Part shown: positions 1 to 64,000 of the stretch, piece after piece
How the letters are laid out: the number at the start of each line of letters is the position of its first letter
Position numbering within the stretch: the first letter of the stretch is position 1
NCBI GenBank assembly: GCA_028287565.1
Contig: JAQBPK010000054.1
Coordinates: 1 to 64,000 of the forward strand
DNA: 64,000 nt
Source of the DNA: Vulcanimicrobiota bacterium
GTDB lineage: Bacteria > Vulcanimicrobiota > Vulcanimicrobiia > Vulcanimicrobiales > Vulcanimicrobiaceae
Reading direction: 5' to 3'
The notes under the pieces: generated by a model
Told to the model about the DNA's origin: nothing
Databases searched by the model: none
The model's input: the letters and a program-made list of their open reading frames with translations, nothing else
Program-made: the position numbers and the translations under genes

Positions 1-1
1 G

Positions 2-100
2 GAGCCGATCAAGTACGGTCCGGGCGGCGTTCCGTTCGAGACCATCCACGCGACGCCGCCGGGCGCACAAGCAACCGGGCCCGGCCACGCGGGGTCGTAG
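2..100 (+). CDS. C-terminal end of an unidentified upstream gene (partial)
   Basis: An open frame enters from the left edge and ends at TAG (98-100), giving 32 residues rich in Gly, Pro and Ala. The stop overlaps the AGGAG that serves the next gene, so the two genes are probably co-transcribed. The fragment is too short and too low in complexity to assign. In the related Firmicutes cluster the upstream neighbours are often isoprenoid or glutamyl-tRNA synthetase genes, but nothing here shows that. Confidence 0.5.
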
Positions 101-107
101 GAGCGTC

Positions 108-765
108 GTGGCAGGCAACCCGTTCGAGACGTTTCTGGACGACCTGCGCGACCCGGTCGAAAACGACCCGGCGGCGCACGGGTATCTAGACGTCCAGCTG
201 TCGTATCCCGGCCTGCGCGCGGTAACGGCGCACCGGCTGATCCACGCGCTCTACAAAGCGAACGTTCCGCTGCTGCCGCGCTTCCTCGGATCGCTCGCGC
301 GGTACTGGACCGGCATCGAGATCGAGCCCGGCGCGAAGATCGGCAAAGGCGTGTTCATCGACCACGGGATCGGCGTCGTGATCGGCGAGACGGCGGAGGT
401 CGGCGACGGCTGCACGATCTACCAGGGCGTCACGCTGGGCGGGACGTCGCTTGCGAAGACGAAGCGCCATCCGACGCTCGAGCGCAACGTGACGGTCGGT
501 TCCGGCGCCGCGGTGCTCGGCGCGATCACGATCGGCGAAGGCGCGAAGATCGGCGCGAACTCCGTCGTGGTCAAAGACGTTCCACCCAACGCGACGGTCG
601 TCGGAATCCCCGGCCGCGTCGTGCTGATTGACGGCAAGCCGGTCAGCACCGGCACCGACCCTCGTCCGCGCGCCGAGATGCCCGACCCCAACGCACCGCT
701 CATCGCGCAGCTTTCCGAGCGCATCGCAGCGCTCGAGGCGCGCCTCGCCGAAGTCGAACGGAAGA

Positions 766-785
<20 letters not shown>
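108..785 (+). CDS. cysE: Serine O-acetyltransferase
   Basis: Transfers acetyl from acetyl-CoA to L-serine, giving O-acetylserine, the first step of cysteine synthesis; cytosolic. The N-terminal helical part (about 1-70) is followed by a left-handed beta-helix of hexapeptide repeats (about 72-172) with the family signature around [13 protein letters not shown] (Asp85, His86 in the acyl-transfer site), then YQGVTLGGT and KRHP. At 225 aa it is the short Bacillus-type form. Residues about 198-221 are a Glu/Arg/Ala-rich predicted coiled coil, an extension beyond the usual tail. The GTG start is chosen because AGGAG lies 5 bases upstream. The 3' end overlaps cysS by 20 bp, so the two are translationally coupled, matching cysteine supply to Cys-tRNA charging. 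Confidence 0.95.
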
Positions 786-2267
<1,482 letters not shown>

Positions 2268-2289
<22 letters not shown>

Positions 2290-3101
2290 GCGCGCAGCGC
2301 CCGCCGGGGCACGGCGGCCAGCGCCGCGCGCCGCGCGTGGACCTCGACGACGTGGTGTACGGCGTGCACGCGGTCGACGAGATGCTCGTCGCGGGCGAGC
2401 CGCTGCGGCACATCCACGTCGGCGACGACCGCAAGAACGATCCCGCGCTGCGCAACCTGCTCGAGCGCGCGCGTACCGCCCGCGTGCCGGTGCGCTACGA
2501 GAGCCGCGCGTTCTTCGCGTCGTTTCCGTACAAGGCGCACCAGGGCGTCGTGGCCTTCGGCGAGCCGTTCACGTACTCGTCGCTCGACGAGGTGCTCGCG
2601 CTGCGGCGGCGCGACCGCCCCGCACTGTTCGTCGTGCTGGACCACGTGACCGACCCGCACAACGTGGGCGCGATCGTCCGCTCGGCCGAGTGCGCGGGCG
2701 CGACGGCGGTGATCATGCCGGAGCGGCGCAGCGCGGGGGTGAACCCGACGGTCCGCAAGTCGTCGGCCGGCGCGACGGCGTTCGTCCCGATCGCGCGCGT
2801 CCCGAACGTGGCGCAGGCCGTCCGCACGCTGAAGAAGGCCGGCATCTGGACCTACGGCGCCGCGCTGAGCCCCCAGTCGCGCCCGTACACCGAGGCCGAC
2901 CTGCACGGGGACGTCGCGCTCGTCATCGGGGCCGAGGGCAGCGGGATCGCGCCGCTGGTCCAGCGCGAGTGCGACGTTCTCGTCGAGATCCCGCTGCTGG
3001 GGCGGGTGGCTTCGCTCAACGCGTCCGTGGCGGCCGGCATCCTGCTTTACGAGGCGGTCCGGCAGCGCGGAGGGGCTTCAGCGTCCGAGTCCGCTGGGTA
3101 A
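2268..3101 (+). CDS. rlmB: 23S rRNA (guanosine-2'-O-)-methyltransferase, RlmB/SpoU family
   Basis: SpoU/TrmH-family SAM-dependent 2'-O-ribose methyltransferase; in this gene neighbourhood the expected target is 23S rRNA G2251. The N-terminal substrate-binding domain (GVHAVDEML, about 27-110) precedes the SPOUT knot with all three signatures: motif 1 DPHNVGAIVRSAECAGA, motif 2 VIGAEGSGI, motif 3 LGRVASLNASVAAGILLYE. Length 277 aa. The GTG at 2268 overlaps cysS; another GTG at 2337 would remove a basic, low-complexity leader of 23 residues and could be the true start. Gene order cysS-rlmB-sigH is conserved in Firmicutes (there with mrnC and yacP between). Confidence 0.9.
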
Positions 3102-3129
3102 TGGAACCGGGCGAGCCCGTCCTCCGTCC

Positions 3130-3158
3130 TTGACCTTGAAGAAGGACCCTCCTATACT
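3130..3158 (+). promoter_or_regulatory. Sigma-70-type promoter for the sigH gene
   Basis: TTGACC (3130-3135), a 17-bp spacer and TATACT (3153-3158) make a near-consensus housekeeping promoter in the gap between the methyltransferase and the sigma factor. Transcription should start near 3165, giving a leader of about 70 bases. The sigma factor can therefore be expressed apart from the cys operon. Confidence 0.8.
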
Positions 3159-3233
3159 TAGACGGTCCTGCACGGCCCCGACGGGCTCCGGCCCGCGCTT
3201 TCGTGCTCGACCATTTCCGGCAAGGTAGGTTTC

Positions 3234-3881
3234 ATGGCGATCGCAGCCCCTGTCGCGGAGCCGCTCGACTACCACGAGCGGCCCGACGAAGATCTCGTCT
3301 CCGCGGCGAAATCGGGCGACAACCTGGCGATGGAGTTCTTGCTCAACAAGTACAAGAACTTCGTCCGAATCAAAGCAAAGAGCTACTTCCTCATCGGTGC
3401 CGACCGGGAGGACATCATTCAGGAAGGGATGATCGGTCTGTACAAGGCCGTCCGCGACTTCAAGGCCGACAAGCTTTCGAGCTTCCGGGCGTTCGCGGAA
3501 CTCTGCATCACCCGTCAGATCATCACCGCGATCAAGACGGCGACCCGGCAGAAGCACATCCCGCTCAACCAGTACATCTCGCTCAACAAGCCGATTTACG
3601 ACGAGGACAGCGAGCGTACGCTCCTCGACGTGATGCCGTCTCAGAAGACCTCGGATCCCGAAGAGCTCGTGATCAATCAGGAGGTCTCCGAAGACATCAA
3701 GGCGCGCATCCAGGAGAATCTGTCCGACCTCGAGTCGCAGGTGCTCCTGTCCTATCTGGAAGGCAAGTCCTACCAGGAGATGGCCCGCGACCTCAACCGG
3801 CACGTGAAGTCGATCGACAACGCGCTCCAGCGCGTGAAGCGAAAGATCGAGAAGAACCTGGCCGAGATCGAGCTCCCTTGA
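3234..3881 (+). CDS. sigH: RNA polymerase sigma factor, SigH (sigma-30) type
   Basis: A 215-aa sigma-70-family factor with SigH-like layout. Region 2 contains the core-binding and -10 melting segments (ADREDIIQEGMIGLYKAVRDF, then FRAFAELCITRQIITAIKTATRQKH). Region 4 has the -35-binding HTH (LEGKSYQEMARDLNRHVKSIDNALQRVKRKI). It keeps the SigH trademark segment SLNKPIYDEDSERTLLDVM. In Bacillus SigH drives transition-phase and competence/sporulation genes; the role here is unknown. ATG preceded by AAGGTAGG. Its position after cysE-cysS-rlmB and before the tRNA group matches the Firmicutes sigH locus. Confidence 0.93.
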   Translation: MAIAAPVAEPLDYHERPDEDLVSAAKSGDNLAMEFLLNKYKNFVRIKAKSYFLIGADREDIIQEGMIGLYKAVRDFKADKLSSFRAFAELCITRQIITAIKTATRQKHIPLNQYISLNKPIYDEDSERTLLDVMPSQKTSDPEELVINQEVSEDIKARIQENLSDLESQVLLSYLEGKSYQEMARDLNRHVKSIDNALQRVKRKIEKNLAEIELP

Positions 3882-3947
3882 AAGGACCTAGGGGCGCGTA
3901 GCTGATCCGTCAGCCGACGCCTTCGAGGATCCAGACGGAAAGGAAGA

Positions 3948-3968
3948 GGCCCCGCCTAGTGCGGGGCC
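3948..3968 (-). terminator. Hairpin between convergent genes; its loop contains the ferredoxin-like stop codon
   Basis: GGCCCCGC - CTAGT - GCGGGGCC forms a perfect 8-bp stem. The 5-base loop holds the stop codon of the minus-strand gene (3956-3958). On the minus strand it is followed by TCTTCCTTT, so it can terminate that gene; for sigH on the plus strand the tail is less T-rich. Confidence 0.65.
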
Positions 3969-4345
3969 TTCTCCGTTTCGGGCTCGTGTGCGACCGGTGC
4001 GGGCGGCGCGAGCTCGCGGACGATGGTCTCGTAGATCAGCTCGCGATCCTCGAGCGGGTCGAACACGAGGCACTTCTGCTGGCCGCCGCGTCCGACGGGA
4101 TCGATGAAGATCGTGACCCGGCCGGGCGCGCAGACGTCCAGGCACGTCGTGCCGGTCGCCCGGATCGCGCCCCAGTGCCCGTCGGCCTTCAGGCGGTCCT
4201 TGAGCCACTCGCGCAGCTTGAGCCGCTCGTCGCCGGCGTGCTCGGGAAAATCCTGGGCAAAGCGAACGTTGAGGCACTTCTCGCAGACGAGCGCGAGCCC
4301 GCCGTGCCGGCGCCAGAGCGGTCTGACTTCGATGGGTTCGCTCAC
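3956..4345 (-). CDS. (2Fe-2S) ferredoxin-like protein, thioredoxin-fold type
   Basis: A 129-aa protein with Cys21 and Cys24 (VCEKCLN) and a second pair Cys68 and Cys72 (TGTTCLDVCAPG), followed by a short beta segment (RVTIFID). This Cys pattern and the TCLDxC signature are those of thioredoxin-like [2Fe-2S] ferredoxins (NuoE / Azotobacter FeSII fold). It may carry electrons or sense redox state; no partner gene is nearby. The C-terminal 25 residues are acidic and Pro/Ala rich. It converges on sigH and is probably a single-gene unit. Confidence 0.7.
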   Translation of the reverse strand: MSEPIEVRPLWRRHGGLALVCEKCLNVRFAQDFPEHAGDERLKLREWLKDRLKADGHWGAIRATGTTCLDVCAPGRVTIFIDPVGRGGQQKCLVFDPLEDRELIYETIVRELAPPAPVAHEPETEKAPH

Positions 4346-4384
4346 GCTCTCCGTCGACCGCGTCTACGCGCGAGAAAGATGCAG

Positions 4385-4467
4385 AGCCGACGGTGGGATT
4401 CGAACCCACGTGTGCTTTCGCAGCGTGCTTACAAGGCACGTCCCTTCGACCGCTCGGGTACGTCGGC
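4385..4467 (-). tRNA. tRNA-Thr (anticodon TGT) with a class II body and long variable arm
   Basis: Acceptor GCCGACG pairs with CGTCGGC, the anticodon stem CGTGC/GCACG closes loop CTTGTAA (anticodon TGT), and T-arm GTGGG/CCCAC has loop TTCGAAT. Between anticodon and T stems are 14 bases that fold into a small arm (TGC-GAAA-GCA), and the D-arm has the 3-bp CCC/GGG stem typical of class II tRNAs. The discriminator is T73; CCA is not encoded. G1-C72, C2-G71, G35 and U36 fit ThrRS identity elements known from E. coli. A tRNA-Thr with a long variable arm is unusual. It is oriented opposite to the next two tRNAs. Confidence 0.8.
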
Positions 4468-4582
4468 GCGGAAGCGATGTTCGGTCGCGGCCCGCTCCAA
4501 ACCCTCGCCGCGTTGTACGAACGCCCACCGCGAAAGTAGGAAGGCTCCTTGGGGTTCGCGTATCAGAGCGGGTCCCCACCGT

Positions 4583-4670
4583 GGGTCGGTGGTCGAGTGG
4601 TTAATGGCACCGGACTGTAAATTCGGCTCGCGAAAGCGATACGCAGGTTCAAATCCTGCCCGGCCCACCA
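4583..4670 (+). tRNA. tRNA-Tyr (GTA)
   Basis: Acceptor GGGTCGG/CCGGCCC with one G-T pair, a 3-bp D stem, anticodon stem CCGGA/TTCGG with loop CTGTAAA (anticodon GTA), a long variable arm with CGCGAAAGCG, T-arm GCAGG-TTCAAAT-CCTGC, discriminator A and encoded CCA. A normal class II tyrosine tRNA. Confidence 0.93.
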
Positions 4671-4679
4671 AGTCAAGCA

Positions 4680-4711
4680 GGCGGCGCGTCCCGCAAGGTC
4701 CACGCGCCGCC
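4680..4711 (+). other. GC-rich hairpin between tRNA-Tyr and tRNA-Gly
   Basis: GGCGGCGCGT pairs perfectly with ACGCGCCGCC across a 12-base loop. There is no T tract, so it is more likely a processing or spacer structure in a Tyr-Gly co-transcript than a terminator. Confidence 0.45.
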
Positions 4712-4738
4712 GCTTCGTAAGACCACAATCAAACGAGC

Positions 4739-4812
4739 GCGGGCGTTGCATAATGGTAATGCCCTTGCCTTCCAAGCAAGAGTCGCGGGTTCGATTCCCG
4801 CCGCCCGCTCCA
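4739..4812 (+). tRNA. tRNA-Gly (TCC), probable prophage attachment site
   Basis: Acceptor GCGGGCG/CGCCCGC, anticodon loop CTTCCAA (anticodon TCC), T-arm GCGGG-TTCGATT-CCCGC, discriminator T and encoded CCA. The gene is intact and the prophage integrase begins about 320 bp downstream, so its 3' end is the likely attL core. The matching attR copy must lie right of the window; I did not see a second copy here. Confidence 0.93.
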
Positions 4813-4816
4813 TCCG

Positions 4817-4846
4817 AAAAGCCATACGGCGTATGGCTTTTTTGTT
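4817..4846 (+). terminator. Rho-independent terminator after tRNA-Gly
   Basis: AAAAGCCATAC - GGC - GTATGGCTTTT makes an 11-bp stem with a T-rich tail (TTTTTTGTTTT). It closes the tRNA transcript at the presumed host/prophage border. Confidence 0.85.
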
Positions 4847-4849
4847 TTC

Positions 4850-5128
4850 GTGGACGATAGTAAAAAGTCAGCCGAGGAGTCACGCAATGAGTCTCGGGCC
4901 TCGGAAACGAATTTGGTCGGCATGTGGGCGTATGCGGTGGAAGACGAGGGGCTTGTGGGTGCTGTGGTCACATCTCGTGCGACGAGGGACGGCGCGCTAG
5001 CCCTGGCGCCGGCTGCGCTTCGGGACACCCTTTCCGCCGAGGGCGAGGTATGGTGCGATGGGAAGCGCCGCATGCTGTACGAATTTCCTGAATCCGACCT
5101 TGCTGTTCTCGGACTAGGGCTCGACTGA
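4850..5128 (+). CDS. Small hypothetical protein upstream of the integrase
   Basis: 92 aa from the GTG at 4850, or 68 aa from the ATG at 4922 (MWAYAVED). The longer start lies on the trailing edge of the terminator and has no ribosome site, so the shorter form may be real. The C-terminal half looks like a small mixed alpha/beta domain; no family recognised. The integrase starts 3 bases after its stop, which suggests coupled translation and a recombination-related role, but it has no HTH like an excisionase. Confidence 0.5.
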   Translation: MDDSKKSAEESRNESRASETNLVGMWAYAVEDEGLVGAVVTSRATRDGALALAPAALRDTLSAEGEVWCDGKRRMLYEFPESDLAVLGLGLD

Positions 5129-5130
5129 GC

Positions 5131-6321
5131 GTGGCGAATGCGGCGCGGCGATCGCGTCCCGGTGACGGCTCGGTTTATCCCATCGGCGACGGTAAGTTCA
5201 TCGCCGCGATCTCGATGGGAGGGCGCGGGAATCGCCGGTACCGCCGCGTCACCAAGCCGTCAAAGGCCGAGGCGCTCGAAGCTCTGCGCCGCCTGCGCGC
5301 GGAATGCGCCCCGCTCGCGATCCTCGACGAGCCGGCCGTCACGCTGGAAACGTACCTTGCGGCCTGGCTTCACGAGACCGTCCGGCCGGCGGTTCGTAAG
5401 ACCACGCTCGCGACGTACTCGTCCATCCTCTCGACCCACGTCTACCCGCGCCTCGGCATGGTACGGCTGGACCGGCTCACGGCCGCGCATCTGCGCAAGT
5501 TACTCGCCGATCTGGAGCGCGAAGCCGTCGGCCCGCGCCTCCGAGAGGTTGTGCACCAGCGGCTCAAAGCCGCGCTTGCCGTCGCGGTGGAGCGCGGTGC
5601 GCTGGTCAAGAACCCGATGATCGGCGTCGCGCGCCATCGTGTCCCGCGCCGCACGATGAACGTCTGGAGCGCAGAGCAAGCCCGGATGTTCCTCGACGGC
5701 ACGGCCGACCACGAGCTCGCGGCGCTGTGGCGGCTGGCACTCTCGGCGGGCCTGCGGCGCGGCGAGATCCTTGCGCTTCGCACTGTCGACTTCGACGCGC
5801 GCGGACGTCGCCTGCGCATTCAGCACACGCTTTCGGCGGCCGGCGAGCTGCTCGAGCCCAAGACCGCGGGGGCGCGGCGGGCGATCGATCTGCCGGACCG
5901 CGCCGTCGCCGCGCTGCTGGATCACCGCCAGCGTCTGCTCGCCGCGGGCCTGGGCGGCTCCCTGTGGCTGTTCCCCGTCGAAGGCAAGGACGATCCGCGG
6001 CGCGGCGAGGTCCGGCTGCCGCGCGCCGTCGCTCGCGCATTCGAGCGCGCGACCGCGGCCGTCGACGGGGCGCTTCGTGAGCAGCTGGACGCGCAGCCGG
6101 GTCGCGCGGAGCCCTCAAAACCCGGAGACGGCCTCCCGCGCATCCGGTTCCACGACCTGCGGCACACCTGCGCGACGCTCCACCTCGCGAACGGGACGCA
6201 CCCGAAGATCGTGTCGGAGATGCTCGGCCACGCCTCCATTCAGATCACGCTCGACACGTACTCGCACGTACTCCCGAGCATGCAGCGCGACGCCGCCGAC
6301 CGGTTCGACGCCGTGCTGTAG
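5131..6321 (+). CDS. Prophage integrase, tyrosine recombinase
   Basis: Catalyses site-specific integration and excision. 396 aa with an N-terminal arm-binding region, a core-binding SAM-like domain (LETYLAAWLHETVRP onward, about 70-165) and a C-terminal catalytic domain. Catalytic residues visible: Arg209 in SAGLRRGEI, His341 and Arg344 in HDLRHTCATL, His367 in MLGHASIQIT and the nucleophile Tyr377 in DTYSHVLP. GTG start 3 bases after the previous stop. Its position beside tRNA-Gly points to that tRNA as attB. A strong hairpin terminator follows. Confidence 0.95.
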   Translation: MANAARRSRPGDGSVYPIGDGKFIAAISMGGRGNRRYRRVTKPSKAEALEALRRLRAECAPLAILDEPAVTLETYLAAWLHETVRPAVRKTTLATYSSILSTHVYPRLGMVRLDRLTAAHLRKLLADLEREAVGPRLREVVHQRLKAALAVAVERGALVKNPMIGVARHRVPRRTMNVWSAEQARMFLDGTADHELAALWRLALSAGLRRGEILALRTVDFDARGRRLRIQHTLSAAGELLEPKTAGARRAIDLPDRAVAALLDHRQRLLAAGLGGSLWLFPVEGKDDPRRGEVRLPRAVARAFERATAAVDGALREQLDAQPGRAEPSKPGDGLPRIRFHDLRHTCATLHLANGTHPKIVSEMLGHASIQITLDTYSHVLPSMQRDAADRFDAVL

Positions 6322-6349
6322 CTGACCGCGCCGGCTCGCCCGCACTTCC

Positions 6350-6387
6350 GCCCGTCGCCTTTCCCGGCGGCGGGCGTTTCGCATTTT
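6350..6387 (+). terminator. Terminator after the integrase gene
   Basis: GCCCGTCGCC - TTTCCC - GGCGGCGGGC forms a 10-bp stem with one T-G pair, followed by GTTTCGCATTTT. It isolates the integrase from the peptide/regulator module. Confidence 0.7.
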
Positions 6388-6446
6388 CGCGGCAGTTCGC
6401 GCTCGCCTTCCAGCGCGGGCTCGATGGCGCGAGCGGCGAACGGCAT

Positions 6447-6470
6447 CGTACAAACGGCACTTTAGTGCCG
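6447..6470. promoter_or_regulatory. Palindromic operator upstream of the peptide gene
   Basis: CGGCAC-TTTA-GTGCCG (6455-6470) is a perfect 6-bp inverted repeat, extending to 7 bp if centred on TT. It is fused to CGTACAAACGG (6447-6457), which recurs inverted at 8378-8388. Related 16-bp palindromes lie at 8402-8417 and in the repressor/cro region (10296-10311). Likely a regulator-binding site controlling the peptide gene 33 bases downstream. Confidence 0.6.
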
Positions 6471-6502
6471 ATTGCGCGTTTTCGCTCGAAAGGCGGTTCC
6501 CC

Positions 6503-6667
6503 GTGAATCTCTTGCTCGCGACTCTTTTAGCGCTGGCGCTCGGCGCGCCCGGCCTGTTCGACACCGGTGGCGGCGGTCCGTCGTTCGTAAGTCCGACCAC
6601 CTACGACACCGGCGGCGGCGGTCCGAGCAAAAACTGTCCGCCATCACTTCCGGACTGCATACCGTAG
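6503..6667 (+). CDS. Putative secreted signalling peptide precursor, 54 aa
   Basis: GTG start with GAAAGGCGG upstream. Residues 1-17 form a short hydrophobic export-signal-like segment (MNLLLATLLALALGAPG). The rest is Gly/Pro rich with two exact copies of DTGGGGPS (20-27, 35-42) and a C-terminal CPPSLPDCIP whose Cys45 and Cys52 could form a disulfide. No known family. It lies between a palindromic operator and a large TPR-HTH regulator, the layout of peptide-receptor pairs such as AimP/AimR or PrgQ/PrgX. The N-terminus lacks the usual basic residues, so export is inferred and not certain. An alternative is a small structural or toxin-like peptide. Confidence 0.6.
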   Translation: MNLLLATLLALALGAPGLFDTGGGGPSFVSPTTYDTGGGGPSKNCPPSLPDCIP

Positions 6668-6707
6668 GGGCGGTTCGGTCACGGCACCGAAAGATCGGTT
6701 ACCGTGG

Positions 6708-6736
6708 AGAGGCGTCGAGTTTCGGCGCCTCTTTCT
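6708..6736 (+). terminator. Hairpin between peptide and regulator genes (attenuator-like)
   Basis: AGAGGCGTCGA - GTT - TCGGCGCCTCT makes an 11-bp stem with one T-G pair, followed by TTCT. It could end most peptide transcripts and let a fraction read through into the TPR regulator, setting their ratio. If so, the regulator must start downstream of it, at the GTG at 6743 and not the GTG at 6704. Confidence 0.5.
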
Positions 6737-6742
6737 CGCCCT

Positions 6743-8350
6743 GTGGAGGGACCGGTCATCGGACAGACAGCCCGCTCTCACCGTCACCCGGGTCCCCGCG
6801 CATCGCTCGGCGACGCCATGCGCGCGTGGTTCGCCGGGGAATTCGATCGCTGCCTGGAGCTGTGCGACCGCGTTCGCCGCAACGATCCCGACACGCGCTC
6901 GCAAGTAGCGCTGCTGCGCGCACGCGCATACCTTCGCATCGGCCGCGCGCCCGAGGCTCACCGCATTCTCTCCGACGTCTTCGTTGCGCACGGGACGCTC
7001 GACGCCTCGCTGACCGCGCAGATGCTACTGGGCGCGGCTGAGGTCCGCATCGGCGCCGTCGAAGCCGGGCTGGCACGCCTTGAAGCCGCTCAGAAGTCCG
7101 CCGCGACGGCGCATCCGACGATCCGCTCGGAGATCGCGCTGAATCGAGCGCTTGCGTACTACGCCGACGGCGACCACCGCGCCGCGAGCGCTGCCCTAGC
7201 CGACGTCGACCGCGCCAGCGACATCGTGCATGCGCGCGCGCTGGAGTACGAAGGCTGGATCGCGACCGCGCGCGGCCGGCACGACGAAGCGGCGCGGCAC
7301 TTCGTCGCCGCAATCGAGCGGCTCGACACGTGCCGCCAGCAGGATCGGTTCCTAGAGGCGAACGCCCTACAAGCGCTCTCCTACCTCGCCGCGGAGCGCT
7401 TCGACGATGCCCTGTGGTCGTTCATCGAGACGCGCGCGGCCGGCGTCGATTGGACCGCCGACGGGCTCGCACTTCCGCGTTGGTGGATCACGATGAGCTC
7501 CGCGTTCGTGCACGAGGCGGCCGGCCGGACACTCCAGGCCTTCGCCGCGGCGCGCGAGGCTGTCTATACCGCGCCGACACCCGCCTACCGCGTGCACGCG
7601 CTCCTGCGCCGGTCCATCGTGGCCCGCAACGTCGGCGAACAGTTCTCGCCGCTCGACACGCTCCACAGCGCGCGCGCCGCGTTCGACGCGATCGACCCGC
7701 GCACGCTGACGGGCGACGAGCGGACCGTGCCGCTGGTCCTCGCCGAAGCGTTCGCGCAGGTCGCCCGCGAGATGGAAAGCGCCGAGGCGCTCGACCTCGC
7801 GCGCCGGTACGAACGGCTCTACTGCGAGCTCGCGCCGATGACACGGGTCTCGGCGATGAGCCAGGATCCGCGGACGCCCGCGCTCGAGCATGCGGTCCGC
7901 GCGACGATCGCCGAGGCCGCTGGCGACACCGCGACCGCGTACGCCGCGTACAACGAGGCGTTTCGCGCCCACAAGGCGCTCGGCTTCAGGCGCCGTGCCG
8001 CCGCCTGCGCGTACCGGCTGGGCGAGCTCACGGGCTTCGACCACTTCTACGCCTACGTCGTCGAAAGCACGCGTGACGTCGACCGCTCCTACTGGCTGCG
8101 CCGTCTCATGCGCCGGCGCGAATGCGGCTACCGCGATCCGATCGCGCGCAACCTCACGCCTTCGCAGCGCGAGGTGCTTGTCGCTATCTGCCAAGGCAAG
8201 ACGAACGGCGAGATCGCGCGCCTGCGCGACCGCTCCGAATCCACCATAAAGCACATCGTGACGGAGCTGCTGCGCGCGTTCGGCGTGGAGAGCCGCGAGC
8301 AGCTCATCGTCGCGTGCGCGCGGAGATTATCGGTGGTCGAAGTCCCGTAG
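6743..8350 (+). CDS. TPR-repeat transcriptional regulator with C-terminal LuxR-type HTH
   Basis: About 535 aa. Nearly the whole length is Ala/Arg/Leu-rich helical repeats of TPR type (for example LLRARAYLRIGRAPEAHRIL, EYEGWIATARGRHDEAARHF, AVRATIAEAAGDTATAYAAY). The last 65 residues form a LuxR/GerE HTH: LTPSQREVLVAICQGKTNGE, then SESTIKHIVTELLRAFGV. TPR solenoids fused to a DNA-binding domain commonly bind peptides or proteins; here the adjacent 54-aa exported peptide is the obvious candidate ligand. Possible starts are GTG 6704, GTG 6743 and ATG 6818; 6743 is chosen because 6704 lies in front of a terminator-like hairpin. It sits between integrase and repressor, where lysogeny-control genes are found. 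Direct evidence of peptide binding is lacking. Confidence 0.8.
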   Translation: MEGPVIGQTARSHRHPGPRASLGDAMRAWFAGEFDRCLELCDRVRRNDPDTRSQVALLRARAYLRIGRAPEAHRILSDVFVAHGTLDASLTAQMLLGAAEVRIGAVEAGLARLEAAQKSAATAHPTIRSEIALNRALAYYADGDHRAASAALADVDRASDIVHARALEYEGWIATARGRHDEAARHFVAAIERLDTCRQQDRFLEANALQALSYLAAERFDDALWSFIETRAAGVDWTADGLALPRWWITMSSAFVHEAAGRTLQAFAAAREAVYTAPTPAYRVHALLRRSIVARNVGEQFSPLDTLHSARAAFDAIDPRTLTGDERTVPLVLAEAFAQVAREMESAEALDLARRYERLYCELAPMTRVSAMSQDPRTPALEHAVRATIAEAAGDTATAYAAYNEAFRAHKALGFRRRAAACAYRLGELTGFDHFYAYVVESTRDVDRSYWLRRLMRRRECGYRDPIARNLTPSQREVLVAICQGKTNGEIARLRDRSESTIKHIVTELLRAFGVESREQLIVACARRLSVVEVP

Positions 8351-8377
8351 CGTCAGCGCGCTAGCATTACAACTAAC

Positions 8378-8446
8378 CCGTTTGTACGTTGGCGCTCTGT
8401 GCGGCACCAAAGTGCCGGTAGACAAACATCGGTACGGCAGCGTACC
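8378..8446. promoter_or_regulatory. Cluster of inverted repeats after the TPR regulator
   Basis: This gap between converging genes holds CCGTTTGTACG (8378-8388, inverted copy of 6447-6457), CGGCAC-CAAA-GTGCCG (8402-8417, the same arms as the operator before the peptide gene) and GGTACG-GCAG-CGTACC (8431-8446). The module is thus bracketed by inverted copies of one motif set. Either these are regulator sites that loop DNA, or they mark the ends of a module that moved as a unit. Confidence 0.5.
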
Positions 8447-8463
8447 ATCGGGTGCCATGCAGA

Positions 8464-8655
8464 TCAGAAGTGCGGCGTTGGACTCGACGACCCCGACGAC
8501 AATAGCGTTAGTGCGAGAAAGAACGTCACGATCGCGCACAGCGCGTAACCGATTCGGCCGGCGTTCGACGGCGCGCCGTCCTCTCGCGAGGTGATCTCAG
8601 CGAAGCAGCGCGCGAGCGTGTACGCGGCGACGATGAGGCCGATGAGTTGGATCAC
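8464..8655 (-). CDS. Small two-helix membrane protein
   Basis: 63 aa with an N-terminal hydrophobic helix (MIQLIGLIVAAYTLARCF), a short charged loop (EITSREDGAPSN) and a second helix (IGYALCAIVTFFLALTLL). GTG start 4 bases after the stop of the upstream secreted-protein gene, so the two are coupled. Both lie downstream of the repressor on the same strand and are probably expressed in the lysogen. Superinfection exclusion is plausible but not shown. Confidence 0.6.
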   Translation of the reverse strand: MIQLIGLIVAAYTLARCFAEITSREDGAPSNAGRIGYALCAIVTFFLALTLLSSGSSSPTPHF

Positions 8656-8659
8656 GGCG

Positions 8660-9262
8660 TTATCGAATCGCAGTTGGGTCGATTGTGTACCGGACTTCCG
8701 TTACCGTTCTTTGGTATTCGCTGGCGATCATCGCGTTTGCCAGGATTACGGTCATCGGCTTACTTAGATTGAGCTTCTTTGAATCAAAGCTCGCATGTAC
8801 GTGTTGCCAGAATCTGTCCGTCGGCGATGAATGATTAACCGAGTTTTTGACGGGTTGAATTATCTTTCCGTCCTGGCGTATGACGAGCCTCGCGCCGTCG
8901 TTTGCGGAAACTCGGTCACTGAAAATAAGCATGTCGAGGTCGAGGGTTCGCATGGCGATAGCTTCTTCGATCGCCTGAGGGTCCGGCTCGCGATATTGTG
9001 CGGCCGCTTCGGCACTGACAAAATAAAGCAACTCGAACGGGGTTTCAACCGTGAGGCTCGTGCCGACCGGCGCAGGCGCTTCCGCATCGGCTTTCGGAAG
9101 CCATTCGCCTCCAGCCGCATACGCAGCTGGTATTCCCTTCTGTTGCAGGCCAGCCACGACAGCGGCGCGCGCTGCTGCTGGCGAGAGCGGGATTTCCATT
9201 GCGGTCGCAACTCCGCCCGTCATCGCGATCGCGATGGCCACCGCCCACATCAGCCGATACAT
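8660..9262 (-). CDS. Exported protein of unknown function
   Basis: 200 aa with a Sec signal peptide (MYRLMWAVAIAIAMTGGVATAM). The mature part has no transmembrane helix and no recognised domain; it contains a helical stretch (AAARAAVVAGLQQKGIPAAY) and a mixed alpha/beta region ending with VTEVRYTIDPTAI. Start ATG with AGAGAGGGG upstream. It follows the repressor gene by about 210 bp on the same strand, suggesting a lysogenic-conversion gene expressed with the repressor. Confidence 0.6.
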   Translation of the reverse strand: MYRLMWAVAIAIAMTGGVATAMEIPLSPAAARAAVVAGLQQKGIPAAYAAGGEWLPKADAEAPAPVGTSLTVETPFELLYFVSAEAAAQYREPDPQAIEEAIAMRTLDLDMLIFSDRVSANDGARLVIRQDGKIIQPVKNSVNHSSPTDRFWQHVHASFDSKKLNLSKPMTVILANAMIASEYQRTVTEVRYTIDPTAIR

Positions 9263-9475
9263 AGAAACCCCTCTCTATCACAGATTGCCGCTGAACGCGC
9301 GCGACCGTTCAATGCCACCCTGGTGGTCATCAGCCGCGCGAATCTACGTTCGATCCCCGGCGGAAGCCGGGTTCGGCGCCGGGAGCCGGCGTCGTCATGG
9401 GATTCGCCGTGAGCGACAGAGACAATAGGTACAATGGGCTGCCGCTCTTCGAGGCGAATGCTGGAGGCGTGTCCT

Positions 9476-10246
9476 CTAAGGTGACGGAGCTGCACCGGGA
9501 CCCTCTCGTTCGAGCCGTCGTAGCGTTGCGGCAGCTGTCTTCAGAGATGGAGGAGCGTCGCCGCGACGCGCGAGGTCCTCAAGAGCTGGAACTAGCGCTT
9601 GCAACACCGCTTCGAATCGAGGTTGACGTTCGCCATTATCGGTTCGCTGGCGCGTCTGCTGCTGCGAATCTGTTAGCGCATCGGGATCCCGAAGGACCGC
9701 TCCCAGAAGAAGGTCTGGAAACGCCCCGATAAACGTCCCGCGCGACGGGCTGACGTCGAATAGCTTGGCGGCCGTCTCCGCGGCCTGTCGTTCGACGAGT
9801 TCCTTCTCTGCGGGATTTCCTTCGATGGTCGTTATCGCGGCTCGCACGGCTTCACTCGGCGTGCGTCGCTCGTTTACCGCGAACCGCATCATCTCCACAA
9901 AGCCTTCAAGGGCGGGCTGAATGTTCGGCCGGGCGTCAAACGCGTCGGCGACTCGCGCGCCGAAGTAGATTATCCGCGCGACCCCTTGCGGCGTCAGAGG
10001 CCGTACGTCGGTAATGGTCACCGCTCGGGAATCCTGGCGGCTCGGCTCGCGCTCGCCCGCAAGCTCCCATGGTGAGATGCCAAGCCGCTTACAGAGCCGG
10101 AGCGCGGCGTCGAGCTTCAGCGTTTGAGTGTCGCCGCGGCGCAGCTTCCGCACCGCTCCCTCTGTGAGGTCGAGTAGGCTAGCGACCTCAACGTCCCGCA
10201 GGTCGGATGTCAGGCGGTTGAAGCGATCGGTGAACGTCTCGGGCAC
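9476..10246 (-). CDS. Phage repressor-like HTH protein (CI-type position)
   Basis: 256 aa. The N-terminal HTH of XRE type (about 8-65) reads LRDVEVASLLDLTEGAVRKLRRGDTQTLKLDAALRLCKRLGIS. The remainder is helical with no visible S24/LexA Ser-Lys peptidase motif, so RecA-stimulated self-cleavage seems unlikely and induction must work in another way. It diverges from a small Cro-like HTH gene across 72 bp containing two inverted repeats, the classic lysis-lysogeny switch layout. GTG start (10244-10246). Confidence 0.8.
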   Translation of the reverse strand: MPETFTDRFNRLTSDLRDVEVASLLDLTEGAVRKLRRGDTQTLKLDAALRLCKRLGISPWELAGEREPSRQDSRAVTITDVRPLTPQGVARIIYFGARVADAFDARPNIQPALEGFVEMMRFAVNERRTPSEAVRAAITTIEGNPAEKELVERQAAETAAKLFDVSPSRGTFIGAFPDLLLGAVLRDPDALTDSQQQTRQRTDNGERQPRFEAVLQALVPALEDLARRGDAPPSLKTAAATLRRLEREGPGAAPSP

Positions 10247-10271
10247 GACTTTTAATATCCGTCCAAAAGTC
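10247..10271. promoter_or_regulatory. Inverted repeat next to the repressor start (operator candidate)
   Basis: GACTTTT (10247-10253) and AAAAGTC (10265-10271) form perfect 7-bp arms around an 11-bp centre, directly in front of the repressor GTG. Suited to autoregulation of the repressor. Confidence 0.5.
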
Positions 10272-10283
10272 CTTACTTAGGTC

Positions 10284-10312
10284 TTGACTTGCCGACCGTA
10301 CTTTGGTACGGT
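10284..10312 (+). promoter_or_regulatory. Cro-side promoter overlapped by a 16-bp palindromic operator
   Basis: TTGACT (10284-10289), a 17-bp spacer and TACGGT (10307-10312) form the promoter. CCGTAC-TTTG-GTACGG (10296-10311) covers the spacer and most of the -10. The palindrome has the same format as those flanking the peptide/TPR module (CGGCAC-TTTA-GTGCCG). The -10 ends 6 bases before the ATG at 10319, so the transcript is probably leaderless. Confidence 0.65.
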
Positions 10313-10318
10313 TCGCAC

Positions 10319-10546
10319 ATGGACGTCAGAGCGGCGCTGAAAGAAGCTGCCGAGCGCAATGGATGGTCCCCGACTCGCGTCGCCGCCGAGGTTGGCATGA
10401 GCGAGGCGGGCATTCGGAAGTTCTACGCTGGCGACAGCGCGACGCTCAAGAGCGACGCGCTCGTCGTACTGATGCGCGAACTCCCCGGCTTCGCTGAAAA
10501 GCTCGGCTTCGACCCTCGACCCGAGGCGAACGGTCATGCAGCCTAG
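10319..10546 (+). CDS. Small Cro-like HTH protein
   Basis: 75 aa, divergent from the repressor. The HTH spans most of the protein (AAERNGWSPTRVAAEVGMSE, then AGIRKFYAGDSATLKSDAL). The ATG at 10319 is preferred over the TTG at 10289, which lies in the promoter. As the first gene of the rightward early operon it occupies the cro position. Confidence 0.75.
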   Translation: MDVRAALKEAAERNGWSPTRVAAEVGMSEAGIRKFYAGDSATLKSDALVVLMRELPGFAEKLGFDPRPEANGHAA

Positions 10547-10892
10547 CGTACCAGCCCCCCGCGCCGAGCGACCGAAGCGCCGCCACGTCGCGACCGGCAA
10601 CGCGCCCGGCCCGTACTCGCCCGCAGTCGCGTCCGCCGAAGGCTACGTCGAAGCGCTCGCTGCCGTCCGGGCCGAGGCCGACGCGCTCGCGGAGTGGATC
10701 GGGATCCTGCGGCTCGTCGGCGAGCAGATCATCGCGCGGCGCCACCGGCTCGCGGAAGTCGTGATGCCGGAGGTGCAGCGCGGCTATCGCGCCGCCGAGG
10801 CCGTCGTCGACCTGGAGCGCGCGCGCCGTGCTCGCCGCCGCATCGTCGCGAATCCGCGCGTGCTCGCGCTGACGGATCGGAGCGCGGCATGA
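10536..10892 (+). CDS. Early phage protein, coiled-coil-like, unknown
   Basis: 118 aa, overlapping the Cro-like gene by 11 bp and the next gene by 4 bp. Pro/Arg-rich N-terminus, then a long Ala/Glu/Arg helix (about 35-105, EALAAVRAEADALAEWIGIL). No family recognised. Its place between two DNA-binding proteins suggests a regulatory or early role. Confidence 0.55.
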   Translation: MQPSVPAPRAERPKRRHVATGNAPGPYSPAVASAEGYVEALAAVRAEADALAEWIGILRLVGEQIIARRHRLAEVVMPEVQRGYRAAEAVVDLERARRARRRIVANPRVLALTDRSAA

Positions 10893-11086
10893 GCGAGATG
10901 CTGACGCGCAAAGAGGTCGCGGCTCGGCTGGGCGTCTCGACGCGCACCGTGCAGAATTACGTCGCAAAGAAGAAGCTGCGCGAGCGCCGGCTGCCGTCGG
11001 GTCGCGGCGCGCGCTCCACGCCGCGCTATGCGGCGACCGACGTTGCGGCGTTCGTCGCGTCCGGCTACTCGGCGGGACTTCGGTGA
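10889..11086 (+). CDS. Excisionase/MerR-type small HTH protein
   Basis: 65 aa with a winged-helix HTH of the MerR/Xis (helix_turn_helix_17) class: MLTRKEVAARLGVSTRTVQN, then YVAKKKLRERRLPSG and a final ATDVAAFV. The ATG at 10889 overlaps the previous TGA. A directionality factor for the integrase or an early regulator fits; Xis is my preference because no other excisionase candidate is visible near the integrase. Confidence 0.65.
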   Translation: MSEMLTRKEVAARLGVSTRTVQNYVAKKKLRERRLPSGRGARSTPRYAATDVAAFVASGYSAGLR

Positions 11087-11217
11087 GCGCGCACGCGACG
11101 GAGTGCGTCGGCGCGATCGAGCTCGGCGTCGAGGCCGAGCCGCTGGTGGACGTCCTGATCGAGGTCGAGGCCCGTAACGCAGCCGCGCGCGAGCGCGAGA
11201 TCACACAGACCGCATAA
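11083..11217 (+). CDS. Very small acidic protein, unknown
   Basis: 44 aa from a GTG overlapping the previous TGA; acidic, with a helix VLIEVEARNAAAREREI. Supported mainly by the overlap pattern used throughout this operon. Confidence 0.4.
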   Translation: MSAHATECVGAIELGVEAEPLVDVLIEVEARNAAAREREITQTA

Positions 11218-11268
11218 AAAGCCGCGGCCGACGTTCGCTGAAACGCCGGCCGCCAGAGGAACCGCGTG

Positions 11269-11493
11269 ATGATTCCTTCCAACTCAGTCTACCGCACCCC
11301 GTCAACTCCAAAGCGCGACCGCTGCGACTTCTGCGCGCACGCGACGGAAGACCTCGTCGCTGACGTGCTGGAGCGCGAGCGCCGACCGATCTCCGTCCGC
11401 ATCTGCGTTGACGAAGTCAGTTGTGCGCGCCGCTGCCGCGAGCGCCGCGGTCGCGGTCCGACGACGCCGGGCGGCGTTGCAGTGGCCGCGTGA
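11269..11493 (+). CDS. Small Cys-containing early protein
   Basis: 74 aa with a possible metal site RCDFCAHATEDL plus two later Cys (ICVDEVSCARRC). AGAGGAA lies upstream of the GTGATG start. The C-terminal part is Gly/Arg rich. Overlaps the next ATG by one base. Function unknown. Confidence 0.45.
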   Translation: MIPSNSVYRTPSTPKRDRCDFCAHATEDLVADVLERERRPISVRICVDEVSCARRCRERRGRGPTTPGGVAVAA

Positions 11494-11651
11494 TGGCGAC
11501 GAAGAAGAAGTGCGCCGATTGCGGCCGCGTCGGCAAGCAAGTCGTCGCGCGCGACTCCAACACCACGGCCTCGAAGCTCGGTGGTCGCCGCTGCGTGTGC
11601 CGCCACGGATGCGGCAAGACGAAGGCTGACGCCCGCAAGGCGAAATCGTGA
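11493..11651 (+). CDS. Small zinc-ribbon protein
   Basis: 52 aa with Cys pairs KKCADCGRVGK and CVCRHGCGK, a treble-clef/zinc-ribbon pattern, and a Lys-rich tail. Overlaps neighbours by one base on each side. Probably binds nucleic acid; no specific role. Confidence 0.5.
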   Translation: MATKKKCADCGRVGKQVVARDSNTTASKLGGRRCVCRHGCGKTKADARKAKS

Positions 11652-11932
11652 TGGCGACCATTCTCGCCTTCCGCCCCGCCGCGCCGTCCTTCTCGCCGAT
11701 CTCGCTCATTCGCGTTTCCGTCGGCGGTCGCGTTCACCGTGCATCGCTCGCGTCGTGGCGCAAGTACCGGGTCGAGCGTGCGTTGCGCTCCGACGCGCGG
11801 CTCGTCACCGTCTGCGTGAACCGGCTCAACGATCCTACCGTGACGCTCGCGAGCGCGACGTGCGCGTTCTGCGTCAACGCGACGGTGCAAGACGACGTGA
11901 CGGAGCAGTTCGTCGCGGAGGCGTGCCTGTGA
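11651..11932 (+). CDS. Hypothetical early protein
   Basis: 93 aa, mixed beta/alpha, basic in the middle (RVHRASLASWRKYRVERALR), with CAFC and a final Cys near the C-terminus. ATG overlaps the previous TGA. No family recognised. Confidence 0.45.
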   Translation: MATILAFRPAAPSFSPISLIRVSVGGRVHRASLASWRKYRVERALRSDARLVTVCVNRLNDPTVTLASATCAFCVNATVQDDVTEQFVAEACL

Positions 11933-12234
11933 TGTGGTTCATGTGGCTTTCTATCGGCGCTCAGGGCGCGCAAGCGATCGTCTGGGCGTGCGCGCGATGC
12001 TCGCGTCGCGAGACCGTGTTGCACGACTCGGCTATGGCCTCTCATGCGCAATCTCCATTGCGTTCGACGTCGTCATCGCGGCTTTCTAGATACACGCGTC
12101 GGCGGGTGCGCGGTGATGGCCCGACCGCCTCAGATTCCGTTTGCCGCGCGCGTCTCATCGCCGTGGCGAAACGGCGAGCACGGCACGTTTTTGTTCTGGG
12201 ATCAGCAGGGCTCCGCCATCGTGATGTTCGGTGA
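11932..12234 (+). CDS. Uncertain small protein overlapping the next gene
   Basis: The ATG overlaps the previous stop, and the first 35 residues look coding (MWFMWLSIGAQGAQAIVW, then ACARC). After about residue 45 the sequence turns Arg/Ser rich and overlaps the better-supported gene at 12116 in another frame. The genuine product may be shorter, or the gene may carry a frameshift. Confidence 0.3.
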   Translation: MWFMWLSIGAQGAQAIVWACARCSRRETVLHDSAMASHAQSPLRSTSSSRLSRYTRRRVRGDGPTASDSVCRARLIAVAKRRARHVFVLGSAGLRHRDVR

Positions 12235-12421
12235 ATCCGGCCTCGGACTCGGCGGCATTCAAGCTATGGCGGCGTCGGACGTGAGCCTCGTGGCGCGCGC
12301 CGTCTATCTCGACACTGACGATCAGGTCGCGCTCGAAGCCGTGCTCCGCGTTCACGCCGGCGCGCACGCCGCTCGCATCGCGGGCATTCTGGCGCGGTCG
12401 CGCGGTGAGGTGCCGGCGTGA
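12116..12421 (+). CDS. Hypothetical early protein
   Basis: 101 aa starting MARPPQIPFAARVSSPWRN. A compact beta-rich N-terminal half (GTFLFWDQQGSAIVMFGESG) is followed by an alpha-helical C-terminus. The next gene starts at a GTG overlapping its stop. Unknown function. Confidence 0.55.
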   Translation: MARPPQIPFAARVSSPWRNGEHGTFLFWDQQGSAIVMFGESGLGLGGIQAMAASDVSLVARAVYLDTDDQVALEAVLRVHAGAHAARIAGILARSRGEVPA

Positions 12422-12834
12422 ACGCCGAGATGCTCGACGCCGCTGTCGCTGGCGCGAAAGAGGACGACCTCCGCAACGCGCGCGACACCGCGGCTAGTCG
12501 CGTTGGCTTTTTCCAGACCGAACTCGGGGCGCTAGATCGCCACGATCCGCGACGGCCGGATGCGAAGCGAGCATGGCTGGCGGCGACCGAGGACCTGCGG
12601 ACCGCAAATCGCGCGCTTCGGGACTTCCAGCGTAAGCGTCGGCGCAGCGGCGATATCGAGGCCGTATCAGCAGTCCGCGCGGTGCGCGAGATGCGAGAGA
12701 CGGTAGGCGTCGTCACGGGCTACGTCGCGGACGCGCTCGACCTACTTGCCCGCTGGCGCGGGGATAGCCTACCGTCGTCACCCGAGGACTGCCTGCGCGA
12801 ACTCGCAGAAGCGCTCGGCGAGGGTGAAGAGTGA
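12418..12834 (+). CDS. Helical early protein, unknown
   Basis: 138 aa, mostly charged helices (DDLRNARDTAASRVGFFQTE and a later LRTANRALRDFQRKRRR), possibly coiled coil. GTG overlaps the previous stop and its own stop overlaps the next ATG. No family recognised. Confidence 0.5.
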   Translation: MNAEMLDAAVAGAKEDDLRNARDTAASRVGFFQTELGALDRHDPRRPDAKRAWLAATEDLRTANRALRDFQRKRRRSGDIEAVSAVRAVREMRETVGVVTGYVADALDLLARWRGDSLPSSPEDCLRELAEALGEGEE

Positions 12835-13178
12835 TGCACGACGCGCTCGCCGTCATCGCGGACTACAACGAAGCCAAAGCCCGCGACTACGTCCCCTCGC
12901 GCCCACGCGCGCCGCATCCCGGCTGCACCGTCACGCTGACGGACGAGCACCGTGCGGCCCTCCGCGCCGCGCTGACCGCGGAGGCAAACGCGTTCATCCG
13001 CGAGCGCGACATTTCGAACGTCGTGCACGCCGGTCGCCTCGCGGCGCTGGCTGCGCAGCTTTACGTCGGAAACGTGCTGGCCATCGAAGGCGGGGACTAC
13101 CATCGCGCGCTCGGCGTCGCGGCCAAGGTTCCGGGCGTGCGCGAGATCATCGTGGCGGCGGGCGAGGTGGCGGCGTGA
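12831..13178 (+). CDS. Hypothetical early protein
   Basis: 115 aa. The conserved-looking block AHPGCTV-like segment and a helical region (TDEHRAALRAALTAEANAFI) suggest a folded alpha protein. Coupled on both sides by 4-bp overlaps. Unknown. Confidence 0.5.
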   Translation: MMHDALAVIADYNEAKARDYVPSRPRAPHPGCTVTLTDEHRAALRAALTAEANAFIRERDISNVVHAGRLAALAAQLYVGNVLAIEGGDYHRALGVAAKVPGVREIIVAAGEVAA

Positions 13179-13573
13179 GCAGCCCGACGATCGTCGAACA
13201 GTTGCGGTCCGTCGCTGATAGTCGCTACGGGCGCTCGCTGCTGACGTCCGGTGACCGCACGTTTGCCGATGTCGCGAGCGAAGCCGCGGCGCTGCTGGAA
13301 ATCGACGCGCGGCACCCGGCCGAAACGCTGTTTGCCTCGAACGCATTCTACAGCGGCTCGACGGTTATCGACCGCCTTCGTGCCCACGCGCGCGCCGGTC
13401 GCGCTCTATACGGGTTCGACGTCGTCGAAATCGCCACCGTTCACACCGCCGACGAAGCGAACGCGCTGCTGGCGGTCGGCTGGGTGCTGCTGGGCCACGC
13501 GGCGCATGTCGGCGCGGCGCCGGATTTCCACCTTGGGCGGCCGAGCAGCGCGGCGGAGCGGGTGATAGCGTGA
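13175..13573 (+). CDS. Hypothetical early protein
   Basis: 132 aa from GTG (SSPTIVEQLRSVADSRYGRS). Helical N-terminus, then mixed alpha/beta with a His-rich middle. Both ends overlap neighbours by 4 bp. No recognised domain. Confidence 0.5.
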   Translation: MSSPTIVEQLRSVADSRYGRSLLTSGDRTFADVASEAAALLEIDARHPAETLFASNAFYSGSTVIDRLRAHARAGRALYGFDVVEIATVHTADEANALLAVGWVLLGHAAHVGAAPDFHLGRPSSAAERVIA

Positions 13574-14121
13574 ACGCATCCGAGTTCCGACGGATCATCG
13601 AATGGTCGCCGGCGTATGATTTCCGCACCGAGGGCGCGGGTATTCACGGCGTCGAGATTCGCTTCGTGCTCGTCGGACCGCAGGCGGCGATTCAGTTCCT
13701 GCTCTCGACGAATTGGCAGACGAGCGGCGTGCGTGCGAAGTACGCGGCTGGGCGGTATCCACGCAATGACGGCAAGCTCACAGACGGTCACATGCGCAAC
13801 GAGCGCGGGCTCTACTGCGCGTTTAAGCCGTCGCCGGCAGACATCGGCTACCACGCTCGCGAGAAGCAGTACGACAGCCAGACCGCGCAGGACGACTGTC
13901 CATATCTTGACGGCGCACCCTGCTACTACGACGGCTCAGGGCTACGCGCGCGGCATTTCTTCGACGCGCTCACGGACAAGGGCGACGAAGCCCTCTGGAC
14001 GGCGCTACGTGAGGAGTACGACGCGCGCTTCGTCGTCGGCGTCCCGGCGACCGTGGAGAGCGCGAACTTCGGCGAGCTTCTAGATGCGGTCGGCACGGCC
14101 ATCGGTGAGGGCCCGTCATGA
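13570..14121 (+). CDS. Conserved-looking phage protein, unknown
   Basis: 183 aa with well-defined blocks typical of a globular enzyme or binding protein: IEWSPAYDFRTEGAGIHGVE, LSTNWQTSGVRAKYAAG, CPYLDGAPCYYDGSGLRA. The paired Cys and many aromatic residues set it apart from its small neighbours. Similar proteins are seen in actinophage-like genomes, but I cannot give a function. Confidence 0.6.
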   Translation: MNASEFRRIIEWSPAYDFRTEGAGIHGVEIRFVLVGPQAAIQFLLSTNWQTSGVRAKYAAGRYPRNDGKLTDGHMRNERGLYCAFKPSPADIGYHAREKQYDSQTAQDDCPYLDGAPCYYDGSGLRARHFFDALTDKGDEALWTALREEYDARFVVGVPATVESANFGELLDAVGTAIGEGPS

Positions 14122-14309
14122 CCATCGAGCACGCCCTCGTCGAAGCCGGGGTGCCCGAGGAGGTCGCGGCGACGATCCAGCGCGGTTTCGACGCGCAGGA
14201 GGCTCCGCCGGCGGCGTACTTGCTGCGGCTGGCGGATCGGATCGAACGCGCGAGCGATGCGTTGGTGCCGGTGACGGCTTGTGGGCGGCGGAGCGGGGTG
14301 CGAGCGTGA
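14118..14309 (+). CDS. Small helical protein, unknown
   Basis: 63 aa, acidic N-terminal helices (EHALVEAGVPEEVAATIQRG). ATG overlaps the previous stop. Nothing more can be said. Confidence 0.45.
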   Translation: MTIEHALVEAGVPEEVAATIQRGFDAQEAPPAAYLLRLADRIERASDALVPVTACGRRSGVRA

Positions 14310-14563
14310 GGTATCAGCTTGGCGGCCGGATCGTCGAGGGCAACGATCTCCCGGGCCTCTTCGACGACGGACGCAATGAATGGCGCGCGAACATACGGCG
14401 GGAGATTGCGTGGCGCTGGACGGCTGAATCGGCTGCGCGGCGACGCGAGGCTTTCGGCGATGAACCTCTGCGCGCGTTCGGCCACGTCGGCACGAACGTC
14501 GAGATGCCGCCGGCGGTGCCCGAGAGCCGAATGCTGCGGCCCGCGATCGCAGGTGTCGCGTGA
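14306..14563 (+). CDS. Small protein upstream of the exonuclease gene
   Basis: 85 aa from a GTG overlapping the previous stop (RYQLGGRIVEGNDLPGLF). Amphipathic central helix (EWRANIRREIAWRWTAESAA). Coupled to the YqaJ exonuclease gene by a GTGA overlap; possibly a recombination accessory protein. Confidence 0.45.
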   Translation: MRYQLGGRIVEGNDLPGLFDDGRNEWRANIRREIAWRWTAESAARRREAFGDEPLRAFGHVGTNVEMPPAVPESRMLRPAIAGVA

Positions 14564-15573
14564 GCGCGGCGGTGGAGCGCGTCCTCGCGCCGGCGGAAGA
14601 CCCGGCCGTTCGCGCGACGGGTCTCGGCGGTACCGACATGGCGGTTCTCGCGGGGTTCGGCTACGGCGACCGCACGAACCTCGCACTTTGGGAAGAGAAG
14701 CTGGGCCTGCGCGAGCCGGAGGATCCCGGCGAGCCCGCGTTTTGGGGCAAGCGCCTTGAAGGCGAAGTCGCGACGGTTACGGCTGAGCGGCTTGGCGTGA
14801 AGATCGCGCGCGTCAACAGCACGATCCGGCACCCGCAGCACGAGTTTCTCTTCGCCCACATCGACCGGCGGATCGTTACGTCCTCGATCGAAGGCGAGAC
14901 GCTGGCGCGCATGCGTCACGTGCTGGGCGCGCTCGATGGCGGCCGGTGGGCCGGCCCCGGGCGCTGGCTGCTCGAAATCAAGGCGGTGAATCCGTTTGTC
15001 GCGCGCGAGTCGTGGGGGGCGGATTGGGAAGAGTTGCCGCCGCGCGTGCTCGTGCAAGTGCAGCACTACCTTCGGCTGACCGGTTACGACGGCGCGATCG
15101 TCGCCGTGCTGATCGGCGGACAGGAGTTGCGGCTGTATTTTGTGCCGCGAGATCGCGACATGGGCGAGGACCTCGTGAAACTTGGCGTCCACTTCTGGAC
15201 CCAGCACGTCCTCACACGCGTTCCGCCGGCGATCACGACGTACGCGGACGCGAAACGGCTTTTCCCACAGCATGTCGGCATGCCGATCGCGGCGACCGAG
15301 GCTATCGCGGCGACCACCGCGCTCTACGCCGAACTGAAAGCGCGCGAGAAACAGCTTGCCGGCGAGATCGACAAGACGCAGGCCGAGATCGCGGCATTTC
15401 TCGGCGAGCACGAAACGCTGACCGTCTACAACGATCCCGTCCTCACGTGGCGCACGCAGACCCAGCGCCGCCTTAATGAGGCGGCCTTAAAGGCCGAGCG
15501 CCCCGACCTCTACGCGCAGTATTTGCGCGAGTCGACCATCCGCGTCATGCGGCTGAAAGGAAACGCGAAATGA
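14560..15573 (+). CDS. YqaJ/lambda-exonuclease family recombination nuclease
   Basis: 5'-3' exonuclease expected to work with the neighbouring annealing protein in phage homologous recombination. 337 aa. Restriction-endonuclease-like core motifs: GLGGTDMAVLAGFG near the N-terminus, then FWGKRLEGEVA (active-site Glu), WLLEIKAVN (metal-binding E-x-K) and PRVLVQVQHYLRLTGYDGA. A C-terminal helix pair (ELKAREKQLAGEIDKTQAE) is a probable coiled coil. GTG overlapping the previous stop; the next gene begins at an ATGA overlap. Confidence 0.88.
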   Translation: MSAAVERVLAPAEDPAVRATGLGGTDMAVLAGFGYGDRTNLALWEEKLGLREPEDPGEPAFWGKRLEGEVATVTAERLGVKIARVNSTIRHPQHEFLFAHIDRRIVTSSIEGETLARMRHVLGALDGGRWAGPGRWLLEIKAVNPFVARESWGADWEELPPRVLVQVQHYLRLTGYDGAIVAVLIGGQELRLYFVPRDRDMGEDLVKLGVHFWTQHVLTRVPPAITTYADAKRLFPQHVGMPIAATEAIAATTALYAELKAREKQLAGEIDKTQAEIAAFLGEHETLTVYNDPVLTWRTQTQRRLNEAALKAERPDLYAQYLRESTIRVMRLKGNAK

Positions 15574-16502
15574 CCGCTATTGCACGGCGCGATGGGGGCG
15601 CGGTCGCGACGAACGCGCCACCCCGTTCGCTCGCCGAGCGCTTGGGCTACGAGCATGAGACGCTCGAGTTCATCCGCCAAGAGATCGCGCAGGGCGCTCC
15701 CGATCCGCAGCTGGAGTACTTCTTGCGCCTGTGCCAGGCGCGCGGGCTTGATCCGACCGCGCGTGAGATTTACTACATTCGGCGGAACACGCGCGACGGC
15801 CCGAAGTGGACCGCGCAGATCGGGATCGACGGTTATCGCTCGATGGCCGAGCGGACCGGGCTCTACGACGGCCAGGACGCAGCATCGTACACGTTCGGCG
15901 AGGACGGGAAGCTGGAGTCGGCCACTGTCGTCGTCTACCGCAAGGGATCGCAGCGCGGTGTACCCGGCACGGCGTTTTTCAACGAATACGTCCAGCGCGA
16001 CCGCGACGGGTCGGTCACCGACATGTGGAAGCGCATGCCAAAGAACCAGCTCGCGAAATGCGCCGAGGCGCTCGCGCTCCGTAAAGCCTTCCCGCGCAAC
16101 CTTGGAGGCATTCATACCCGCGAGGAAATGGCTCAGGCGGACAACATCGTCGACGTCACACCGACCCGCACGCTCCCCGACGCTGCGACGCGTGCCGGTC
16201 GCGTGAAGGGCGCGATCGCACAGCAGGTTCAAGAGATCGAGCAACCGACGCACATCGATGAGACCGTGCCTGGGCCCGAGGAGCGGGACTTCTCTAAAAT
16301 GGCGGCCGACGAGATTAGCGGTCTCGTGGCGGACGAAGCACGGCTACGCGGGATTGCGCCGTCCGAGCTCGGCGCGCTGGTGAAGAAGCACGGCGGCAAG
16401 CTAACTCGCGCATCCGCGCCGGCTATCGTTGCGGAGATCTGCGCGCACCCGATCGTCGAAATCGACGAGGGCGGCGAGGAGCAGGAATTCGGCTTCTCGT
16501 GA
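15570..16502 (+). CDS. Phage single-strand annealing protein, Bet/RecT type
   Basis: Anneals complementary single strands left by the exonuclease. 310 aa. Bet-type core: LEYFLRLCQARGLDPTAREI, WTAQIGIDGYRSMAERTG, VVYRKGS, MPKNQLAKCAEALALRKAFP. The C-terminal 100 residues are a less conserved acidic tail, likely for partner or SSB contact. The exonuclease-annealase pair in one overlapping operon is a lambda Red-like module. Confidence 0.9.
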   Translation: MTAIARRDGGAVATNAPPRSLAERLGYEHETLEFIRQEIAQGAPDPQLEYFLRLCQARGLDPTAREIYYIRRNTRDGPKWTAQIGIDGYRSMAERTGLYDGQDAASYTFGEDGKLESATVVVYRKGSQRGVPGTAFFNEYVQRDRDGSVTDMWKRMPKNQLAKCAEALALRKAFPRNLGGIHTREEMAQADNIVDVTPTRTLPDAATRAGRVKGAIAQQVQEIEQPTHIDETVPGPEERDFSKMAADEISGLVADEARLRGIAPSELGALVKKHGGKLTRASAPAIVAEICAHPIVEIDEGGEEQEFGFS

Positions 16503-17266
16503 CCATCGCGGAATCGAACTTCGTGCTCGTCGACACCGAGACCACGCATCGCGAGCCCGAACACGCTGAGCTGCTCGAGGTGGCCGCGCGCCGCCTCGAC
16601 GGCTCGCTTCGGCTCGTCGACCGCTTCGTCTCGCTGTGCCGGCCCACGAAGCCGATTCCGCCCGCGGCATCCGCGGTGCATCATCTCGTCGACGGCGACT
16701 TCTCCGATGCGCCCGAACGCGCGGCCGTTGAGGACGCGCTGTCGGCGTTCCTACCCTCGGACGCGGCGCTCGTGGCGCACAACGCCGACTACGATCGCGC
16801 GCTTCTGGGCGACCGCTTCGCCGCGTTCCGCTGGATTTGTACCGAACGCATGGCGCGTCACCTCGTGCCCGACGCGCCGGAATTCAAGAATGCGACGCTC
16901 TACTATTGGTTCGGCGGCCCGAAGATCACGCGCGCCCTGCACGGCGCGGACGCCGATCTCGACGTGACGGAGTTCAACTTCCGTGAGCTGCTGGCGCGCT
17001 ACCGCGTCTACGCGGCCGAGACGTGCGGTGGCGACGCCGAGCGGCTCGCCAAGAGCGAGGACCTCGATACGATGCTCGCATTCTTCGCGCGGCCGTACGT
17101 GATGACGCACTGGCCCAATTTCGGCAAGTGGAGGGGAGCCCCGATGGACGACATTCCGACGGACTATTTCGAGTGGGCGCTTTCGTCGCGCGGGCTCACG
17201 GATTGCGACGACGACCTGCGCTGGAACTTGGAGCGGCAGATGCGCCGCCGCGGGGTGGCAACATGA
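16499..17266 (+). CDS. DnaQ-like 3'-5' exonuclease (DEDDh)
   Basis: 255 aa. Exo I: VLVDTETTHRE (Asp and Glu), Exo II: LVAHNADYDRALL (Asp), Exo III: ALHGADADLDVT (His and Asp), the full DEDDh set. The domain covers about 1-165; the C-terminal 90 residues include an Exo X-like tail (VMTHWPNFGKWRGAPMDDIP). Probably trims DNA ends in replication or recombination. GTG overlaps the annealase stop. Confidence 0.85.
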   Translation: MTIAESNFVLVDTETTHREPEHAELLEVAARRLDGSLRLVDRFVSLCRPTKPIPPAASAVHHLVDGDFSDAPERAAVEDALSAFLPSDAALVAHNADYDRALLGDRFAAFRWICTERMARHLVPDAPEFKNATLYYWFGGPKITRALHGADADLDVTEFNFRELLARYRVYAAETCGGDAERLAKSEDLDTMLAFFARPYVMTHWPNFGKWRGAPMDDIPTDYFEWALSSRGLTDCDDDLRWNLERQMRRRGVAT

Positions 17267-17553
17267 TGAACCACAACCCGCCCGCCACGGCCCGCGAAAT
17301 CATGCTCGCGCGTCTACTGTTCATCTCGTCGTTCTCCACCGGCATCGACACCGGCGCGCTCTCGTTTGCTATCAGCGACGGCCTGGCGGATCGGCGCGAC
17401 GCTCGTCGGCTGCGTCAGATGGTCGGTGCCGTGACGCGGCTGCGTCGCAGCTACGAAGGTCTGGGAGAGGACGCGCGCGCCCGGCTGGGCGTCTCGCGGT
17501 ACGAGCGGCGGGCGAACTTTGCGCGCGGTGTGCTCGCGAGTGCTGATGCGTGA
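17263..17553 (+). CDS. Hypothetical helical protein
   Basis: 96 aa starting MMNHNPPATAREIML; helical with a basic second half (RRLRQMVGAVTRLRRSYEGL). ATG overlaps the exonuclease stop. Function unknown. A 52-bp gap follows before the DnaA-like gene. Confidence 0.5.
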   Translation: MMNHNPPATAREIMLARLLFISSFSTGIDTGALSFAISDGLADRRDARRLRQMVGAVTRLRRSYEGLGEDARARLGVSRYERRANFARGVLASADA

Positions 17554-17605
17554 TGCCCTCCATTTGGCACTCATCTCTTCTACGCTTCGTGCGAGGTAAT
17601 CTTTC

Positions 17606-18202
17606 GTGAACGTAATCGAATCATTTCACCAGCGGCTGCGCGTCGAGAGCGCGGTGTTTGTCGCGGACGCGGATTCGCTCGGGCGCGACACCGCGCGCGT
17701 CGCCGTGCGGCGTGGCATCGACATCCTCCAGGCTCGTCTCGCCCAGCTCGGCGAACCGGTTGTCGCATTTGCTCCGACGCGCGAGGAGGATGCGGCCCAG
17801 CGCGTCTTGGCAGCGCTGGAGGGCCCGCCGCGAGCCGAGCGCCGTGAGGTTTTGCCCTCCGTCGGGCGCGCGCTTGGAATCGTTGACGAAGTTGTGGCGC
17901 GAGAGCTCGGGACAACTGTCGCGCTGCTGCACGTCACGAAGTGTCGCGAGCCGCGCGTCGTGCTCCCGCGTCAGGTCGCGATGTATCTCGCGTACATGCT
18001 GACCGGTGCGTCGATGACGCAGGTTGCCCGGTTCTACGGCCTGCAGGACCACACGACGGTCACGTACTCGCGCGATAAGATCGAGGACCTCGTTCTTCAA
18101 GGCAAGCTGCGCTACGATGCCGCGAAACTCGAAGCGGCGTGTCGCGCGGCGCTGACGGATGCGGGCTGCTACGTTTCCAAGGCGAGGCTCGTCGCAGCGT
18201 GA
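17606..18202 (+). CDS. Stand-alone DnaA domain IV-like DNA-binding protein
   Basis: 198 aa. The C-terminal half matches DnaA domain IV, the DnaA-box-binding HTH: VTKCREPRVVLPRQVAMYLA, then LTGASMTQVARFYGLQDHTT, where DHTT corresponds to the DnaA signature. There is no AAA+ ATPase domain; the first 90 residues are unrelated and helical. It could recruit or compete for host DnaA boxes or bind the phage origin. GTG start, coupled to the next gene. Confidence 0.8.
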   Translation: MNVIESFHQRLRVESAVFVADADSLGRDTARVAVRRGIDILQARLAQLGEPVVAFAPTREEDAAQRVLAALEGPPRAERREVLPSVGRALGIVDEVVARELGTTVALLHVTKCREPRVVLPRQVAMYLAYMLTGASMTQVARFYGLQDHTTVTYSRDKIEDLVLQGKLRYDAAKLEAACRAALTDAGCYVSKARLVAA

Positions 18203-18513
18203 CCACCCGCGACCGCGACCTCCTCGACGCCGGGCTCATCGGCCCGCGCAAGGACGCCTACCGCGCCGATCCACACCCGTATTGGCGCTTTCACGTCGAC
18301 CGCGCGTGCGCTCGCGTCTACCGCGCCTTCTACGCGGGCGGGATCGCGCTGCGGGCACGGTGGGCGTCGTTCACGCCGTGGGAGCGTTGGCTCAACACGG
18401 CGACGCTCGTCGTGGTCGTGTGGGTGCTCGGCTGGGCCGCAGTGTTCGTGGTGCCGGCGCTTGCGGGCATTGCGGACGGCGTTCCCGAGCGCGTTCAGGC
18501 GGCGCGGCGGTGA
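18199..18513 (+). CDS. Single-pass membrane protein
   Basis: 104 aa with a charged, aromatic N-terminal domain (DPHPYWRFHVDRACARVYRA) and one transmembrane helix (LVVVVWVLGWAAVFVVPALA, about 72-91). GTG overlaps the DnaA-like stop and TGA overlaps the next ATG. Unknown role. Confidence 0.5.
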   Translation: MTTRDRDLLDAGLIGPRKDAYRADPHPYWRFHVDRACARVYRAFYAGGIALRARWASFTPWERWLNTATLVVVVWVLGWAAVFVVPALAGIADGVPERVQAARR

Positions 18514-18905
18514 TGTTCTTGTACGGCGATGTCCCGCCGTCGTTTATGACTGACGAGCAAATTGAGCGCACGATCGCGGAGGTCGACGAGGCCCTCGCGG
18601 CGTGTGCAAAGCTGAAGCCGGGCAGCTGGCGTACGCGCGTCCGCACCAACGGCTCTTGGCAGGACGATCCGCGCTCGAATTGCGCCGAGATCATCGCGCC
18701 GGACGGAGATCCCGTAGAGCGGCTCTTTGAGTCGAGCGGGCTCACCATTGCAAGCGGCACGGTCTACGACACGCAGCGCGAGGTCTTTTTCATGGCCGCG
18801 ATGCGCGACGAATACCCGGCGCTGCTTGGGCTCTATCGGTCCGCGCTTATCTACATTCGCGAACTGCGGAAGAAGGCCGCGCGCAAGAAGGGTCGTCGCC
18901 GATGA
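18513..18905 (+). CDS. Hypothetical early protein
   Basis: 130 aa starting MFLYGDVPPSFMTDEQI; soluble alpha/beta with a strongly basic tail (RELRKKAARKKGRRR) suggesting nucleic-acid contact. No family recognised. Confidence 0.5.
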   Translation: MFLYGDVPPSFMTDEQIERTIAEVDEALAACAKLKPGSWRTRVRTNGSWQDDPRSNCAEIIAPDGDPVERLFESSGLTIASGTVYDTQREVFFMAAMRDEYPALLGLYRSALIYIRELRKKAARKKGRRR

Positions 18906-19129
18906 CCCTCCATATCGCCGCCTACCGCAACCGCGAATGCGAGGCCCTCATCGTCGAGCGCGCCGTGCTGCCGCGTTCGGGCGATACGCTGGTGCTGGAC
19001 GACGGGCGGCGTTTGCACGTGACCGGCGTGTTCATCGGGCGCGAGCACGTCGGACTCGTCGGCGCGCTGCGTGATGCGTTGCCGGCGCCGTGGGAGATTG
19101 CGACGCGAGAAGGAGTGGTGGTTTCGTGA
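18902..19129 (+). CDS. Small beta-rich protein
   Basis: 75 aa, mostly beta (GDTLVLDDGRRLHVTGVFIG). Overlaps both neighbours by 4 bp. Unknown. Confidence 0.5.
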   Translation: MTLHIAAYRNRECEALIVERAVLPRSGDTLVLDDGRRLHVTGVFIGREHVGLVGALRDALPAPWEIATREGVVVS

Positions 19130-19899
19130 GCCAGGCGACGAAGATCGAATGGAGCGACGAGACGGTCAACATTGTGACCGGCTGCGAAGGGGTGTCGCCC
19201 GGGTGCGATCACTGCTACGCAGCGACGTGGGCCGCGCGCGGTATGGGGCAGTGGAAAGGGCGCGACTTCGGGACCGTGCTGTGTCACGAAGATCGGCTCG
19301 CGCTTCTCGAAAAAGGCGCGGTCGGGCGGCGGAAGTTCGTCTGCTCGATGGCGGACTTGTTTCATCGCGCGGTGCCGGATGCGTTCCTCGAAAGGGCGTT
19401 CCTCGCGTTCTGCGCGGCGGATCGGCACACGTTTCAGGTACTGACGAAGCGGCCGGAGCGAATGCGCCGCTTCGTGCGCGCATTTCTCGACAGTCACGGC
19501 CCGTTCTACCTCAGCGGCCTGCGTAACGCCCATCTCGGCGTCTCGATCGAATCAAACGACTACGCCTGGCGCGCCGACATGCTGCGCGAGACGCCCGCCG
19601 CGGTGCGCTGGATCAGCGCGGAGCCGCTCCTGGGGCCGCTCGACCGCGTCGACCTCACCGGCATCAGCTGGGTCGTCGTCGGTGGCGAAAGCGGCGCGGG
19701 CGCGCGGCCGATGGATCTCGCGTGGGCTGAGGACGTCGTCGCGCGATGTCGTGCCGCCGCGATCCCGGTGTTCGTGAAGCAGCTCGGCAAGGTCGCGGGG
19801 AAAGCGGCTGGCGCGGGAAATAAGGGCGGGGAGATCGCGGCGTTTCCCGAGCCGTTGCGCGTCCGCGAGTTCCCGATGGCGGTCGCGGCATGCCGGTAG
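19126..19899 (+). CDS. Phage Gp37/Gp68 (DUF5131) protein
   Basis: 257 aa. Family signature at the start: KIEWSDETVNIVTGCEGVSP, then GCDHCYAATWAARG, with a CX6CX2C motif resembling radical-SAM proteins; later VGVSIES-like, RWISAEPLLGPLD and WVVVGGESGAGARPMDLAWA. Widely found in phages and mobile elements; its chemistry is not established, though a radical-SAM relation is proposed. The GTG at 19126 follows AGAAGGAGT and overlaps the previous stop. Confidence 0.88.
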   Translation: MSQATKIEWSDETVNIVTGCEGVSPGCDHCYAATWAARGMGQWKGRDFGTVLCHEDRLALLEKGAVGRRKFVCSMADLFHRAVPDAFLERAFLAFCAADRHTFQVLTKRPERMRRFVRAFLDSHGPFYLSGLRNAHLGVSIESNDYAWRADMLRETPAAVRWISAEPLLGPLDRVDLTGISWVVVGGESGAGARPMDLAWAEDVVARCRAAAIPVFVKQLGKVAGKAAGAGNKGGEIAAFPEPLRVREFPMAVAACR

Positions 19900-20078
19900 C
19901 GCACTGCCACGCGCCGGGTTGTCGGCACCGGACGGGCGGGCCCGCCCTCTTGTTTTGCGGCGCGTGCTGGCGCCGACTTCCGCCGGCGATCCAGCTCGAG
20001 ATGCGCAAGCGCGGGCGAGTGTACCAGGACGTGCTTGGGCGCGCGCTGGCGGCTTTGGCGGAGCGGGAGGCGGCGTGA
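19890..20078 (+). CDS. Small zinc-finger-like protein
   Basis: 62 aa with His/Cys ligands HCHAPGCRHRTG and LFCGACW, then a helical tail (QLEMRKRGRVYQDVLGRAL). Overlaps both neighbours. Such small zinc proteins often sit next to phage replication initiators. Confidence 0.5.
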   Translation: MPVAHCHAPGCRHRTGGPALLFCGACWRRLPPAIQLEMRKRGRVYQDVLGRALAALAEREAA

Positions 20079-20908
20079 ATCGGCCGGCGATCATTCAGGC
20101 CGCGTACTACACCTGCCGCGCGTGGGGCGAACAGCCCGACGTACGCGCCGTCGCGGCTCGCATCAAGGCGGCTTCGCCCGATGGGCGCGGGTTTCGCTGG
20201 GCCGAGATAAACGCTTGGTTGGACGCCAACGATCCCGCCCGGGCAACGCTTCGGCAACGGCGCGGCAACGATGCGGCAACGACACTTGAGCGTGAAACCG
20301 CTGCCGCGGGCAACGAACCCGGCAACCCTCACGCGGGCGATTTAAAGGTATTGCCTAGAGACGAGAGACCGAATGGGTCTACGCAGACTACGTCTGCTCC
20401 GACCCGACGCGCGCGTGACCCAAAACCTCTCCCGGAGATACCCCGCGATCTCCGAGACGACGTCGAGCGTGTCATCGCCAACGACGCCGGTGAACGCAAG
20501 GACGGCAAGATCGCCGATTCGGTCGTCGAGCGTCTGACCGCGAAGTTGCGGCGTGCTGCTCGCGATGCCGCGCGAAGGTTTCCCGGCTGCGAGGCAGCAG
20601 CGTTCCGCCGAGGCCTCGGTGTCGCGATCGACCGCGGGCTCGGCATGGACTTCGCGGCCGGCTGCGTTCGGCGCTACAACCCGGCGCGCGATGAGACCCC
20701 ATTATTCGGCGACCGCGTCGCGCCGTTCGAGCGCCCCCGCCCAGCGCCACGCGTCGAGATCCCGCCGACCGCGGACGGCGCCGTCTTCGCGGAGCTCGCA
20801 CGGCCCGGCGAGGATTTCGAGACCTGCTCGCGCCGGCTTCGGGCCGAGAACCGCGACGGCTTCAACCGTCTCCACCGCTTGTCAAAGCGCGAGCCCATCA
20901 GCGCGTGA
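20075..20908 (+). CDS. Putative replication initiator (lambda O / replisome-organiser position)
   Basis: 277 aa. N-terminal helical domain (NRPAIIQAAYYTCRAWGEQP, about 1-50), a linker of low complexity (about 55-125) that encodes the iteron array, and a C-terminal Arg-rich helical domain (ERLTAKLRRAARDAARRFPG onward). No strong family match. I call it an initiator because it directly precedes the DnaB-type helicase with a GTGA overlap and because phased repeats lie in the middle of the gene, as in lambda O. Alternative: a helicase loader. Confidence 0.5.
   Translation: MNRPAIIQAAYYTCRAWGEQPDVRAVAARIKAASPDGRGFRWAEINAWLDANDPARATLRQRRGNDAATTLERETAAAGNEPGNPHAGDLKVLPRDERPNGSTQTTSAPTRRARDPKPLPEIPRDLRDDVERVIANDAGERKDGKIADSVVERLTAKLRRAARDAARRFPGCEAAAFRRGLGVAIDRGLGMDFAAGCVRRYNPARDETPLFGDRVAPFERPRPAPRVEIPPTADGAVFAELARPGEDFETCSRRLRAENRDGFNRLHRLSKREPISA
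20242..20327 (+). repeat. Iteron array GGCAAC(G), putative phage replication origin
   Basis: GGCAACG starts at 20242, 20253, 20264 and 20275, an exact 11-bp period, then again at 20309, with GGCAACC at 20321. Because 11 is not a multiple of 3 the repeat is kept at DNA level, not as a protein repeat. A relatively AT-rich stretch (20340-20353) and an inverted repeat (20383-20397) follow, the order seen in lambda ori. Confidence 0.65.
20383..20397. repeat. Inverted repeat next to the iterons
   Basis: GCAGAC-TAC-GTCTGC, a perfect 6-bp inverted repeat about 56 bp after the last iteron and after the AT-rich stretch. Possible element of the origin. Confidence 0.45.
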
Positions 20909-22488
20909 ACGTCGCGCCGTTCGCATCGACCGTCGATCGCATTCCGCCGAGTAATCTCGAAGCGGAGATGGCGCTGCTCGGCGCGATTTTAGTCGACCGC
21001 GGGCTTTTTGAGAGCGTAACAGCGATTGTCCAACCGAGCCATTTCTACGCCTCGCTGCACGAGTCGATCTATCTGGCGCTGTACGCACTCTACGAGCAAC
21101 GCGAGCCGCTCGACAAAGTCGCGCTCGCCGAAGAGCTCCGCAACCGCGGGATGCTCGACAAGATCGGCGGCATGGCATACCTGAACTCGCTGATGGACAC
21201 CGTACCAACGGCGGCGTCGGCACAGTATTACGCAAAGATTGTCCGCGAGAAGGCGGCGCTTCGAGCACTGATCCACGTCGGAGCAAAAATATCACAGCTC
21301 GGCTACGAGTCTGAGGAGGATGTACCGGCTGCGATCAACCGTTCGGAGCGGCTCGTGCGCGAGTTAGGCGAACGCTACGACGGCGGCGCACTGCGGCCGT
21401 ACACAATGCGCGAGGTCGGGGCGGAGCGGGCACGGCGCGCGCTTGAGCGACCGACGTTCTACAACTCGACACCTTGGCCGTCATTGACGCGCCGCGTGCG
21501 CTTCGGGCCGGGCCTACATGGGTGGTCGGCAGCCGTCAAAATGGGAAAGACGCACGCCGCGCTGATGAACGCGCTGTGGGACGCGCTGCACCACGGCGTT
21601 GTTCTGTATTTCGCCGCAGAGGGCGGCCGCGAAAACATGCACGAGTTACTCGTCGAGATGCTCTCGGGCGTGCGTGTTGAGATGCTCGGCGGCCTCGTGA
21701 CGTTAGCAGGTCTGGCACGCCGCCGCGTGCTCGCCGCCGAAGAGCTGCTGGCGCGGAGTTTTCCGAACCTATGGTTGTACGGATCTGGCGACGAGCTGAT
21801 CTCGAGCGCGCAAGTCGTCGTCGAGGCGAAGCGACAAGCACAGCGCCTCGAAGCTAAAGGGGGCCGGCTAGCGTCCGTGTGGATTGACGTTGCCGCTGAC
21901 CTCGCCGACGTGCGCGAGGCCGACTCGCGGCGTGACGAACGAATCACGCACGACCGCAAGAAAAACGCATTCCGCCGACTACGCGACGCTGGAATCTCGC
22001 TGCGTACACCATTTCACGTCGTCGATCACCAAACCACCAAGGTCGGTGACAACAGGCCGTCGCGGACTACGATTCGGGACGGTGGCGACCTCGGTGCCAT
22101 CGCTGAGAACATCATCCTAGTCTGGCGCCCGGACCGCGAGAAGAACGAGCGCGACGGCCTCTTCATCGTCGACGCGTCCCGCCGTGGTCACGAAGGATCG
22201 GTCGATATGCGCTACGAGCGCGGGCTGTGGCTCGACCAAGAGACGAGCCCGCCGCAGACGCGCTCGTTTCTCGAAACGATGGTGGACGAGGCGCTCGGCG
22301 AGCCCGAACAGCCGCCGCACGATCCTGGCCTTACTGAGTACGCCCTCGCGATGCTTCCGCCGGCCGAGCCCGCGCGCCGCACGATGACCGTGGACGTCAA
22401 CGGCGAGCCCGCGGTGTTCGTTCCACGAACCGGCGGCGAGTACGATACCGATCGCGAGCAGCTCGACGCCGTGTGGGGCCAGCCATGA
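20905..22488 (+). CDS. DnaB-type replicative helicase
   Basis: Unwinds DNA at the phage fork. 527 aa. The N-terminal DnaB domain is clear (PPSNLEAEMALLGAILVDRG; AGMLDKIGG-like; AYLNSLMDTVPTAASAQYYA). The C-terminal RecA-like domain is divergent: the Walker A segment reads SAAVKMGKTHAALM, with Ala where the first Gly is usual but GKT retained; SVWIDVAADL may be Walker B; then VVDHQTTKVGDN and RDGGDLGAIAENIILVWRPD. The last 90 residues are an extra acidic tail. GTG overlaps the initiator stop. Confidence 0.85.
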   Translation: MNVAPFASTVDRIPPSNLEAEMALLGAILVDRGLFESVTAIVQPSHFYASLHESIYLALYALYEQREPLDKVALAEELRNRGMLDKIGGMAYLNSLMDTVPTAASAQYYAKIVREKAALRALIHVGAKISQLGYESEEDVPAAINRSERLVRELGERYDGGALRPYTMREVGAERARRALERPTFYNSTPWPSLTRRVRFGPGLHGWSAAVKMGKTHAALMNALWDALHHGVVLYFAAEGGRENMHELLVEMLSGVRVEMLGGLVTLAGLARRRVLAAEELLARSFPNLWLYGSGDELISSAQVVVEAKRQAQRLEAKGGRLASVWIDVAADLADVREADSRRDERITHDRKKNAFRRLRDAGISLRTPFHVVDHQTTKVGDNRPSRTTIRDGGDLGAIAENIILVWRPDREKNERDGLFIVDASRRGHEGSVDMRYERGLWLDQETSPPQTRSFLETMVDEALGEPEQPPHDPGLTEYALAMLPPAEPARRTMTVDVNGEPAVFVPRTGGEYDTDREQLDAVWGQP

Positions 22489-22688
22489 TCTCCAACCCCG
22501 CCGACGCCCTCGACTTCATCTGCGAGAACGGCCATTTCTCGCGCTACTTCGACACGCCGCTGATGTGCCCGCGCTCCGGCTGCGGCTCGCGCGTGCTCAT
22601 CCTTGCCGATCCCGCCGAAGCACAGCGCGACCGCGACCGCGCGAAGCGTGAGGCGCGCGAATCCGAGACCGTGCGGTGGGCGCGATGA
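22485..22688 (+). CDS. Small zinc-finger-like protein
   Basis: 67 aa with ICENGHFSRYF and MCPRSGCGSRV as probable metal ligands, then a charged helix (AEAQRDRDRAKREARE). Overlaps helicase and resolvase genes. Confidence 0.5.
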   Translation: MISNPADALDFICENGHFSRYFDTPLMCPRSGCGSRVLILADPAEAQRDRDRAKREARESETVRWAR

Positions 22689-23146
22689 TCCGCCTCGTCG
22701 TCTACGGCATCCCGCTCCCGCAGGGCTCGAAGTCAGCGCGCACGCTACCGCACGAGCCGCGCATCGTCGGGGAGAACTGCGTCGGCGGCCGAGTGATCCT
22801 CACCGAAGGTTTCGGCGATGCGCCGCGCCGCCGCAAGACCTGGCGCGAAGCCGTCGCGGAAGCGGCGCGCGCATGGCTCACCAAAAACGGCGCACCCGAT
22901 CCGCTCGACGGCGCGCTCGAAATGTGGACGCGGTTCTACTTGCCGCGCCCGGCGAGTTTACCCAAGCGCGTCGAGTACCCGATCCGCAAGCCCGACCTCT
23001 CGAAGCTGCTCCGTTCGGCCGAAGACTCGCTTTCCGGCCTGCTCTACACCGACGACGCGCGGATCGTGGATTCGCACATCTACAAGCGCTACGCGATCGG
23101 CGCGCCGCCGCATGCGGTGATCGAAATCGCACCCCTCTCGCCATGA
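22685..23146 (+). CDS. RusA-family Holliday junction resolvase
   Basis: Cuts four-way junctions formed during phage recombination and replication. 153 aa. Family start VVYGIPLPQGSKSA and the acidic active-site block KPDLSKLLRSAEDSLSGLLY followed by TDDARIVD, matching the conserved Asp and Lys of RusA. ATG at 22685 overlaps the previous stop. It closes a recombination set with exonuclease and annealase. Confidence 0.88.
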   Translation: MIRLVVYGIPLPQGSKSARTLPHEPRIVGENCVGGRVILTEGFGDAPRRRKTWREAVAEAARAWLTKNGAPDPLDGALEMWTRFYLPRPASLPKRVEYPIRKPDLSKLLRSAEDSLSGLLYTDDARIVDSHIYKRYAIGAPPHAVIEIAPLSP

Positions 23147-23973
23147 TCGAGGAACCGATGACCGACAAGGCTCTCAACCATGCCGCCGCCGAGCGCGGCT
23201 TCAAAACCAACGAGACGCGCAAGCTATTCCGCAACGGCTATGCCGACGCGCAGAAAGGCATGGATCGGCCAGCCGCGCCGGCACCGCCAGCATACATCGC
23301 GGGCTTCGACCTCTACGCCGAGCATCCGACGCCGCAGCCCGGCGAGCACACCATCGCGGGTATCGTCGTCATGCTGAACCGCGCGGCCGACGACGGCTTC
23401 GAAGTCACGATCCCGATCAAGGGCGGCACGAACGTCGTCTACGGCGACACACCCGAGATCGCGCTGGACGCCGCTCGCGACCGGATCAAAGCCGCGACGC
23501 ACGCATTCGAGGAGACCGACAAGGTCCGCAACGTCTTTCAACGCGACGTGCAGGCCGAGGGCGAGTCCTGGATCGTGCACGTGACCGAGCGCGTCTCGGG
23601 CGCAGTCGAGATCATCGCCGACGCCTTCGACGACGTGAAGTGCACGGCCGCGAGTGAAGAGGCCGGGCTGACCGAGATCGCGGCGCTGATCGCGGCGGAG
23701 CAATCCGAAACCGTCGACGGCGAGCGCGCCAAGGTCGTGCACGGCAACGGCAAGGCGACGGCCGCGCAGCTGCCGATGCTCACGCCGGCGGAATGCGCCG
23801 CGGAAGTGCACCGCTGCCTCGCCGAGCTCGCGAAGCGCGAAGCGGCTGAGTCGACTGCGAAGAAAGCGCGTGTCGCGGCCGAGACGGCGCTCGCCATCGC
23901 GAATACCGCGCTGCTCGACGCCGTCGACCGAGCCGCGAAGCCGGAACTGTTCGAAACGGCGGCCGCGGCGTGA
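23143..23973 (+). CDS. Hypothetical protein, two-part
   Basis: 276 aa starting MIEEPMTDKALNHAAAERGF. Middle part alpha/beta (HTIAGIVVMLNRAADDGFEV; DTPEIALDAARDRIKAA), C-terminal part a long Ala/Glu-rich helix (about 225-270) likely coiled coil. ATGA overlap with the resolvase gene. Function unknown; similar layout is seen in phage DNA-metabolism accessory proteins. Confidence 0.5.
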   Translation: MIEEPMTDKALNHAAAERGFKTNETRKLFRNGYADAQKGMDRPAAPAPPAYIAGFDLYAEHPTPQPGEHTIAGIVVMLNRAADDGFEVTIPIKGGTNVVYGDTPEIALDAARDRIKAATHAFEETDKVRNVFQRDVQAEGESWIVHVTERVSGAVEIIADAFDDVKCTAASEEAGLTEIAALIAAEQSETVDGERAKVVHGNGKATAAQLPMLTPAECAAEVHRCLAELAKREAAESTAKKARVAAETALAIANTALLDAVDRAAKPELFETAAAA

Positions 23974-24323
23974 AGACGAAAATAACGCTGGCGGCCCCGC
24001 ATCCCGTCTCGGGCCGCCAGCAGACGGAGATCACCTTGCACGGCGGGTTCGAGTTTCTCCGCGCAAGCTCGATGCTGGGCTCGCTGTTCGCCGACGCGCC
24101 CGACATGGACGGCGCGAACTGCATCGTCGTGAGCTTGCGCGCGCCTGGCGGCGAGGACCTCACGCTGTTCGTGCCGCTCGAGGACGCGGTTCGGCAGGCG
24201 TCGGACGCGCTGCGGGTGTCGCACGCGATCTCACAGCTCGTCGCTTGCGCGCAACGCGATCCGCGCACGTCGCGCTCCGTCGACGCCGACGGTGACCTGC
24301 GACCGCTGGAGCGTGCATCGTGA
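23970..24323 (+). CDS. Hypothetical beta-rich protein
   Basis: 117 aa from GTG (KTKITLAAPHPVSGRQQTEI). Beta N-terminal half, helical C-terminal half (LEDAVRQASDALRVSHAISQ). Overlaps both neighbours by 4 bp. Confidence 0.5.
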   Translation: MKTKITLAAPHPVSGRQQTEITLHGGFEFLRASSMLGSLFADAPDMDGANCIVVSLRAPGGEDLTLFVPLEDAVRQASDALRVSHAISQLVACAQRDPRTSRSVDADGDLRPLERAS

Positions 24324-24679
24324 GCGCGGAGTTTGCGGAGGACTTCCGCGCACAGATTACCGATTCGTACGAAGACCTCATCAACGACCGAGCCGACTCG
24401 CTGAACATCGCGCGGGTGAACGGCATGAGCGCGCTCGCGGAGTGGATTCGTACCGAGCTTTGGGGTGAGGTAGAAGGGGCGCTCGACGCGGGCGATCCGA
24501 TCTCTATAGACCTCGCCTGCGCACGCGTAGGTCTTGCCGGGCTACTCTTGCGCGACGCGTCCCGTGCGTTCGGTGCGATGCTCGCGAATGCGTATGACGG
24601 TCCCATGGAAGAACGCGACGAGCGAATCGGCGCGGCGATGAGATTGCATGCCGGGCCTATGCGTCGCGAAGACGCATAG
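24320..24679 (+). CDS. Hypothetical helical protein
   Basis: 119 aa, almost entirely helical and acidic (FAEDFRAQITDSYEDLINDR). GTG overlaps the previous stop. No family recognised. Confidence 0.5.
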   Translation: MSAEFAEDFRAQITDSYEDLINDRADSLNIARVNGMSALAEWIRTELWGEVEGALDAGDPISIDLACARVGLAGLLLRDASRAFGAMLANAYDGPMEERDERIGAAMRLHAGPMRREDA

Positions 24680-24693
24680 AAAGTGGCTGTGCG

Positions 24694-24885
24694 ATGAGCC
24701 TCCTCCACACCATCACGGTCACCTGCGACTACCCGGTCGCGTGCGACACCAAGTTCGGGCCGAAGTCCGACAAGCAAGGCGAGGCGAAGACGGAAGCACG
24801 CGACGCCGGCTGGTACATCGGCCGCGACGACAAGGCGTATTGCCGCGAACACGTCGAGACGCTCGGGATTCGGACGCGAGCGTGA
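24694..24885 (+). CDS. Small protein with two Cys and a His
   Basis: 63 aa: TITVTCDYPVACDTKF and YCREHVETLG give a CX5C ... CX2H pattern that could bind zinc, similar to small phage proteins of unknown function. ATG after a 14-bp gap. Confidence 0.5.
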   Translation: MSLLHTITVTCDYPVACDTKFGPKSDKQGEAKTEARDAGWYIGRDDKAYCREHVETLGIRTRA

Positions 24886-25088
24886 CCCGCTCCCGCATCC
24901 CCGGCCTCGCGCACACCGGCATCGTGGGCTCGGACGGCGCGTTCGCGCACTGCCCGGTCGTGACGCTGTGCTCGGCGACGGGCGAGATCGTCGTGCAGCC
25001 CGATCTCGTGGTTGCGCCCGGGGCGGAGATGCGCGGCAATGTCGTGCGGCGGGCGTGGTGGCGGCGGATGGTTGCGTGGCTGCGATGA
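24882..25088 (+). CDS. Small hypothetical protein
   Basis: 68 aa from GTG overlapping the previous stop (TRSRIPGLAHTGIVGSDG), ending in a basic, Trp-rich tail (VVRRAWWRRMVAWLR) that could lie on a membrane or DNA. Unknown. Confidence 0.45.
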   Translation: MTRSRIPGLAHTGIVGSDGAFAHCPVVTLCSATGEIVVQPDLVVAPGAEMRGNVVRRAWWRRMVAWLR

Positions 25089-25537
25089 TGCAGACCATCA
25101 CGCCTTACTTCGACGACGGAACGGTCCGTCTGTACGTCGGCGACTGTCGGGAAATCGTCCCCGCGCTGCAGCTTCGCGCGGACCTCCTCGTGTGCGACCC
25201 GCCATACGGTTCGACCTCGCTCGCGTGGGATCGCTGGCCGGAAGGTTGGCTGGAAACCGCGGCACTCGCGTCGTCGTCGCTGTGGTGCTTCGGCACGCTC
25301 CGTATGTTCATGGCGCATGCGGCGGAGTTCACCGGGGCAAGCTGGTCGCTGCCGTCTCAGGACCTCGGTTGGCTGTTCGACGACCACGTCGACGACATGC
25401 TGTGGGAGAAACATAACGGCAGCAGCTTTGTCGCGGACCGGTTTCGGCGCGTGCACGAATCGGTCGCTCACTTCTACCGTGGCGATTGGAGCGCGCTTTA
25501 CCACCTCCGGCCCTTCGGGGCTGGCTTGGCACGATGA
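25085..25537 (+). CDS. Truncated DNA methylase (N6/N4 type), C-terminal half missing
   Basis: 150 aa. N-terminal part of a phage-type DNA methylase: VRLYVGDCREI, catalytic LLVCDPPYGSTSLAWDRW, then LWEKHNGSSFVADRFRRVHE and HFYRGDWSALYH. In homologues this continues for about 100 residues with the SAM-binding D-P-F-x-G-x-G motif; here it ends in LRPFGAGLAR with no such motif. The enzyme is probably inactive. It overlaps the helicase start by 4 bp, so the truncated form is kept in the operon. Confidence 0.75.
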   Translation: MMQTITPYFDDGTVRLYVGDCREIVPALQLRADLLVCDPPYGSTSLAWDRWPEGWLETAALASSSLWCFGTLRMFMAHAAEFTGASWSLPSQDLGWLFDDHVDDMLWEKHNGSSFVADRFRRVHESVAHFYRGDWSALYHLRPFGAGLAR

Positions 25538-26916
25538 CGGCTGCGTACGAGGCATTCCTCGCATCGAAGGTAGCGCTGGCCCAGCCGTGCGGAATCCGTG
25601 TTCCCGACGAGGCGCTCCCCTCGTGGCTTTTTGATTTCCAGCGAGCAATCACGCCGTGGGCGCTAGGTCGCGGCCGCGCCGCAATCTTCGCCGCGACCGG
25701 GCTTGGCAAAACGGCGATGCAGCTCGCCTGGGCGGAGCGGGTCGCGATCGAGACCGCCGCCCCCGTTCTGCTACTCGCACCGCTCGCCGTCGGTCAGCAG
25801 ACCGCGGGAGAAGCGAAACGGTTCGGCGCCGCGGCAACGCTGTGCCGCGAACATTCTGACGTGCGGGCGGGAATCAATATCACGAACTACGATCGGCTCG
25901 ACCACTTCGACCCTTCGGCCTTCGGCGGCGTTGTACTCGACGAAAGCTCAATCCTCAAGGCGTACGACGGCGCGACGCGAGCGGCGCTGACCGAAGCGTT
26001 CTCCCGCACCGCGTATCGGCTCGCGTGCACGGCGACGCCGGCACCGAACGATATAATGGAGCTCGCGAACCACGCGGAGTTTCTCGGCGTGATGACTCGC
26101 GCCGAAATGCTAGCGACATTCTTCGTGCACGATGGAGGCGAAACGCAGAAGTGGCGGCTGAAGGGTCACGCTGAGTCGGACTTCTGGCGGTGGATGGCAT
26201 CGTGGGCTGTCATGTTCACGTCGCCGGCAGACTTGGGATTCGACGGCGAGCGCTACGTGCTGCCGCCGCTCTCGATTCGCGAGCACGTCCTCGACGCGCC
26301 CGCGACGTCGCACGATTCGCTGTTCGCCCTAGAGGCGTCAACGCTGATGGAGCGCCGCGCCGCCAGGCGTGCGAGTCTTTCGGATCGCGTGCGCCGCGTT
26401 GCCGAGCTCGTCGCGGCTGAACCGGACGAGCCGTGGCTGATCTGGTGCGACCTCAACGACGAAGCGGGAGCGCTTGCCGCCATCATTCCGGGCGCGACCG
26501 AGGTGCGCGGAACGGATGATCCCGATGAGAAGGAGTCCGCGCTGCTCGCATTCTCGCGCGGCGAAGCGCGCGTCCTCGTCACGAAACCGAGCATTGCGGG
26601 TTTCGGGATGAATTGGCAGCATTGCGCGCGGATCGCGTTTTGCGGCGTCTCCGACTCCTGGGAGGCGTTTCACCAGGCGATTCGGCGGTGCTGGCGCTTT
26701 GGGCAGCGGCGTGAAGTGTTGGTGCACGTCGTTAGTACGACGACGGAAAACGCCGTGCTGCGCAACCTGCAACGGAAGGAACGCGGCGCCGCTGCGATGA
26801 CCGCGGCGATGGTGGCGCAAATGCAGCTGCATAGCGATGTCGTCCGCGGGCGACCGATCGCACCTGACGCCGCCGAGCGACGATACATCATTCCTGAATG
26901 GCTGAAAGTAGCATGA
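25534..26916 (+). CDS. SNF2/superfamily 2 helicase-like protein
   Basis: 460 aa DNA-dependent ATPase. Motif I IFAATGLGKTAMQ (Lys59), motif II VVLDESSILK (DExx), motif III ACTATPAPND, and C-terminal motifs around VTKPSIAGFGMNWQH and FHQAIRRCWRFGQRREVLVH (SNF2-like motifs V and VI). This type is common in phages beside methyltransferases. ATG overlaps the truncated methylase stop; the next methyltransferase starts at an ATGA overlap. Confidence 0.85.
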   Translation: MTAAYEAFLASKVALAQPCGIRVPDEALPSWLFDFQRAITPWALGRGRAAIFAATGLGKTAMQLAWAERVAIETAAPVLLLAPLAVGQQTAGEAKRFGAAATLCREHSDVRAGINITNYDRLDHFDPSAFGGVVLDESSILKAYDGATRAALTEAFSRTAYRLACTATPAPNDIMELANHAEFLGVMTRAEMLATFFVHDGGETQKWRLKGHAESDFWRWMASWAVMFTSPADLGFDGERYVLPPLSIREHVLDAPATSHDSLFALEASTLMERRAARRASLSDRVRRVAELVAAEPDEPWLIWCDLNDEAGALAAIIPGATEVRGTDDPDEKESALLAFSRGEARVLVTKPSIAGFGMNWQHCARIAFCGVSDSWEAFHQAIRRCWRFGQRREVLVHVVSTTTENAVLRNLQRKERGAAAMTAAMVAQMQLHSDVVRGRPIAPDAAERRYIIPEWLKVA

Positions 26917-27812
26917 TTGACCAATTCGTCTGCGACGACTTCGCGCTCTACAACGACGATTGCGTAGAGGTCGCGCGCAATCTGCCAGCGTCTTCGCTCC
27001 ATTACGCTCTGTTCTCGCCGCCATTCGCGTCGCTCTACACGTATACGGCGAGCGAGCGCGATATGGGGAACTGCCGCGATCACGGGGAGTTCTTCGACCA
27101 CTTCGCCTTCCTCGTCGCGGAGTTGCGCCGCGTTCTTAAGCCGGGACGCCTCGTGTCGTTCCATTGCATGAACCTGCCCACGAAAAAGTCCGTGGACGGA
27201 TGGATCGGGCTGCGCGACTTTCGCGGGGATCTGATCCGCGCATTCGAGCGCGAGCGATTCATCCTACACAGCGAGGTCACGATCTGGAAGGACCCGGTGA
27301 CGCAAATGCAGCGCACGAAGGCCTTGGGGCTGCTCTATAAGCAGCTTCGCAAGGACTCTGCAATGTCGCGCCAGGGCCTGCCCGACTATCTCGTCACGAT
27401 GCGCGCACCAGGCGAGAATGCGGAACCGATCACCAAGGACACCACGACGTTCCCGGTCGGGCTGTGGCAAGAGTACGCGTCGCCCGTCTGGATGGACGTG
27501 AATCCGTCCGACACACTACAACGCGAGTCGGCGCGCGAAGAGAAGGACGAACGCCACATCGCTCCGCTGCAACTGTCTGTGATCCGCCGCGCAGTGACGC
27601 TTTGGACAAACCCGGCTGACATTGTGTTCTCGCCGTTCGCCGGCATCGGCAGCGAGGGTTATGAGGCGATCAAGCTTGGTCGCCGGTTCGTCGGATCGGA
27701 GCTTAAGCGCTCTTACTACAACCAGGCGCTCGGGAATCTGCGAACCGCCGTCGCCGAGCGCGATATGTCGCTATTCGCGCAGCACCCCGGATCGGTAACG
27801 GCTGCATCGTGA
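26913..27812 (+). CDS. Site-specific DNA methyltransferase, SPPF type (N4-cytosine or N6-adenine)
   Basis: 299 aa from the ATG at 26913, which overlaps the helicase stop (an in-frame ATG at 26898 gives 5 more residues). Catalytic motif FSPPFASLYTY (35-38), C-terminal SAM-binding motif FSPFAGIGSEGYEA, with KLGRRFVGSELKRSYYNQAL after it: circularly permuted beta-class order. SPP(Y/F) often goes with N4-cytosine methylation but does not prove it. Likely protects phage DNA from host restriction. Confidence 0.88.
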   Translation: MIDQFVCDDFALYNDDCVEVARNLPASSLHYALFSPPFASLYTYTASERDMGNCRDHGEFFDHFAFLVAELRRVLKPGRLVSFHCMNLPTKKSVDGWIGLRDFRGDLIRAFERERFILHSEVTIWKDPVTQMQRTKALGLLYKQLRKDSAMSRQGLPDYLVTMRAPGENAEPITKDTTTFPVGLWQEYASPVWMDVNPSDTLQRESAREEKDERHIAPLQLSVIRRAVTLWTNPADIVFSPFAGIGSEGYEAIKLGRRFVGSELKRSYYNQALGNLRTAVAERDMSLFAQHPGSVTAAS

Positions 27813-27948
27813 TCGCCAGGCAAACCGGAACGGTCCGAGCGCGTAGCGCGAGTACCTCCGTAAAAATCCTTGCATATTATTCAGGAAATACTACCGAGGT
27901 TAGTCGCCGCGCACGCGGCTCCGATGCTCCGCATGGGCGGAGGGCGGG
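27813..27948. other. AT-rich intergenic gap before the C5 methyltransferase gene
   Basis: 136 bp with an AT-rich core (27860-27892, containing TTGCATATTATT and AATACTACC) inside an otherwise gap-free operon. Probably a secondary promoter region, though no hexamer pair has ideal spacing. GGAGGGCGGG precedes the next ATG. Confidence 0.35.
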
Positions 27949-29751
27949 ATGAGAACCGTCGAAGTCTGCGACCTCTTCTGCGGCGCCGGCGGCTCATCGA
28001 CCGGCCTACAGCGCGCAGCCGATGAGTTCGGCGTGCCGATGCGCTTGACGGCCGTGAACCATTGGGACGTTGCGATCGCGACGCATTCGGCGAACCATCC
28101 CGAGCACCGGCATTGGTGCGAAGACATCGACACCGCAAAGCCGTTCAAGATCGTCCCCGAAGGCCACCTCGACATTTTGTGGGCGTCGCCGAGCTGCACG
28201 GAGCATTCGTACGCCAAGGGCGGCGGCGACGTCGACGATCAGAAGCGCGCGTCCGCGTGGGCGATTCCGCGCATGGTCGAAGCGCTGCGTCCGCGCGTCG
28301 TCGTCGTCGAGAACGTGCGCCCGTTCTTGAAGTGGGGTCCGGTTCAGGTCTCCAAGACCGGTAAGGTGCGGCCGATCGCGAGCCGCCGCGGCGAGACCTT
28401 CCGGGCGTGGTGCGCCGCGATCGAATCGCTCGGCTACACCTGCTCGTGGAACCTGCTTAACGCCGCCGATTACGGCGAGCCGCAGACGCGCGTGCGGCTG
28501 TTCGTCACGTTCGTATCGAACGGCGTACGCTGGCGCTGGCCCGAGCCCTCGCACGCGCGGCCCGACTCGCTCGAGGTGTCCGCGGGGACGCGGCTCCCGT
28601 GGGTGGCGGCGCGGCGGATCATCGATTGGGCGCTGCCGTCGCAGTCCATCTTCGCTCGCGAGCGCCCGCTCTCGCCGAACACCATGCGGCGGATCGAGGC
28701 GGGCATCCGGCGCTACTGCGCGGGCCCGCTGGCCGAAGCGTTCTTGGTCGTGCTGCGCAAGCACGCGGACGCGCAGAGCTGCGACGATCCGACGCCCACG
28801 GTGACGGCTGGCGGAACGCACATCGGGATTGCGGAGCCGACGCTGACGCCGTTCATCGGCGCGAACCGCACGAACAATGAAGCGCGCGACGTCGCGGACC
28901 CGATCGCGACGGTCACGACCGCGACGGGCGGCGGACTGTTCCTCGCGCAGCCGACGGCGTTCGTCCTCGGCCAGCACGGCGGGAGCGAAGCGCGTAGCGT
29001 CGACCAGCCGATCCCGACCGTCACGACGGACGGCTACACCCGCGTCTTCACGGTCGACGTGCGCCACGGCGAGGATGATATGCGGATGCAGCTCCTTGAT
29101 GATCCGCTCGCGACCGTGACGGCAAAAAACGGCGTCGGGATCGTCGAGCCGTTCATCTCGTCGTACGAACGCGAAGGCGACGGAATACCGTCTCGCCCGC
29201 GCTCGCTGGACGAACCCCTCGGAACGATCGTCACGCGCGACCGCTTCGCTGTGGTGGAACCGTTCATCACGTCGTACTACGGCGATGGAGACGGCGGCGA
29301 GCACCAGCCGCGCTCGACGGACGATCCGCTGCCGACCGTCACGACCGCCAGCCGCTTTGGCGTCGTCGAACCGTTCCTCGCAGCGCACTTCGGCGAACGC
29401 GACGGCCAGGAGCCGCGAACGCATGCGGTCACTGAGCCGCTGCCGACCGTGACGCACCGAGGAGCCGGCGACCTCGTCGAGCCGATCATCGCACCCGCTG
29501 AGCCGAACGCGCCCGGCCGCGTCGTCGAAATCGACGGCAAGCCCTACGTGCTCGACGTGCGGTTCCGCATGCTGCAGCCGCACGAGCTCGCGCTGGCGCA
29601 AGGCTTCCCCGCCGGTTACGTCTTCACCGGATCCAAAGCCGCGCAGACGGCGCAGATCGGCAACGCCGTCCCCGTCGGCGTCGCGCACGCGCTCGGCCGC
29701 GCCGCGCTCTACGCGCTCGGCTATCGCGAGACTGCGGAGTCCGTCGCGTGA
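27949..29751 (+). CDS. C5-cytosine DNA methyltransferase with tandem repeats in the target-recognition region
   Basis: 600 aa. Motif I VCDLFCGAGGSSTGLQ, motif IV WASPSCTEHS with nucleophile Cys83, motif VI VVVVENVRPF, and C-terminal motifs IX-X (MLQPHELALAQGFPAGYVF, then QIGNAVP). Residues about 279-514 hold seven tandem units of about 35 residues with the pattern D(D/E)PLPTVTT...VVEPF. This part corresponds to the target-recognition region, so several units may recognise different sites, as in multispecific phage enzymes. Likely an anti-restriction function. Confidence 0.92.
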   Translation: MRTVEVCDLFCGAGGSSTGLQRAADEFGVPMRLTAVNHWDVAIATHSANHPEHRHWCEDIDTAKPFKIVPEGHLDILWASPSCTEHSYAKGGGDVDDQKRASAWAIPRMVEALRPRVVVVENVRPFLKWGPVQVSKTGKVRPIASRRGETFRAWCAAIESLGYTCSWNLLNAADYGEPQTRVRLFVTFVSNGVRWRWPEPSHARPDSLEVSAGTRLPWVAARRIIDWALPSQSIFARERPLSPNTMRRIEAGIRRYCAGPLAEAFLVVLRKHADAQSCDDPTPTVTAGGTHIGIAEPTLTPFIGANRTNNEARDVADPIATVTTATGGGLFLAQPTAFVLGQHGGSEARSVDQPIPTVTTDGYTRVFTVDVRHGEDDMRMQLLDDPLATVTAKNGVGIVEPFISSYEREGDGIPSRPRSLDEPLGTIVTRDRFAVVEPFITSYYGDGDGGEHQPRSTDDPLPTVTTASRFGVVEPFLAAHFGERDGQEPRTHAVTEPLPTVTHRGAGDLVEPIIAPAEPNAPGRVVEIDGKPYVLDVRFRMLQPHELALAQGFPAGYVFTGSKAAQTAQIGNAVPVGVAHALGRAALYALGYRETAESVA

Positions 29752-29777
29752 CCGCATCATCTTCCAGGAGCGCCCCG

Positions 29778-29873
29778 ATGACCCACAAGCCCGAACCGAC
29801 GACCGCAAAGAACGCTTTGATGGGTCGCGCGTTCCGCGCTCCTGACCCTTCGGGATTGCCGGTGGCGCGGTGA
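29778..29873 (+). CDS. Very small hypothetical protein
   Basis: 31 aa starting MTHKPEPTTAKNALMGR with AGGAG 8 bases upstream; a GTG at 29748 overlapping the methyltransferase stop would give 41 aa. Its stop overlaps the GTG of the next gene. Confidence 0.35.
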   Translation: MTHKPEPTTAKNALMGRAFRAPDPSGLPVAR

Positions 29874-30970
29874 CGAAGGGGCGCGCGCTCGTCGTGAACG
29901 CATCCGTCGACCGCCCGCGTGGTGGTCGGCAGCAACTCGTCGCGTTCTACAACCTGGGCGCGCTGAAGCTCGCGGATTATTGGCGCGAGCAGGGCTTCGA
30001 CGTGACGGAGCGTCCCGCGAATCCCGAAGGCCCGTTGCTCGACCTCGACGTGCGCGGATTCGATGCGGTCGGCGAGTCGGCGATATTCTCCTGGCACGTT
30101 CCACGCGCAGCTGAGATCGCGCACGCGGCGAAAGAGGCGGGCGCGAACGTCACCGCAGGCGGTCCCGGTTTCGTGAAACTGCGTTCGTGGTTCAAGGACC
30201 GCACCGGCGTCTCGCCGTTCTGGAAGCCGCATCCGAAGTTCGACCTACAACGCGCGAAACGCAAATACGTCTACGCGGTGCGCGGGTGTGAAGGTGAGCG
30301 CCTCGACGACGGATCGCACCGCCCATGCGACTTCTGCCCGGTCATCGCGATCGAGGGTAGCGAGTACAAGTACGACGAGGACTTCATCCCCGCCGAATGC
30401 GAGCTCACGAACAATCCGTCCGGGATGCCGGAGTGGATGCAGGAAGCGGTCATCCGCAAGTACACGGTGACCGGGACAAAGCTCATCGACATGAAGAGCG
30501 GCTTCGAACCCGGGCATTTCGACGAGGCCGCGTATGCCCGGTGGCGTCCGATCATTCGCGGGCCGTGGCGCTGGGGCTTCGACCGCATCGACGAGGAGCA
30601 CAACGCGGGGCGCATGGCGCGCATCCTGGCCGACGTGTCACCGCGCCGTAAGATGGTGTACGCCATGTGCGGGCACGAGCCGATCGCGACGTGCTACGAA
30701 CGGGCGCGGAAGGTGATCGAGTGGGGTTGCGAGCCGTGGGTGCAGTTCATGATTCCGCTGACCGCTCGCGATCGCTACGACCCCGCGACGTGGGCCGACG
30801 AGGATCGGGTGAAGCTCGAAAAGTCGGAGTGGACGGTGCAGCTCGGCAACGACTTCGCGCGCTACTACTGCGGGCGCATCTGGAAGGCGTCACCGATCTG
30901 GGAGTACCGTCCGCGCATACACGAACCGCCGCCGTTCGCTGCGCTGAAACCAGCGAGCATCGCGGCATGA
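29870..30970 (+). CDS. Radical-SAM/B12-binding-like protein, atypical cluster motif
   Basis: 366 aa. Residues 1-105 resemble a cobalamin-binding-like Rossmann domain (LKLADYWREQGFDV; GFDAVGESAIFSWHVPRA; GANVTAGGPG). Next, where phage radical-SAM proteins carry CX3CX2C, this one has Cys140, Cys153 and Cys156 (CX12CX2C, RGC...RPCDFC). Then LTNNPSGMPEWMQEAV, GFEPGHFDEAAYARW and WGCEPWVQFMIPLTA match the TIM-barrel part of phage radical-SAM proteins in order. The chemistry is unknown. Its place after two DNA methyltransferases suggests base modification. GTG start. Confidence 0.6.
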   Translation: MTKGRALVVNASVDRPRGGRQQLVAFYNLGALKLADYWREQGFDVTERPANPEGPLLDLDVRGFDAVGESAIFSWHVPRAAEIAHAAKEAGANVTAGGPGFVKLRSWFKDRTGVSPFWKPHPKFDLQRAKRKYVYAVRGCEGERLDDGSHRPCDFCPVIAIEGSEYKYDEDFIPAECELTNNPSGMPEWMQEAVIRKYTVTGTKLIDMKSGFEPGHFDEAAYARWRPIIRGPWRWGFDRIDEEHNAGRMARILADVSPRRKMVYAMCGHEPIATCYERARKVIEWGCEPWVQFMIPLTARDRYDPATWADEDRVKLEKSEWTVQLGNDFARYYCGRIWKASPIWEYRPRIHEPPPFAALKPASIAA

Positions 30971-31004
30971 GCAACGAAGTTCTAGGAACGGAGCGGAACG
31001 CGAA

Positions 31005-31460
31005 GTGACTTCTCACAACCTCAACCCCCCGACCCCCGATCCCTCCACCCGCGACACCGCCGCGGAGCGGGTACTCTCGATTCTGAGAAACGTCGATGAC
31101 GAGACGCTCACGCAGGTCGTCGAGTACGCTGACACGGACGGCCGCGTTTGGAAGAACGACGTGGACCTCGCGCGATCGTACGTGGAAGCGTTCGCCGTTC
31201 TCCTAGAGCCCGCGCTCCGTGCCGCTCTGGACGCGCAGCCGGTGAACGAGGAGGCTGACAAGATCGCTGCCGCAATCGAGGACCGGATGCGGAAGCTGAA
31301 GCCATCGGTCTTTATGAAAGACGGCGCGGCAAACGTCATGCTCCACAACTTCGAGGTGATGGTGGCCTTCTTCGGGCGCAAGGATGAACCGAACCGATGG
31401 GGCGACCTCCGCGCCGCCCTCTCCTCCCAGAACCCCCAGAAGGGAGACGAGCGTGGATAA
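31005..31460 (+). CDS. Hypothetical protein
   Basis: 151 aa from GTG, with GGAACGGAG shortly upstream. Disordered Pro-rich start, then helices (DLARSYVEAFAVLLEPALRA; EEADKIAAAIEDRMRKL). Function unknown. It overlaps the next gene by 7 bp. Confidence 0.5.
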   Translation: MTSHNLNPPTPDPSTRDTAAERVLSILRNVDDETLTQVVEYADTDGRVWKNDVDLARSYVEAFAVLLEPALRAALDAQPVNEEADKIAAAIEDRMRKLKPSVFMKDGAANVMLHNFEVMVAFFGRKDEPNRWGDLRAALSSQNPQKGDERG

Positions 31461-31830
31461 CGACGACGTGAACGACGGAGTGGGTCGGGCGCAAGCGCCC
31501 TCGGATGCTTCGCATAGGCCCGACAAGCATCCGGCGCTCTTGGGGTTTGAGGGTGCGATGATGTGTGAGTTCTGCGGTGCGGAGGCGAGCGATATGACGC
31601 GTCACTTAACGCACGCGGAGGCTGACGCGGTGGGGTTCACCTACGATGCTGGTGACGCAAGCGACTCGCAGGAGACATCGGAGACGCCCCAGCCTGCGGA
31701 GTCCTGTCGGGAGTGCGGACACTCCGACGCGACGAGCAACAGCGAGGACGGACTCGAATGGAAGATCAGTCCAACCGAAGCGATGGCTTTGCCTTTTAAG
31801 TGGGCGCTGCCCATGACTTCTTGGGCAACC
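31454..31830 (+). pseudogene. Cys-containing gene apparently cut by the accessory island
   Basis: From the GTG at 31454 the first 115 codons look genuine, with a zinc-finger-like MMCEFCGAEASDMTRHLTH and a second Cys pair (CRECGHSD). The frame then continues without a stop to 33303, but that part is antisense to well-supported minus-strand genes, so it is not credible protein. The change falls at the direct repeat 31816-31830 that also ends the island at 36176-36190. I read it as a gene truncated by insertion. Confidence 0.45.
31816..31830 (+). repeat. Left direct repeat of the accessory island
   Basis: ACTTCTTGGGCAACC; the partner at 36176-36190 is ACTTTTTGGGCAACC (14 of 15 identical, same orientation, about 4.36 kb apart). 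The encoded reading frame agrees too (SWAT / FWAT). Confidence 0.5.
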
Positions 31831-31851
31831 GTCCTCTTATTTGTGCAAGCG

Positions 31852-31986
31852 CTAGTTCTCGCGCAGCAGCACGGGCCCGTACAGCGCGATCATCTCGTCC
31901 GCGCCGAAGGCTCGCACCTCGCCAATCGGTTCGTAGTCGTCCGAGTCGAGCCCGGCGCGAAGCTCGTCGAGGTCCAGGGGTTCCAT
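31852..31986 (-). CDS. Small acidic protein downstream of the XRE regulator
   Basis: 44 aa, MEPLDLDELRAGLDSDDYEP and onward, acidic. 42 bp after the XRE gene on the same strand, the last gene of a three-gene minus-strand unit. Possibly an antitoxin-like or regulatory peptide; no family recognised. Confidence 0.45.
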   Translation of the reverse strand: MEPLDLDELRAGLDSDDYEPIGEVRAFGADEMIALYGPVLLREN

Positions 31987-32028
31987 GCCGGGGACGGTGC
32001 CCGGTCCGGTCGCGCGGTAGTCGTCGCC

Positions 32029-32322
32029 TCAGCGGCGACGCCCCGTCGTCTCGGCGAGCCGCCGTTCGACCTTGCGAAGCCGCCGGTCCAAGTCGTCGAA
32101 TCGCTCGTTCAGGGACGAGTGCTCGCCGAGCGCGAGGTGGAGCGGGTCGATCCCCAAGGCGTTCGCGATCCGCACGCCGAGCACCATGCTGGGGTTCTTG
32201 ATCTGCCCGGCTTCGATCTGGCGAAGTGCACCCGGCGACGCGCCGACCGCCGCTGCGAGGTCCGGGATGTTGAGCGCCTTCTCTTCGCGGATGCGGCGCA
32301 TGCGCTCGCCGATGGTTTCCAC
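32029..32322 (-). CDS. XRE-family HTH regulator
   Basis: 97 aa. Classic HTH_3 domain: IGERMRRIREEKALNIPDLA, then AAVGASPGALRQIEAGQIKN and LGVRIANALGIDPLHLALGE. The C-terminal 30 residues form an Arg/Glu coiled-coil-like helix (FDDLDRRLRKVERRLAE) for dimerisation. Starts directly after the upstream gene, so it is co-transcribed and may autoregulate the unit through the repeats at 32730-32753. Confidence 0.85.
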   Translation of the reverse strand: METIGERMRRIREEKALNIPDLAAAVGASPGALRQIEAGQIKNPSMVLGVRIANALGIDPLHLALGEHSSLNERFDDLDRRLRKVERRLAETTGRRR

Positions 32323-32727
32323 CTAGCCGCACCAGGGCGGCGGCGGGATCGTCGGGTGCTTGCGCCGTTCGGCGTTCTCGGTCGCGACTTCTTCGGGCGG
32401 TCGGCGGTCGCCGTTCGCCGCGCACACCCAGACCTCGGCCTCGTTGCGGTAGCTGGTCGCCGCCAGCGCGCACACCAGGGCGAAGCGCAAGAACGCGGCG
32501 GCCTGCTCGTCGGCGGCCTGGACGACGATTTCCGCGCCGTCCGCCTTCGGGTCCGCCTGGGTGCCGTAGCGGCGCAGGAAGGCGCACAGGACGCGCGCGG
32601 TGCGCTCCTGGGGCGCGAGCATTCCGGCCGTGTTGACGTGCTGGTCGGCGTCCCCGACAACCTCGGCGACGACGATGCGGAACAGGCGCGCGGGGCCGGT
32701 CCCCGGCTCGGTGCTGGTGTCACCCAT
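32323..32727 (-). CDS. Hypothetical protein of the minus-strand regulator unit
   Basis: 134 aa from the ATG at 32727 (MGDTSTEPGTGPARLFRIVV). Alpha/beta: GTGPARLFRIVVAEVVGDAD, helix QERTARVLCAFLRRY, then QAADEQAAAFLRFALVCALA. Immediately followed by the XRE gene. Function unknown. Three tandem 8-bp repeats lie just upstream of the start. Confidence 0.55.
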   Translation of the reverse strand: MGDTSTEPGTGPARLFRIVVAEVVGDADQHVNTAGMLAPQERTARVLCAFLRRYGTQADPKADGAEIVVQAADEQAAAFLRFALVCALAATSYRNEAEVWVCAANGDRRPPEEVATENAERRKHPTIPPPPWCG

Positions 32728-32729
32728 GC

Positions 32730-32753
32730 TTGCAAGATTGCAAGATTGCAAAG
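32730..32753. repeat. Three tandem TTGCAAGA-type 8-bp repeats between divergent genes
   Basis: TTGCAAGA TTGCAAGA TTGCAAAG, tandem without gaps, lying 2 bp before the minus-strand gene start and 36 bp before a divergent ribbon-helix-helix-like gene. Short tandem sites like this are typical RHH or XRE operators. Confidence 0.55.
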
Positions 32754-32788
32754 CGGCGAACCTGCCGAAACGGCTGAAAGGTCGACCA

Positions 32789-32983
32789 ATGGCTCGCGAG
32801 GACCCGGCCCGCAAAGAGGCGGTCACGTTTCGGATCGCGCGCGACGTGCTCGCGCTGCTTCGCGCCGAAGCAATGGACGAGGGCCAGAACAAAGACAGCG
32901 GGCGCGTCTACAATCCGAGCGCGACGCTCGACCGTATCCTGCGCCAACACTACGCCGACAAACTGAAGCGCCGCACGAAGTAG
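32789..32983 (+). CDS. Ribbon-helix-helix-like small protein
   Basis: 64 aa: beta strand AVTFRIARDVLALLRAEAMD followed by helices (NPSATLDRILRQHYADKLKR), the order of RHH/CopG-type DNA-binding proteins. Divergent from the XRE unit and next to the TTGCAAGA repeats, which are its likely operator. Confidence 0.6.
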   Translation: MAREDPARKEAVTFRIARDVLALLRAEAMDEGQNKDSGRVYNPSATLDRILRQHYADKLKRRTK

Positions 32984-33021
32984 CGGTAGCGCGTAGTCCG
33001 CGTAGGTTCGCGCCTCGGAGT

Positions 33022-33543
33022 TTAGTCGTCGCGCCGAACCAATCTCAATTGCAGAAGGCCGCTCACGATCAGCAGCCCGAGGGCGGGATTGAACAGCCAC
33101 GGATTGTCGATTGTCGCTATAGCTGTCGGCTTCGCGTTGACCGGGCAGGGCGTAGTCGAACCCACTCTCACGCCTCCCAAGTGGTCGGATTCATAGGCGA
33201 TTCTGCCGTTGAGACAGAGCGCCGAAAAGGACGACAGACTGTAGGGGTTGTCGTCTGGTCCTCCCGTGACAACCTTCAAGTCGGACGAGCCTCCGACGAA
33301 TGAAACAGCCAACAGGACGGACCCAAGAATGTTCATGCCCAGCGCCGTGCGCAGTACAGAAGACCGAGGCACGCCCCAAAGTCGACTGGTTCTTTTTAGC
33401 GATGACGACGTTCGCTGTGGTGGGGCTGGCCTATGCGCGGGGGCCGGGGTTGTCGGCGGTGGCGCGGTGGCTTCGGCATCGCTAGGGCGGAGCAATCCCG
33501 CCGCACCCATCGCCGCCGCAATGCGGCGCTCGTCATCCTGCAC
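33022..33543 (-). CDS. Membrane protein of unknown function
   Basis: 173 aa from the GTG at 33543, chosen because GGAGG lies 7 bases upstream (the frame is open further but overlaps the next gene end). A Pro/Ala-rich cytoplasmic part is followed by one helix (ALGMNILGSVLLAVSFVGG), an extracytoplasmic loop with two Cys, and a second helix (WLFNPALGLLIVSGLLQLRL). Unknown role; candidate exclusion or conversion protein. Confidence 0.55.
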   Translation of the reverse strand: MQDDERRIAAAMGAAGLLRPSDAEATAPPPTTPAPAHRPAPPQRTSSSLKRTSRLWGVPRSSVLRTALGMNILGSVLLAVSFVGGSSDLKVVTGGPDDNPYSLSSFSALCLNGRIAYESDHLGGVRVGSTTPCPVNAKPTAIATIDNPWLFNPALGLLIVSGLLQLRLVRRDD

Positions 33544-33556
33544 CGTGAACCTCCAA

Positions 33557-34777
33557 TTAGGACGCCTTCCAGAACTCCGCTTCCACACCCAACTCATAGA
33601 ACGACTGAACGAGGCAGCATAGATTATGGCAAAGGATTTTAGCGAGAAGCTCGTTGACCTGAGCAGCCGGCGACTTCGACCGGATGCGCGTCCCGAACTT
33701 AGCCTTGATCATGGAGAAGGTCGTCTCGACGTTCGACCGTTTGTGGTAGTGCGCGAGGAACTCCTCGCGGCGGTACATGTAGCAGAAGTACATACGCTGC
33801 CACAGCGACCCGTCGCCCTTCGAGTTCGGGGGAACCACGTTACTCTTGAATGGGATCAGCGGGAAGGCGCGAGCGTCGTCGATAGCGGCGAGGTTCCTCT
33901 TGCTCATGTACGCCTTGTCGGCGGAGAGCATCTCGACGCCGAAGCCGCGTCGGACGGTCGTGTCGAGGAGCGCGGGTAAATGGAGCGTGTCGGCGGAGTC
34001 GGGTCCGTAGTTCTCCGTGATTTTCACGGCGGTGACGGCGTTTGTTTTCGTGCCGATAACGACGTGCGCTTTGAGCCATTTCGCCTTCGACATTTCGCGC
34101 CCGTACTTGGCGCTGAACCACCGATGATAGTCCGACGTGGTAAAGCCGGACGAGTCGATCGCAAAGTCCGTTTCCAGCGCGGCGAGCGGGACGGCGCTTT
34201 GCTCAATCAGCGCGGTGAGAATCGGGGTGAGGTCGGGGTTCTCCAGCGCGTTAAAAATGGAATTGTAGTGCGGAGCGCGGTCGATGTAGCCTTTGTCGGC
34301 ATATCCCCGCAGGTCGCACATGGCGCGACGCCCGGACGTTCCGCCGTAGACCTTCATAACCGCGCAGAACACCGCGTCCGCGAGCGGGATGCGGGGACGG
34401 CCGCGCTTATAGATCGGATTGTCGATTGCACAGCACAGGTCGCGCAGCATTGCGGCGACGCGTTCCTTCTCGTTGACCTGCGCGGCATTGTACGCGGACC
34501 ATTCCTGGCGGTACGTGAGCCGCAGTTGCTCCGTCACGGTGGATCCATCCGGCGCGGTCGTTTGTCGGCGCACGGTGTACTCGACCGCGAACACGTGCTT
34601 GCACGGCTTGGCGCGCTCTTCAAAGTCCGGGCACGTGCAGGTCGTGCCGCGCCGTTCGGTCGGGTCAACGACGTACGTGCCACTTCCGCCCTGCGACGGG
34701 ACGAGCCACAGCTCGCCCTTCTGGCGAAGCGTCTTGGTCGTTGCGATTTCGAGTCCGCGCTGCTCGCGTCCGTCCAC
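33557..34777 (-). CDS. Transposase-like protein with SWIM zinc finger and DDE domain
   Basis: 406 aa. N-terminal SWIM finger CTCPDFEERAKPCKHVFAVE, a linker with GRPRIPLADAVFCAVMKVYG, and a DDE transposase fold with first Asp in TDFAIDSSGF, then WLKAHVVIGTKTN, VEMLSADKAYMSKRN (second Asp) and FLAHYHKRSNVETTFSMIKA (Glu). All catalytic positions appear present. GTG start with GGAGGG. No terminal inverted repeats or target duplication are visible, and the gene has its own strong promoter with a repeated operator-like site, so it may be a fixed gene and not a live IS. Confidence 0.8.
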   Translation of the reverse strand: MDGREQRGLEIATTKTLRQKGELWLVPSQGGSGTYVVDPTERRGTTCTCPDFEERAKPCKHVFAVEYTVRRQTTAPDGSTVTEQLRLTYRQEWSAYNAAQVNEKERVAAMLRDLCCAIDNPIYKRGRPRIPLADAVFCAVMKVYGGTSGRRAMCDLRGYADKGYIDRAPHYNSIFNALENPDLTPILTALIEQSAVPLAALETDFAIDSSGFTTSDYHRWFSAKYGREMSKAKWLKAHVVIGTKTNAVTAVKITENYGPDSADTLHLPALLDTTVRRGFGVEMLSADKAYMSKRNLAAIDDARAFPLIPFKSNVVPPNSKGDGSLWQRMYFCYMYRREEFLAHYHKRSNVETTFSMIKAKFGTRIRSKSPAAQVNELLAKILCHNLCCLVQSFYELGVEAEFWKAS

Positions 34778-34793
34778 TGTATTCCCTCCGATA

Positions 34794-34876
34794 TATCCTT
34801 AAAGATAATATATCAGAGAGAGGTGCGAGCGTCAACGCTTTACGGATACCTTGACAATGTATCCCTAAAGATAATA
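34794..34876. promoter_or_regulatory. Repeated operator-like sites and promoter between the transposase-like and zinc-ribbon genes
   Basis: TATCCTTAAAGATAATA (34794-34810) and TATCCCTAAAGATAATA (34860-34876) differ at one base and are 66 bp apart. On the minus strand TTGACG (34835-34830), a 17-bp spacer and TATATT (34812-34807) form a good promoter for the transposase-like gene, its -10 overlapping the first site. On the plus strand TTGACA (34851-34856) precedes the second site. One regulator probably controls both directions. Confidence 0.6.
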
Positions 34877-34886
34877 CCCTGGGCGC

Positions 34887-35027
34887 ATGGCAAAGGTGAA
34901 GCTCGACGGTTTTCGGTGCGACCGATGCGGCCACGAATGGCTCCCGCGCGAGCCCGGCAAAGCGCCCGTGGCCTGCCCGAAGTGCAAGAGCCCGTATTGG
35001 AACACGCCGAGGCGCGAAAAGGCGTAG
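34887..35027 (+). CDS. Small zinc-ribbon protein
   Basis: 46 aa with two CX2C pairs (FRCDRCGHEWLPR and ACPKCKSPYW), a rubredoxin/zinc-ribbon knuckle found in many small bacterial and archaeal proteins. Divergent from the SWIM/DDE gene and sharing its operator-like sites. Confidence 0.7.
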   Translation: MAKVKLDGFRCDRCGHEWLPREPGKAPVACPKCKSPYWNTPRREKA

Positions 35028-35090
35028 AGCGGACACGCATCCTGCAGGATACACCTGCGGGCCGTCGCGCGCCCGAACCGCCGCGACCGA

Positions 35091-35119
35091 TTGGCGGGGC
35101 TCGACAGGCGTGCTTTAAT
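35091..35119 (+). promoter_or_regulatory. Promoter giving a leaderless transcript
   Basis: TTGGCG (35091-35096), 17-bp spacer, TTTAAT (35114-35119). The ATG of the next gene lies only 7 bases after the -10, so translation would start at or near the 5' end of the RNA. Confidence 0.5.
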
Positions 35120-35126
35120 AGGGACA

Positions 35127-35342
35127 ATGGAGACAATGCGCTGCGGCGCGGAGCCGAACCCGCGCGTCGCCGTCGCGGGCGTTCAGGCAACCGCCGCGCT
35201 GTTCGTCAATGAGCGAGGCGAACCGGTCGGCGCAATCGACAGCCGGGGTAACCTCGGCATCACCGGGGCGCTGTTTACGGTACCTTCGGGATGGGAGACG
35301 GAAGAGTCGGCGGCTCCTGAACGGCCTGTGCCTCCACGATAA
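35127..35342 (+). CDS. Small beta-rich protein
   Basis: 71 aa: VAVAGVQATAALFVNERGEP, then VGAIDSRGNLGITGALFTVP, a pattern of short strands resembling phage head-fibre or decoration repeats. Its 3' end overlaps the convergent minus-strand gene by 68 bp. Function unknown. Confidence 0.45.
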   Translation: METMRCGAEPNPRVAVAGVQATAALFVNERGEPVGAIDSRGNLGITGALFTVPSGWETEESAAPERPVPPR

Positions 35343-35649
35343 AGTAGGCGTCGTCGCCGAGCATTGTGGGGGTGTACTCCATGTGCGTGGCTTCGGAACC
35401 CGCTCCCGCGCTAGCGTAGAACCGAATCGCCTGATACAGGCCCGGCGGAGCGTCTGGCGGGATTTGAACCGTGATCGAAACGCGCCGGTCGCCGATCACG
35501 ACGCTGAACGCGCTATTAAACTTGTAAGCCGCCCCGCCAATACGGCGATACTGCGCCGTTGCGCGCGCCTCAGCCGGAAACGGGCCGTCAAACTCGACTT
35601 CGAACGAAAACGAGTCCCCGCGCCGAACGCGCTTCGCGTTTTGCTCCAT
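35275..35649 (-). CDS. Beta-sandwich-like protein, unknown
   Basis: 124 aa from the ATG at 35649 (MEQNAKRVRRGDSFSFEVEF), preceded by GAAGGGG and placed after a promoter (-35 at 35713-35708, TTGCCG; -10 at 35689-35684, TATGAT; 18-bp spacer). Strands FSFEVEFDGPF, FSVVIGDRRVSITVQIP and YQAIRFYASAG suggest an Ig-like fold. Pro-rich C-terminus. No family recognised. Confidence 0.55.
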   Translation of the reverse strand: MEQNAKRVRRGDSFSFEVEFDGPFPAEARATAQYRRIGGAAYKFNSAFSVVIGDRRVSITVQIPPDAPPGLYQAIRFYASAGAGSEATHMEYTPTMLGDDAYFIVEAQAVQEPPTLPSPIPKVP

Positions 35650-35723
35650 ACTGCCCTGATCCCCTTCGGCTACCGGAGCGTCAATCATACTCGCCACGCG
35701 CCTCGACCGGCAACCCGCGCCGC

Positions 35724-35743
35724 TTTGGCGCACGTGTGCCAAA
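35724..35743. promoter_or_regulatory. 20-bp palindrome upstream of the beta-sandwich gene
   Basis: TTTGGCGCAC-GTGTGCCAAA, arms matching at 9 of 10 positions, with a CACGTG core. It lies just upstream of the minus-strand -35 (35708-35713), fitting an operator or activator site. Confidence 0.5.
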
Positions 35744-35791
35744 CTCGCGGGGTCGCGCGCTATCGCAGCGCGGCGGCGGGCGCTAGACTTG

Positions 35792-35863
35792 ACGTAGGGA
35801 CGGCGGCGCGCCGATCCGCGACGGGTCGGCCAACACCCTCGTCGTCGCCGTCCCTACGTTTTT
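35792..35863 (+). ncRNA. Long hairpin with T tract, possible small RNA or terminator
   Basis: ACGTAGGGACGGCG (35792-35805) pairs perfectly over 14 bp with CGCCGTCCCTACGT (35846-35859), enclosing a 40-base region with a smaller inner hairpin (CCGATCC...GGGTCGG), and ends in TTTTT. On the plus strand it ends like a terminator, yet both flanking genes are on the minus strand, so it may be an independent RNA. Confidence 0.4.
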
Positions 35864-35910
35864 CGGACGCCTACGTGGTCACTGAGAGCGCAGAACGGCG
35901 CTCGCCAAGC

Positions 35911-36150
35911 CTAGTAGGCGATGTTGATGTTCCTGAGGCCCGGAAAAATCTCTGGCCCGGGAAACTGCTCATTCATTGCGTCGGTCGCGAAGTCAGAGAG
36001 GCTACTCGATTCCACGGGCCGCTTGGCCTTGATTTCGGAATCATTCTGCATATCGTAGTCGAGATACAGCGTGAAGCCGTCGAAGCGATTGATCGTCAGT
36101 CCACGGGTTGCGAGCCGCGCTGCATATGCGGCGAGCCTTGCGTCTGCCAT
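35911..36150 (-). CDS. Small protein, unknown
   Basis: 79 aa, MADARLAAYAARLATRGLTI and onward, with a beta segment FDGFTLYLDYDMQ. ATG preceded by GGAGGCG. Likely the first gene of the minus-strand side near the right end of the island. No family recognised. Confidence 0.55.
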   Translation of the reverse strand: MADARLAAYAARLATRGLTINRFDGFTLYLDYDMQNDSEIKAKRPVESSSLSDFATDAMNEQFPGPEIFPGLRNINIAY

Positions 36151-36175
36151 AGGCGCCTCCTACCCAGAGTGGCCC

Positions 36176-36190
36176 ACTTTTTGGGCAACC
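36176..36190 (+). repeat. Right direct repeat of the accessory island
   Basis: ACTTTTTGGGCAACC, partner of 31816-31830 with one mismatch; some similarity (CTTATT..G.GC) continues downstream of both copies. Confidence 0.5.
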
Positions 36191-36238
36191 CGCGCCTTAT
36201 TCGGGCAGCGCGGGTTAGATGGGCAAAGCCGCGCCGTC

Positions 36239-36325
36239 GTGGAGCCGCCGTTCTGCGAAGACGGAGCGCCCCATGCTCGCTATTGGTGCCGAGCCTGCTC
36301 CGAGCAACTCTACGCCACGGGCTGA
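36239..36325 (+). CDS. Cys-containing short frame, possible severed C-terminus
   Basis: A frame ending at 36325 encodes EPPFCEDGAPHARYWCRACS near its end, a plausible zinc site. A GTG at 36239 would give 28 aa. The same frame is open leftwards across the direct repeat, so it may be the displaced C-terminus of the gene interrupted at 31.8 kb. Confidence 0.3.
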   Translation: MEPPFCEDGAPHARYWCRACSEQLYATG

Positions 36326-36375
36326 GCGCCCGACCAAACGGTAGGCCAGCCCCTCGCGTTGAATAGCACGAACAG

Positions 36376-36672
36376 GTGTCTGACCACCGCGCGCGGGACG
36401 CGACCCGCCTTTCGGACTTCGCGCCCGACGAGCTCGACGCGATCGAGCGGGGCCTCGTCGCTGTCGCGTACGAGATCGGGGAGCGCGGAACGCTCACGAT
36501 GTCGGTTTCGCGGGGCCGGATATGCGACTGGGCCGCACTGATACCGGTACGCGGCGCACGCGACTCCGACGGGCTCAGGCGCCGCCTTGACGCTTGGCGG
36601 GAGGTTCACGTCCCGGCCGGGGCCAACGTGGTGGACGGGCTGCTGCGCGTCCTCGCGCCGGACCCCCGATGA
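36376..36672 (+). CDS. Hypothetical protein
   Basis: 98 aa from GTG (SDHRARDATRLSDFAPDELD); alpha/beta, with LDAIERGLVAVAYEIGERGT. First plus-strand gene after the island. Overlaps the next ATG by 4 bp. Confidence 0.5.
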   Translation: MSDHRARDATRLSDFAPDELDAIERGLVAVAYEIGERGTLTMSVSRGRICDWAALIPVRGARDSDGLRRRLDAWREVHVPAGANVVDGLLRVLAPDPR

Positions 36673-36818
36673 ACGCGGCACCTCCGCTACTCGTCGCCAC
36701 AACCGAATCGCGGCACACCCACCGGGACCCCCCGCACGGCCGCCGCTCAACGCCCCGTTCGGACGACGGGCGATTCGCGCTGGAGGCGATCACGTGCACG
36801 ATGCGATCCGCGACTTGA
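36669..36818 (+). CDS. Very small protein
   Basis: 49 aa (MNAAPPLLVATTESRHTHRD), hydrophilic, ATGA overlap with the previous gene and 25-bp overlap with the next. Weakly supported. Confidence 0.35.
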   Translation: MNAAPPLLVATTESRHTHRDPPHGRRSTPRSDDGRFALEAITCTMRSAT

Positions 36819-37549
36819 GCCGAGGACAAACGCTCGACGATCTGCTGGACGAGACGGAGCGGATCGCGGCCGACGGTGTGGTCGCGGCACGCGCGCGGTT
36901 CCGCACGGCCGCCGAGCTCGACGTGCTCGCGACCGCGATGGGCGCCGTGGAGGTCATCGACGGGACGACGGGCCCGCGCATCGTGATCCCGCGCGAGCCG
37001 CGCATCGTACGAAGCATCACGATCGAGGAAGCGGACGCGGCCGGGCCCGCCGACTATGGCGTCACGTCGCCCGACGCCGTGATCGCGCGCGAGGACGCCC
37101 GGCACGGCGGCTTCGACGGCGACCCCGACCAGGTGCCGGGGTCGACGTACGCCGACCTCGAGGAATGCGCGGCCGGGAAACGGCGCGTCCGCGGCGCGAG
37201 CGGCGGCGACCAGGGGCCCAAGGCGCGACGAACCGGCGGCGCCGGCTCGATGGCGGGGCCGACGAAGGTGAGCCAGGAGAATTGGGACCACGAGCGCGGG
37301 GTGACGGGCGGCAAGGTCCGCCCCGTCGTCGTCGGCGCTCGCGTCACGCACGAATCGAAGGACGTGCTCGACGCCGACCAAAGCGCGTCGAACGGCGAGG
37401 TAATGGAGTCGGTCGCGATCGTGATGCGCAAGACGGGCCGCACGAAGCAGCAGGTGCTCGACGAGTTGAGCCGGCTCGCCGAGACGGGGATGATCGATCC
37501 GGACGTCGCCGATGCGCTGCCGACGCCGGTGAAGTCGAGCGCGGCGTGA
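36794..37549 (+). CDS. Hypothetical protein, charged
   Basis: 251 aa from GTG (HDAIRDLSRGQTLDDLLDET). N-terminal helix/strand domain (DVLATAMGAVEVIDGTTGPR), a disordered Gly/Arg middle and a C-terminal helical domain (MRKTGRTKQQVLDELSRLAE). GTGA overlap with the next gene. Not recognised. Confidence 0.5.
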   Translation: MHDAIRDLSRGQTLDDLLDETERIAADGVVAARARFRTAAELDVLATAMGAVEVIDGTTGPRIVIPREPRIVRSITIEEADAAGPADYGVTSPDAVIAREDARHGGFDGDPDQVPGSTYADLEECAAGKRRVRGASGGDQGPKARRTGGAGSMAGPTKVSQENWDHERGVTGGKVRPVVVGARVTHESKDVLDADQSASNGEVMESVAIVMRKTGRTKQQVLDELSRLAETGMIDPDVADALPTPVKSSAA

Positions 37550-37746
37550 GCAACGGATTCTGGCGGTGTGGATCGTGCGGCGCGGAGCACCCGAACAGTG
37601 AAGTCCACAAGCCGGGCTGCAAGAACACGGTGTGTCGGGGGTGTCATCTGCGTGGACGGCACCGAGACGGCTGTTTGCGCGCTCCGGTTGACGCCGAGCA
37701 CCCCGAGGTGAGAAAATTGGTGCACGCGATAGACCGGGACCGTTAA
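37546..37746 (+). CDS. Cys/His-rich small zinc protein
   Basis: 66 aa with WRCGSCGAEHPN, HKPGCKNTVCRGCHLRGRHR and a further Cys: at least two zinc knuckles. Its TAA lies inside a terminator hairpin. Similar small zinc proteins recur across this phage. Confidence 0.55.
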   Translation: MSNGFWRCGSCGAEHPNSEVHKPGCKNTVCRGCHLRGRHRDGCLRAPVDAEHPEVRKLVHAIDRDR

Positions 37747-37767
37747 CGGTCGCCGGTTTCTTCTTTT
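37734..37767 (+). terminator. Terminator overlapping the stop of the zinc-protein gene
   Basis: CCGG plus the 14-bp perfect palindrome GACCGTTAACGGTC (37738-37751) and a closing CCGG, followed by TTTCTTCTTTT. Confidence 0.6.
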
Positions 37768-37782
37768 CCGGCCGAGGTGACG

Positions 37783-38004
37783 ATGCGCGCGAGCGAGCGT
37801 TCGGACTTCTACGGTTGGGTTCTCGATCCGCCGCCGTCCCTCGCGATCGTCCGCGACGCGCATGGGCGCAAGGCGGAAACCGCGGTCGAGGCTGATGCGC
37901 GCGAGCGACGGCGCAAGACGATGCCGGCTCCCAAGGGTCGGCGACGGGGGCCGCGGGGACGGGTCGACGACGTCGCGTTTCACGACGAACCGACGCGCGA
38001 ATAA
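37783..38004 (+). CDS. Small basic protein
   Basis: 73 aa from the ATG at 37783 (MRASERSDFYGWVLDPPPSL); strongly basic C-terminal half (ERRRKTMPAPKGRRRGPRGR), probably disordered and nucleic-acid binding. An upstream GTG at 37777 would add 2 residues. Confidence 0.45.
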   Translation: MRASERSDFYGWVLDPPPSLAIVRDAHGRKAETAVEADARERRRKTMPAPKGRRRGPRGRVDDVAFHDEPTRE

Positions 38005-38092
38005 CCAGAGCCGCCGCGACGACAAATACGCACGATAACACCCGTTCTCGTTCCTGCACGACCGAGTACATAGAAGAGAGGCGGGTCCGACG

Positions 38093-38986
38093 ATGGCCGA
38101 CGCGATCGTGCTCGTCGAACCCGCACTGCCGGCTGAAAAACGCGCTTATAAAATAAGCGACGGACGCAGGCCGACCGATCCCGAGCTGATCGACCTCTGG
38201 CTGCACGGTCGACCGCGCAACACCGTCACGGCCTACCGACGTGACGTGCGCCGGATGCTCGACTTCATCGGCGTCCCGATCGGGGCCGTCCGACTCGTCG
38301 ACCTTCACGCCTTCGCTGACTCGCTCGTCGGCGAACCTGCGACACGCAAGCGCGTGCTGAGCGCGACGAAGAGCCTACTGAAGTTCCTGGCCACGGCCGG
38401 CGCGATCGAGTACAACGTCGGCGCAGCGCTACGCGTGCCAAAGGGCCGCGACGCCCTGGCGGACCGGATCCTCACCAAGGCCGACACGAAAAAGTTGCTC
38501 CGCTCGGGGCGACGGCCGCGCGACACCGCGCTACTGCGCCTGCTCTACGAGGGCGGCTTCCGCCGCGGCGAGCTCGCATCGCTGCGCTGGGTCGGAGTCG
38601 TTGCCGGCGAGGGATGCGCCTACGTCACCGTCGTGGGTAAGGGTTCGAAGACCCGGACCGTCCGCATCTCCAGCGACACGCTGGCCGCGCTCAACGCTCT
38701 CCGGGGCGAGGCGGCTGACGATGCGCCGGTCTTCACCGGACGACGCGGTGCCGCGCTCTCGGAGTCGCAGGTCTGGCGCGTCGTTCGCGGCGCTGCGAAG
38801 CGGGCGGGGCTGACCAAGCCGGTCAGTCCGCACTTCCTGCGACACGCGCACGCCTCGCACGCGCTCGACGCCGGCGCCCCGATCGCGCTCGTCCGCGACA
38901 CGCTCGGCCATTCGAGCGTCGCGGTCACGGACCGCTACCTTCACGCACGGCCAACCGAATCGAGCGGCAAGTACCTGCGGCTCTGA
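38093..38986 (+). CDS. Second tyrosine recombinase (XerC/D-like)
   Basis: 297 aa. N-terminal SAM-like DNA-binding domain (RPRNTVTAYRRDVRRMLDFI), catalytic domain with Arg in FRRGELASLRW, Lys in VVGKGSKTRTV, His-x-x-Arg in PHFLRHAHASHAL, His in TLGHSSVAVTDRYL and Tyr after it. All catalytic residues are present. It is internal to the prophage and distinct from the integrase at 5.1 kb. It may resolve phage multimers or mobilise the island ending 1.9 kb upstream. ATG after GAAGAGAGGCGGG. Confidence 0.9.
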   Translation: MADAIVLVEPALPAEKRAYKISDGRRPTDPELIDLWLHGRPRNTVTAYRRDVRRMLDFIGVPIGAVRLVDLHAFADSLVGEPATRKRVLSATKSLLKFLATAGAIEYNVGAALRVPKGRDALADRILTKADTKKLLRSGRRPRDTALLRLLYEGGFRRGELASLRWVGVVAGEGCAYVTVVGKGSKTRTVRISSDTLAALNALRGEAADDAPVFTGRRGAALSESQVWRVVRGAAKRAGLTKPVSPHFLRHAHASHALDAGAPIALVRDTLGHSSVAVTDRYLHARPTESSGKYLRL

Positions 38987-39065
38987 CCATCGCGGCGCGC
39001 CGTAAGATTTCGGTGCGGTTTCTGTCCGCCCGAATGTCCCCACCCACCGACACTGAGAGGTGCCT

Positions 39066-39362
39066 ATGTCCTGGTATGTTCAATGCGCCGGCAAACCCGG
39101 TCCCGCGCTCGCTTCAGAGATCGAAAAGCAGTTCGATAACGCTCGGCGCGGCTGCGCGAACAATCCCGCCGAAGTCGCCGCGATCAACGCCCAAGCGGCA
39201 CTTGTCGTAGTCGGCCTCCAGAATCTCACGAGCGACAAGGCCGCGGTCGCGATCTTCGCGTCCGGCCACTACGTCCCGCGCAGCGAGTACAGCGGCGGCG
39301 CTACGCCCGAGCAGTTTCGCTGCGAGACGAAGGTCGAAACGCTCCTCAATTGGGCTGACTAG
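39066..39362 (+). CDS. Hypothetical small protein (DUF-like)
   Basis: 98 aa, MSWYVQCAGKPGPALASEIE, ATG 3 bases after a GTG and preceded by GAGAGG. Alpha/beta with ALVVVGLQNLTSDKAAVAIF and ASGHYVPRSEYSGG. Such proteins occur in bacteria and phages without known function. It has its own upstream gap (79 bp). Confidence 0.55.
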   Translation: MSWYVQCAGKPGPALASEIEKQFDNARRGCANNPAEVAAINAQAALVVVGLQNLTSDKAAVAIFASGHYVPRSEYSGGATPEQFRCETKVETLLNWAD

Positions 39363-39464
39363 CCTCAACCCGTCCGCCGCCCAGCGCGCGCTCACCACGT
39401 CATCGACCGATGGGCCGACGACGCGGGGCGGCGGTCTTCACCTTTCGTCCGCGAGAAAGCACCG

Positions 39465-39686
39465 ATGATGAGCGATGCCGAGAAGGGCCGTACGATCGTC
39501 GCGGTTGCTACTGCCTTCGAAGGCGTGCGCAACGGCGGCGAAGCGCACTGCTGCGCACGCTGCTCGCTGATGTTTCCGGCGCTGACCGAGAGCGGGAAGT
39601 GCGCGTTGTGCCGCCTTGGCGCATGGTTCGCCACGGCGACGCTTGACGATCTCGCTCGCTTCACGTGGATGGGGACCTTATGCTGA
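39465..39686 (+). CDS. Small zinc-ribbon protein
   Basis: 73 aa with CCARCSLMFP and KCALCRLGAWF, two CX2C knuckles. First of a run of overlapping small genes leading to the terminase. Confidence 0.5.
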   Translation: MMSDAEKGRTIVAVATAFEGVRNGGEAHCCARCSLMFPALTESGKCALCRLGAWFATATLDDLARFTWMGTLC

Positions 39687-39934
39687 CCGACCTCCCCGCG
39701 CACGTGCTGCGCCTCGACAACGCGGTCGCGGCGGCGGTTGCGATTCTTGGCAGAGGTATAGTCCGCCAAGTAAGTGCGGATTCGACCGCATTTGTCAATC
39801 TATCCCGCGCCCGCGTCATCCTCGGTCTCGACGCCTGTCGACTCTGCAACGGCTCGCGCCGCTCGCCTGAGACCGGCGACCCCTGCGAAGTCTGCACGGT
39901 CGTCGGCGGTTCGTGGTATCCGGTGGTGCCGTGA
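39680..39934 (+). CDS. Small zinc-finger protein
   Basis: 84 aa from the ATG at 39680, overlapping the previous TGA. Helical N-terminus, then ACRLCNGSRRSPETGDPCEV with a further Cys: a DnaJ-like CX2C pair. Unknown role. Confidence 0.5.
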   Translation: MLTDLPAHVLRLDNAVAAAVAILGRGIVRQVSADSTAFVNLSRARVILGLDACRLCNGSRRSPETGDPCEVCTVVGGSWYPVVP

Positions 39935-40191
39935 ACTGGCCTGAGACGATCCTCGCGCTGTGCGCGCTGCTGGGCTCCGGCGCGATCGCCGCGGTGCTGC
40001 ATTCCGCGATGCACGACCGCAAGCCCCGCGCGCCGCGACGCCGACGGTGCTACTGCACGCGCCACACCGGGCTTCCAGGGCGCGGCTACTGCGGAACGAG
40101 CGCACCGGCGCCAGTGATGCCGATGACCGGCCCTTTCGGCGATCTGCCGCCGACAAAGATGCGCCAAACCGACACCGGGGCCCGAGGATGA
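39931..40191 (+). CDS. Small membrane-anchored protein
   Basis: 86 aa from GTG. N-terminal transmembrane helix (ETILALCALLGSGAIAAVLH) followed by a basic Cys-containing tail (RRRRCYCTRHTG). Could be a spanin- or holin-like small protein, but the position is before the terminase and no endolysin is near, so I leave it unassigned. Confidence 0.45.
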   Translation: MNWPETILALCALLGSGAIAAVLHSAMHDRKPRAPRRRRCYCTRHTGLPGRGYCGTSAPAPVMPMTGPFGDLPPTKMRQTDTGARG

Positions 40192-40352
40192 CCGACCGCA
40201 TCGTGTTCATCGACGACGAGCCGCTCGGCGCCAGTCGCATGCCGGACCGCATCGACGGTTGCAGCGTGCCGTACGGCCAGTTCGTGGCCGACTGGAACGG
40301 CGAGAACGAACCGGACGCCGACGACGTGGAGCGCCTCCGTGACGAAGACTGA
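40188..40352 (+). CDS. Very small acidic protein
   Basis: 54 aa (MTDRIVFIDDEPLGASRMPD), acidic. ATG overlaps the previous stop and its end overlaps the next gene by 14 bp. Unknown. Confidence 0.45.
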   Translation: MTDRIVFIDDEPLGASRMPDRIDGCSVPYGQFVADWNGENEPDADDVERLRDED

Positions 40353-40794
40353 GCCGGCGCACTTCGCCTCGCGCATCGGACCCGGCGCCGTGCACGTCGA
40401 TGGCCGCCGGATCGAATACGCGCTCGCGCCGTGCAACCTCACGACGCCGCGCCTGCACATCCTCGACCTGTTTCCGTGCGGCGATGAACGCGCGCGACTC
40501 ACGTTCTCGTTGCAAGGTGTCACGGACGACGCGACGCCCGACCAGCTGTACGACTTCGTCGCGCCGCACATCTACCGCCGAGCCGCCGCGTTCATCCGCG
40601 GCTGCGACGAGAACGACGTCGCGCTGCCGCACCGCTACGCGAGCTTCCCGTTCGGGATGACCGAGGACGAGATCGCGGCGAGCAACGCAGAGCTCCGGGC
40701 CATCATCGGGCGCATGGGAGTAAGCGCCGAGTCGGCCGCGTTCGACGCGAAGGTTTCCAGGCTCGAAGACCACCGCCGCAGGCGCGCGTCGTGA
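40339..40794 (+). CDS. Hypothetical protein
   Basis: 151 aa from GTG, globular alpha/beta (RLHILDLFPCGDERARLTFS; PDQLYDFVAPHIYRRAAAFI). Stop overlaps the next start. No family recognised. Confidence 0.5.
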   Translation: MTKTEPAHFASRIGPGAVHVDGRRIEYALAPCNLTTPRLHILDLFPCGDERARLTFSLQGVTDDATPDQLYDFVAPHIYRRAAAFIRGCDENDVALPHRYASFPFGMTEDEIAASNAELRAIIGRMGVSAESAAFDAKVSRLEDHRRRRAS

Positions 40795-41003
40795 GCGAAG
40801 CCAGCATTCGCGCCGCACATCGTTTCACGGGCGCCGACCAAGCCAGCGGCCACGCGACGGTGTGCTACTGCTCGTGCGGCGCGCGCTGGTATGATTCGCT
40901 GCTGGACTGCCCGGCACTCGAAGCGGCACTGGACGAGCTGCATCTGGCGCGCATTAATGACGACGGCGCGCCGCACGCTTCGTTCGACAGAACCGCGTCC
41001 TAG
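40791..41003 (+). CDS. Small Cys-containing protein before the terminase
   Basis: 70 aa from GTG (SEASIRAAHRFTGADQASGH), with VCYCSCGARWYD. HNH nucleases often occur in this position, but no HNH motif is visible. Confidence 0.45.
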   Translation: MSEASIRAAHRFTGADQASGHATVCYCSCGARWYDSLLDCPALEAALDELHLARINDDGAPHASFDRTAS

Positions 41004-41021
41004 CGACGCCCGGAGGTCTCG

Positions 41022-41519
41022 ATGGCTCGGAAGGGTGACGGCAAACCGACGCCGCCGAAGTCGCGGAAGCGCGTGCCGTCCGACAAACCGGGACAGCCTC
41101 GCGCGCGTACCGCACAGCAGCTGGAGCGCCAGGAGAAGGCATTCCTCGCCAGCGTCATCGACGGCAAGAGCGTCCGCGAGATCGCGGCCGAGCTCGGCGT
41201 TGACAAGGACACCGTGGTCTCGGACATCCGCCACGAAGAGCAGCGCCGGGCCGATGAGAACGCCGAGCGCCGCGAGGCGGACAAGGCCCGCTCGATCGCG
41301 TTCTACGAGACGGTCGCCCGCCGGGCGTTGCGCCGTGCCGAGATCAGCGACGAGATTCTCGAGCAAATCCGCGACGGCGCGGAGTGCGAGAAGAAGGTCT
41401 CGGACCGCTCGTTCGATGCCGCGCTAAAGGCCCGGGAGCGGATCGACAAGTTGATCGGCCTCGACGCGCCGACGAAGGTCGACCTCGGCCTGCAGCAGTT
41501 GATGGACGCCTTGGAGTAG
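41022..41519 (+). CDS. Terminase small subunit
   Basis: 165 aa. Recognises the packaging site and regulates the large subunit. An HTH (FLASVIDGKSVREIAAELGV, then DKDTVVSDIRHEEQ) follows a basic N-terminus; a long central helix and a C-terminal segment (RIDKLIGLDAPTKVDLGLQQ) match small-subunit architecture. Starts the late operon, 2 bp before the large subunit. ATG after GGAGG-like CCCGGAGG. Confidence 0.75.
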   Translation: MARKGDGKPTPPKSRKRVPSDKPGQPRARTAQQLERQEKAFLASVIDGKSVREIAAELGVDKDTVVSDIRHEEQRRADENAERREADKARSIAFYETVARRALRRAEISDEILEQIRDGAECEKKVSDRSFDAALKARERIDKLIGLDAPTKVDLGLQQLMDALE

Positions 41520-41521
41520 AG

Positions 41522-43036
41522 ATGCCGAACGTCATCCGCTCCGATGCGCAGAAGCGGGCGGCGTTCGCGGAACGGCTGCGCCGGTACAAAGACGACCCGA
41601 TCGGCTTCTGCCGCGACGTGCTCGACATGGATCCGCACGAGGGGCAGCAGCGTTGGCTCACGGAGTCCGGAGCGGGCCAGTGGCAGCCCGTCGACGTGAA
41701 GAGTCGCGCGCTAACGTGGCGCTGGCGCACGAGCGAGAACGCGCTCACGACCGGCAACCGCTGGGGCAAGTCGCACACCGCGGCCGCCAAGCGCATCTGG
41801 AAGGCCGTCTACCGCAAGGGTTGGGACGACGCGATCAAGGCCGCGATGCGCAAGAAGCACGCGCCGTATCGCGGAATCAATATCTCGCTGACGGCGGACC
41901 AAGCCGGGCTCGTGTGGCGCAAGGCGTTCGGGATGCTGCAGGGGCCCAAGGCGGCCTGGCTGCTGCGCGACGTGAAGATGACGCCGTTTCCGACGTTCGA
42001 GTTCCTCAACGGCGCGCTGTTCGAAGCCCGCTCCACCGCGCGTGACGGCTTTCACCTGCTGGGCAACGACTACGACGACGTCAACTGGGACGAAGCTGCC
42101 TTCGAACCAAAGTTCGGTTCGATCCTCGACAACGTGCTTCGGATGCGGTTGGTCGACCGGCGCGGTACGCTCGACTACACGTCGACGGGCAACGGCCGCA
42201 ACGAGTACGGCCGCTTCTTCCTCGAAGCGCGGGCGGGGAAACTTCCCGGCGTCTACGCCCAAACTGGGCCAAGCTACGAAAACCCACACGTTCCGGCCGA
42301 TGAAGTCAAGAGAATCGCGGATCGCGTATCGGATCAAAAGCGCCGGCAAAACATCGGCGGCGAGATCGTCGACAACGGCGGCGACTTCTTCCCCGGCGAT
42401 GACATCACAGCGTTCTGGGACTCCGACCTCAACGACCAGATCGACATCGTCAGCCGCGACGACGAGCAGATCCCGACGCGCATCCGCCTCATGCTTGGTG
42501 GGCAGGCGTGGGAGACGCGGTATCCGTCGCATCGGTACGTGCACGGCTGGGACCTAGCGGAACGCAAAGACTGGGCGACCGGATTCACGATCGACACGAC
42601 GACGATGGTCGACGCGGACGGACGACCGCTCCGCATGCCGGTCGTCGAGTACGAGCGCTTTCACAAGCAAGGTTGGAAGCACGTCTACGCTCGCATCCGC
42701 GATCGCCACGCGCGATACGGCGGATCGGCGCGCGGCGTGACGGTCGTAGACTCAACCGGCGTCGGCGACACCGTCGTCGAGGAGCTCGAAGACATCAGGG
42801 CCGAGGGCTATTGGTTCACCGGGCCCGCCAAAGACGATCTGCTCGCGAACTTGCAATCAGCGCTCAGCACGCGCGAAGTCCGTGGCTTCTTCGTCGAGCA
42901 AGTCAACGACGAGCTGAGCTTCTACGACCGCAACGACAAAGGGCTCGTGAAAGACTGCGTCATGGGGCTCGCGCTCGCGGTGCTCTGGGCGATGCGCAAC
43001 AAGCCGCGCCCGATGCTCCTTCCCCGCCTCGTCTAA
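41522..43036 (+). CDS. Terminase large subunit
   Basis: 504 aa ATPase/nuclease packaging motor. The ATG at 41522 is used because the frame upstream overlaps TerS. Walker A TTGNRWGKSHTAA (78-85), Walker B YDDVNWDEAAF, coupling motif LDYTSTGNG. RNase H-like nuclease Asp residues in HGWDLAERKDW, VVDSTGVGD and KDCVMGLALAV. Confidence 0.93.
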   Translation: MPNVIRSDAQKRAAFAERLRRYKDDPIGFCRDVLDMDPHEGQQRWLTESGAGQWQPVDVKSRALTWRWRTSENALTTGNRWGKSHTAAAKRIWKAVYRKGWDDAIKAAMRKKHAPYRGINISLTADQAGLVWRKAFGMLQGPKAAWLLRDVKMTPFPTFEFLNGALFEARSTARDGFHLLGNDYDDVNWDEAAFEPKFGSILDNVLRMRLVDRRGTLDYTSTGNGRNEYGRFFLEARAGKLPGVYAQTGPSYENPHVPADEVKRIADRVSDQKRRQNIGGEIVDNGGDFFPGDDITAFWDSDLNDQIDIVSRDDEQIPTRIRLMLGGQAWETRYPSHRYVHGWDLAERKDWATGFTIDTTTMVDADGRPLRMPVVEYERFHKQGWKHVYARIRDRHARYGGSARGVTVVDSTGVGDTVVEELEDIRAEGYWFTGPAKDDLLANLQSALSTREVRGFFVEQVNDELSFYDRNDKGLVKDCVMGLALAVLWAMRNKPRPMLLPRLV

Positions 43037-43061
43037 CCGCTCACCACTACCGGAGGTCGCG

Positions 43062-43103
43062 ATGTCCAAACACGCCGCGACCGCCACCGGATTGTGCGCG
43101 TGA
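43062..43103 (+). CDS. 13-codon leader ORF coupling TerL to portal
   Basis: CGGAGG and a well-spaced ATG start a 13-residue frame (MSKHAATATGLCA) whose TGA overlaps the GTG at 43100. The portal gene has no ribosome site of its own, so this mini-ORF probably delivers ribosomes to it by termination-reinitiation. Confidence 0.45.
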   Translation: MSKHAATATGLCA

Positions 43104-44527
43104 GCGCCCCCACGCTGTACGGCCCCGACGGTCGCCCGCACGAGATCCGCAAAGCGGGAGTCGGCCCGATGATCGCCGGCGCTGGTGCCACGTCGACCGT
43201 CTCGTCGATCATCGCGTCAGGCCAGCGCTCGCGCAACTACGACCTCGACGTGTACGCGATGCTGTCGGTGAAGCACCCGACGGTCTACGCCTGCATCACG
43301 CTGATCGCCGACGCCGTCGCCTCCGAAGGTTGGGAGATCGTCCCGCGAGGCCACCGCGGCGCCCAGCCGGCAAACGCGCAGACCGACCCCCGCGTCGCCG
43401 CCAATATCGCGGACGCCAACGACTTTTTCGCCATGGCGTCGCCGCACGAGACGGACCGCGCGCGAAACCGGGGCATCGCCGCCGACCTCAAAACGTTCGG
43501 CTTCGCGGCGCTGCGCAAGAAGCGCGCGAACATTGAGGGCAAGCCCGTGCTCGCGGCGCTGGAGCGCGTCGACCCGCGAACGATCTCGATCCGGCTGAAC
43601 GCCGCAGGAACAGCCGTCGACTCCTATCTGATCAAACGTCGCTCGAACGGCGCGCTCGCGACCTCCACAAGCATGACAGAGATCGTTCCGCCCGCCGACA
43701 TCGTGTTCTTCACGAGCTCCGGTGGCGACCCGATCACCGGCTTCACCTCGCCGCTCGAAGCGCTCGACCTCACGCTCGCGACGGACCTCGCGCAGCGCCG
43801 CTATCGCGAGACGTACTGCCGGACCGGCGCGAAGCCCGGGCTCGTGCTGACCTCGGACACGTACGACGAGGACGCGTTCAAGGTCACCGAGGAGCAGATC
43901 CTCAAACAGCGCACCGGCGCGGCGAACGCGTACAAGACGCTGCTGCTGCCGGGCGGCTGGAAGATGGTCAACGTCCCGAGCGCCGGCGGCGACGACGCCG
44001 ACTTCGTCGAGGCCACGGGGCTCAACCGCGAGGACATCACCGGCGTCTACCGCGTCCCGATGGGGATGGTGGTCTTCGCCGGCAACGCGCTGGGTAGCGG
44101 CGGCAAGGGCGAGGATCGCGAGTTCTTCGAGCGCTACGGCGTGCTGCCGGTCGAAGAGCTGATCTACGAGCGACTCACGATCTCCGTGCTGCGTGACGAG
44201 TTCGGCATCACGGACCTCGAAATGGTTCCCAAGCGCCGCAACGCGATGCGCGCCGACCGGCTCGACGACGCGCTCAAGATGGTGCAGGTCGGCTTTGCGG
44301 GCGATGACGTTCGGACGTTCCTCAACGCGCCGCGCACCGAGCTGCCGGGCATGCAGACGCCGCTGTTCATCCGCGCCGGCAAGAGCATCGCGGAAGACGA
44401 GCCGATCGATCCCGCCTCCGCAGGCGCAGCGACCACGACGGGCACTTCCGCCGACGCCGCGCAAGCGCAGCACGAGGTGGCCCAGAAGGGCGCGGGGCGC
44501 TTTCGCCGGGGACGCCAAGGCTACTGA
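43100..44527 (+). CDS. Phage portal protein, HK97/SPP1-like
   Basis: 475 aa; forms the dodecameric DNA-entry ring. Family blocks: SVKHPTVYACITLIADAVAS near the N-terminus, VDPRTISIRLN, PADIVFFTSSGGDPITGFTS, TYCRTGAKPGLVL and TGVYRVPMGMVVFAGNALGS. The GTG at 43100 overlaps the leader ORF stop; a GTG at 43094 is also in frame. The zero-frame product ends QKGAGRFRRGRQGY, but just before its stop a +1 shift at TTT C (44501-44504) would continue into the MuF-like frame. Confidence 0.9.
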   Translation: MSAPTLYGPDGRPHEIRKAGVGPMIAGAGATSTVSSIIASGQRSRNYDLDVYAMLSVKHPTVYACITLIADAVASEGWEIVPRGHRGAQPANAQTDPRVAANIADANDFFAMASPHETDRARNRGIAADLKTFGFAALRKKRANIEGKPVLAALERVDPRTISIRLNAAGTAVDSYLIKRRSNGALATSTSMTEIVPPADIVFFTSSGGDPITGFTSPLEALDLTLATDLAQRRYRETYCRTGAKPGLVLTSDTYDEDAFKVTEEQILKQRTGAANAYKTLLLPGGWKMVNVPSAGGDDADFVEATGLNREDITGVYRVPMGMVVFAGNALGSGGKGEDREFFERYGVLPVEELIYERLTISVLRDEFGITDLEMVPKRRNAMRADRLDDALKMVQVGFAGDDVRTFLNAPRTELPGMQTPLFIRAGKSIAEDEPIDPASAGAATTTGTSADAAQAQHEVAQKGAGRFRRGRQGY

Positions 44528-45335
44528 CGCCGTCGTCCGCAAGCGGGCAAAGAAGCTCGCGGCGTCGTTCGGCCGCATCCGCGACCAGCAACGCGACGAC
44601 TTCCTCGCCGCTGTCGGTCTCGACGGCATCGAAAAGGCTGCGCGCAAGAAGCCGGACGGCACCGATGCTCCCGCGCTGACGGCCGACGAGATCGCCGCCA
44701 TCCGTATCGCGATCGACGAGCTCGATCCCGTGCTGTACGCCGACGCGCTCTACGACGACATGACGGCGCTGGTGGAGGTCGCGTACAAAGACGCCGCCCG
44801 CCTCCTGGACGTCACCTCGTCGTTCGATGTGCCGCCGAAGTGGGCGCTGGAACACGTTCGCGAAGCCGCCGACCACGTCGCCTCGCTGATCGACGAGCGC
44901 GACCGGGCCGCCCTCACGACGGTGCTGGAAGACGCGCTCACCGAAGGGCTGAGCGCCGCCGATACCGCGCAGCGCCTGCACGACGCGTTCGACGTCATCG
45001 CGACGCCGGAGCGTACGACGCGATCGGACGCGTGGTTCGACACCGTGGCGCGCACGGAGCTTCAGCAGGCCGCGAACGACGGCCAGCGCGCGCTGTACGA
45101 AGCCGCCGGGATTCAAACCGTGCGCTGGCAGGCTGCGGAACCGTGCGACGAATGCGCCGCCTACGACGACGAAGTCTACGCGCTCGACGACGTGCCCGAA
45201 GGTGGCCCCCCGATCCATCCGAACTGCCGCTGCGTCCTCGTACCGATGGACGAGGACCTCGGCGACCACCGAGGTTCCGCCGAGGATCGCGCAGCCGCCC
45301 GCCGCGGCAACCAACCCGACGACACCGAGGAGTAG
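44505..45335 (+). CDS. MuF-like head morphogenesis domain, expressed as a portal extension by +1 frameshift
   Basis: The frame to 45335 encodes a phage Mu gpF/SPP1 gp7-type protein: helical N-terminus (TDAVVRKRAKKLAASFGRIR), then ARTELQQAANDGQRALYEAA, WQAAEPCDECAAYDD and PPIHPNCRCVLVP (the MuF Cys signature). It has no credible start: between 44311 and the domain there is no ATG, GTG or TTG in frame, and coding quality begins only at about 44502. Portal-MuF fusions exist, and TTT C in the overlap would give GRF-AGDAKATDAVV. Either a programmed +1 shift or an indel. Confidence 0.65.
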   Translation, partial: AGDAKATDAVVRKRAKKLAASFGRIRDQQRDDFLAAVGLDGIEKAARKKPDGTDAPALTADEIAAIRIAIDELDPVLYADALYDDMTALVEVAYKDAARLLDVTSSFDVPPKWALEHVREAADHVASLIDERDRAALTTVLEDALTEGLSAADTAQRLHDAFDVIATPERTTRSDAWFDTVARTELQQAANDGQRALYEAAGIQTVRWQAAEPCDECAAYDDEVYALDDVPEGGPPIHPNCRCVLVPMDEDLGDHRGSAEDRAAARRGNQPDDTEE

Positions 45336-45336
45336 T

Positions 45337-45552
45337 ATGCTCACCGACGACGAGCGCGCAGTAGTTCACTCGCTGGGCAAGTGCGCCTCGGACTTCTTTG
45401 CGCTGCCCGTAATGCACCCGTCAGACGTGCGCGAATTCGAAGCCGGAACGCACTCTCTGCAAAACATCGTCATGGCTCGCGCCGCCCAGCGCGCACATCC
45501 TGCGGATTTTCCGGTGAAGTCCCTGCCGCTGAAGCCCAGGAGTACCCCGTGA
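45337..45552 (+). CDS. Small late protein
   Basis: 71 aa, MLTDDERAVVHSLGKCASDF, ATG 1 base after the MuF stop with GAGGAG upstream. Helical. GTGA overlap to the next gene. Unknown. Confidence 0.5.
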   Translation: MLTDDERAVVHSLGKCASDFFALPVMHPSDVREFEAGTHSLQNIVMARAAQRAHPADFPVKSLPLKPRSTP

Positions 45553-45707
45553 CCGACGACCAGCGCGACCGCCGTCTCGACCGTGCCCAGACGCTCGCGA
45601 GCGCCGTCGGCGAGGTCGCGCGCAACATCATCGTCGCGGTCGCCGCCGCACGTGACCTTCAGGCCCAGCCGTCGAAGCCGACACCGCGTGCCGGGCTGCG
45701 CCGATGA
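45549..45707 (+). CDS. Small helical late protein
   Basis: 52 aa from GTG (TDDQRDRRLDRAQTLASAVG), one long helix. Overlaps both neighbours by 4 bp. Confidence 0.45.
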   Translation: MTDDQRDRRLDRAQTLASAVGEVARNIIVAVAAARDLQAQPSKPTPRAGLRR

Positions 45708-45853
45708 CGTACGTTCTCGCAGCCGCCCGATGCCTCACGGTCTCTGATCCGCGCTACGGCCGAGCATTCGCGCTGGAGCCCGGCGAACTGATCTTCGACC
45801 CGTACCTCGTGGAGTTGACGATGCGCGCGGGGATTCGGTTGCGGCGGGTGTAG
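45704..45853 (+). CDS. Very small late protein
   Basis: 49 aa (MTYVLAAARCLTVSDPRYGR). ATG overlaps the previous TGA. Not recognised. Confidence 0.45.
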   Translation: MTYVLAAARCLTVSDPRYGRAFALEPGELIFDPYLVELTMRAGIRLRRV

Positions 45854-45871
45854 CGTGGTAGAATTGGCGGG

Positions 45872-46237
45872 ATGAAACGCGCTACGTTGCTCGCCTCGAT
45901 AGGCGCCACCGCGCTCGCGACCGCCATGCCGCTTCCGAACCTCGGAGTCACTTCGGCCGAGTCGCTGGCCGCGACGGAAGCCTTCGTCCCGATTATCCCA
46001 TGGATCGACACCGGCGCCGGCCTCGTCGCATTCGCGGAAGCAACGGCAGCGCAGCAGCAAAAAGCGATAGCGTATGCGCTCGACTTCTTGCGCACAGCGG
46101 CGACGGTTGGGTACGTCGGTCAGATCGCCTGCATTCGGATATGCGACACGCCCGGCCGTCCGAGCGCCGAGGAACTTCGTCGAGCAGGCCTGTGGCCCGT
46201 TATGAACCGAGCGCCGAAACTGTTGACCACGCAATAA
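45872..46237 (+). CDS. Putative exported small protein
   Basis: 121 aa with a Sec-like signal (MKRATLLASIGATALATAMP) and a helical mature part containing two Cys (QIACIRICDT). ATG with GGCGGG upstream; TAGAAT lies 7 bases before it and may be a -10 of a separate promoter. An exported protein between portal and protease is unusual and may be a moron. Confidence 0.5.
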   Translation: MKRATLLASIGATALATAMPLPNLGVTSAESLAATEAFVPIIPWIDTGAGLVAFAEATAAQQQKAIAYALDFLRTAATVGYVGQIACIRICDTPGRPSAEELRRAGLWPVMNRAPKLLTTQ

Positions 46238-46239
46238 GC

Positions 46240-46470
46240 GTGTCCCCCTACAACCCGCTCGCCATGCAACGCATCCGCACCCGCAAAGCCGAGATCACGG
46301 CGCGCGTGAAAGCGGGCGAGATCACGGCGCAGCAGGGCGCGAAGCTGGCGCGCGAGTTCATCGACGAGATGTTCCGACGACGCGGCGATCCCAAGCGCAT
46401 CCCGATAGAGCGCGATGACACGCACGTCGAGACCGACGACGGCGCGTTCACGATACGCTGGCCGCGCTAG
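46240..46470 (+). CDS. Small charged protein
   Basis: 76 aa from GTG (SPYNPLAMQRIRTRKAEITA), helical and basic, with a beta C-terminus (ETDDGAFTIRWPR). A hairpin terminator follows. Confidence 0.45.
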   Translation: MSPYNPLAMQRIRTRKAEITARVKAGEITAQQGAKLAREFIDEMFRRRGDPKRIPIERDDTHVETDDGAFTIRWPR

Positions 46471-46492
46471 CGACGAGATTTCCAAGGACCCC

Positions 46493-46520
46493 GAGCCGAC
46501 GCGATGCGCCGGCTCTTTTC
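46493..46520 (+). terminator. Hairpin with T tract
   Basis: GAGCCG - 11 bases - CGGCTC, then TTTT. It lies 24 bp before the GTG of the next gene, so it may be a partial terminator. Confidence 0.5.
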
Positions 46521-46543
46521 ATGCCGAGAGGAACACCGCAAAC

Positions 46544-47092
46544 GTGAACGCTCGCCCGTTCGAGGACCTCAGTCTCACCGGACTGCTCTGGCTCTTCAAT
46601 CGCGCCGTCCTGCATCCGCGCGGCTTCACGCTCGTCGTCATCACGGGCGACGATGGTCGCGCCATCGGCTGGCAGATCACGGGCGACGGCACGCAGCCGT
46701 TCGTCTTCGATCCCGAGACGGACGACGAGAAGTTCCGCGCCGTCGAGGCGTTCTTCGCCGCGGCCCGCTCCGAGCAACCGCAGGCCGCCGAGACCGCGTG
46801 CGGATGCCCCGCCGCCGGTCACCTCAAGACATGCGCCGTGGAGCTCGCGGACCAGGTCGCGAAGTTGACGGCGGTGGTCGCGAGCGGCGGGCTGGAACGC
46901 TCGCGCGCGGTGGTCGCTACCGCCCTCAGTGACCATCCGTCGTTGCCGCCGCCGGTGCCCGTTGCCGCGACGGACTTCGCCGCTGCCCCCGTCACGTTCG
47001 AGTCAATCGTTTCCGCGCGACCTCGTTTCGGGCGCGACTCGTTCGACGCATCGTACGAGCAGGAGTCCAATATGGCGACGCGAGGCGCGTGA
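46544..47092 (+). CDS. Hypothetical late protein
   Basis: 182 aa from GTG preceded by GAGAGGAA. N-terminal alpha/beta (LTGLLWLFNRAVLHPRGFTL; GWQITGDGTQPFVFDPETDD), then TACGCPAAGHLKTCAVELAD (possible zinc site) and a disordered C-terminus. Overlaps the next ATG by 1 base. Confidence 0.5.
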   Translation: MNARPFEDLSLTGLLWLFNRAVLHPRGFTLVVITGDDGRAIGWQITGDGTQPFVFDPETDDEKFRAVEAFFAAARSEQPQAAETACGCPAAGHLKTCAVELADQVAKLTAVVASGGLERSRAVVATALSDHPSLPPPVPVAATDFAAAPVTFESIVSARPRFGRDSFDASYEQESNMATRGA

Positions 47093-47481
47093 TGGCAGAC
47101 GTCTACTTCCACCTGAAGCCCCAAGCGGATGCCGACCGCCGCGCCGAGCGCCAGAAGGTCATCGCGATGCGGCGCCTTGGCTACGAAAAGAACGGCCTGC
47201 ACGTCTACCTCGACAGCGACACGGCGCGCGAGATGCTGCTGGAGATCGACCGCAAGTACTTCCGCCAAGAGTTTTTCGAGCTCGCCGATCCCGATTCGAA
47301 CGTCGAGGTCATCTGCCGCGGCTGCCGGCGCCGCCACATCATCCCGCGCAGTGTTCCGTCGTTCAAGTGCCCGTGCTCGCCGCATGAAGAGCGCTCGACC
47401 GGCTACAACCGCGCCGAGCTCGCAGAGCGCGATCTTCTGACCGCGCGCAAGCCCGCGCAGAGCGGCCTGCTCACCGCGTAG
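47092..47481 (+). CDS. Hypothetical protein with C-terminal zinc ribbon
   Basis: 129 aa (MADVYFHLKPQADADRRAER). Helical N-terminal two-thirds, then VEVICRGCRRRHIIPRSVP and FKCPCSPHE, a four-Cys zinc ribbon. Just upstream of the protease gene; role unknown. Confidence 0.5.
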   Translation: MADVYFHLKPQADADRRAERQKVIAMRRLGYEKNGLHVYLDSDTAREMLLEIDRKYFRQEFFELADPDSNVEVICRGCRRRHIIPRSVPSFKCPCSPHEERSTGYNRAELAERDLLTARKPAQSGLLTA

Positions 47482-47570
47482 CGCGCACCGCGCGCGATCC
47501 ACCGATTCCCTTCGGACGGCGCTGCTGCGTCGCGTCCGTGTTCGCACACGCCCAACGGAGGCAACCAGCC

Positions 47571-48179
47571 ATGTCCGACACCAGCAAACCCACCAGTATC
47601 CTCGGCGTCATCCGCAAAGGCCGCGAGGCCCGAATCGCCGCCGAAGCGACCGCGAATGCCCCGGAAACCACGACCGAGGAGAAACCCGTCGAGAAGGCGG
47701 CCGAGATCGACGTCCTCTTCAAGGCGGGCTCGCTCGACGCCGAGCGCGGAGTCATCACCGCCTTCGCGAGCGCCGCGGGAATCGTGGACCGCGACGGCGA
47801 CCGCATCTCGCAGGACGACCTCACGAGCATGGCCTACGGGTTCACCGGCTCGCAGACGCGCGTGTTCAAGGCGAATCACACGGACGTTCTCGACAAGGTC
47901 GAGCTCGTGGGTTCGATCGTCGGCGCACCGATCCTCAAGAGCGGCCGCACGATCGCGCTGGGCGAGGAGCTTCCGCCGCAGAGCGACAGCGACCCGCGCG
48001 TTGCCAAGGGTGAAGCCGTCGACCTCGTGATCGGGATGAACATCGAAAAGGGCAAGGCGACGCACTGGCTCGTCGAGCTCGACCCGCACGACCCCGAAAT
48101 CGTCGAGAAGGCGAAGACCGGCGGGCTCGCGGGGCTCTCGGTCGGCATCCGCGCATCGCGCACGCCGGCGGAGGCGTAG
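47571..48179 (+). CDS. XkdF-like prohead serine protease
   Basis: 202 aa. Matches the XkdF family: AGSLDAERGVITAFASAAGI, VDRDGDRISQDDLTSMAYGF, VFKANHTDVLDKVELVGSIV, and IEKGKATHWLVELDPHDPEI, then GLAGLSVGIRA. Expected to process scaffold and capsid in head maturation. ATG after CGGAGG. Followed 4 bp later by the scaffold-like gene, then the major capsid gene. Confidence 0.8.
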   Translation: MSDTSKPTSILGVIRKGREARIAAEATANAPETTTEEKPVEKAAEIDVLFKAGSLDAERGVITAFASAAGIVDRDGDRISQDDLTSMAYGFTGSQTRVFKANHTDVLDKVELVGSIVGAPILKSGRTIALGEELPPQSDSDPRVAKGEAVDLVIGMNIEKGKATHWLVELDPHDPEIVEKAKTGGLAGLSVGIRASRTPAEA

Positions 48180-48183
48180 GCGC

Positions 48184-49305
48184 ATGCCCGAGATCAACGA
48201 CCTCAGCGTGAAGGGTATGGACGAGCTCACGTTCGTCTTCACTGAATTCGGCGGCCAGAAATGGCAGCAGCGCAATCAAGACGCCATTACGCTCATCACC
48301 AAGGGCGGCCCCGAAGCTGACACCGCGAAATCAAAGTCGTTCCTCGGCGACCTGTGGAGCAAGGTCGCTGGCAAGGCCGCTCCGGCGGAAGCAACCGCGG
48401 CCGCTCCCGCCGCGACGACCAAGGCTGACGCCGAGGGTGGCGACCTCGCGACGACAATCGCCGAGAACGCAGCCGACTGGGCCGCGCGCTCGATGTCGTG
48501 GGATGCGCTCTCGGCGCTGATCTGCCAACTGAACTGCGACCTCTCGATGGTCTTCCAGTCCGGCGATGCGTTCACCGACGACGAGAAGAAGATCGCGGCG
48601 CAGCGCTGCATCGAAGCGTTCGGGGCCGCGGCGTACAAGCTGCTCCCGATGCTGCTGGGCAACGTCGAGATCGGTCTCGTCGACGACGTCTCCAAAGCGG
48701 GCGCACGGCACTCCAAGAAGGACGCGGAGCGCATCAAAAAGATCGGCGAGCACGCGGGCGCGATCAACGATCTGCACGGCCAGCTGATGGATGCCGAGGA
48801 TGCGAAGGACGGCGCTAGCGACGAGGCGACGGAGAAGGGCGCGACCGCGCAACCGGACGCCGTTGCCGCAACGATCGCGCCGAGCACTGCTCCTCCAGCC
48901 GAAACTGTCGCATCGAAGGCTGACGCCGCGCAACCGCCCGCACAGCAACCGCCCGCGGAACCGGCCTTGGCTGCGATGCTGAAGGCGACGCTCGACGCGT
49001 TCACCGCAACGCTGCAGCAGTCGGTGACGACGCAGCTCGAAACGCACGCGAAGGCGTTTGACGATCGGTTCGTCGCGCTCGACGACAAGATCGCGAAGGC
49101 GACGGCCGCGAAGCCCGAACCGTCGCCGCTGCAAGCGTCCGTCGCGGCGATCAAAGCTGCGCAGCTGCCGACCGCGCCAGCGGGCGCGCCCGCGCTCACG
49201 ACGACCGGCGAGTACAAGGCGGGTGCGCTGATCGAGCTTCCGCCGGTCCAACACGACGGATCGATCCGCGGCATCCTCAAGGCGAAGCGCGAGCAGCAGG
49301 CCTAG
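48184..49305 (+). CDS. Scaffold-like head protein
   Basis: 373 aa. Long Ala/Glu/Lys-rich, mostly helical and disordered protein placed between protease and major capsid protein, as expected for a scaffold. It has a small folded region (about 100-180: ALICQLNCDLSMVFQSGDAF), a Pro/Ala linker and a C-terminal coiled coil (LDAFTATLQQSVTTQLETHA). XkdF-type operons often carry such a second protein. Confidence 0.55.
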   Translation: MPEINDLSVKGMDELTFVFTEFGGQKWQQRNQDAITLITKGGPEADTAKSKSFLGDLWSKVAGKAAPAEATAAAPAATTKADAEGGDLATTIAENAADWAARSMSWDALSALICQLNCDLSMVFQSGDAFTDDEKKIAAQRCIEAFGAAAYKLLPMLLGNVEIGLVDDVSKAGARHSKKDAERIKKIGEHAGAINDLHGQLMDAEDAKDGASDEATEKGATAQPDAVAATIAPSTAPPAETVASKADAAQPPAQQPPAEPALAAMLKATLDAFTATLQQSVTTQLETHAKAFDDRFVALDDKIAKATAAKPEPSPLQASVAAIKAAQLPTAPAGAPALTTTGEYKAGALIELPPVQHDGSIRGILKAKREQQA

Positions 49306-49344
49306 CCAATCTGTCCCGGCCGCGCGCGCGGCCGCCCCACCCCC

Positions 49345-49373
49345 GAGAGCGTTCCTTGAGCGCTCTCCTTTTT
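49345..49373 (+). terminator. Terminator or processing hairpin before the capsid gene
   Basis: GAGAGCG - TTCCTTGAG - CGCTCTC then CTTTTT, 27 bp before the capsid ATG. Probably partial, allowing separate control of capsid level. Confidence 0.65.
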
Positions 49374-49399
49374 CGCATGCCCGATTAGGAGGGCTCTCC

Positions 49400-50440
49400 A
49401 TGGAAATGGTCACCCAGTTCATCACGAAGGCCGCGTACGACACCTCGGTCGGCGCGAACGCGATGCGTCAGGATCTCTCCGACGTCATCACCGCGCTCGA
49501 AACGCGCGAACGCCCCGTCTCGCAGGGCGCGCCGCAAATCGACGTCGGCAACACCACGCACCAGTGGCTCGAACAGGGCCGCAACGGCGTGGCGGGCAAC
49601 GGCGGCTCCCCGGTCGCCTCGTACGCGGAAGCCGCGACGCCCAACACGGCCGCCAAAGCGCCCGTCAAACCGTCCAACAAGGTCGCGCACGTCGGTCTGA
49701 CCGCTCAGGTCTCCGACACCGTCGCGGCCACGTGGACGCGCGGCGGTGCGTTCACGCTTCAGCTCGGCGACGAAGTGAAGCTCCTCACCGAAGCAATGGA
49801 CGAGCAGATCGAGCTCGCGTCGCTCGACTGCCTGGACTTCATCGAGTGCCTGCACGTCTCGGGCGATTCGGCCTCGGGTGCGTTCGCGGGCGGCCAGCCC
49901 GACGGCATGATCAAGTGGATCACCGCCGGCGGCACGGTCGTCGTCACGGGCGGCACGAGCGGAACGCCGGTCAACATGGCGCTCTCGTTCATCCAGAAGG
50001 GCGCGCGTCAGGCGCTCGAATCGCACGCGCCGGCAGTGGACACGATCCTCGTGCCGCCCGAGCTGATCTACGACATCAACTCGTACGTCGGCAACGGCGC
50101 GAGCCGTCCGATCACGGTCATCGCAGGAAGCGGGCCCAACGGCCTCGGCAACCTCGTGGCGGGCAACGGAACCGTCGGCTGGGTCAACACGGGCCACGGC
50201 CTCGCAGAAGTGAAGGTCGAGCCCGATCTCTCGCCGCTGTTCAACCCGCTGATCTCGCAGTGCCACGTGATCATGTACGCCAAGCGTCTCGTGAAGCACG
50301 GCAACCTGATCAAGTTCGGCAGCGTGCCGCTCGCCAAGACCGGCACGTCGGTGCAGGTCATGGTGAACAACGTGTTCACGCAGGAATACCGGATCCCCAA
50401 ACACGCGATCCTAATTCCCAACGTCCAGTCAGCATTCTGA
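49400..50440 (+). CDS. Major capsid protein
   Basis: 346 aa. Head-shell protein by position (after protease/scaffold, before connector genes) and by sequence of the DUF5309/SU10-like HK97-fold type: VTQFITKAAYDTSVGANAMR, a G-rich N-arm, TAQVSDTVAATWTRGGAFTL, LVPPELIYDINSYVGNGASR and EVKVEPDLSPLFNPLISQCH, closing with NVFTQEYRIPKHAILIPN. ATG with TTAGGAGG upstream. A 129-bp gap follows in which I see nothing clear. Confidence 0.8.
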   Translation: MEMVTQFITKAAYDTSVGANAMRQDLSDVITALETRERPVSQGAPQIDVGNTTHQWLEQGRNGVAGNGGSPVASYAEAATPNTAAKAPVKPSNKVAHVGLTAQVSDTVAATWTRGGAFTLQLGDEVKLLTEAMDEQIELASLDCLDFIECLHVSGDSASGAFAGGQPDGMIKWITAGGTVVVTGGTSGTPVNMALSFIQKGARQALESHAPAVDTILVPPELIYDINSYVGNGASRPITVIAGSGPNGLGNLVAGNGTVGWVNTGHGLAEVKVEPDLSPLFNPLISQCHVIMYAKRLVKHGNLIKFGSVPLAKTGTSVQVMVNNVFTQEYRIPKHAILIPNVQSAF

Positions 50441-50569
50441 GTCCGTCGGCGGATAGCGGCGTAAGTTGCTGATCCGCTACCGGCCGTGCTCGCGCGCGTC
50501 GTCATCTTCGCTTCGGCGATCGTGCGGCGCGCGCGAGCGCGGCCTCGTTCCTGAATCCCTGGAGAACCG

Positions 50570-51661
50570 ATGTCGCGTAACGGTCCACGTCAACAGCGCG
50601 TCGAGAAGCCGAGCGTTCGTGCTCAGCAGCCCGCAGCGCCGGACGACTCCACTTCGCAGCGCGCCGCGCTACGCGTCGACGTACGCGCGCTAGCGCCGAT
50701 CGCTCCGTACTTGGACGCCATCGAGCCGCTCGCAGCCGCGCTCGCGGAGATCGACGTGACGTTCGCAACCGGCGACGACGTGCAAGCCCACGACCCCATT
50801 CTTTTCATCGGCGAGCCCGCGCGCTGGCAATCGTTCCCCGACCGCCGCAGCATCGGCGCGCTCGCGCCCGACGCGTCGGCGCTGCCGGACGCCGCGGTCA
50901 TCGCGCTCGCGTGCGTGGACGCAATTCTCGCTCCCTCGCAGTGGGCCGCCGGCATCGTGCGCAACGCCGCTCCCGAGCACGTGCGCGTCATCATCGCACA
51001 GCCGGGCGTCGACACCGCTGCGTTCCCGCTCGTCGAGCGCGTGCGCGGACCCGTCTTTCGCCTGCTGGTCGATCTCGGCCACGTGGATGCGATTCGCGGC
51101 GGCGCGGACCTTGCGATCAACGCCTTCGCACGCGCCTTCCCCGACCGTGACGACGTGCAACTCGTCATCGACGCGGCCGCTCCGATCGAGATCTCGCGGC
51201 CCGACCTACGCGTCGCCTTCTCGCGCGAGCGCCGCAGTGCGGCCGACCGGGCGCGACTCTTCGCTTCGGTCGACGCGCTCGTGCACGTCCCGCGCTGCGA
51301 CCCCGATGGACGCACCGCGCTGGCTGCGATGGCGGCCGGCCTGCCGGTGATCCTTGCGGACGGATCGGCGCTCCATGAGATTGCCGAGCACGCGCTCGCG
51401 GTTCCGACGCGCGACGTCCCGGCGTACGGCTCCGAAGCCGGTGCAAACGCGCGCTGGTACGAGGCCGACGTCGACGCGCTCGCGGACGCCATGCGCTCCG
51501 TCGAGACCGACTACGCCACCGCGCTGGAACGCGCCCGCGCCGCCTCGGAGTACGTCGCGCGCACGCGGACCTGGGCCGCAACCGCGGCGGCAATTCGAAC
51601 AGCGCTCGACCGCATCGAGCACCCCGACACCTCACCCGCCGCCCTGGAGATAACCGCATGA
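50570..51661 (+). CDS. GT-B glycosyltransferase (GT4-like) in the head module
   Basis: 363 aa. The C-terminal half is typical of GT4-family enzymes: ILAPSQWAAGIVRNAAPEHV, VRVIIAQPGVDTAAF, LFASVDALVHVPRCDPDGRT, ALAAMAAGLPVILADGSALH. The N-terminal half is a weaker Rossmann domain. It lies between the capsid gene and a Sec-signal protein gene that it overlaps by 4 bp. It may glycosylate the capsid, that exported protein, or host surface sugar. ATG after CCTGGAGAACC. Confidence 0.75.
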   Translation: MSRNGPRQQRVEKPSVRAQQPAAPDDSTSQRAALRVDVRALAPIAPYLDAIEPLAAALAEIDVTFATGDDVQAHDPILFIGEPARWQSFPDRRSIGALAPDASALPDAAVIALACVDAILAPSQWAAGIVRNAAPEHVRVIIAQPGVDTAAFPLVERVRGPVFRLLVDLGHVDAIRGGADLAINAFARAFPDRDDVQLVIDAAAPIEISRPDLRVAFSRERRSAADRARLFASVDALVHVPRCDPDGRTALAAMAAGLPVILADGSALHEIAEHALAVPTRDVPAYGSEAGANARWYEADVDALADAMRSVETDYATALERARAASEYVARTRTWAATAAAIRTALDRIEHPDTSPAALEITA

Positions 51662-52338
51662 TCCGCAAGATTTACCTGGTCCTGGCGACCGCGCTGCTGG
51701 CGCTCACGCCCCTGGCATTCGCACCGAGCGTTGCGCTCGCCGATCCAAGCAACAGCACGCAGTTCGCCTTTTCGGTCTCCGGCAACGGCGTGGCCGCAAC
51801 GCTGCCGCTCAACGGCCATCAGACCTGCATCACCACCATTACGAACATCGGCGGCGGCGCGAAGATCGCGCTCACCACGTCGGCCGACGGCTTCGCATTC
51901 AACGCCCCGACCGCCGGCGCCACGGTCGCCAACGCGACCGGAACGTACGTCACGTCGGTCTCCTCGCAAATGGCGATCGCCGCCACCGTCTCCGGCTACG
52001 TCTCGGGTTCGGTCGCGGGCTCGATCCACTGCTCCAGCGATCCGTACGTCGCCCCGCGCGACTTCAGCGCGTCGGTTCCGTCGGGCGCCGCGAACACCAT
52101 CGTGAAGAACGCACCCGGAGCGATCGTGTCGGTGCTGATCACCGTGGCGGGCACCGGAACGGGCAACGTCCTGTGCTACGACAACGCGACGACCAACTCG
52201 GGCACCGTCGTCGCGGTCTTCGCCGCGACGATCGCGGTTGGTCCGCTCTCGCTCCCCCTACCGAAAATGCCGCTCGCCAACGGGCTGACGTGCGTCAACG
52301 TCGCGAGCGGTCCGGTCTTCACCGTCTCCTACCAGTAA
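51658..52338 (+). CDS. Exported beta-rich protein in the head module
   Basis: 226 aa with a clear Sec signal peptide (IRKIYLVLATALLALTPLAF, cut after ALA near residue 28). The mature part is Ser/Thr/Ala/Gly-rich and beta-predicted with four Cys, resembling fimbrial or cell-surface proteins and not a normal virion protein. ATGA overlap with the glycosyltransferase gene suggests it is the glycosylated product or a surface-conversion factor. Confidence 0.65.
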   Translation: MIRKIYLVLATALLALTPLAFAPSVALADPSNSTQFAFSVSGNGVAATLPLNGHQTCITTITNIGGGAKIALTTSADGFAFNAPTAGATVANATGTYVTSVSSQMAIAATVSGYVSGSVAGSIHCSSDPYVAPRDFSASVPSGAANTIVKNAPGAIVSVLITVAGTGTGNVLCYDNATTNSGTVVAVFAATIAVGPLSLPLPKMPLANGLTCVNVASGPVFTVSYQ

Positions 52339-52392
52339 CGCGACGGCGCTCGGCGCCGCGCAAACCAGCTACGCAGCCAGAGAGGACGACGC

Positions 52393-53589
52393 ATGCAGCT
52401 CGCCACGTCGTACCTCTCTGTCTCGGACTACAAAAAGCTCCCCAACGACAACGCGACCTTGCTGAACCGTCCCGACGATCAGCTGAGCGCGATTCTCGTG
52501 CGCGCGTCGGGCTACGCGAATGCGATCATGAAGCGCAATCTGCTGGCGCGCGAGCGCATCGAGTTCATCACCGGCGACGATACCGCATCGCTCTCGCTGG
52601 GCTCCTCGCCGGTCATCTACGTGCGGCAGATCGAGTTCCTCCAGCCGGGCGCCAGCGGCTACGTGCTACCGGCGTCGACGATCCTGCTGGACGCCCCCAA
52701 GGGCATCATCGAGACGTACGCGCCGATCGCGCTCCAAGGCGTCGGCTACCAGGCCGTGTTTCCGAGCGGCGTGCGGTTCGCCGTGACGTTCGCGAGCGGC
52801 TACGGCTACAATCCCGCCGCCGCCCCCGCGTGGTCGTCGGCCGACGCGCCTGTATCGGTCGCTAGTCTGGTGCCGGGCGCATCGTACACGCTGGGCATCA
52901 CGACCCGCACCGCGTGGGGCGAGACGCTCCCGAGCCTGCGGACCGTCACGACGTCGACCGGCGCCATCACGCCGACCGTGGCACCCACGCTGGGCGCGTT
53001 CAAGTACCGGCTGTTCCTGGGGCGCGGAGCGACCGCGACGACGACCGTCAGCGCGATCGCGGGAGCGACCTCTTTCACGTTTGCCGCGAATCCCGGCTAC
53101 GCGGTGGGCGCACGCATCACGCTCGATCCGATGGGCCCGCTCGCCGAGACCGTCACGGTCGTGACCGCGGGCGCGACGCTCGCAACGACGGCCGCGGTGA
53201 ACGCGCACCCGAGCGGCACGCTGGTGTGCCCGGAGTTGACGCTGGTGGGCGAGATGCCCGGCACGCTGTTCTCGCCCGCGCCGATCACGACGACGATCGC
53301 GAGCGCCGCGACGCCGGATGGTCAGTACGCCGAAGTTGCGCCGCTGGTGGACTCGTCGGCTGCGCCAACGCCGCCCGAGATCATCGAGGCCGTGCAGTTG
53401 CTGGCGCTCTCGTCCATCTACGAGCGCAACAACCTCGCGAACCGCGGCATCGCGATGACGGTGTCGGGCGAGAAGCGCACGCAGTGGAAATCGACCGAGG
53501 GGAGCAGCGGGCGCGGGACGCCGACGCTGTGGCAACAGGCCGAAGACTTGCTCGCCGGACTCAAGCTCTCGGGCGTCTTCGGGAAGTAG
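52393..53589 (+). CDS. Head-tail connector protein with inserted beta domains
   Basis: 398 aa. N-terminus (MQLATSYLSVSDYKKLPNDN; LSAILVRASGYANAIMKRNL) and C-terminus (PEIIEAVQLLALSSIYERNN, EDLLAGLKLSGVF) form the helical fold of gp6-type connectors. Between them are about 200 residues of beta sequence: an FN3/Ig-like segment (ASYTLGITTRTAWGETLPSL) and a unit (about 225-276) also seen in the tail tube and tail-tip proteins. ATG after AGAGGACG. Confidence 0.7.
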   Translation: MQLATSYLSVSDYKKLPNDNATLLNRPDDQLSAILVRASGYANAIMKRNLLARERIEFITGDDTASLSLGSSPVIYVRQIEFLQPGASGYVLPASTILLDAPKGIIETYAPIALQGVGYQAVFPSGVRFAVTFASGYGYNPAAAPAWSSADAPVSVASLVPGASYTLGITTRTAWGETLPSLRTVTTSTGAITPTVAPTLGAFKYRLFLGRGATATTTVSAIAGATSFTFAANPGYAVGARITLDPMGPLAETVTVVTAGATLATTAAVNAHPSGTLVCPELTLVGEMPGTLFSPAPITTTIASAATPDGQYAEVAPLVDSSAAPTPPEIIEAVQLLALSSIYERNNLANRGIAMTVSGEKRTQWKSTEGSSGRGTPTLWQQAEDLLAGLKLSGVFGK

Positions 53590-53592
53590 TCG

Positions 53593-53970
53593 ATGTTCGA
53601 AACGCTTTCGCTCGACCGCTCCGGCGAAGACACCGAGACCGCGACGATCATCAGCGAGACGACTCACGCTGACGGCTCGACGACCGCCTCGTCCGTCTAC
53701 AGCGGGGCCGTCGACTTCCAGCCCAAAACGGGCTCGACCGTCACGGATCCGTCGGGCATCAACCAAACCGTTGACGCGCTGCTGCTGATCAATCCCGCGG
53801 CGGATGGAACGCTTCCGTCCATCGCGATCAGCGACGGCGGGCCGACCTTCGTCGCGACCGTCGCGGGGCTGCGCTACGACGTCATCTTCGCCGCGCACTG
53901 GAACGCGCCACCCACACACCTCGCCCTCCACCTCAAGCGCGGCAAGCAACGCTTCACCGAGACGCGCTGA
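53593..53970 (+). CDS. Head completion / stopper protein
   Basis: 125 aa, beta-rich: VYSGAVDFQPKTGSTVTDPS, ALLLINPAADGTLPSIAISD, HLALHLKRGKQRFTETR. Length and position (between connector and virion morphogenesis gene) fit a head-closure stopper such as SPP1 gp16-type. Assigned by context mainly. Confidence 0.55.
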   Translation: MFETLSLDRSGEDTETATIISETTHADGSTTASSVYSGAVDFQPKTGSTVTDPSGINQTVDALLLINPAADGTLPSIAISDGGPTFVATVAGLRYDVIFAAHWNAPPTHLALHLKRGKQRFTETR

Positions 53971-54001
53971 GCGTCGTCCTTTCGCCCGCCAGGAGGCCGC
54001 G

Positions 54002-54505
54002 ATGTCCGAGATCGGCGGCATGGACTCATTACGCGCTCGGCTGAGCGCGATGAAGGCCGCGACCCAGGACATGCGCCCCGCGCTGCTGCGCGCCGGGATC
54101 GTCGTGCTCAAGGCCGCCGCTGACCGCATCGACGCCGGTGGGCCCGGCTGGCCGCCGAACAAGACGCACACGCCGCTGCTACACCGCACGGGGCGACTGC
54201 TGGCGTCCCTGACGCTCGGCGGTTCGGGCAACGTCCAGCAGATCGATGGCGATACGATCATGGTCGGGACGAACGTTCAGTACGCGCGCTGGCTACAAGA
54301 CGGGACGAACGGCTCGATCCGTGCGCGCAAGCAGCAGCGCATCGCCAGTAGCATGGGCGCAGCGGGCTTCCTCGTGCACACAAGGGCCGAGCGATCCGGC
54401 GGATTGCCCGCGCGACCGTACCTCTTCATGGACGAGCAAATCGCCGATCGCATCACGCACATTTTCGCGAAATACATCATGGGCGCTGGCGCGCCGGGAG
54501 CGTAG
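54002..54505 (+). CDS. Phage virion morphogenesis / tail completion protein
   Basis: 167 aa. Mu gpG/P2 gpS-like: LRARLSAMKAATQDMRPALL, then AGGPGWPPNKTHTPLLHRTG, RLLASLTLGGSG, GTNVQYARWLQDGT and GLPARPYLFMDEQIADRITH. All conserved blocks of the virion morphogenesis family are present. ATG with AGGAGG. The next gene starts 2 bp after the stop. Confidence 0.85.
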   Translation: MSEIGGMDSLRARLSAMKAATQDMRPALLRAGIVVLKAAADRIDAGGPGWPPNKTHTPLLHRTGRLLASLTLGGSGNVQQIDGDTIMVGTNVQYARWLQDGTNGSIRARKQQRIASSMGAAGFLVHTRAERSGGLPARPYLFMDEQIADRITHIFAKYIMGAGAPGA

Positions 54506-54506
54506 C

Positions 54507-55055
54507 ATGGCGACGTCGGCAGCGATCCTGGGCTTCGAGATGCTCGACGCGCTTCACGCTGCGTTCAGCGCCGAGATGCACGCGGGCGGCAAGCTCGCGA
54601 ACCTGGTGAGCCTGCGCAAGACGAATCAGCTCGCGCAGAACGCTGCGGTGAATCCCAGCGACGTCGTGGGCGGCATTAAGATGCACGGCCACGGCACACC
54701 GCGACCGGTCGGGCAGCGCGTGCGCGATGTCGACGTGCCGTTCGATATCATCCTCGCGGCGCGCTCGCAAAAGACCCCCGCCGTCGTGGGTGGAGCGGGC
54801 GGCAAGATCGCACTCGCGGATGACGCGCTCGCGGCCCTGCGCCCGGTGATCGACGACGGAGCGGGCGGCGGAGTCGTCGGCGTGCTCAACAACCCCGCGC
54901 TGTTCGGGCTACCGCAAGGCGGCCAGTCTTTGGCGCAGAGCAGCGAGCTCGGCAAGGGCGACTTCTTCGAAGACCTCCAGGGCGAGGGCGCAGATCAGTC
55001 CGTGTGGGTCATCTACGCGGTCGAGTACGTCGTCGTCGGCCGCTACCACTTCTAA
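54507..55055 (+). CDS. Tail terminator-like protein
   Basis: 182 aa (MATSAAILGFEMLDALHAAF), alpha/beta. Located where the tail terminator sits in siphophages (after the gpG-like gene, before the tail tube). The C-terminus WVIYAVEYVVVGRYHF matches the strand that pairs in terminator rings. Assignment by position, not by a clear motif. Confidence 0.5.
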   Translation: MATSAAILGFEMLDALHAAFSAEMHAGGKLANLVSLRKTNQLAQNAAVNPSDVVGGIKMHGHGTPRPVGQRVRDVDVPFDIILAARSQKTPAVVGGAGGKIALADDALAALRPVIDDGAGGGVVGVLNNPALFGLPQGGQSLAQSSELGKGDFFEDLQGEGADQSVWVIYAVEYVVVGRYHF

Positions 55056-55067
55056 GGGAGTACCACC

Positions 55068-55316
55068 ATGCAGATCAAGATGCGCGCCGACGCGCCGCAA
55101 GAAGCCCTGAACATCGAAGGCTACTACTTCGAGCGCGGCGAGACCGCACGCGACCGCGCCGGCAACCCGATCGATTTCGATGCCGAGCTCGGCGCGTCGA
55201 TCCTGACGAACCCGAACTTCGAAGCCGTCGCGCCCGCGCCGGTCGCGCCCAGCGCGCCGCCTGCAAAGAACGCGCCGCCCGCGATCTCGTCCGACTCCGA
55301 ATCCGCCAAGCCGTAA
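55068..55316 (+). CDS. Small late protein before the tail tube
   Basis: 82 aa, MQIKMRADAPQEALNIEGYY with a Pro/Ala-rich C-terminus (APAPVAPSAPPAKNAPPA). ATG after AAGGGAG. Unknown; possibly a neck protein. Confidence 0.45.
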   Translation: MQIKMRADAPQEALNIEGYYFERGETARDRAGNPIDFDAELGASILTNPNFEAVAPAPVAPSAPPAKNAPPAISSDSESAKP

Positions 55317-55357
55317 CAACCGCGTAGCCCGCTGCGCGGGCATTCGCTCTACCTCGT

Positions 55358-55388
55358 AGCCGCACGCGTTCCACGTCGCGGCTTTTTC
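55358..55388 (+). terminator. Terminator before the tail tube gene
   Basis: AGCCGC - 14 bases (with inner ACG/CGT) - GCGGCT, followed by TTTTCT. 15 bp before the tail-tube start. Confidence 0.65.
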
Positions 55389-55402
55389 TATTGGAGGGCC
55401 AC

Positions 55403-56650
55403 ATGCCCAACGCAGTCGCACAAGCCACCAGCATCGGCTACACCAAAGAGATCACGTTCGGCACGTTCGCGGTTCCGACGATCTTCCCGAACTACGAGAC
55501 GTGGTCGCCTTCGCCCAAGAACATCGCGATCAAACGCCCGACCACGCGCAGGCGCGCCGGCCAGTCGATGCCTGCGACGGGCGGCTACGAGTTCTCAGCG
55601 TCGCTCCGCGTGGGCGCCGAGCCCGACACGCTCTTCCCGCTGCTGGCGTACTTCTTCGGCTCGCAGACGACGCCGAGCGCGTACATCTACGCCGTCACCG
55701 CGCTGACGTCCGGTACGGCTGTCGCGTCCAACGTTTCGCTTCCGGTCACCGCCGGCACCGGCACGAAGTTCCAGAACGGCGACTCCGTCATCGTGGGCGC
55801 CGGCACGGCGAATGTCGAGACCTGCGTCATCAACGCGATCCCGACCGCGAACGCCATTCAGGTCGCGGCCACGACCAAGACGCATCTCACCGCCGATACC
55901 GTGCAGGGCCTCTCGCCCACCGCGTACGGCTCGACACTCAGCCTGGCGCTCTCGACGATCCCCTCGTTCTCGCTCGAATACAACCGCGTGAACGACGCTA
56001 TCGACTACGTGGGCTGCAAGCTCGACACGCTCAAGATCAGCATCGCGCCGGGTCAGCAGCTGATGTGCGACTTCGGCCTCGTCGCGGCGAACGAAGTCAT
56101 CAACGTCTCACCAACCACGCCGTCGTTCTCGACGCTGTTCCCGCTGGTGTCCGAGGCGAACATCAACGGTGCCGCCAGCGTCAACTACAACGGCGTGAAC
56201 CTCACGGCCGCCAACACGACGCTCGTGCGCAAGTTCGACCTCCAGGTGAACAACAATCTGGACAAGGGCTTCCGCACTGCGGCATCGCGCTTCGTTCAGG
56301 ACTTCCCGCTGGGCCAGCGCACCGGCTCGGGCTCGATTGTCCTCTCGTTCCCCGACAACACCAAGTACAAGGACTTTCTGGGCCTCTCGACCGCGACGGG
56401 GCCGCAGGGCTCGATTGCGGGCGTGCAGCTCAACTACGCGATCTCCACGCAGAGCCTCATCGACCCGACGCGTCTGGTCGCGTATTCGGTGAACTTCACG
56501 ATGCCCAACCTGTTCCTCAACGGCGACGCCGTGCCGGGCAAGCTCTCGGGCGCGCTCGAGCAGACGCTCAGCTTCGACCTGGCGGAGACGTCCGGGGCGA
56601 ACAACGACGTCCAGGCCCTCATCGTCGGCGGCTCCGCGGTGGTGTACTGA
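55403..56650 (+). CDS. Phage tail tube protein
   Basis: 415 aa; forms the tube around the tape measure. Family features: YTKEITFGTFAVPTIFPNYE, SMPATGGYEFSASLRVGAEP, FSLEYNRVNDAIDYVGCKLD, LQVNNNLDKGFRTAASRF. An inserted beta unit (about 111-168, VTAGTGTKFQNGDSVIVGAG, then TANVETCVI) recurs in the connector and tail-tip proteins. ATG with GGAGG 7 bases upstream. Stop overlaps the chaperone gene. Confidence 0.8.
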   Translation: MPNAVAQATSIGYTKEITFGTFAVPTIFPNYETWSPSPKNIAIKRPTTRRRAGQSMPATGGYEFSASLRVGAEPDTLFPLLAYFFGSQTTPSAYIYAVTALTSGTAVASNVSLPVTAGTGTKFQNGDSVIVGAGTANVETCVINAIPTANAIQVAATTKTHLTADTVQGLSPTAYGSTLSLALSTIPSFSLEYNRVNDAIDYVGCKLDTLKISIAPGQQLMCDFGLVAANEVINVSPTTPSFSTLFPLVSEANINGAASVNYNGVNLTAANTTLVRKFDLQVNNNLDKGFRTAASRFVQDFPLGQRTGSGSIVLSFPDNTKYKDFLGLSTATGPQGSIAGVQLNYAISTQSLIDPTRLVAYSVNFTMPNLFLNGDAVPGKLSGALEQTLSFDLAETSGANNDVQALIVGGSAVVY

Positions 56651-57246
56651 TGACCCCTGAGGAACTCGCTGCGAAGAAGAAGGCGCGCGATGCGAAGCGC
56701 AACGAGGGCAAGCCGTGCAAGGAATGCGCGGCTGTTCAGCCGGACCATGCGGCTACGTGCTCGCTGTACGTGGCGCCGGTGGCGAAGGATGCGAGCGGAG
56801 ATCTCGGGGACGCCGAGGTCCAAGCCGCGATCCTCTCGCCCAAGCCGTTCCCCGTCACGTTCGGCGGCGAGGCATCGCAGATGTACCCGCTGCCGGCGAA
56901 CGAGCGCTGCGAAGTCGCATGGGAGTTTTGGCCGTCCGTGATCGGAGCGGCGCGCGAGATCGGGCCGCTTCCGATGAACGACGAGACACCCGCGGGCGAG
57001 AAGCTCGTGCTGCTCATCGGGCGCTGCGCGCGCGCGCTCGTTCGCAACGCGAACCTCAAGGCGCAGTTCGTGCGTTTCGTCGCGCGCTCGGAGTTCGCTC
57101 CCGACGCCGACCCCGATGACTCGTTGCTCGAAGCGCGAGCCAAGTTGATCGACCGCACCACCGAGCCCGAAGAACTGTTCGCCGCGCTCAGCCGCTTCTA
57201 CGTGACCGAGGTGGTCGGCCCAAAAGCGATGGCGCAGCCGAAGTAG
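56650..57246 (+). CDS. Tail assembly chaperone (gpG-like)
   Basis: 198 aa; binds the tape measure during tail assembly. N-terminal Lys/Arg helix and a CX2C...C segment (KPCKECAAVQPDHAATCSLY), then a folded helical domain (PLPANERCEVAWEFWPSVIG; LVLLIGRCARALVRNANLKA). ATG overlaps the tail-tube stop. Just before its TAG is the heptamer CCCAAAA in the correct frame for a -1 shift. Confidence 0.75.
   Translation: MTPEELAAKKKARDAKRNEGKPCKECAAVQPDHAATCSLYVAPVAKDASGDLGDAEVQAAILSPKPFPVTFGGEASQMYPLPANERCEVAWEFWPSVIGAAREIGPLPMNDETPAGEKLVLLIGRCARALVRNANLKAQFVRFVARSEFAPDADPDDSLLEARAKLIDRTTEPEELFAALSRFYVTEVVGPKAMAQPK
57219..57225 (+). promoter_or_regulatory. -1 ribosomal frameshift site in the tail chaperone gene
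   Basis: C CCA AAA (57219-57225) is a perfect X-XXY-YYZ heptamer in the zero frame. The -1 frame then reads SDGAAEVADDDLRPTFFEMR without a stop to 57479, while zero frame stops 19 bases later. Position between tail tube and tape measure is exactly that of lambda G-T. Confidence 0.85.
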
Positions 57247-57479
57247 CCGACGACGATCTGCGCCCGACGTTCTTCGAGATGCGCCAGGCGGTAGCAAACC
57301 GGCTGAGCCGCACCGCCGAGCGCGTCGGGCGCACGATGACGTTCGATCAGCTTCGGCTGCACTTCTTCTGGATCGAGCGCGAGCGTGCGCGTCAACTGCG
57401 CGCCGACGAGATCGCGATTGCGCGTGGCATCACGCGCGGCGCATGGGGCAAGGACCCCGACACCGGACAAGCATTGTAA
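57225..57479 (+). CDS. gpGT extension of the tail chaperone (by -1 frameshift)
   Basis: 84 residues in the -1 frame after the slippery site, ending at 57479; the fused gpGT would be about 276 aa. The extension is charged and helical (MRQAVANRLSRTAERVGRTM; LRLHFFWIERERARQLRADE). An internal ATG at 57279 exists, but the coding-quality sequence upstream of it supports the fusion. The T part normally recruits tail tube to tape measure. Confidence 0.8.
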   Translation, partial: SDGAAEVADDDLRPTFFEMRQAVANRLSRTAERVGRTMTFDQLRLHFFWIERERARQLRADEIAIARGITRGAWGKDPDTGQAL

Positions 57480-57494
57480 GGGACGGAGGGCCTC

Positions 57495-60400
57495 GTGGGA
57501 AACGTCGACGAGAAGCTCACCGTTACCGTCGCTACACCCGGAACCGATGTCGCTGCGAAGGCGATCGAAAACTTCGATCAGCGCCTGGCCGCCCTTGAGC
57601 AGGCGTACATAAAGACGACAGCCGCCGGAAAAGCGCACGCCGACAGTCACAAGTCCACTGCGGACGCGATGCAGCACGGCACGAAGGCCGCGCACGAGCA
57701 CGTCGACGCGATGACCAACGTCGCCGAGCACGTCAGCATCGCCTCTAAGGGCCTCGGCGTCCTAGGCCTGGAGGCCGACGCCGCGGCCGTCAAGGTCGAC
57801 GGACTCGCCGCGGTGGTGCGCGGACTTGGCGCGGCCGCGCCAGAGCTGCTCGCCATCGGCGCAGTGGTCGCCATCGGCGCGGCCGCGTTCTCGTTCCTGA
57901 AGGAATCGGTCGACGAAGCGGCGCGCTCGGAGCGCGAGCTCGTCACGATCGGCGCACTGCTCAAGAACCAAAGTGTCGCGGATTGGAAAGAGCAAACCAA
58001 AGCCGTCGACGAGTACGCGGCAAATATCGCGCGCACGAGCGTCTTTCAGAAGACGGACGCGCTGGCCGGTATTCAGGCGATGCTCACGGCGGGTTTGTCG
58101 TACAACGACGCTATCCGCTCGCAGTCAGCCGCGATGGAGTTGGCAGTCGCGACGACGACAAGCCTCGCATCTGCCGACCAAATGCTGGCCGCCGCATACG
58201 ACGGCCGCACGCGCACGCTTGTGAAGCTCGGCCTCATCACGAAGGAAGAGGCTAACAACGGAATCCTGTACGAGACGATTCTTCAACGTATCCACGACCG
58301 CATGGGCGGATCTGCAGCGGCTGCGCTCGATTCGTTTTCGGGTAAGGTGCAGAACCTCGCGAACCTCACGGGGCTGCTGAAGGAAGAGTTCGGCACCGCG
58401 CTGCTGCCGGTGCTCGGTGCGTTCGAAGACGCGATGCGTGGCGGCGTCGTTGCGATGCAGCCGCTGGCGGACGAGTTCCGAAGCTGGGCGCAACAGAATC
58501 TCCCGGAACTAAAACTGGGCGCGCAGGGCTTCGGCGACCTTATGATCGGCCTGGCGGAGCGCGCTCTGCCGGCCGTTGAGCACGGCACTCAAATCGTCAT
58601 CGACGAACTCGCCAAGCTCGGTAAATCTTTCGGTACATCGGATGACCCGATCGACAAGTTCAAGGCCGGCCTCCACGACGCGGGCGAAGCGGCAAAGTCG
58701 GTAAAGACGACCATCGACGCAATCCATAGCGCGCTCGCCCCGCTCGTCGAAGCCATGAAATTGTACCACCAATGGCAGGAGGCCGGTAACGAATCGGCCC
58801 GCCAGTTCGGCGTGGTCCTCAATCCGGCCGACTTGGGTCAACAGACGCAAGCCCTCATGACGCTTAGCGGCTGGGTGAAATCGATCGCGGACTACTTCGG
58901 TGCCGCTACTGAGGGCGCAGGGAAGTTCCTGGACCGCTTACAGGGCATCACTGATGCACAAAGGGAACTGGCGCGCGTTAAATTCTTTGAAGAGCACGGC
59001 GGTTCGCTTTCGCCCACCGCCTCGGATGCCGGCGAGGGCCGCGCCGCGCACGCCGCATCGCAGAGCGCGGCGAACGGCTGGAACAACTATCTTATCGAAC
59101 AGGCGAAGCGCCTCGGGATCGACCCCGCTTTCGCGATGGCGATCAAGCGTGCCGAATTAGGCGGCTCCTATGACGGCAGCGCTACGTCGCCGGCCGGCGC
59201 GATCGGCCCGATGCAGGTTATGCCGGGCGAGCATGGCCAACCGCGCGTCATCGGCGGCGTCTCGTACACCGAAGCCGACCTCCGTGACCCCGCGAAGAAC
59301 GTCGTCGCCGGTCTCACCTATCTCGCAGAGCAGCTGCAGCACTTTCATCGCGACAAGTGGCTTGCGGCGGCGGCGTACAATGCCGGACCGGGCGCGGTCG
59401 ACAAGTTCGGCGGCATCCCGAAATTCTCCGAGACGCGCGACTATGTTTCAAAGGTCGCGATGTTCATGGGCGAGCGCGGCATCCCGGGGCGTGAGTTCCT
59501 GGGTCGCGAGACGCCGCACACGGACAAGTCGCCACGGGTCATTCCCGGCGCGAAGCACGGAACCCCCGAAGGGTACGATCCGCCGGCGCCGAGCGAGGTT
59601 AAGCGCGACAAGGTTGATCCGTTCACTCAAGCGGCAAAGCAGCTGAAGGCCGATCTCGACGCGATTACGCGCTCGGAGGAGGACTACGCGAAAGCCGTTG
59701 CGCTCGCAGGCGGCGCCGATGAGCGCGCCATCGCGACGCTCGACTTAAAGAAGAAGACCTCGGCGGACGCGGCCGAGGAAATCGCCATCCTGAACAGCCA
59801 CGTCAAAACGCAGCAGGAGCTCCAGCCGCGCCTCACCGAGCAGCTCAAGGACGAGGACCAAGCGCGCCGCGCGGCGATCGCCTCCCTCAATGCGTTCAAT
59901 GCCGCCCACAAGGGCACGAAGCTCAGTAACGACGACAAAGACGAACTGAAGCGTCTCGAAAAAAGCAAGACAGAGACCGCGGCCGAGTACGACCGCACGC
60001 GGCACTACATCGAAGAGAATAACGCGCAGATCGAAGCGATGCTTCAGAAGATCGGCGCGCTCGTACCAAAGACATACGAGTACAAAGCCGCGCTCAAAGC
60101 GCTGTCTGGACAGCTCGTAGACCAGCAGCGACAGTTTGCCGATGAAGCCGCAACGTACGGTCAGTCGCTGGAAACGCAGCGCGCTTACTGGGAGCAGCGT
60201 GTTGCCGGCGCGACGAGCGCGGCGAAGGCGACCGAGTACGCGCTCAAAGTCGCAGATGCCGAGCAAGCGATCAAACGCGCCAACACCGATCTCGTCACGC
60301 ACAAGGCGGTCAAGGACCAGGCCGTCCAGGAAGAGCTTGCGACGTATGGACTGAGCCTCGAAGCGCAGATCGCGTACTACACCGCGCGCTTCTCGAATCT

Positions 60401-61916
60401 CAAGCGCGAGAACAAGCTCGAATGGGACGAGTACGCAGCGCTCTACGACAAAATCCAGGACCTGCACAAGCAATTCACCGAGCAATGGCAGACGCGCGAG
60501 TCCGGCTGGCTCGACGGGATCATCAAGCATACGACCTCACTGCGCGATACGCTTAAGAACATCTGGTCGACGATCTTCGACGATCTCGCAAAGTCGTTCG
60601 AGCAGAAGATCGTTCACGGGGCGATGTTCACGCGCCTCAACGACATGATCGCCAAGGCGTTTGGGCTGCCGACGGCGTTCGGAGCGGAATCGCCCAACGG
60701 CGGCGACCCGTCGCAAAACGCTCTCACGGCGTCAACGAAAGCGGTGACCGCCGCGACGACGACGCGCACGACCGCAGAGACCACGGCGACGACCGCGACG
60801 CAAGCGGCTACCGCTGCGCTGGGCGGCTTCACGACGGCTCTCCAAGTCGCCGCGAGCGCGGCGGGATCGGGATCGGCGAGCGCGCTGAGCCTCGGCGGCG
60901 GCAAGGACGGCCTGAACATCGGGTCGATCGCGGGCAAGGCGATTGCGCCCGGCACCGGCGTTCCGACCGACGTGACGCAAATCGCCGGCCGGAACATCGA
61001 CCTCTCGCTGCCGGGTCAGTCGTCGATGCCCGGCGGTGCCGCGGGCGGCTGGGTGAACGGCGGCGGCCTCAACTTCTCCGGCGCCGGCGCGATGCAAGGA
61101 CTGATGATCGCGCAACTCGTCAACGGCATGACCGGCGGGAATCCGATCTGGGGCAGCGTCGGCGGTGCAATTGGTGGTGCGTTCTTCGGGCCGGTCGGCT
61201 CCGCGGTGGGCTCGCTCATCGGCGGGCAATTCGGCCCGCACTGGGGACCGGCGTCGAACTATCCCGATCGCAGCGACCCGTCCTACAAGCCGTGGCTCGA
61301 CGCGTACAACAACGGCTCGCCCAGCGACGGCGGGTTCAAGCTCGAAGCCGCGCTCAAGAACATCAACCCCGCTACGCTTTCGGGGCAGATGCTCGCCGAC
61401 TACAACTACCTCAAGGGGCTGGGCGGCTCCAACGGCGACCTCGGTATCAAGAACGAGCACAACGGCGTCTTCACGTTCGGATCGGGGCTGACGGCATCGG
61501 TCGCGGACTTCCGCGCCGCGGTCGATCGGTTCTCCGCCGCGAGTTCGTCGCTCCAGTTCTCCTCGCTGTTCACGATCACGCGCAGCTACCCGGATCCGAA
61601 CATCGGGCACCTCTCGGCAAACGGCACGTACACGCCGCAGACGATCACGGTGAATCCGAACGGGGCTTCGTCGACCGGTAGCGGCTCGACGGGAACCGGC
61701 GGCGGTTCCGGTGGCGGCGGTACCGCGAATCGCGCCGCGGACGTGCACGTACACGTCGCGGTCCAAGGCAACGTCATCGGCGCGACGCCCGAAGACCTCG
61801 GCAACGCCATTGCCCCGGCCGTCGCGACCGCACTCAACCGGCGCAACGCGAACCTCACGCCGGGCGGCGGCACGCAGTGGAGCGGCGCGGGCTCGTCGCG
61901 GTACGCGCGCGTCTAG
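57495..61916 (+). CDS. Tape measure protein with lytic transglycosylase domain
   Basis: 1473 aa; sets tail length (roughly 220 nm by the usual 0.15 nm per residue). Regions: N-terminal coil, hydrophobic segment AAPELLAIGAVVAIGAAAFS (about 115-138), helical middle, a soluble transglycosylase (SLT) domain from about 531 with catalytic Glu554 in AIKRAELGGSYDG and the GPMQVMPG and AAAYNAGPGAVDKFGG motifs, further long coiled coils (about 700-1020), and a Gly-rich hydrophobic C-terminal part. The SLT domain probably opens peptidoglycan during DNA entry. GTG after GGACGGAGGG. Confidence 0.93.
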   Translation: MGNVDEKLTVTVATPGTDVAAKAIENFDQRLAALEQAYIKTTAAGKAHADSHKSTADAMQHGTKAAHEHVDAMTNVAEHVSIASKGLGVLGLEADAAAVKVDGLAAVVRGLGAAAPELLAIGAVVAIGAAAFSFLKESVDEAARSERELVTIGALLKNQSVADWKEQTKAVDEYAANIARTSVFQKTDALAGIQAMLTAGLSYNDAIRSQSAAMELAVATTTSLASADQMLAAAYDGRTRTLVKLGLITKEEANNGILYETILQRIHDRMGGSAAAALDSFSGKVQNLANLTGLLKEEFGTALLPVLGAFEDAMRGGVVAMQPLADEFRSWAQQNLPELKLGAQGFGDLMIGLAERALPAVEHGTQIVIDELAKLGKSFGTSDDPIDKFKAGLHDAGEAAKSVKTTIDAIHSALAPLVEAMKLYHQWQEAGNESARQFGVVLNPADLGQQTQALMTLSGWVKSIADYFGAATEGAGKFLDRLQGITDAQRELARVKFFEEHGGSLSPTASDAGEGRAAHAASQSAANGWNNYLIEQAKRLGIDPAFAMAIKRAELGGSYDGSATSPAGAIGPMQVMPGEHGQPRVIGGVSYTEADLRDPAKNVVAGLTYLAEQLQHFHRDKWLAAAAYNAGPGAVDKFGGIPKFSETRDYVSKVAMFMGERGIPGREFLGRETPHTDKSPRVIPGAKHGTPEGYDPPAPSEVKRDKVDPFTQAAKQLKADLDAITRSEEDYAKAVALAGGADERAIATLDLKKKTSADAAEEIAILNSHVKTQQELQPRLTEQLKDEDQARRAAIASLNAFNAAHKGTKLSNDDKDELKRLEKSKTETAAEYDRTRHYIEENNAQIEAMLQKIGALVPKTYEYKAALKALSGQLVDQQRQFADEAATYGQSLETQRAYWEQRVAGATSAAKATEYALKVADAEQAIKRANTDLVTHKAVKDQAVQEELATYGLSLEAQIAYYTARFSNLKRENKLEWDEYAALYDKIQDLHKQFTEQWQTRESGWLDGIIKHTTSLRDTLKNIWSTIFDDLAKSFEQKIVHGAMFTRLNDMIAKAFGLPTAFGAESPNGGDPSQNALTASTKAVTAATTTRTTAETTATTATQAATAALGGFTTALQVAASAAGSGSASALSLGGGKDGLNIGSIAGKAIAPGTGVPTDVTQIAGRNIDLSLPGQSSMPGGAAGGWVNGGGLNFSGAGAMQGLMIAQLVNGMTGGNPIWGSVGGAIGGAFFGPVGSAVGSLIGGQFGPHWGPASNYPDRSDPSYKPWLDAYNNGSPSDGGFKLEAALKNINPATLSGQMLADYNYLKGLGGSNGDLGIKNEHNGVFTFGSGLTASVADFRAAVDRFSAASSSLQFSSLFTITRSYPDPNIGHLSANGTYTPQTITVNPNGASSTGSGSTGTGGGSGGGGTANRAADVHVHVAVQGNVIGATPEDLGNAIAPAVATALNRRNANLTPGGGTQWSGAGSSRYARV

Positions 61917-62173
61917 CGGACCACGGGTTTCCCGCAGAAGCAGATGCGGCGTACGGGCCCGCCGTCGTTCACTTGGCGGTGCCCGTCTTCGCATAGGATC
62001 GCGGGCTTCCACGCGGCGACCAGCGCAGCGAGTTGCGCGTGCGTGAAGCCGCCATCGAGCGTTATCTCGTTCGCGTCCGGACTTGCGAGATAGACGTGAC
62101 CGCCCGCGCCCGCGTGCTCGCCGAGCGCGTTTACCGCGGCGACTAGCTCTTCCGAAAACTCCGTCGTCTCCAT
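61913..62173 (-). CDS. Small minus-strand protein in the tail module
   Basis: 86 aa, METTEFSEELVAAVNALGEH, with a helical start, a central segment VYLASPDANEITLDGGFTHA and a Cys-containing end (RRICFCGKPVVR). It overlaps the tape measure stop by 4 bp on the opposite strand and is the only minus-strand gene in the tail block. It may be a moron expressed from the lysogen; no regulator or promoter is obvious. Confidence 0.5.
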   Translation of the reverse strand: METTEFSEELVAAVNALGEHAGAGGHVYLASPDANEITLDGGFTHAQLAALVAAWKPAILCEDGHRQVNDGGPVRRICFCGKPVVR

Positions 62174-62219
62174 TCCTCAGCCGTTCGACCGCGAGCGGCT
62201 TTTTCTTTGAGGTGCTTCC

Positions 62220-64000
62220 ATGCCAGCTCCCGACGTTCGCGTATCGGTCTGGAAGCCGGACATGAGCACGTGCTACACGCGCGATTGCATTGCAGATTTC
62301 GCTGGCGGGCGGATTGTATACGAAGATTCGCCGGGCGGCTGCGGCGCCGGCGAGCTCGGTCTGGGCCTGTACTACGAACAGGTCGAGCAGCGCGGCTACT
62401 ACACGCAGCTCAACATCGTCGAGGTCAGCACCGGCGACGACGTGCTCGCGCAGACGATCACGTCGAACCTCGCGACCAACAGCGATTCGCTTTCGGGCTG
62501 GTCGCTCAACAACATCACGGTCGGCACCAGCGGCCCCGGCGGCTCGACCGACTTCGAATACGCAGGGACCGGCTCGGCCTCACCGGACTCGTTCGCGTAC
62601 CGGGTTGTTTCCGTCACGGCCGGTCAGCGCTACTCGTTCTCCGTGTGGGTCGACAACTCGGCGACGACGAGCGGCAACTGCGCGATCCAGCTCTTCAAGT
62701 CCGATCTCTCGACCGTCTATCAGCAGACGCTCATCCCGGCCGGCAGCGCCGCGGGCCGCTTCACCGTCCAGAATTGGCTGTGCCCCGGCGGCGTGACGCA
62801 GGTGGCGCTCATCGCCGCGCACGTCACCAGCGCCGTCGTGGCGGTCGGGCAGAAGGTGAAGTGGTCGCGGCCGATGTTCGAGGCCAAGAGCACCTCGTCG
62901 GCCTGGTACGTGCCCGCGGCCGCCACGACGCGGGTGTACGTGAGCGACAATCGCCCCTACGACACCAGCCAGGGCGAAGATCAACCGCAACTCTACTTGT
63001 GGGACGGCGCCGCGCTCACGATGGGAATCCCGGTCGTGGGCTCGCCCGGGCTCGACCCAGAGGCCGCGCGCTGGTATCTCACGTGCAACGCGCCGCTCAC
63101 GATGCCGGGCAACCCCGGGACCATCGGCGCGTACGGCCTCGGCGCCGTCGTCGGCCGGCGGCGCTACGCGGGCGTGATCCGTCAGCGCCAGCGCACCAAC
63201 GATCGCTCGCCACGCGCGACGGTGCGCCTGGGCCCGCTCAGCTCGGCGTTCGACGAGGTCCAGGACGGCTACACGGTCGGCGGCGGTTCCAGTACCGACG
63301 TCACCACCGCGATCTATCAGTTCTTGCTCAACGCGCCCGCAACGCGGTGGCCGCAACTCTCGATCTCGGCCGGCAACTTCGCCGGGACGACCGGCTCGAC
63401 GTTCTCGGGCAACCGCGCCCAAGCCACGGTCGGCCAGATGATCAACGACGCGCTCTCGGCGGTCGGCGCGCTCGCGACGGCAATGACGGGCTCGACTGCG
63501 GCGGGCGCCAACACGGTGCTGCCGGTAACGGCGGGGACGGGCGCGAGCTTCGCCGCCGGCGCGACGATCACGGTCGGCTCGGGCGCCACGCAAGAGAACT
63601 GCGTCGTCGCTTCGGCCGCGGCGAACTCCGTCACCGTCGCCTCGACCATTTACCCGCACGCGAACGCCGACCCGATCACGTGCGCGTCGCCCGACAAGTG
63701 GTTCGTGCGCGTCGGCCACGATCGCGCGCCCCGCATGGTGCGCCTGTACCGCGGCGCGACGAACGCGTACACGTACAATCTGACGCTGGCGCAAGGAACG
63801 CACGCCTACGAGCCCGTGCAGGTGCAGGTCACCGATCAGGACTGCGCGACGTTCTACAACGCCGTGCTGGTCAACGGCAACACCAATCCCTCAACGCAGC
63901 AGCCGTATTCGGCGCTCGTGGTGGATTGGGCGTCGGTGAATCTCACCGGGCGCCAGATCGACGGCCCGCCGCAGACCATCACGGCGCTCACGTCGGATGC
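62220..64000 (+). CDS. Tail-tip / distal tail protein, partial, with carbohydrate-binding-like domain
   Basis: An ATG at 62220 (after TTTGAGGTGCTTCC) opens a frame that stays open to the window end, at least 593 codons. N-terminal part MPAPDVRVSVWKPDMSTCYT; residues about 85-230 look like a jelly-roll CBM (DSLSGWSLNNITVGTSGPGG; RYSFSVWVDNSATTSGN); a middle part ARWYLTCNAPLTMPGNPGTI begins a structural domain with DUF2163-like character; residues about 432-488 repeat the beta unit of the tail tube and connector. Likely host-binding tail component. Confidence 0.7.
   Translation, partial: MPAPDVRVSVWKPDMSTCYTRDCIADFAGGRIVYEDSPGGCGAGELGLGLYYEQVEQRGYYTQLNIVEVSTGDDVLAQTITSNLATNSDSLSGWSLNNITVGTSGPGGSTDFEYAGTGSASPDSFAYRVVSVTAGQRYSFSVWVDNSATTSGNCAIQLFKSDLSTVYQQTLIPAGSAAGRFTVQNWLCPGGVTQVALIAAHVTSAVVAVGQKVKWSRPMFEAKSTSSAWYVPAAATTRVYVSDNRPYDTSQGEDQPQLYLWDGAALTMGIPVVGSPGLDPEAARWYLTCNAPLTMPGNPGTIGAYGLGAVVGRRRYAGVIRQRQRTNDRSPRATVRLGPLSSAFDEVQDGYTVGGGSSTDVTTAIYQFLLNAPATRWPQLSISAGNFAGTTGSTFSGNRAQATVGQMINDALSAVGALATAMTGSTAAGANTVLPVTAGTGASFAAGATITVGSGATQENCVVASAAANSVTVASTIYPHANADPITCASPDKWFVRVGHDRAPRMVRLYRGATNAYTYNLTLAQGTHAYEPVQVQVTDQDCATFYNAVLVNGNTNPSTQQPYSALVVDWASVNLTGRQIDGPPQTITALTSD

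Follow-up and report, generated by a model that had tools for sequence, protein, structure and literature searches.

A threonine tRNA gene with a class II core at an orthologous, class-switching locus of Eremiobacterota

Reviews confine the long variable arm to the tRNAs for serine, leucine, tyrosine (in bacteria) and selenocysteine, and regard its presence as fixed by the isotype (PMC7609411, PMC9976931). A tRNA-Thr(UGU) gene in the stretch of 64,000 nucleotides analysed here (the window) nevertheless has such an arm, and an earlier note on this DNA had raised the possibility of a reassigned tRNA, or of recognition by SerRS with insertion of serine at ACA codons. Which amino acid does this tRNA carry, and how did it come by this body? 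The sequence comparisons below make it very probable that the gene encodes a chromosomal, functional elongator tRNA-Thr(UGU), likely the sole reader of ACA, which is charged by ThrRS and has a class II core.

The tRNA-Thr(UGU) gene and its locus

The gene occupies positions 4385-4467 of the minus strand, a strand that the earlier note left unstated, with nucleotide 1 at 4467 and the discriminator U73 at 4385. ARAGORN called tRNA-Thr(tgt) on the minus strand at 4384-4467, and the Rfam model RF00005 matched 4467-4385 (59.1 bits, E = 3.2e-10). Read 5' to 3', the whole tRNA is GCCGACG-TACCCGAGCGGTCGAAGGGA-CGTGCCTTGTAAGCACG-[CTGCGAAAGCACAC]-GTGGGTTCGAATCCCAC-CGTCGGC-T, and CCA is absent from the gene sequence. 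The acceptor is of the threonine type, with G1-C72 and C2-G71 formed between the 5' strand GCCGACG (4461-4467) and the 3' strand CGTCGGC, which together with U73 spans 4385-4392. The anticodon UGU (4431-4433, from ARAGORN) lies in the seven-nucleotide loop of the arm CGTGC CUUGUAA GCACG, with U33 and A37 both present, and the T arm (GTGGG TTCGAAT CCCAC) completes an acceptor-T branch of 7/5 geometry, not the 8/4 or 9/3 that marks allo-tRNAs and selC*.

Both parts of the core are of the class II type. The 20-nt D region TACCCGAGCGGTCGAAGGGA (4441-4460) has a 3-bp CCC/GGG stem with 13-22 unpaired, and extra bases 20a and 20b in its loop. The 14-nt variable region CUGCGAAAGCACAC (4410-4423) forms the hairpin UGC-GAAA-GCA (4422-4413), followed by two unpaired nucleotides, CA, and then by C48. 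A class I core would have a variable loop of 4-5 nt and a paired 13-22, whereas a class II core combines a variable region of at least 10 nt bearing a hairpin with a 3-bp D stem and unpaired 13-22, as is found here. The anatomy, with the ARAGORN call, bears out the earlier description of a tRNA that is threonine-like in its anticodon and first two acceptor pairs and class II in its 14-base arm and 3-bp D stem, and also the judgement that such a core is atypical for bacterial tRNA-Thr.

The gene sits between the SigH-type sigma factor gene sigH (3234-3881, plus strand) and a divergent pair of tRNA genes, the class II tRNA-Tyr(GUA) (4583-4670, plus strand), a conserved partner of the locus 115 bp away, and tRNA-Gly(UCC) (4739-4812, plus strand). 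Directly downstream of tRNA-Gly(UCC) lies a gene for a tyrosine recombinase of the phage integrase family (5131-6321, plus strand), which suggests that an element has integrated at that tRNA. Public records name the relatives of this bacterium as Eremiobacterota (formerly WPS-2), a poorly known phylum of soil bacteria. In these relatives sigH, rlmB and cysS adjoin tRNA-Thr(UGU) of both classes, and sigH, the anchor of the comparison, is a neighbour in 82 of the stretches searched, again in both classes, where the contig extends far enough; the locus is thus orthologous across relatives. The canonical tRNA-Thr(UGU) of the E. coli thrU-type locus likewise adjoins tRNA-Tyr and tRNA-Gly. Our gene resembles canonical bacterial tRNA-Thr(UGU) in anticodon, G1-C72/C2-G71, 7/5 geometry, gene neighbourhood and decoding role, but its D arm is of class II and its variable arm is 14 nt long where the canonical form has 5 nt.

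The tRNAs of the window's own genome, collected through an Rfam search and from individual stretches, gave 63 Rfam matches. Outside a tRNA array, ARAGORN identified three chromosomal tRNA-Thr genes, of which only UGU is class II, the other two, CGU and GGU, being class I; this comparison with the genome's other threonine tRNAs, which the earlier note had proposed, also showed that the class I tRNA-Thr(CGU) has an acceptor stem and U73 identical to those of tRNA-Thr(UGU). A relative of the same genus assembled as one contig (G006, 99% complete), in which all 45 tRNAs were read, has the same arrangement: CGU and GGU are class I and the sole tRNA-Thr(UGU) is class II, which must therefore read ACA there. 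The tRNA-Thr(UGU) of the present bacterium is likely the sole reader of ACA as well. The array in its genome consists of at least 18 tightly packed, divergent extra tRNA genes at a contig end (C258, 9250-11242; L141, L613), adjoining chromosomal-type genes. Another genome (G090:C52, L215) has a comparable array, with 27 called genes, among them a tRNA-Asn of class II and an additional, second tRNA-Thr(UGU), of class I.

Class II genes and core switching among relatives

When 149 genomes of the phylum were searched with a pattern and 100 stretches were fetched, 101 tRNA-Thr(UGU) genes were obtained, the window's own included; the second copy in the G090 array was left out of the 100 compared. 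Comparison of the same locus in relatives, likewise called for in the earlier note, showed the class II form in 37 of these 100 genes, with variable regions of 11-21 nt, across 18 genus groups, seven of them mixed. The acceptor GCCGACG/CGTCGGC with U73 is common to 46 class I and 30 class II genes. The D arm follows the variable arm: 36 of the 37 class II genes leave 13-22 open, as against 18 of the 63 class I genes (Fisher p = 1.6e-12, relatedness ignored). Among these 18 are some whose variable regions measure 5, 6 and 7 nt and whose D arm is TGGCTCAGCGGCNACAGCA, a type also found with variable regions of 11 and 15 nt, so that lengths of 5, 6, 7, 11 and 15 nt beside a 3-bp D arm form a graded series. 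One class II gene (L205, in G082) has a 21-nt variable region and C33 in place of the near-universal U33.

The pairing of the variable arm exceeds chance. In relatives, 27 distinct class II variable regions have hairpin stems that average 2.93 bp, whereas shuffles, which ignore relatedness, average 1.43 +/- 0.15 and in none of 5000 reached the observed mean; a GNRA-closed loop is present in all 27. The window does belong to a metagenome-assembled genome in many pieces (399 contigs, 83.7% complete), which would invite the suspicion that an assembly error, a pseudogene or a chance structure explains the arm. The probability of this is negligible: 37 separate assemblies share the form, the single-contig genome among them, the arm stems differ in sequence while pairing is kept, and the search gave no competing UGU gene.

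The earlier note had reasoned that relatives with the same arm would make it a lineage trait. The relatives do have it, but the trait is unstable and switches within the lineage. On a species tree of 72 genomes, built from four linked proteins beside the locus with a quick search, the class label changes at least 21 times, 17 of these changes being forced by well-supported branches, and the labels are clustered no more than shuffled ones (134 of 500 shuffles were as low). Class I and class II alternate even between sister species. In the protein tree of one genus, g25, every class II species is paired with a class I species; the class II genes of G034 and G119 are identical over 84 of 84 nt, while the class I genes of their sisters are 30 edits away and the tRNA-Tyr genes of the same loci show 0 differences. 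The proteins reject the class II pair as a clade (p-AU 3.5e-6) and the class I pair likewise (p-AU 1.5e-47), and the 72-genome tree together with this test rules out a simple vertical trait of single origin.

In Eremiobacterota, then, a single orthologous locus has repeatedly exchanged one core type for the other, so that the D arm and the variable arm switch together while threonine identity stays. Most of the cross-class pairs examined have homologous flanks on one or both sides of the gene, and switching would most likely proceed, as a rule, by replacement or conversion of the gene in place and not by a succession of single mutations. BLAST of these pairs placed an apparent replacement boundary at the T arm, which may mean no more than that the T arm and acceptor are conserved, and we therefore claim no integrase mechanism.

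Threonine identity and the reading of ACA

Threonine identity resides in acceptor pairs and anticodon (PMC9976931), and because bacterial ThrRS relies on these elements the core is free to be class I or class II. ThrRS would charge tRNA-Thr(UGU) through G1-C72 and C2-G71 in the acceptor and G35 and U36 in the anticodon. The tRNA shares with class II tRNAs for serine, leucine and tyrosine the 3-bp D stem, open 13-22, extra D-loop bases and a hairpin arm with a Tyr-like offset, yet it has a threonine acceptor, U73 and a threonine anticodon, its arm is shorter than that of tRNA-Ser, and it has neither the A15-U48 of tRNA-Leu nor the A73 of tRNA-Leu and tRNA-Tyr.

Recognition by SerRS depends mainly on the variable arm (PMC9976931), and the V13-type D arm TGGCTGAGTGGTTGAAGGCG resembles the D arm of tRNA-Ser(GCU), TGGCCGAGTGGCTGAAGGCG; SerRS might on these grounds read the long arm, fully or partly, making ACA serine or a mixture of serine and threonine. 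We consider this very improbable. All 32 distinct class II threonine genes have C2-G71, U73 and G15-C48, and their arms are mostly of 2-3 bp with mostly 2-3 unpaired nucleotides before 48, whereas the tRNA-Ser genes of the group have G2-C71 and arms mostly of 4-7 bp, which adjoin 48 with no unpaired nucleotide in 16 of 17 cases, the exception lying in a tRNA array. Two unpaired nucleotides are found in 39 of 40 tRNA-Tyr arms of the group, and its tRNA-Leu genes have A15-U48. The window's gene, with C2-G71 and two unpaired nucleotides, lacks both the G2-C71 and the stem adjoining 48 of tRNA-Ser, and in E. coli tRNA-Leu the C2-G71 pair acts as an antideterminant against SerRS (PMC9976931). SerRS should reject this tRNA because its arm is short and offset from 48 by 2-3 nt and because 2-71 is C-G; U73 and the anticodon should exclude LeuRS and TyrRS. 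The discriminator alone cannot exclude SerRS, since tRNA-Ser(UGA) in this genus (G000, the window's own genome, and G006; L059, L318) also has U73 and not the usual G73.

The codons themselves point the same way. In conserved proteins ACA stands for threonine: ACA codons fall on conserved threonine columns in 26 of 39 cases in class II genomes and 42 of 73 in class I genomes, in a small sample of related genes. Across the 39 positions in class II genomes there was no excess of serine, alanine coming next after threonine and serine not being among the leading residues; a few percent of serine would be undetectable here, because these GC-rich genomes seldom use ACA and the aligned genes share ancestry. 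The column analysis, the arm geometry and the acceptor lead us to reject reassignment of ACA to serine, leucine or tyrosine.

Of 22 genomes, 17 have ThrRS above the family cut-off, always as a single gene apart from the two in G117, and 20 have SerRS, one gene each; the rest gave partial or weak matches. The bacterium's own ThrRS (G000:C250, 27160-28824; L341), of about 580 aa, has catalytic, anticodon-binding and tRNA_SAD editing domains, and a domain search detected no TGS domain at its N-terminus; its SerRS has the usual N-terminal arm domain. The editing domain of bacterial ThrRS clears Ser-tRNA-Thr (PMC7373986), a further point against serine at ACA. These comparisons support neither of the earlier proposals: the orthologous locus, the acceptor and U73 shared with tRNA-Thr(CGU), and ACA on threonine columns speak against a reassigned tRNA, and the arm geometry, the 2-71 pair and the same columns against SerRS. 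By all the sequence evidence the tRNA is specific for threonine, and its long arm gives no ground for assuming that ACA has been reassigned or is read ambiguously as serine.

Viral genes, possible origins and significance

Long-arm tRNA-Thr(UGU) also occurs in viral contigs, where 97 of 209 distinct genes were class II in a sample enriched for that class, and 4 of 79 in a sample unfiltered on arm length. The class II form also occurs in cultured phages, with 12 nt in Sinorhizobium phage Phosso and 15 nt in Pseudomonas phage HPP-Temi, and D arms are exactly common to viral and chromosomal genes in G069 (TCCCATAGCGGTCGATTGGA) and G086 (TAGCCAAGTGGTTGACGGCA). Phages or mobile tRNA arrays might accordingly be the source of class II genes that repeatedly replace the native class I gene. 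We regard this as unlikely: D-arm identity can be convergent, since D arms are short and stereotyped, and the chromosomal class II genes, with about six exceptions, are nearer to a gene of another genus of Eremiobacterota (1-22 edits) than to any viral gene found (10-24 edits). For the window's gene the nearest viral relative found is 21 edits away and the nearest chromosomal gene in another genus 15, leaving a direct phage origin unsupported.

Phage tRNA arrays (IMG/VR L350-L429 and L473-L566; L606, L470) also contain long-arm tRNAs of isotypes that are class I in cells, namely Asn, Cys, Ile, Lys, Met, Pro, Glu, Gly and Val, and tRNA-Lys of Caulobacter phage CcrColossus has a 17-nt arm. In other phyla, a pattern search that demands a GCCG start and misses GCTG types gave one long-arm tRNA-Thr(UGU) in 399 genomes of Firmicutes (the phylum of G181, a Carboxydocella record) and none in 43 of Armatimonadota (the phylum of G159). 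The single Firmicutes gene (L611, in G492), in a tRNA-Tyr/Met/Thr cluster, combines a class I D arm with a 17-nt variable region, apparently an independent gain of a long arm without change of the D arm.

The body could also derive from a class II tRNA of the same genome, tRNA-Tyr or tRNA-Ser, recombined with tRNA-Thr into a chimera that kept the threonine acceptor and anticodon. The Tyr-like offset of two unpaired nucleotides, GNRA loops that are common in both kinds of tRNA, and a tRNA-Tyr gene 115 bp away are all consistent with such an origin, which we nonetheless think doubtful: no class II threonine variable arm equals a tyrosine, serine or leucine arm of its group, and the graded forms (5, 6, 7, 11 and 15 nt) permit stepwise change too. 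We favour a class II tRNA-Thr in which class I and class II cores swap at one orthologous locus, usually, it would seem, through local replacement or conversion.

Several known systems come close. Allo-tRNAs and selC* tRNA-Cys, found in surveys of genomes and metagenomes, also have unexpected long arms with anticodons outside those of serine, leucine and tyrosine, and selC* retains cysteine identity in a long-arm body (PMC7609411), but these are 8/4 or 9/3 tRNAs, Sec-like or accessory, whereas ours has 7/5 geometry, lies on the chromosome and is likely alone in reading its codon. Another unusual tRNA-Thr is the tRNA-Thr(UAG) of yeast mitochondria (PMC7609411), but there an enlarged anticodon loop accompanies reassignment of CUN, and here no codon has changed. 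We found no earlier description of a class II tRNA-Thr in the open-licence literature searched.

What stands out is the evolution of a cellular threonine tRNA, likely the only reader of its codon, that is class II in about one-third of the genomes compared and passes to and fro between the two cores among close relatives. Annotators are thereby warned not to take a long arm for a mark of reassignment. The intermediates of 5, 6, 7, 11 and 15 nt offer a natural series for tests of how D arm and variable arm co-evolve, of how a long-arm tRNA escapes charging by SerRS and of why phages, too, carry such tRNAs. More speculatively, the core class of an essential tRNA for a sense codon may be an exchangeable module, with class I and class II cassettes of tRNA-Thr(UGU) circulating between Eremiobacterota chromosomes and phages and swapping at one locus without change of code, perhaps under selection by defence or toxin systems whose cleavage of tRNAs depends on recognising one shape of core.
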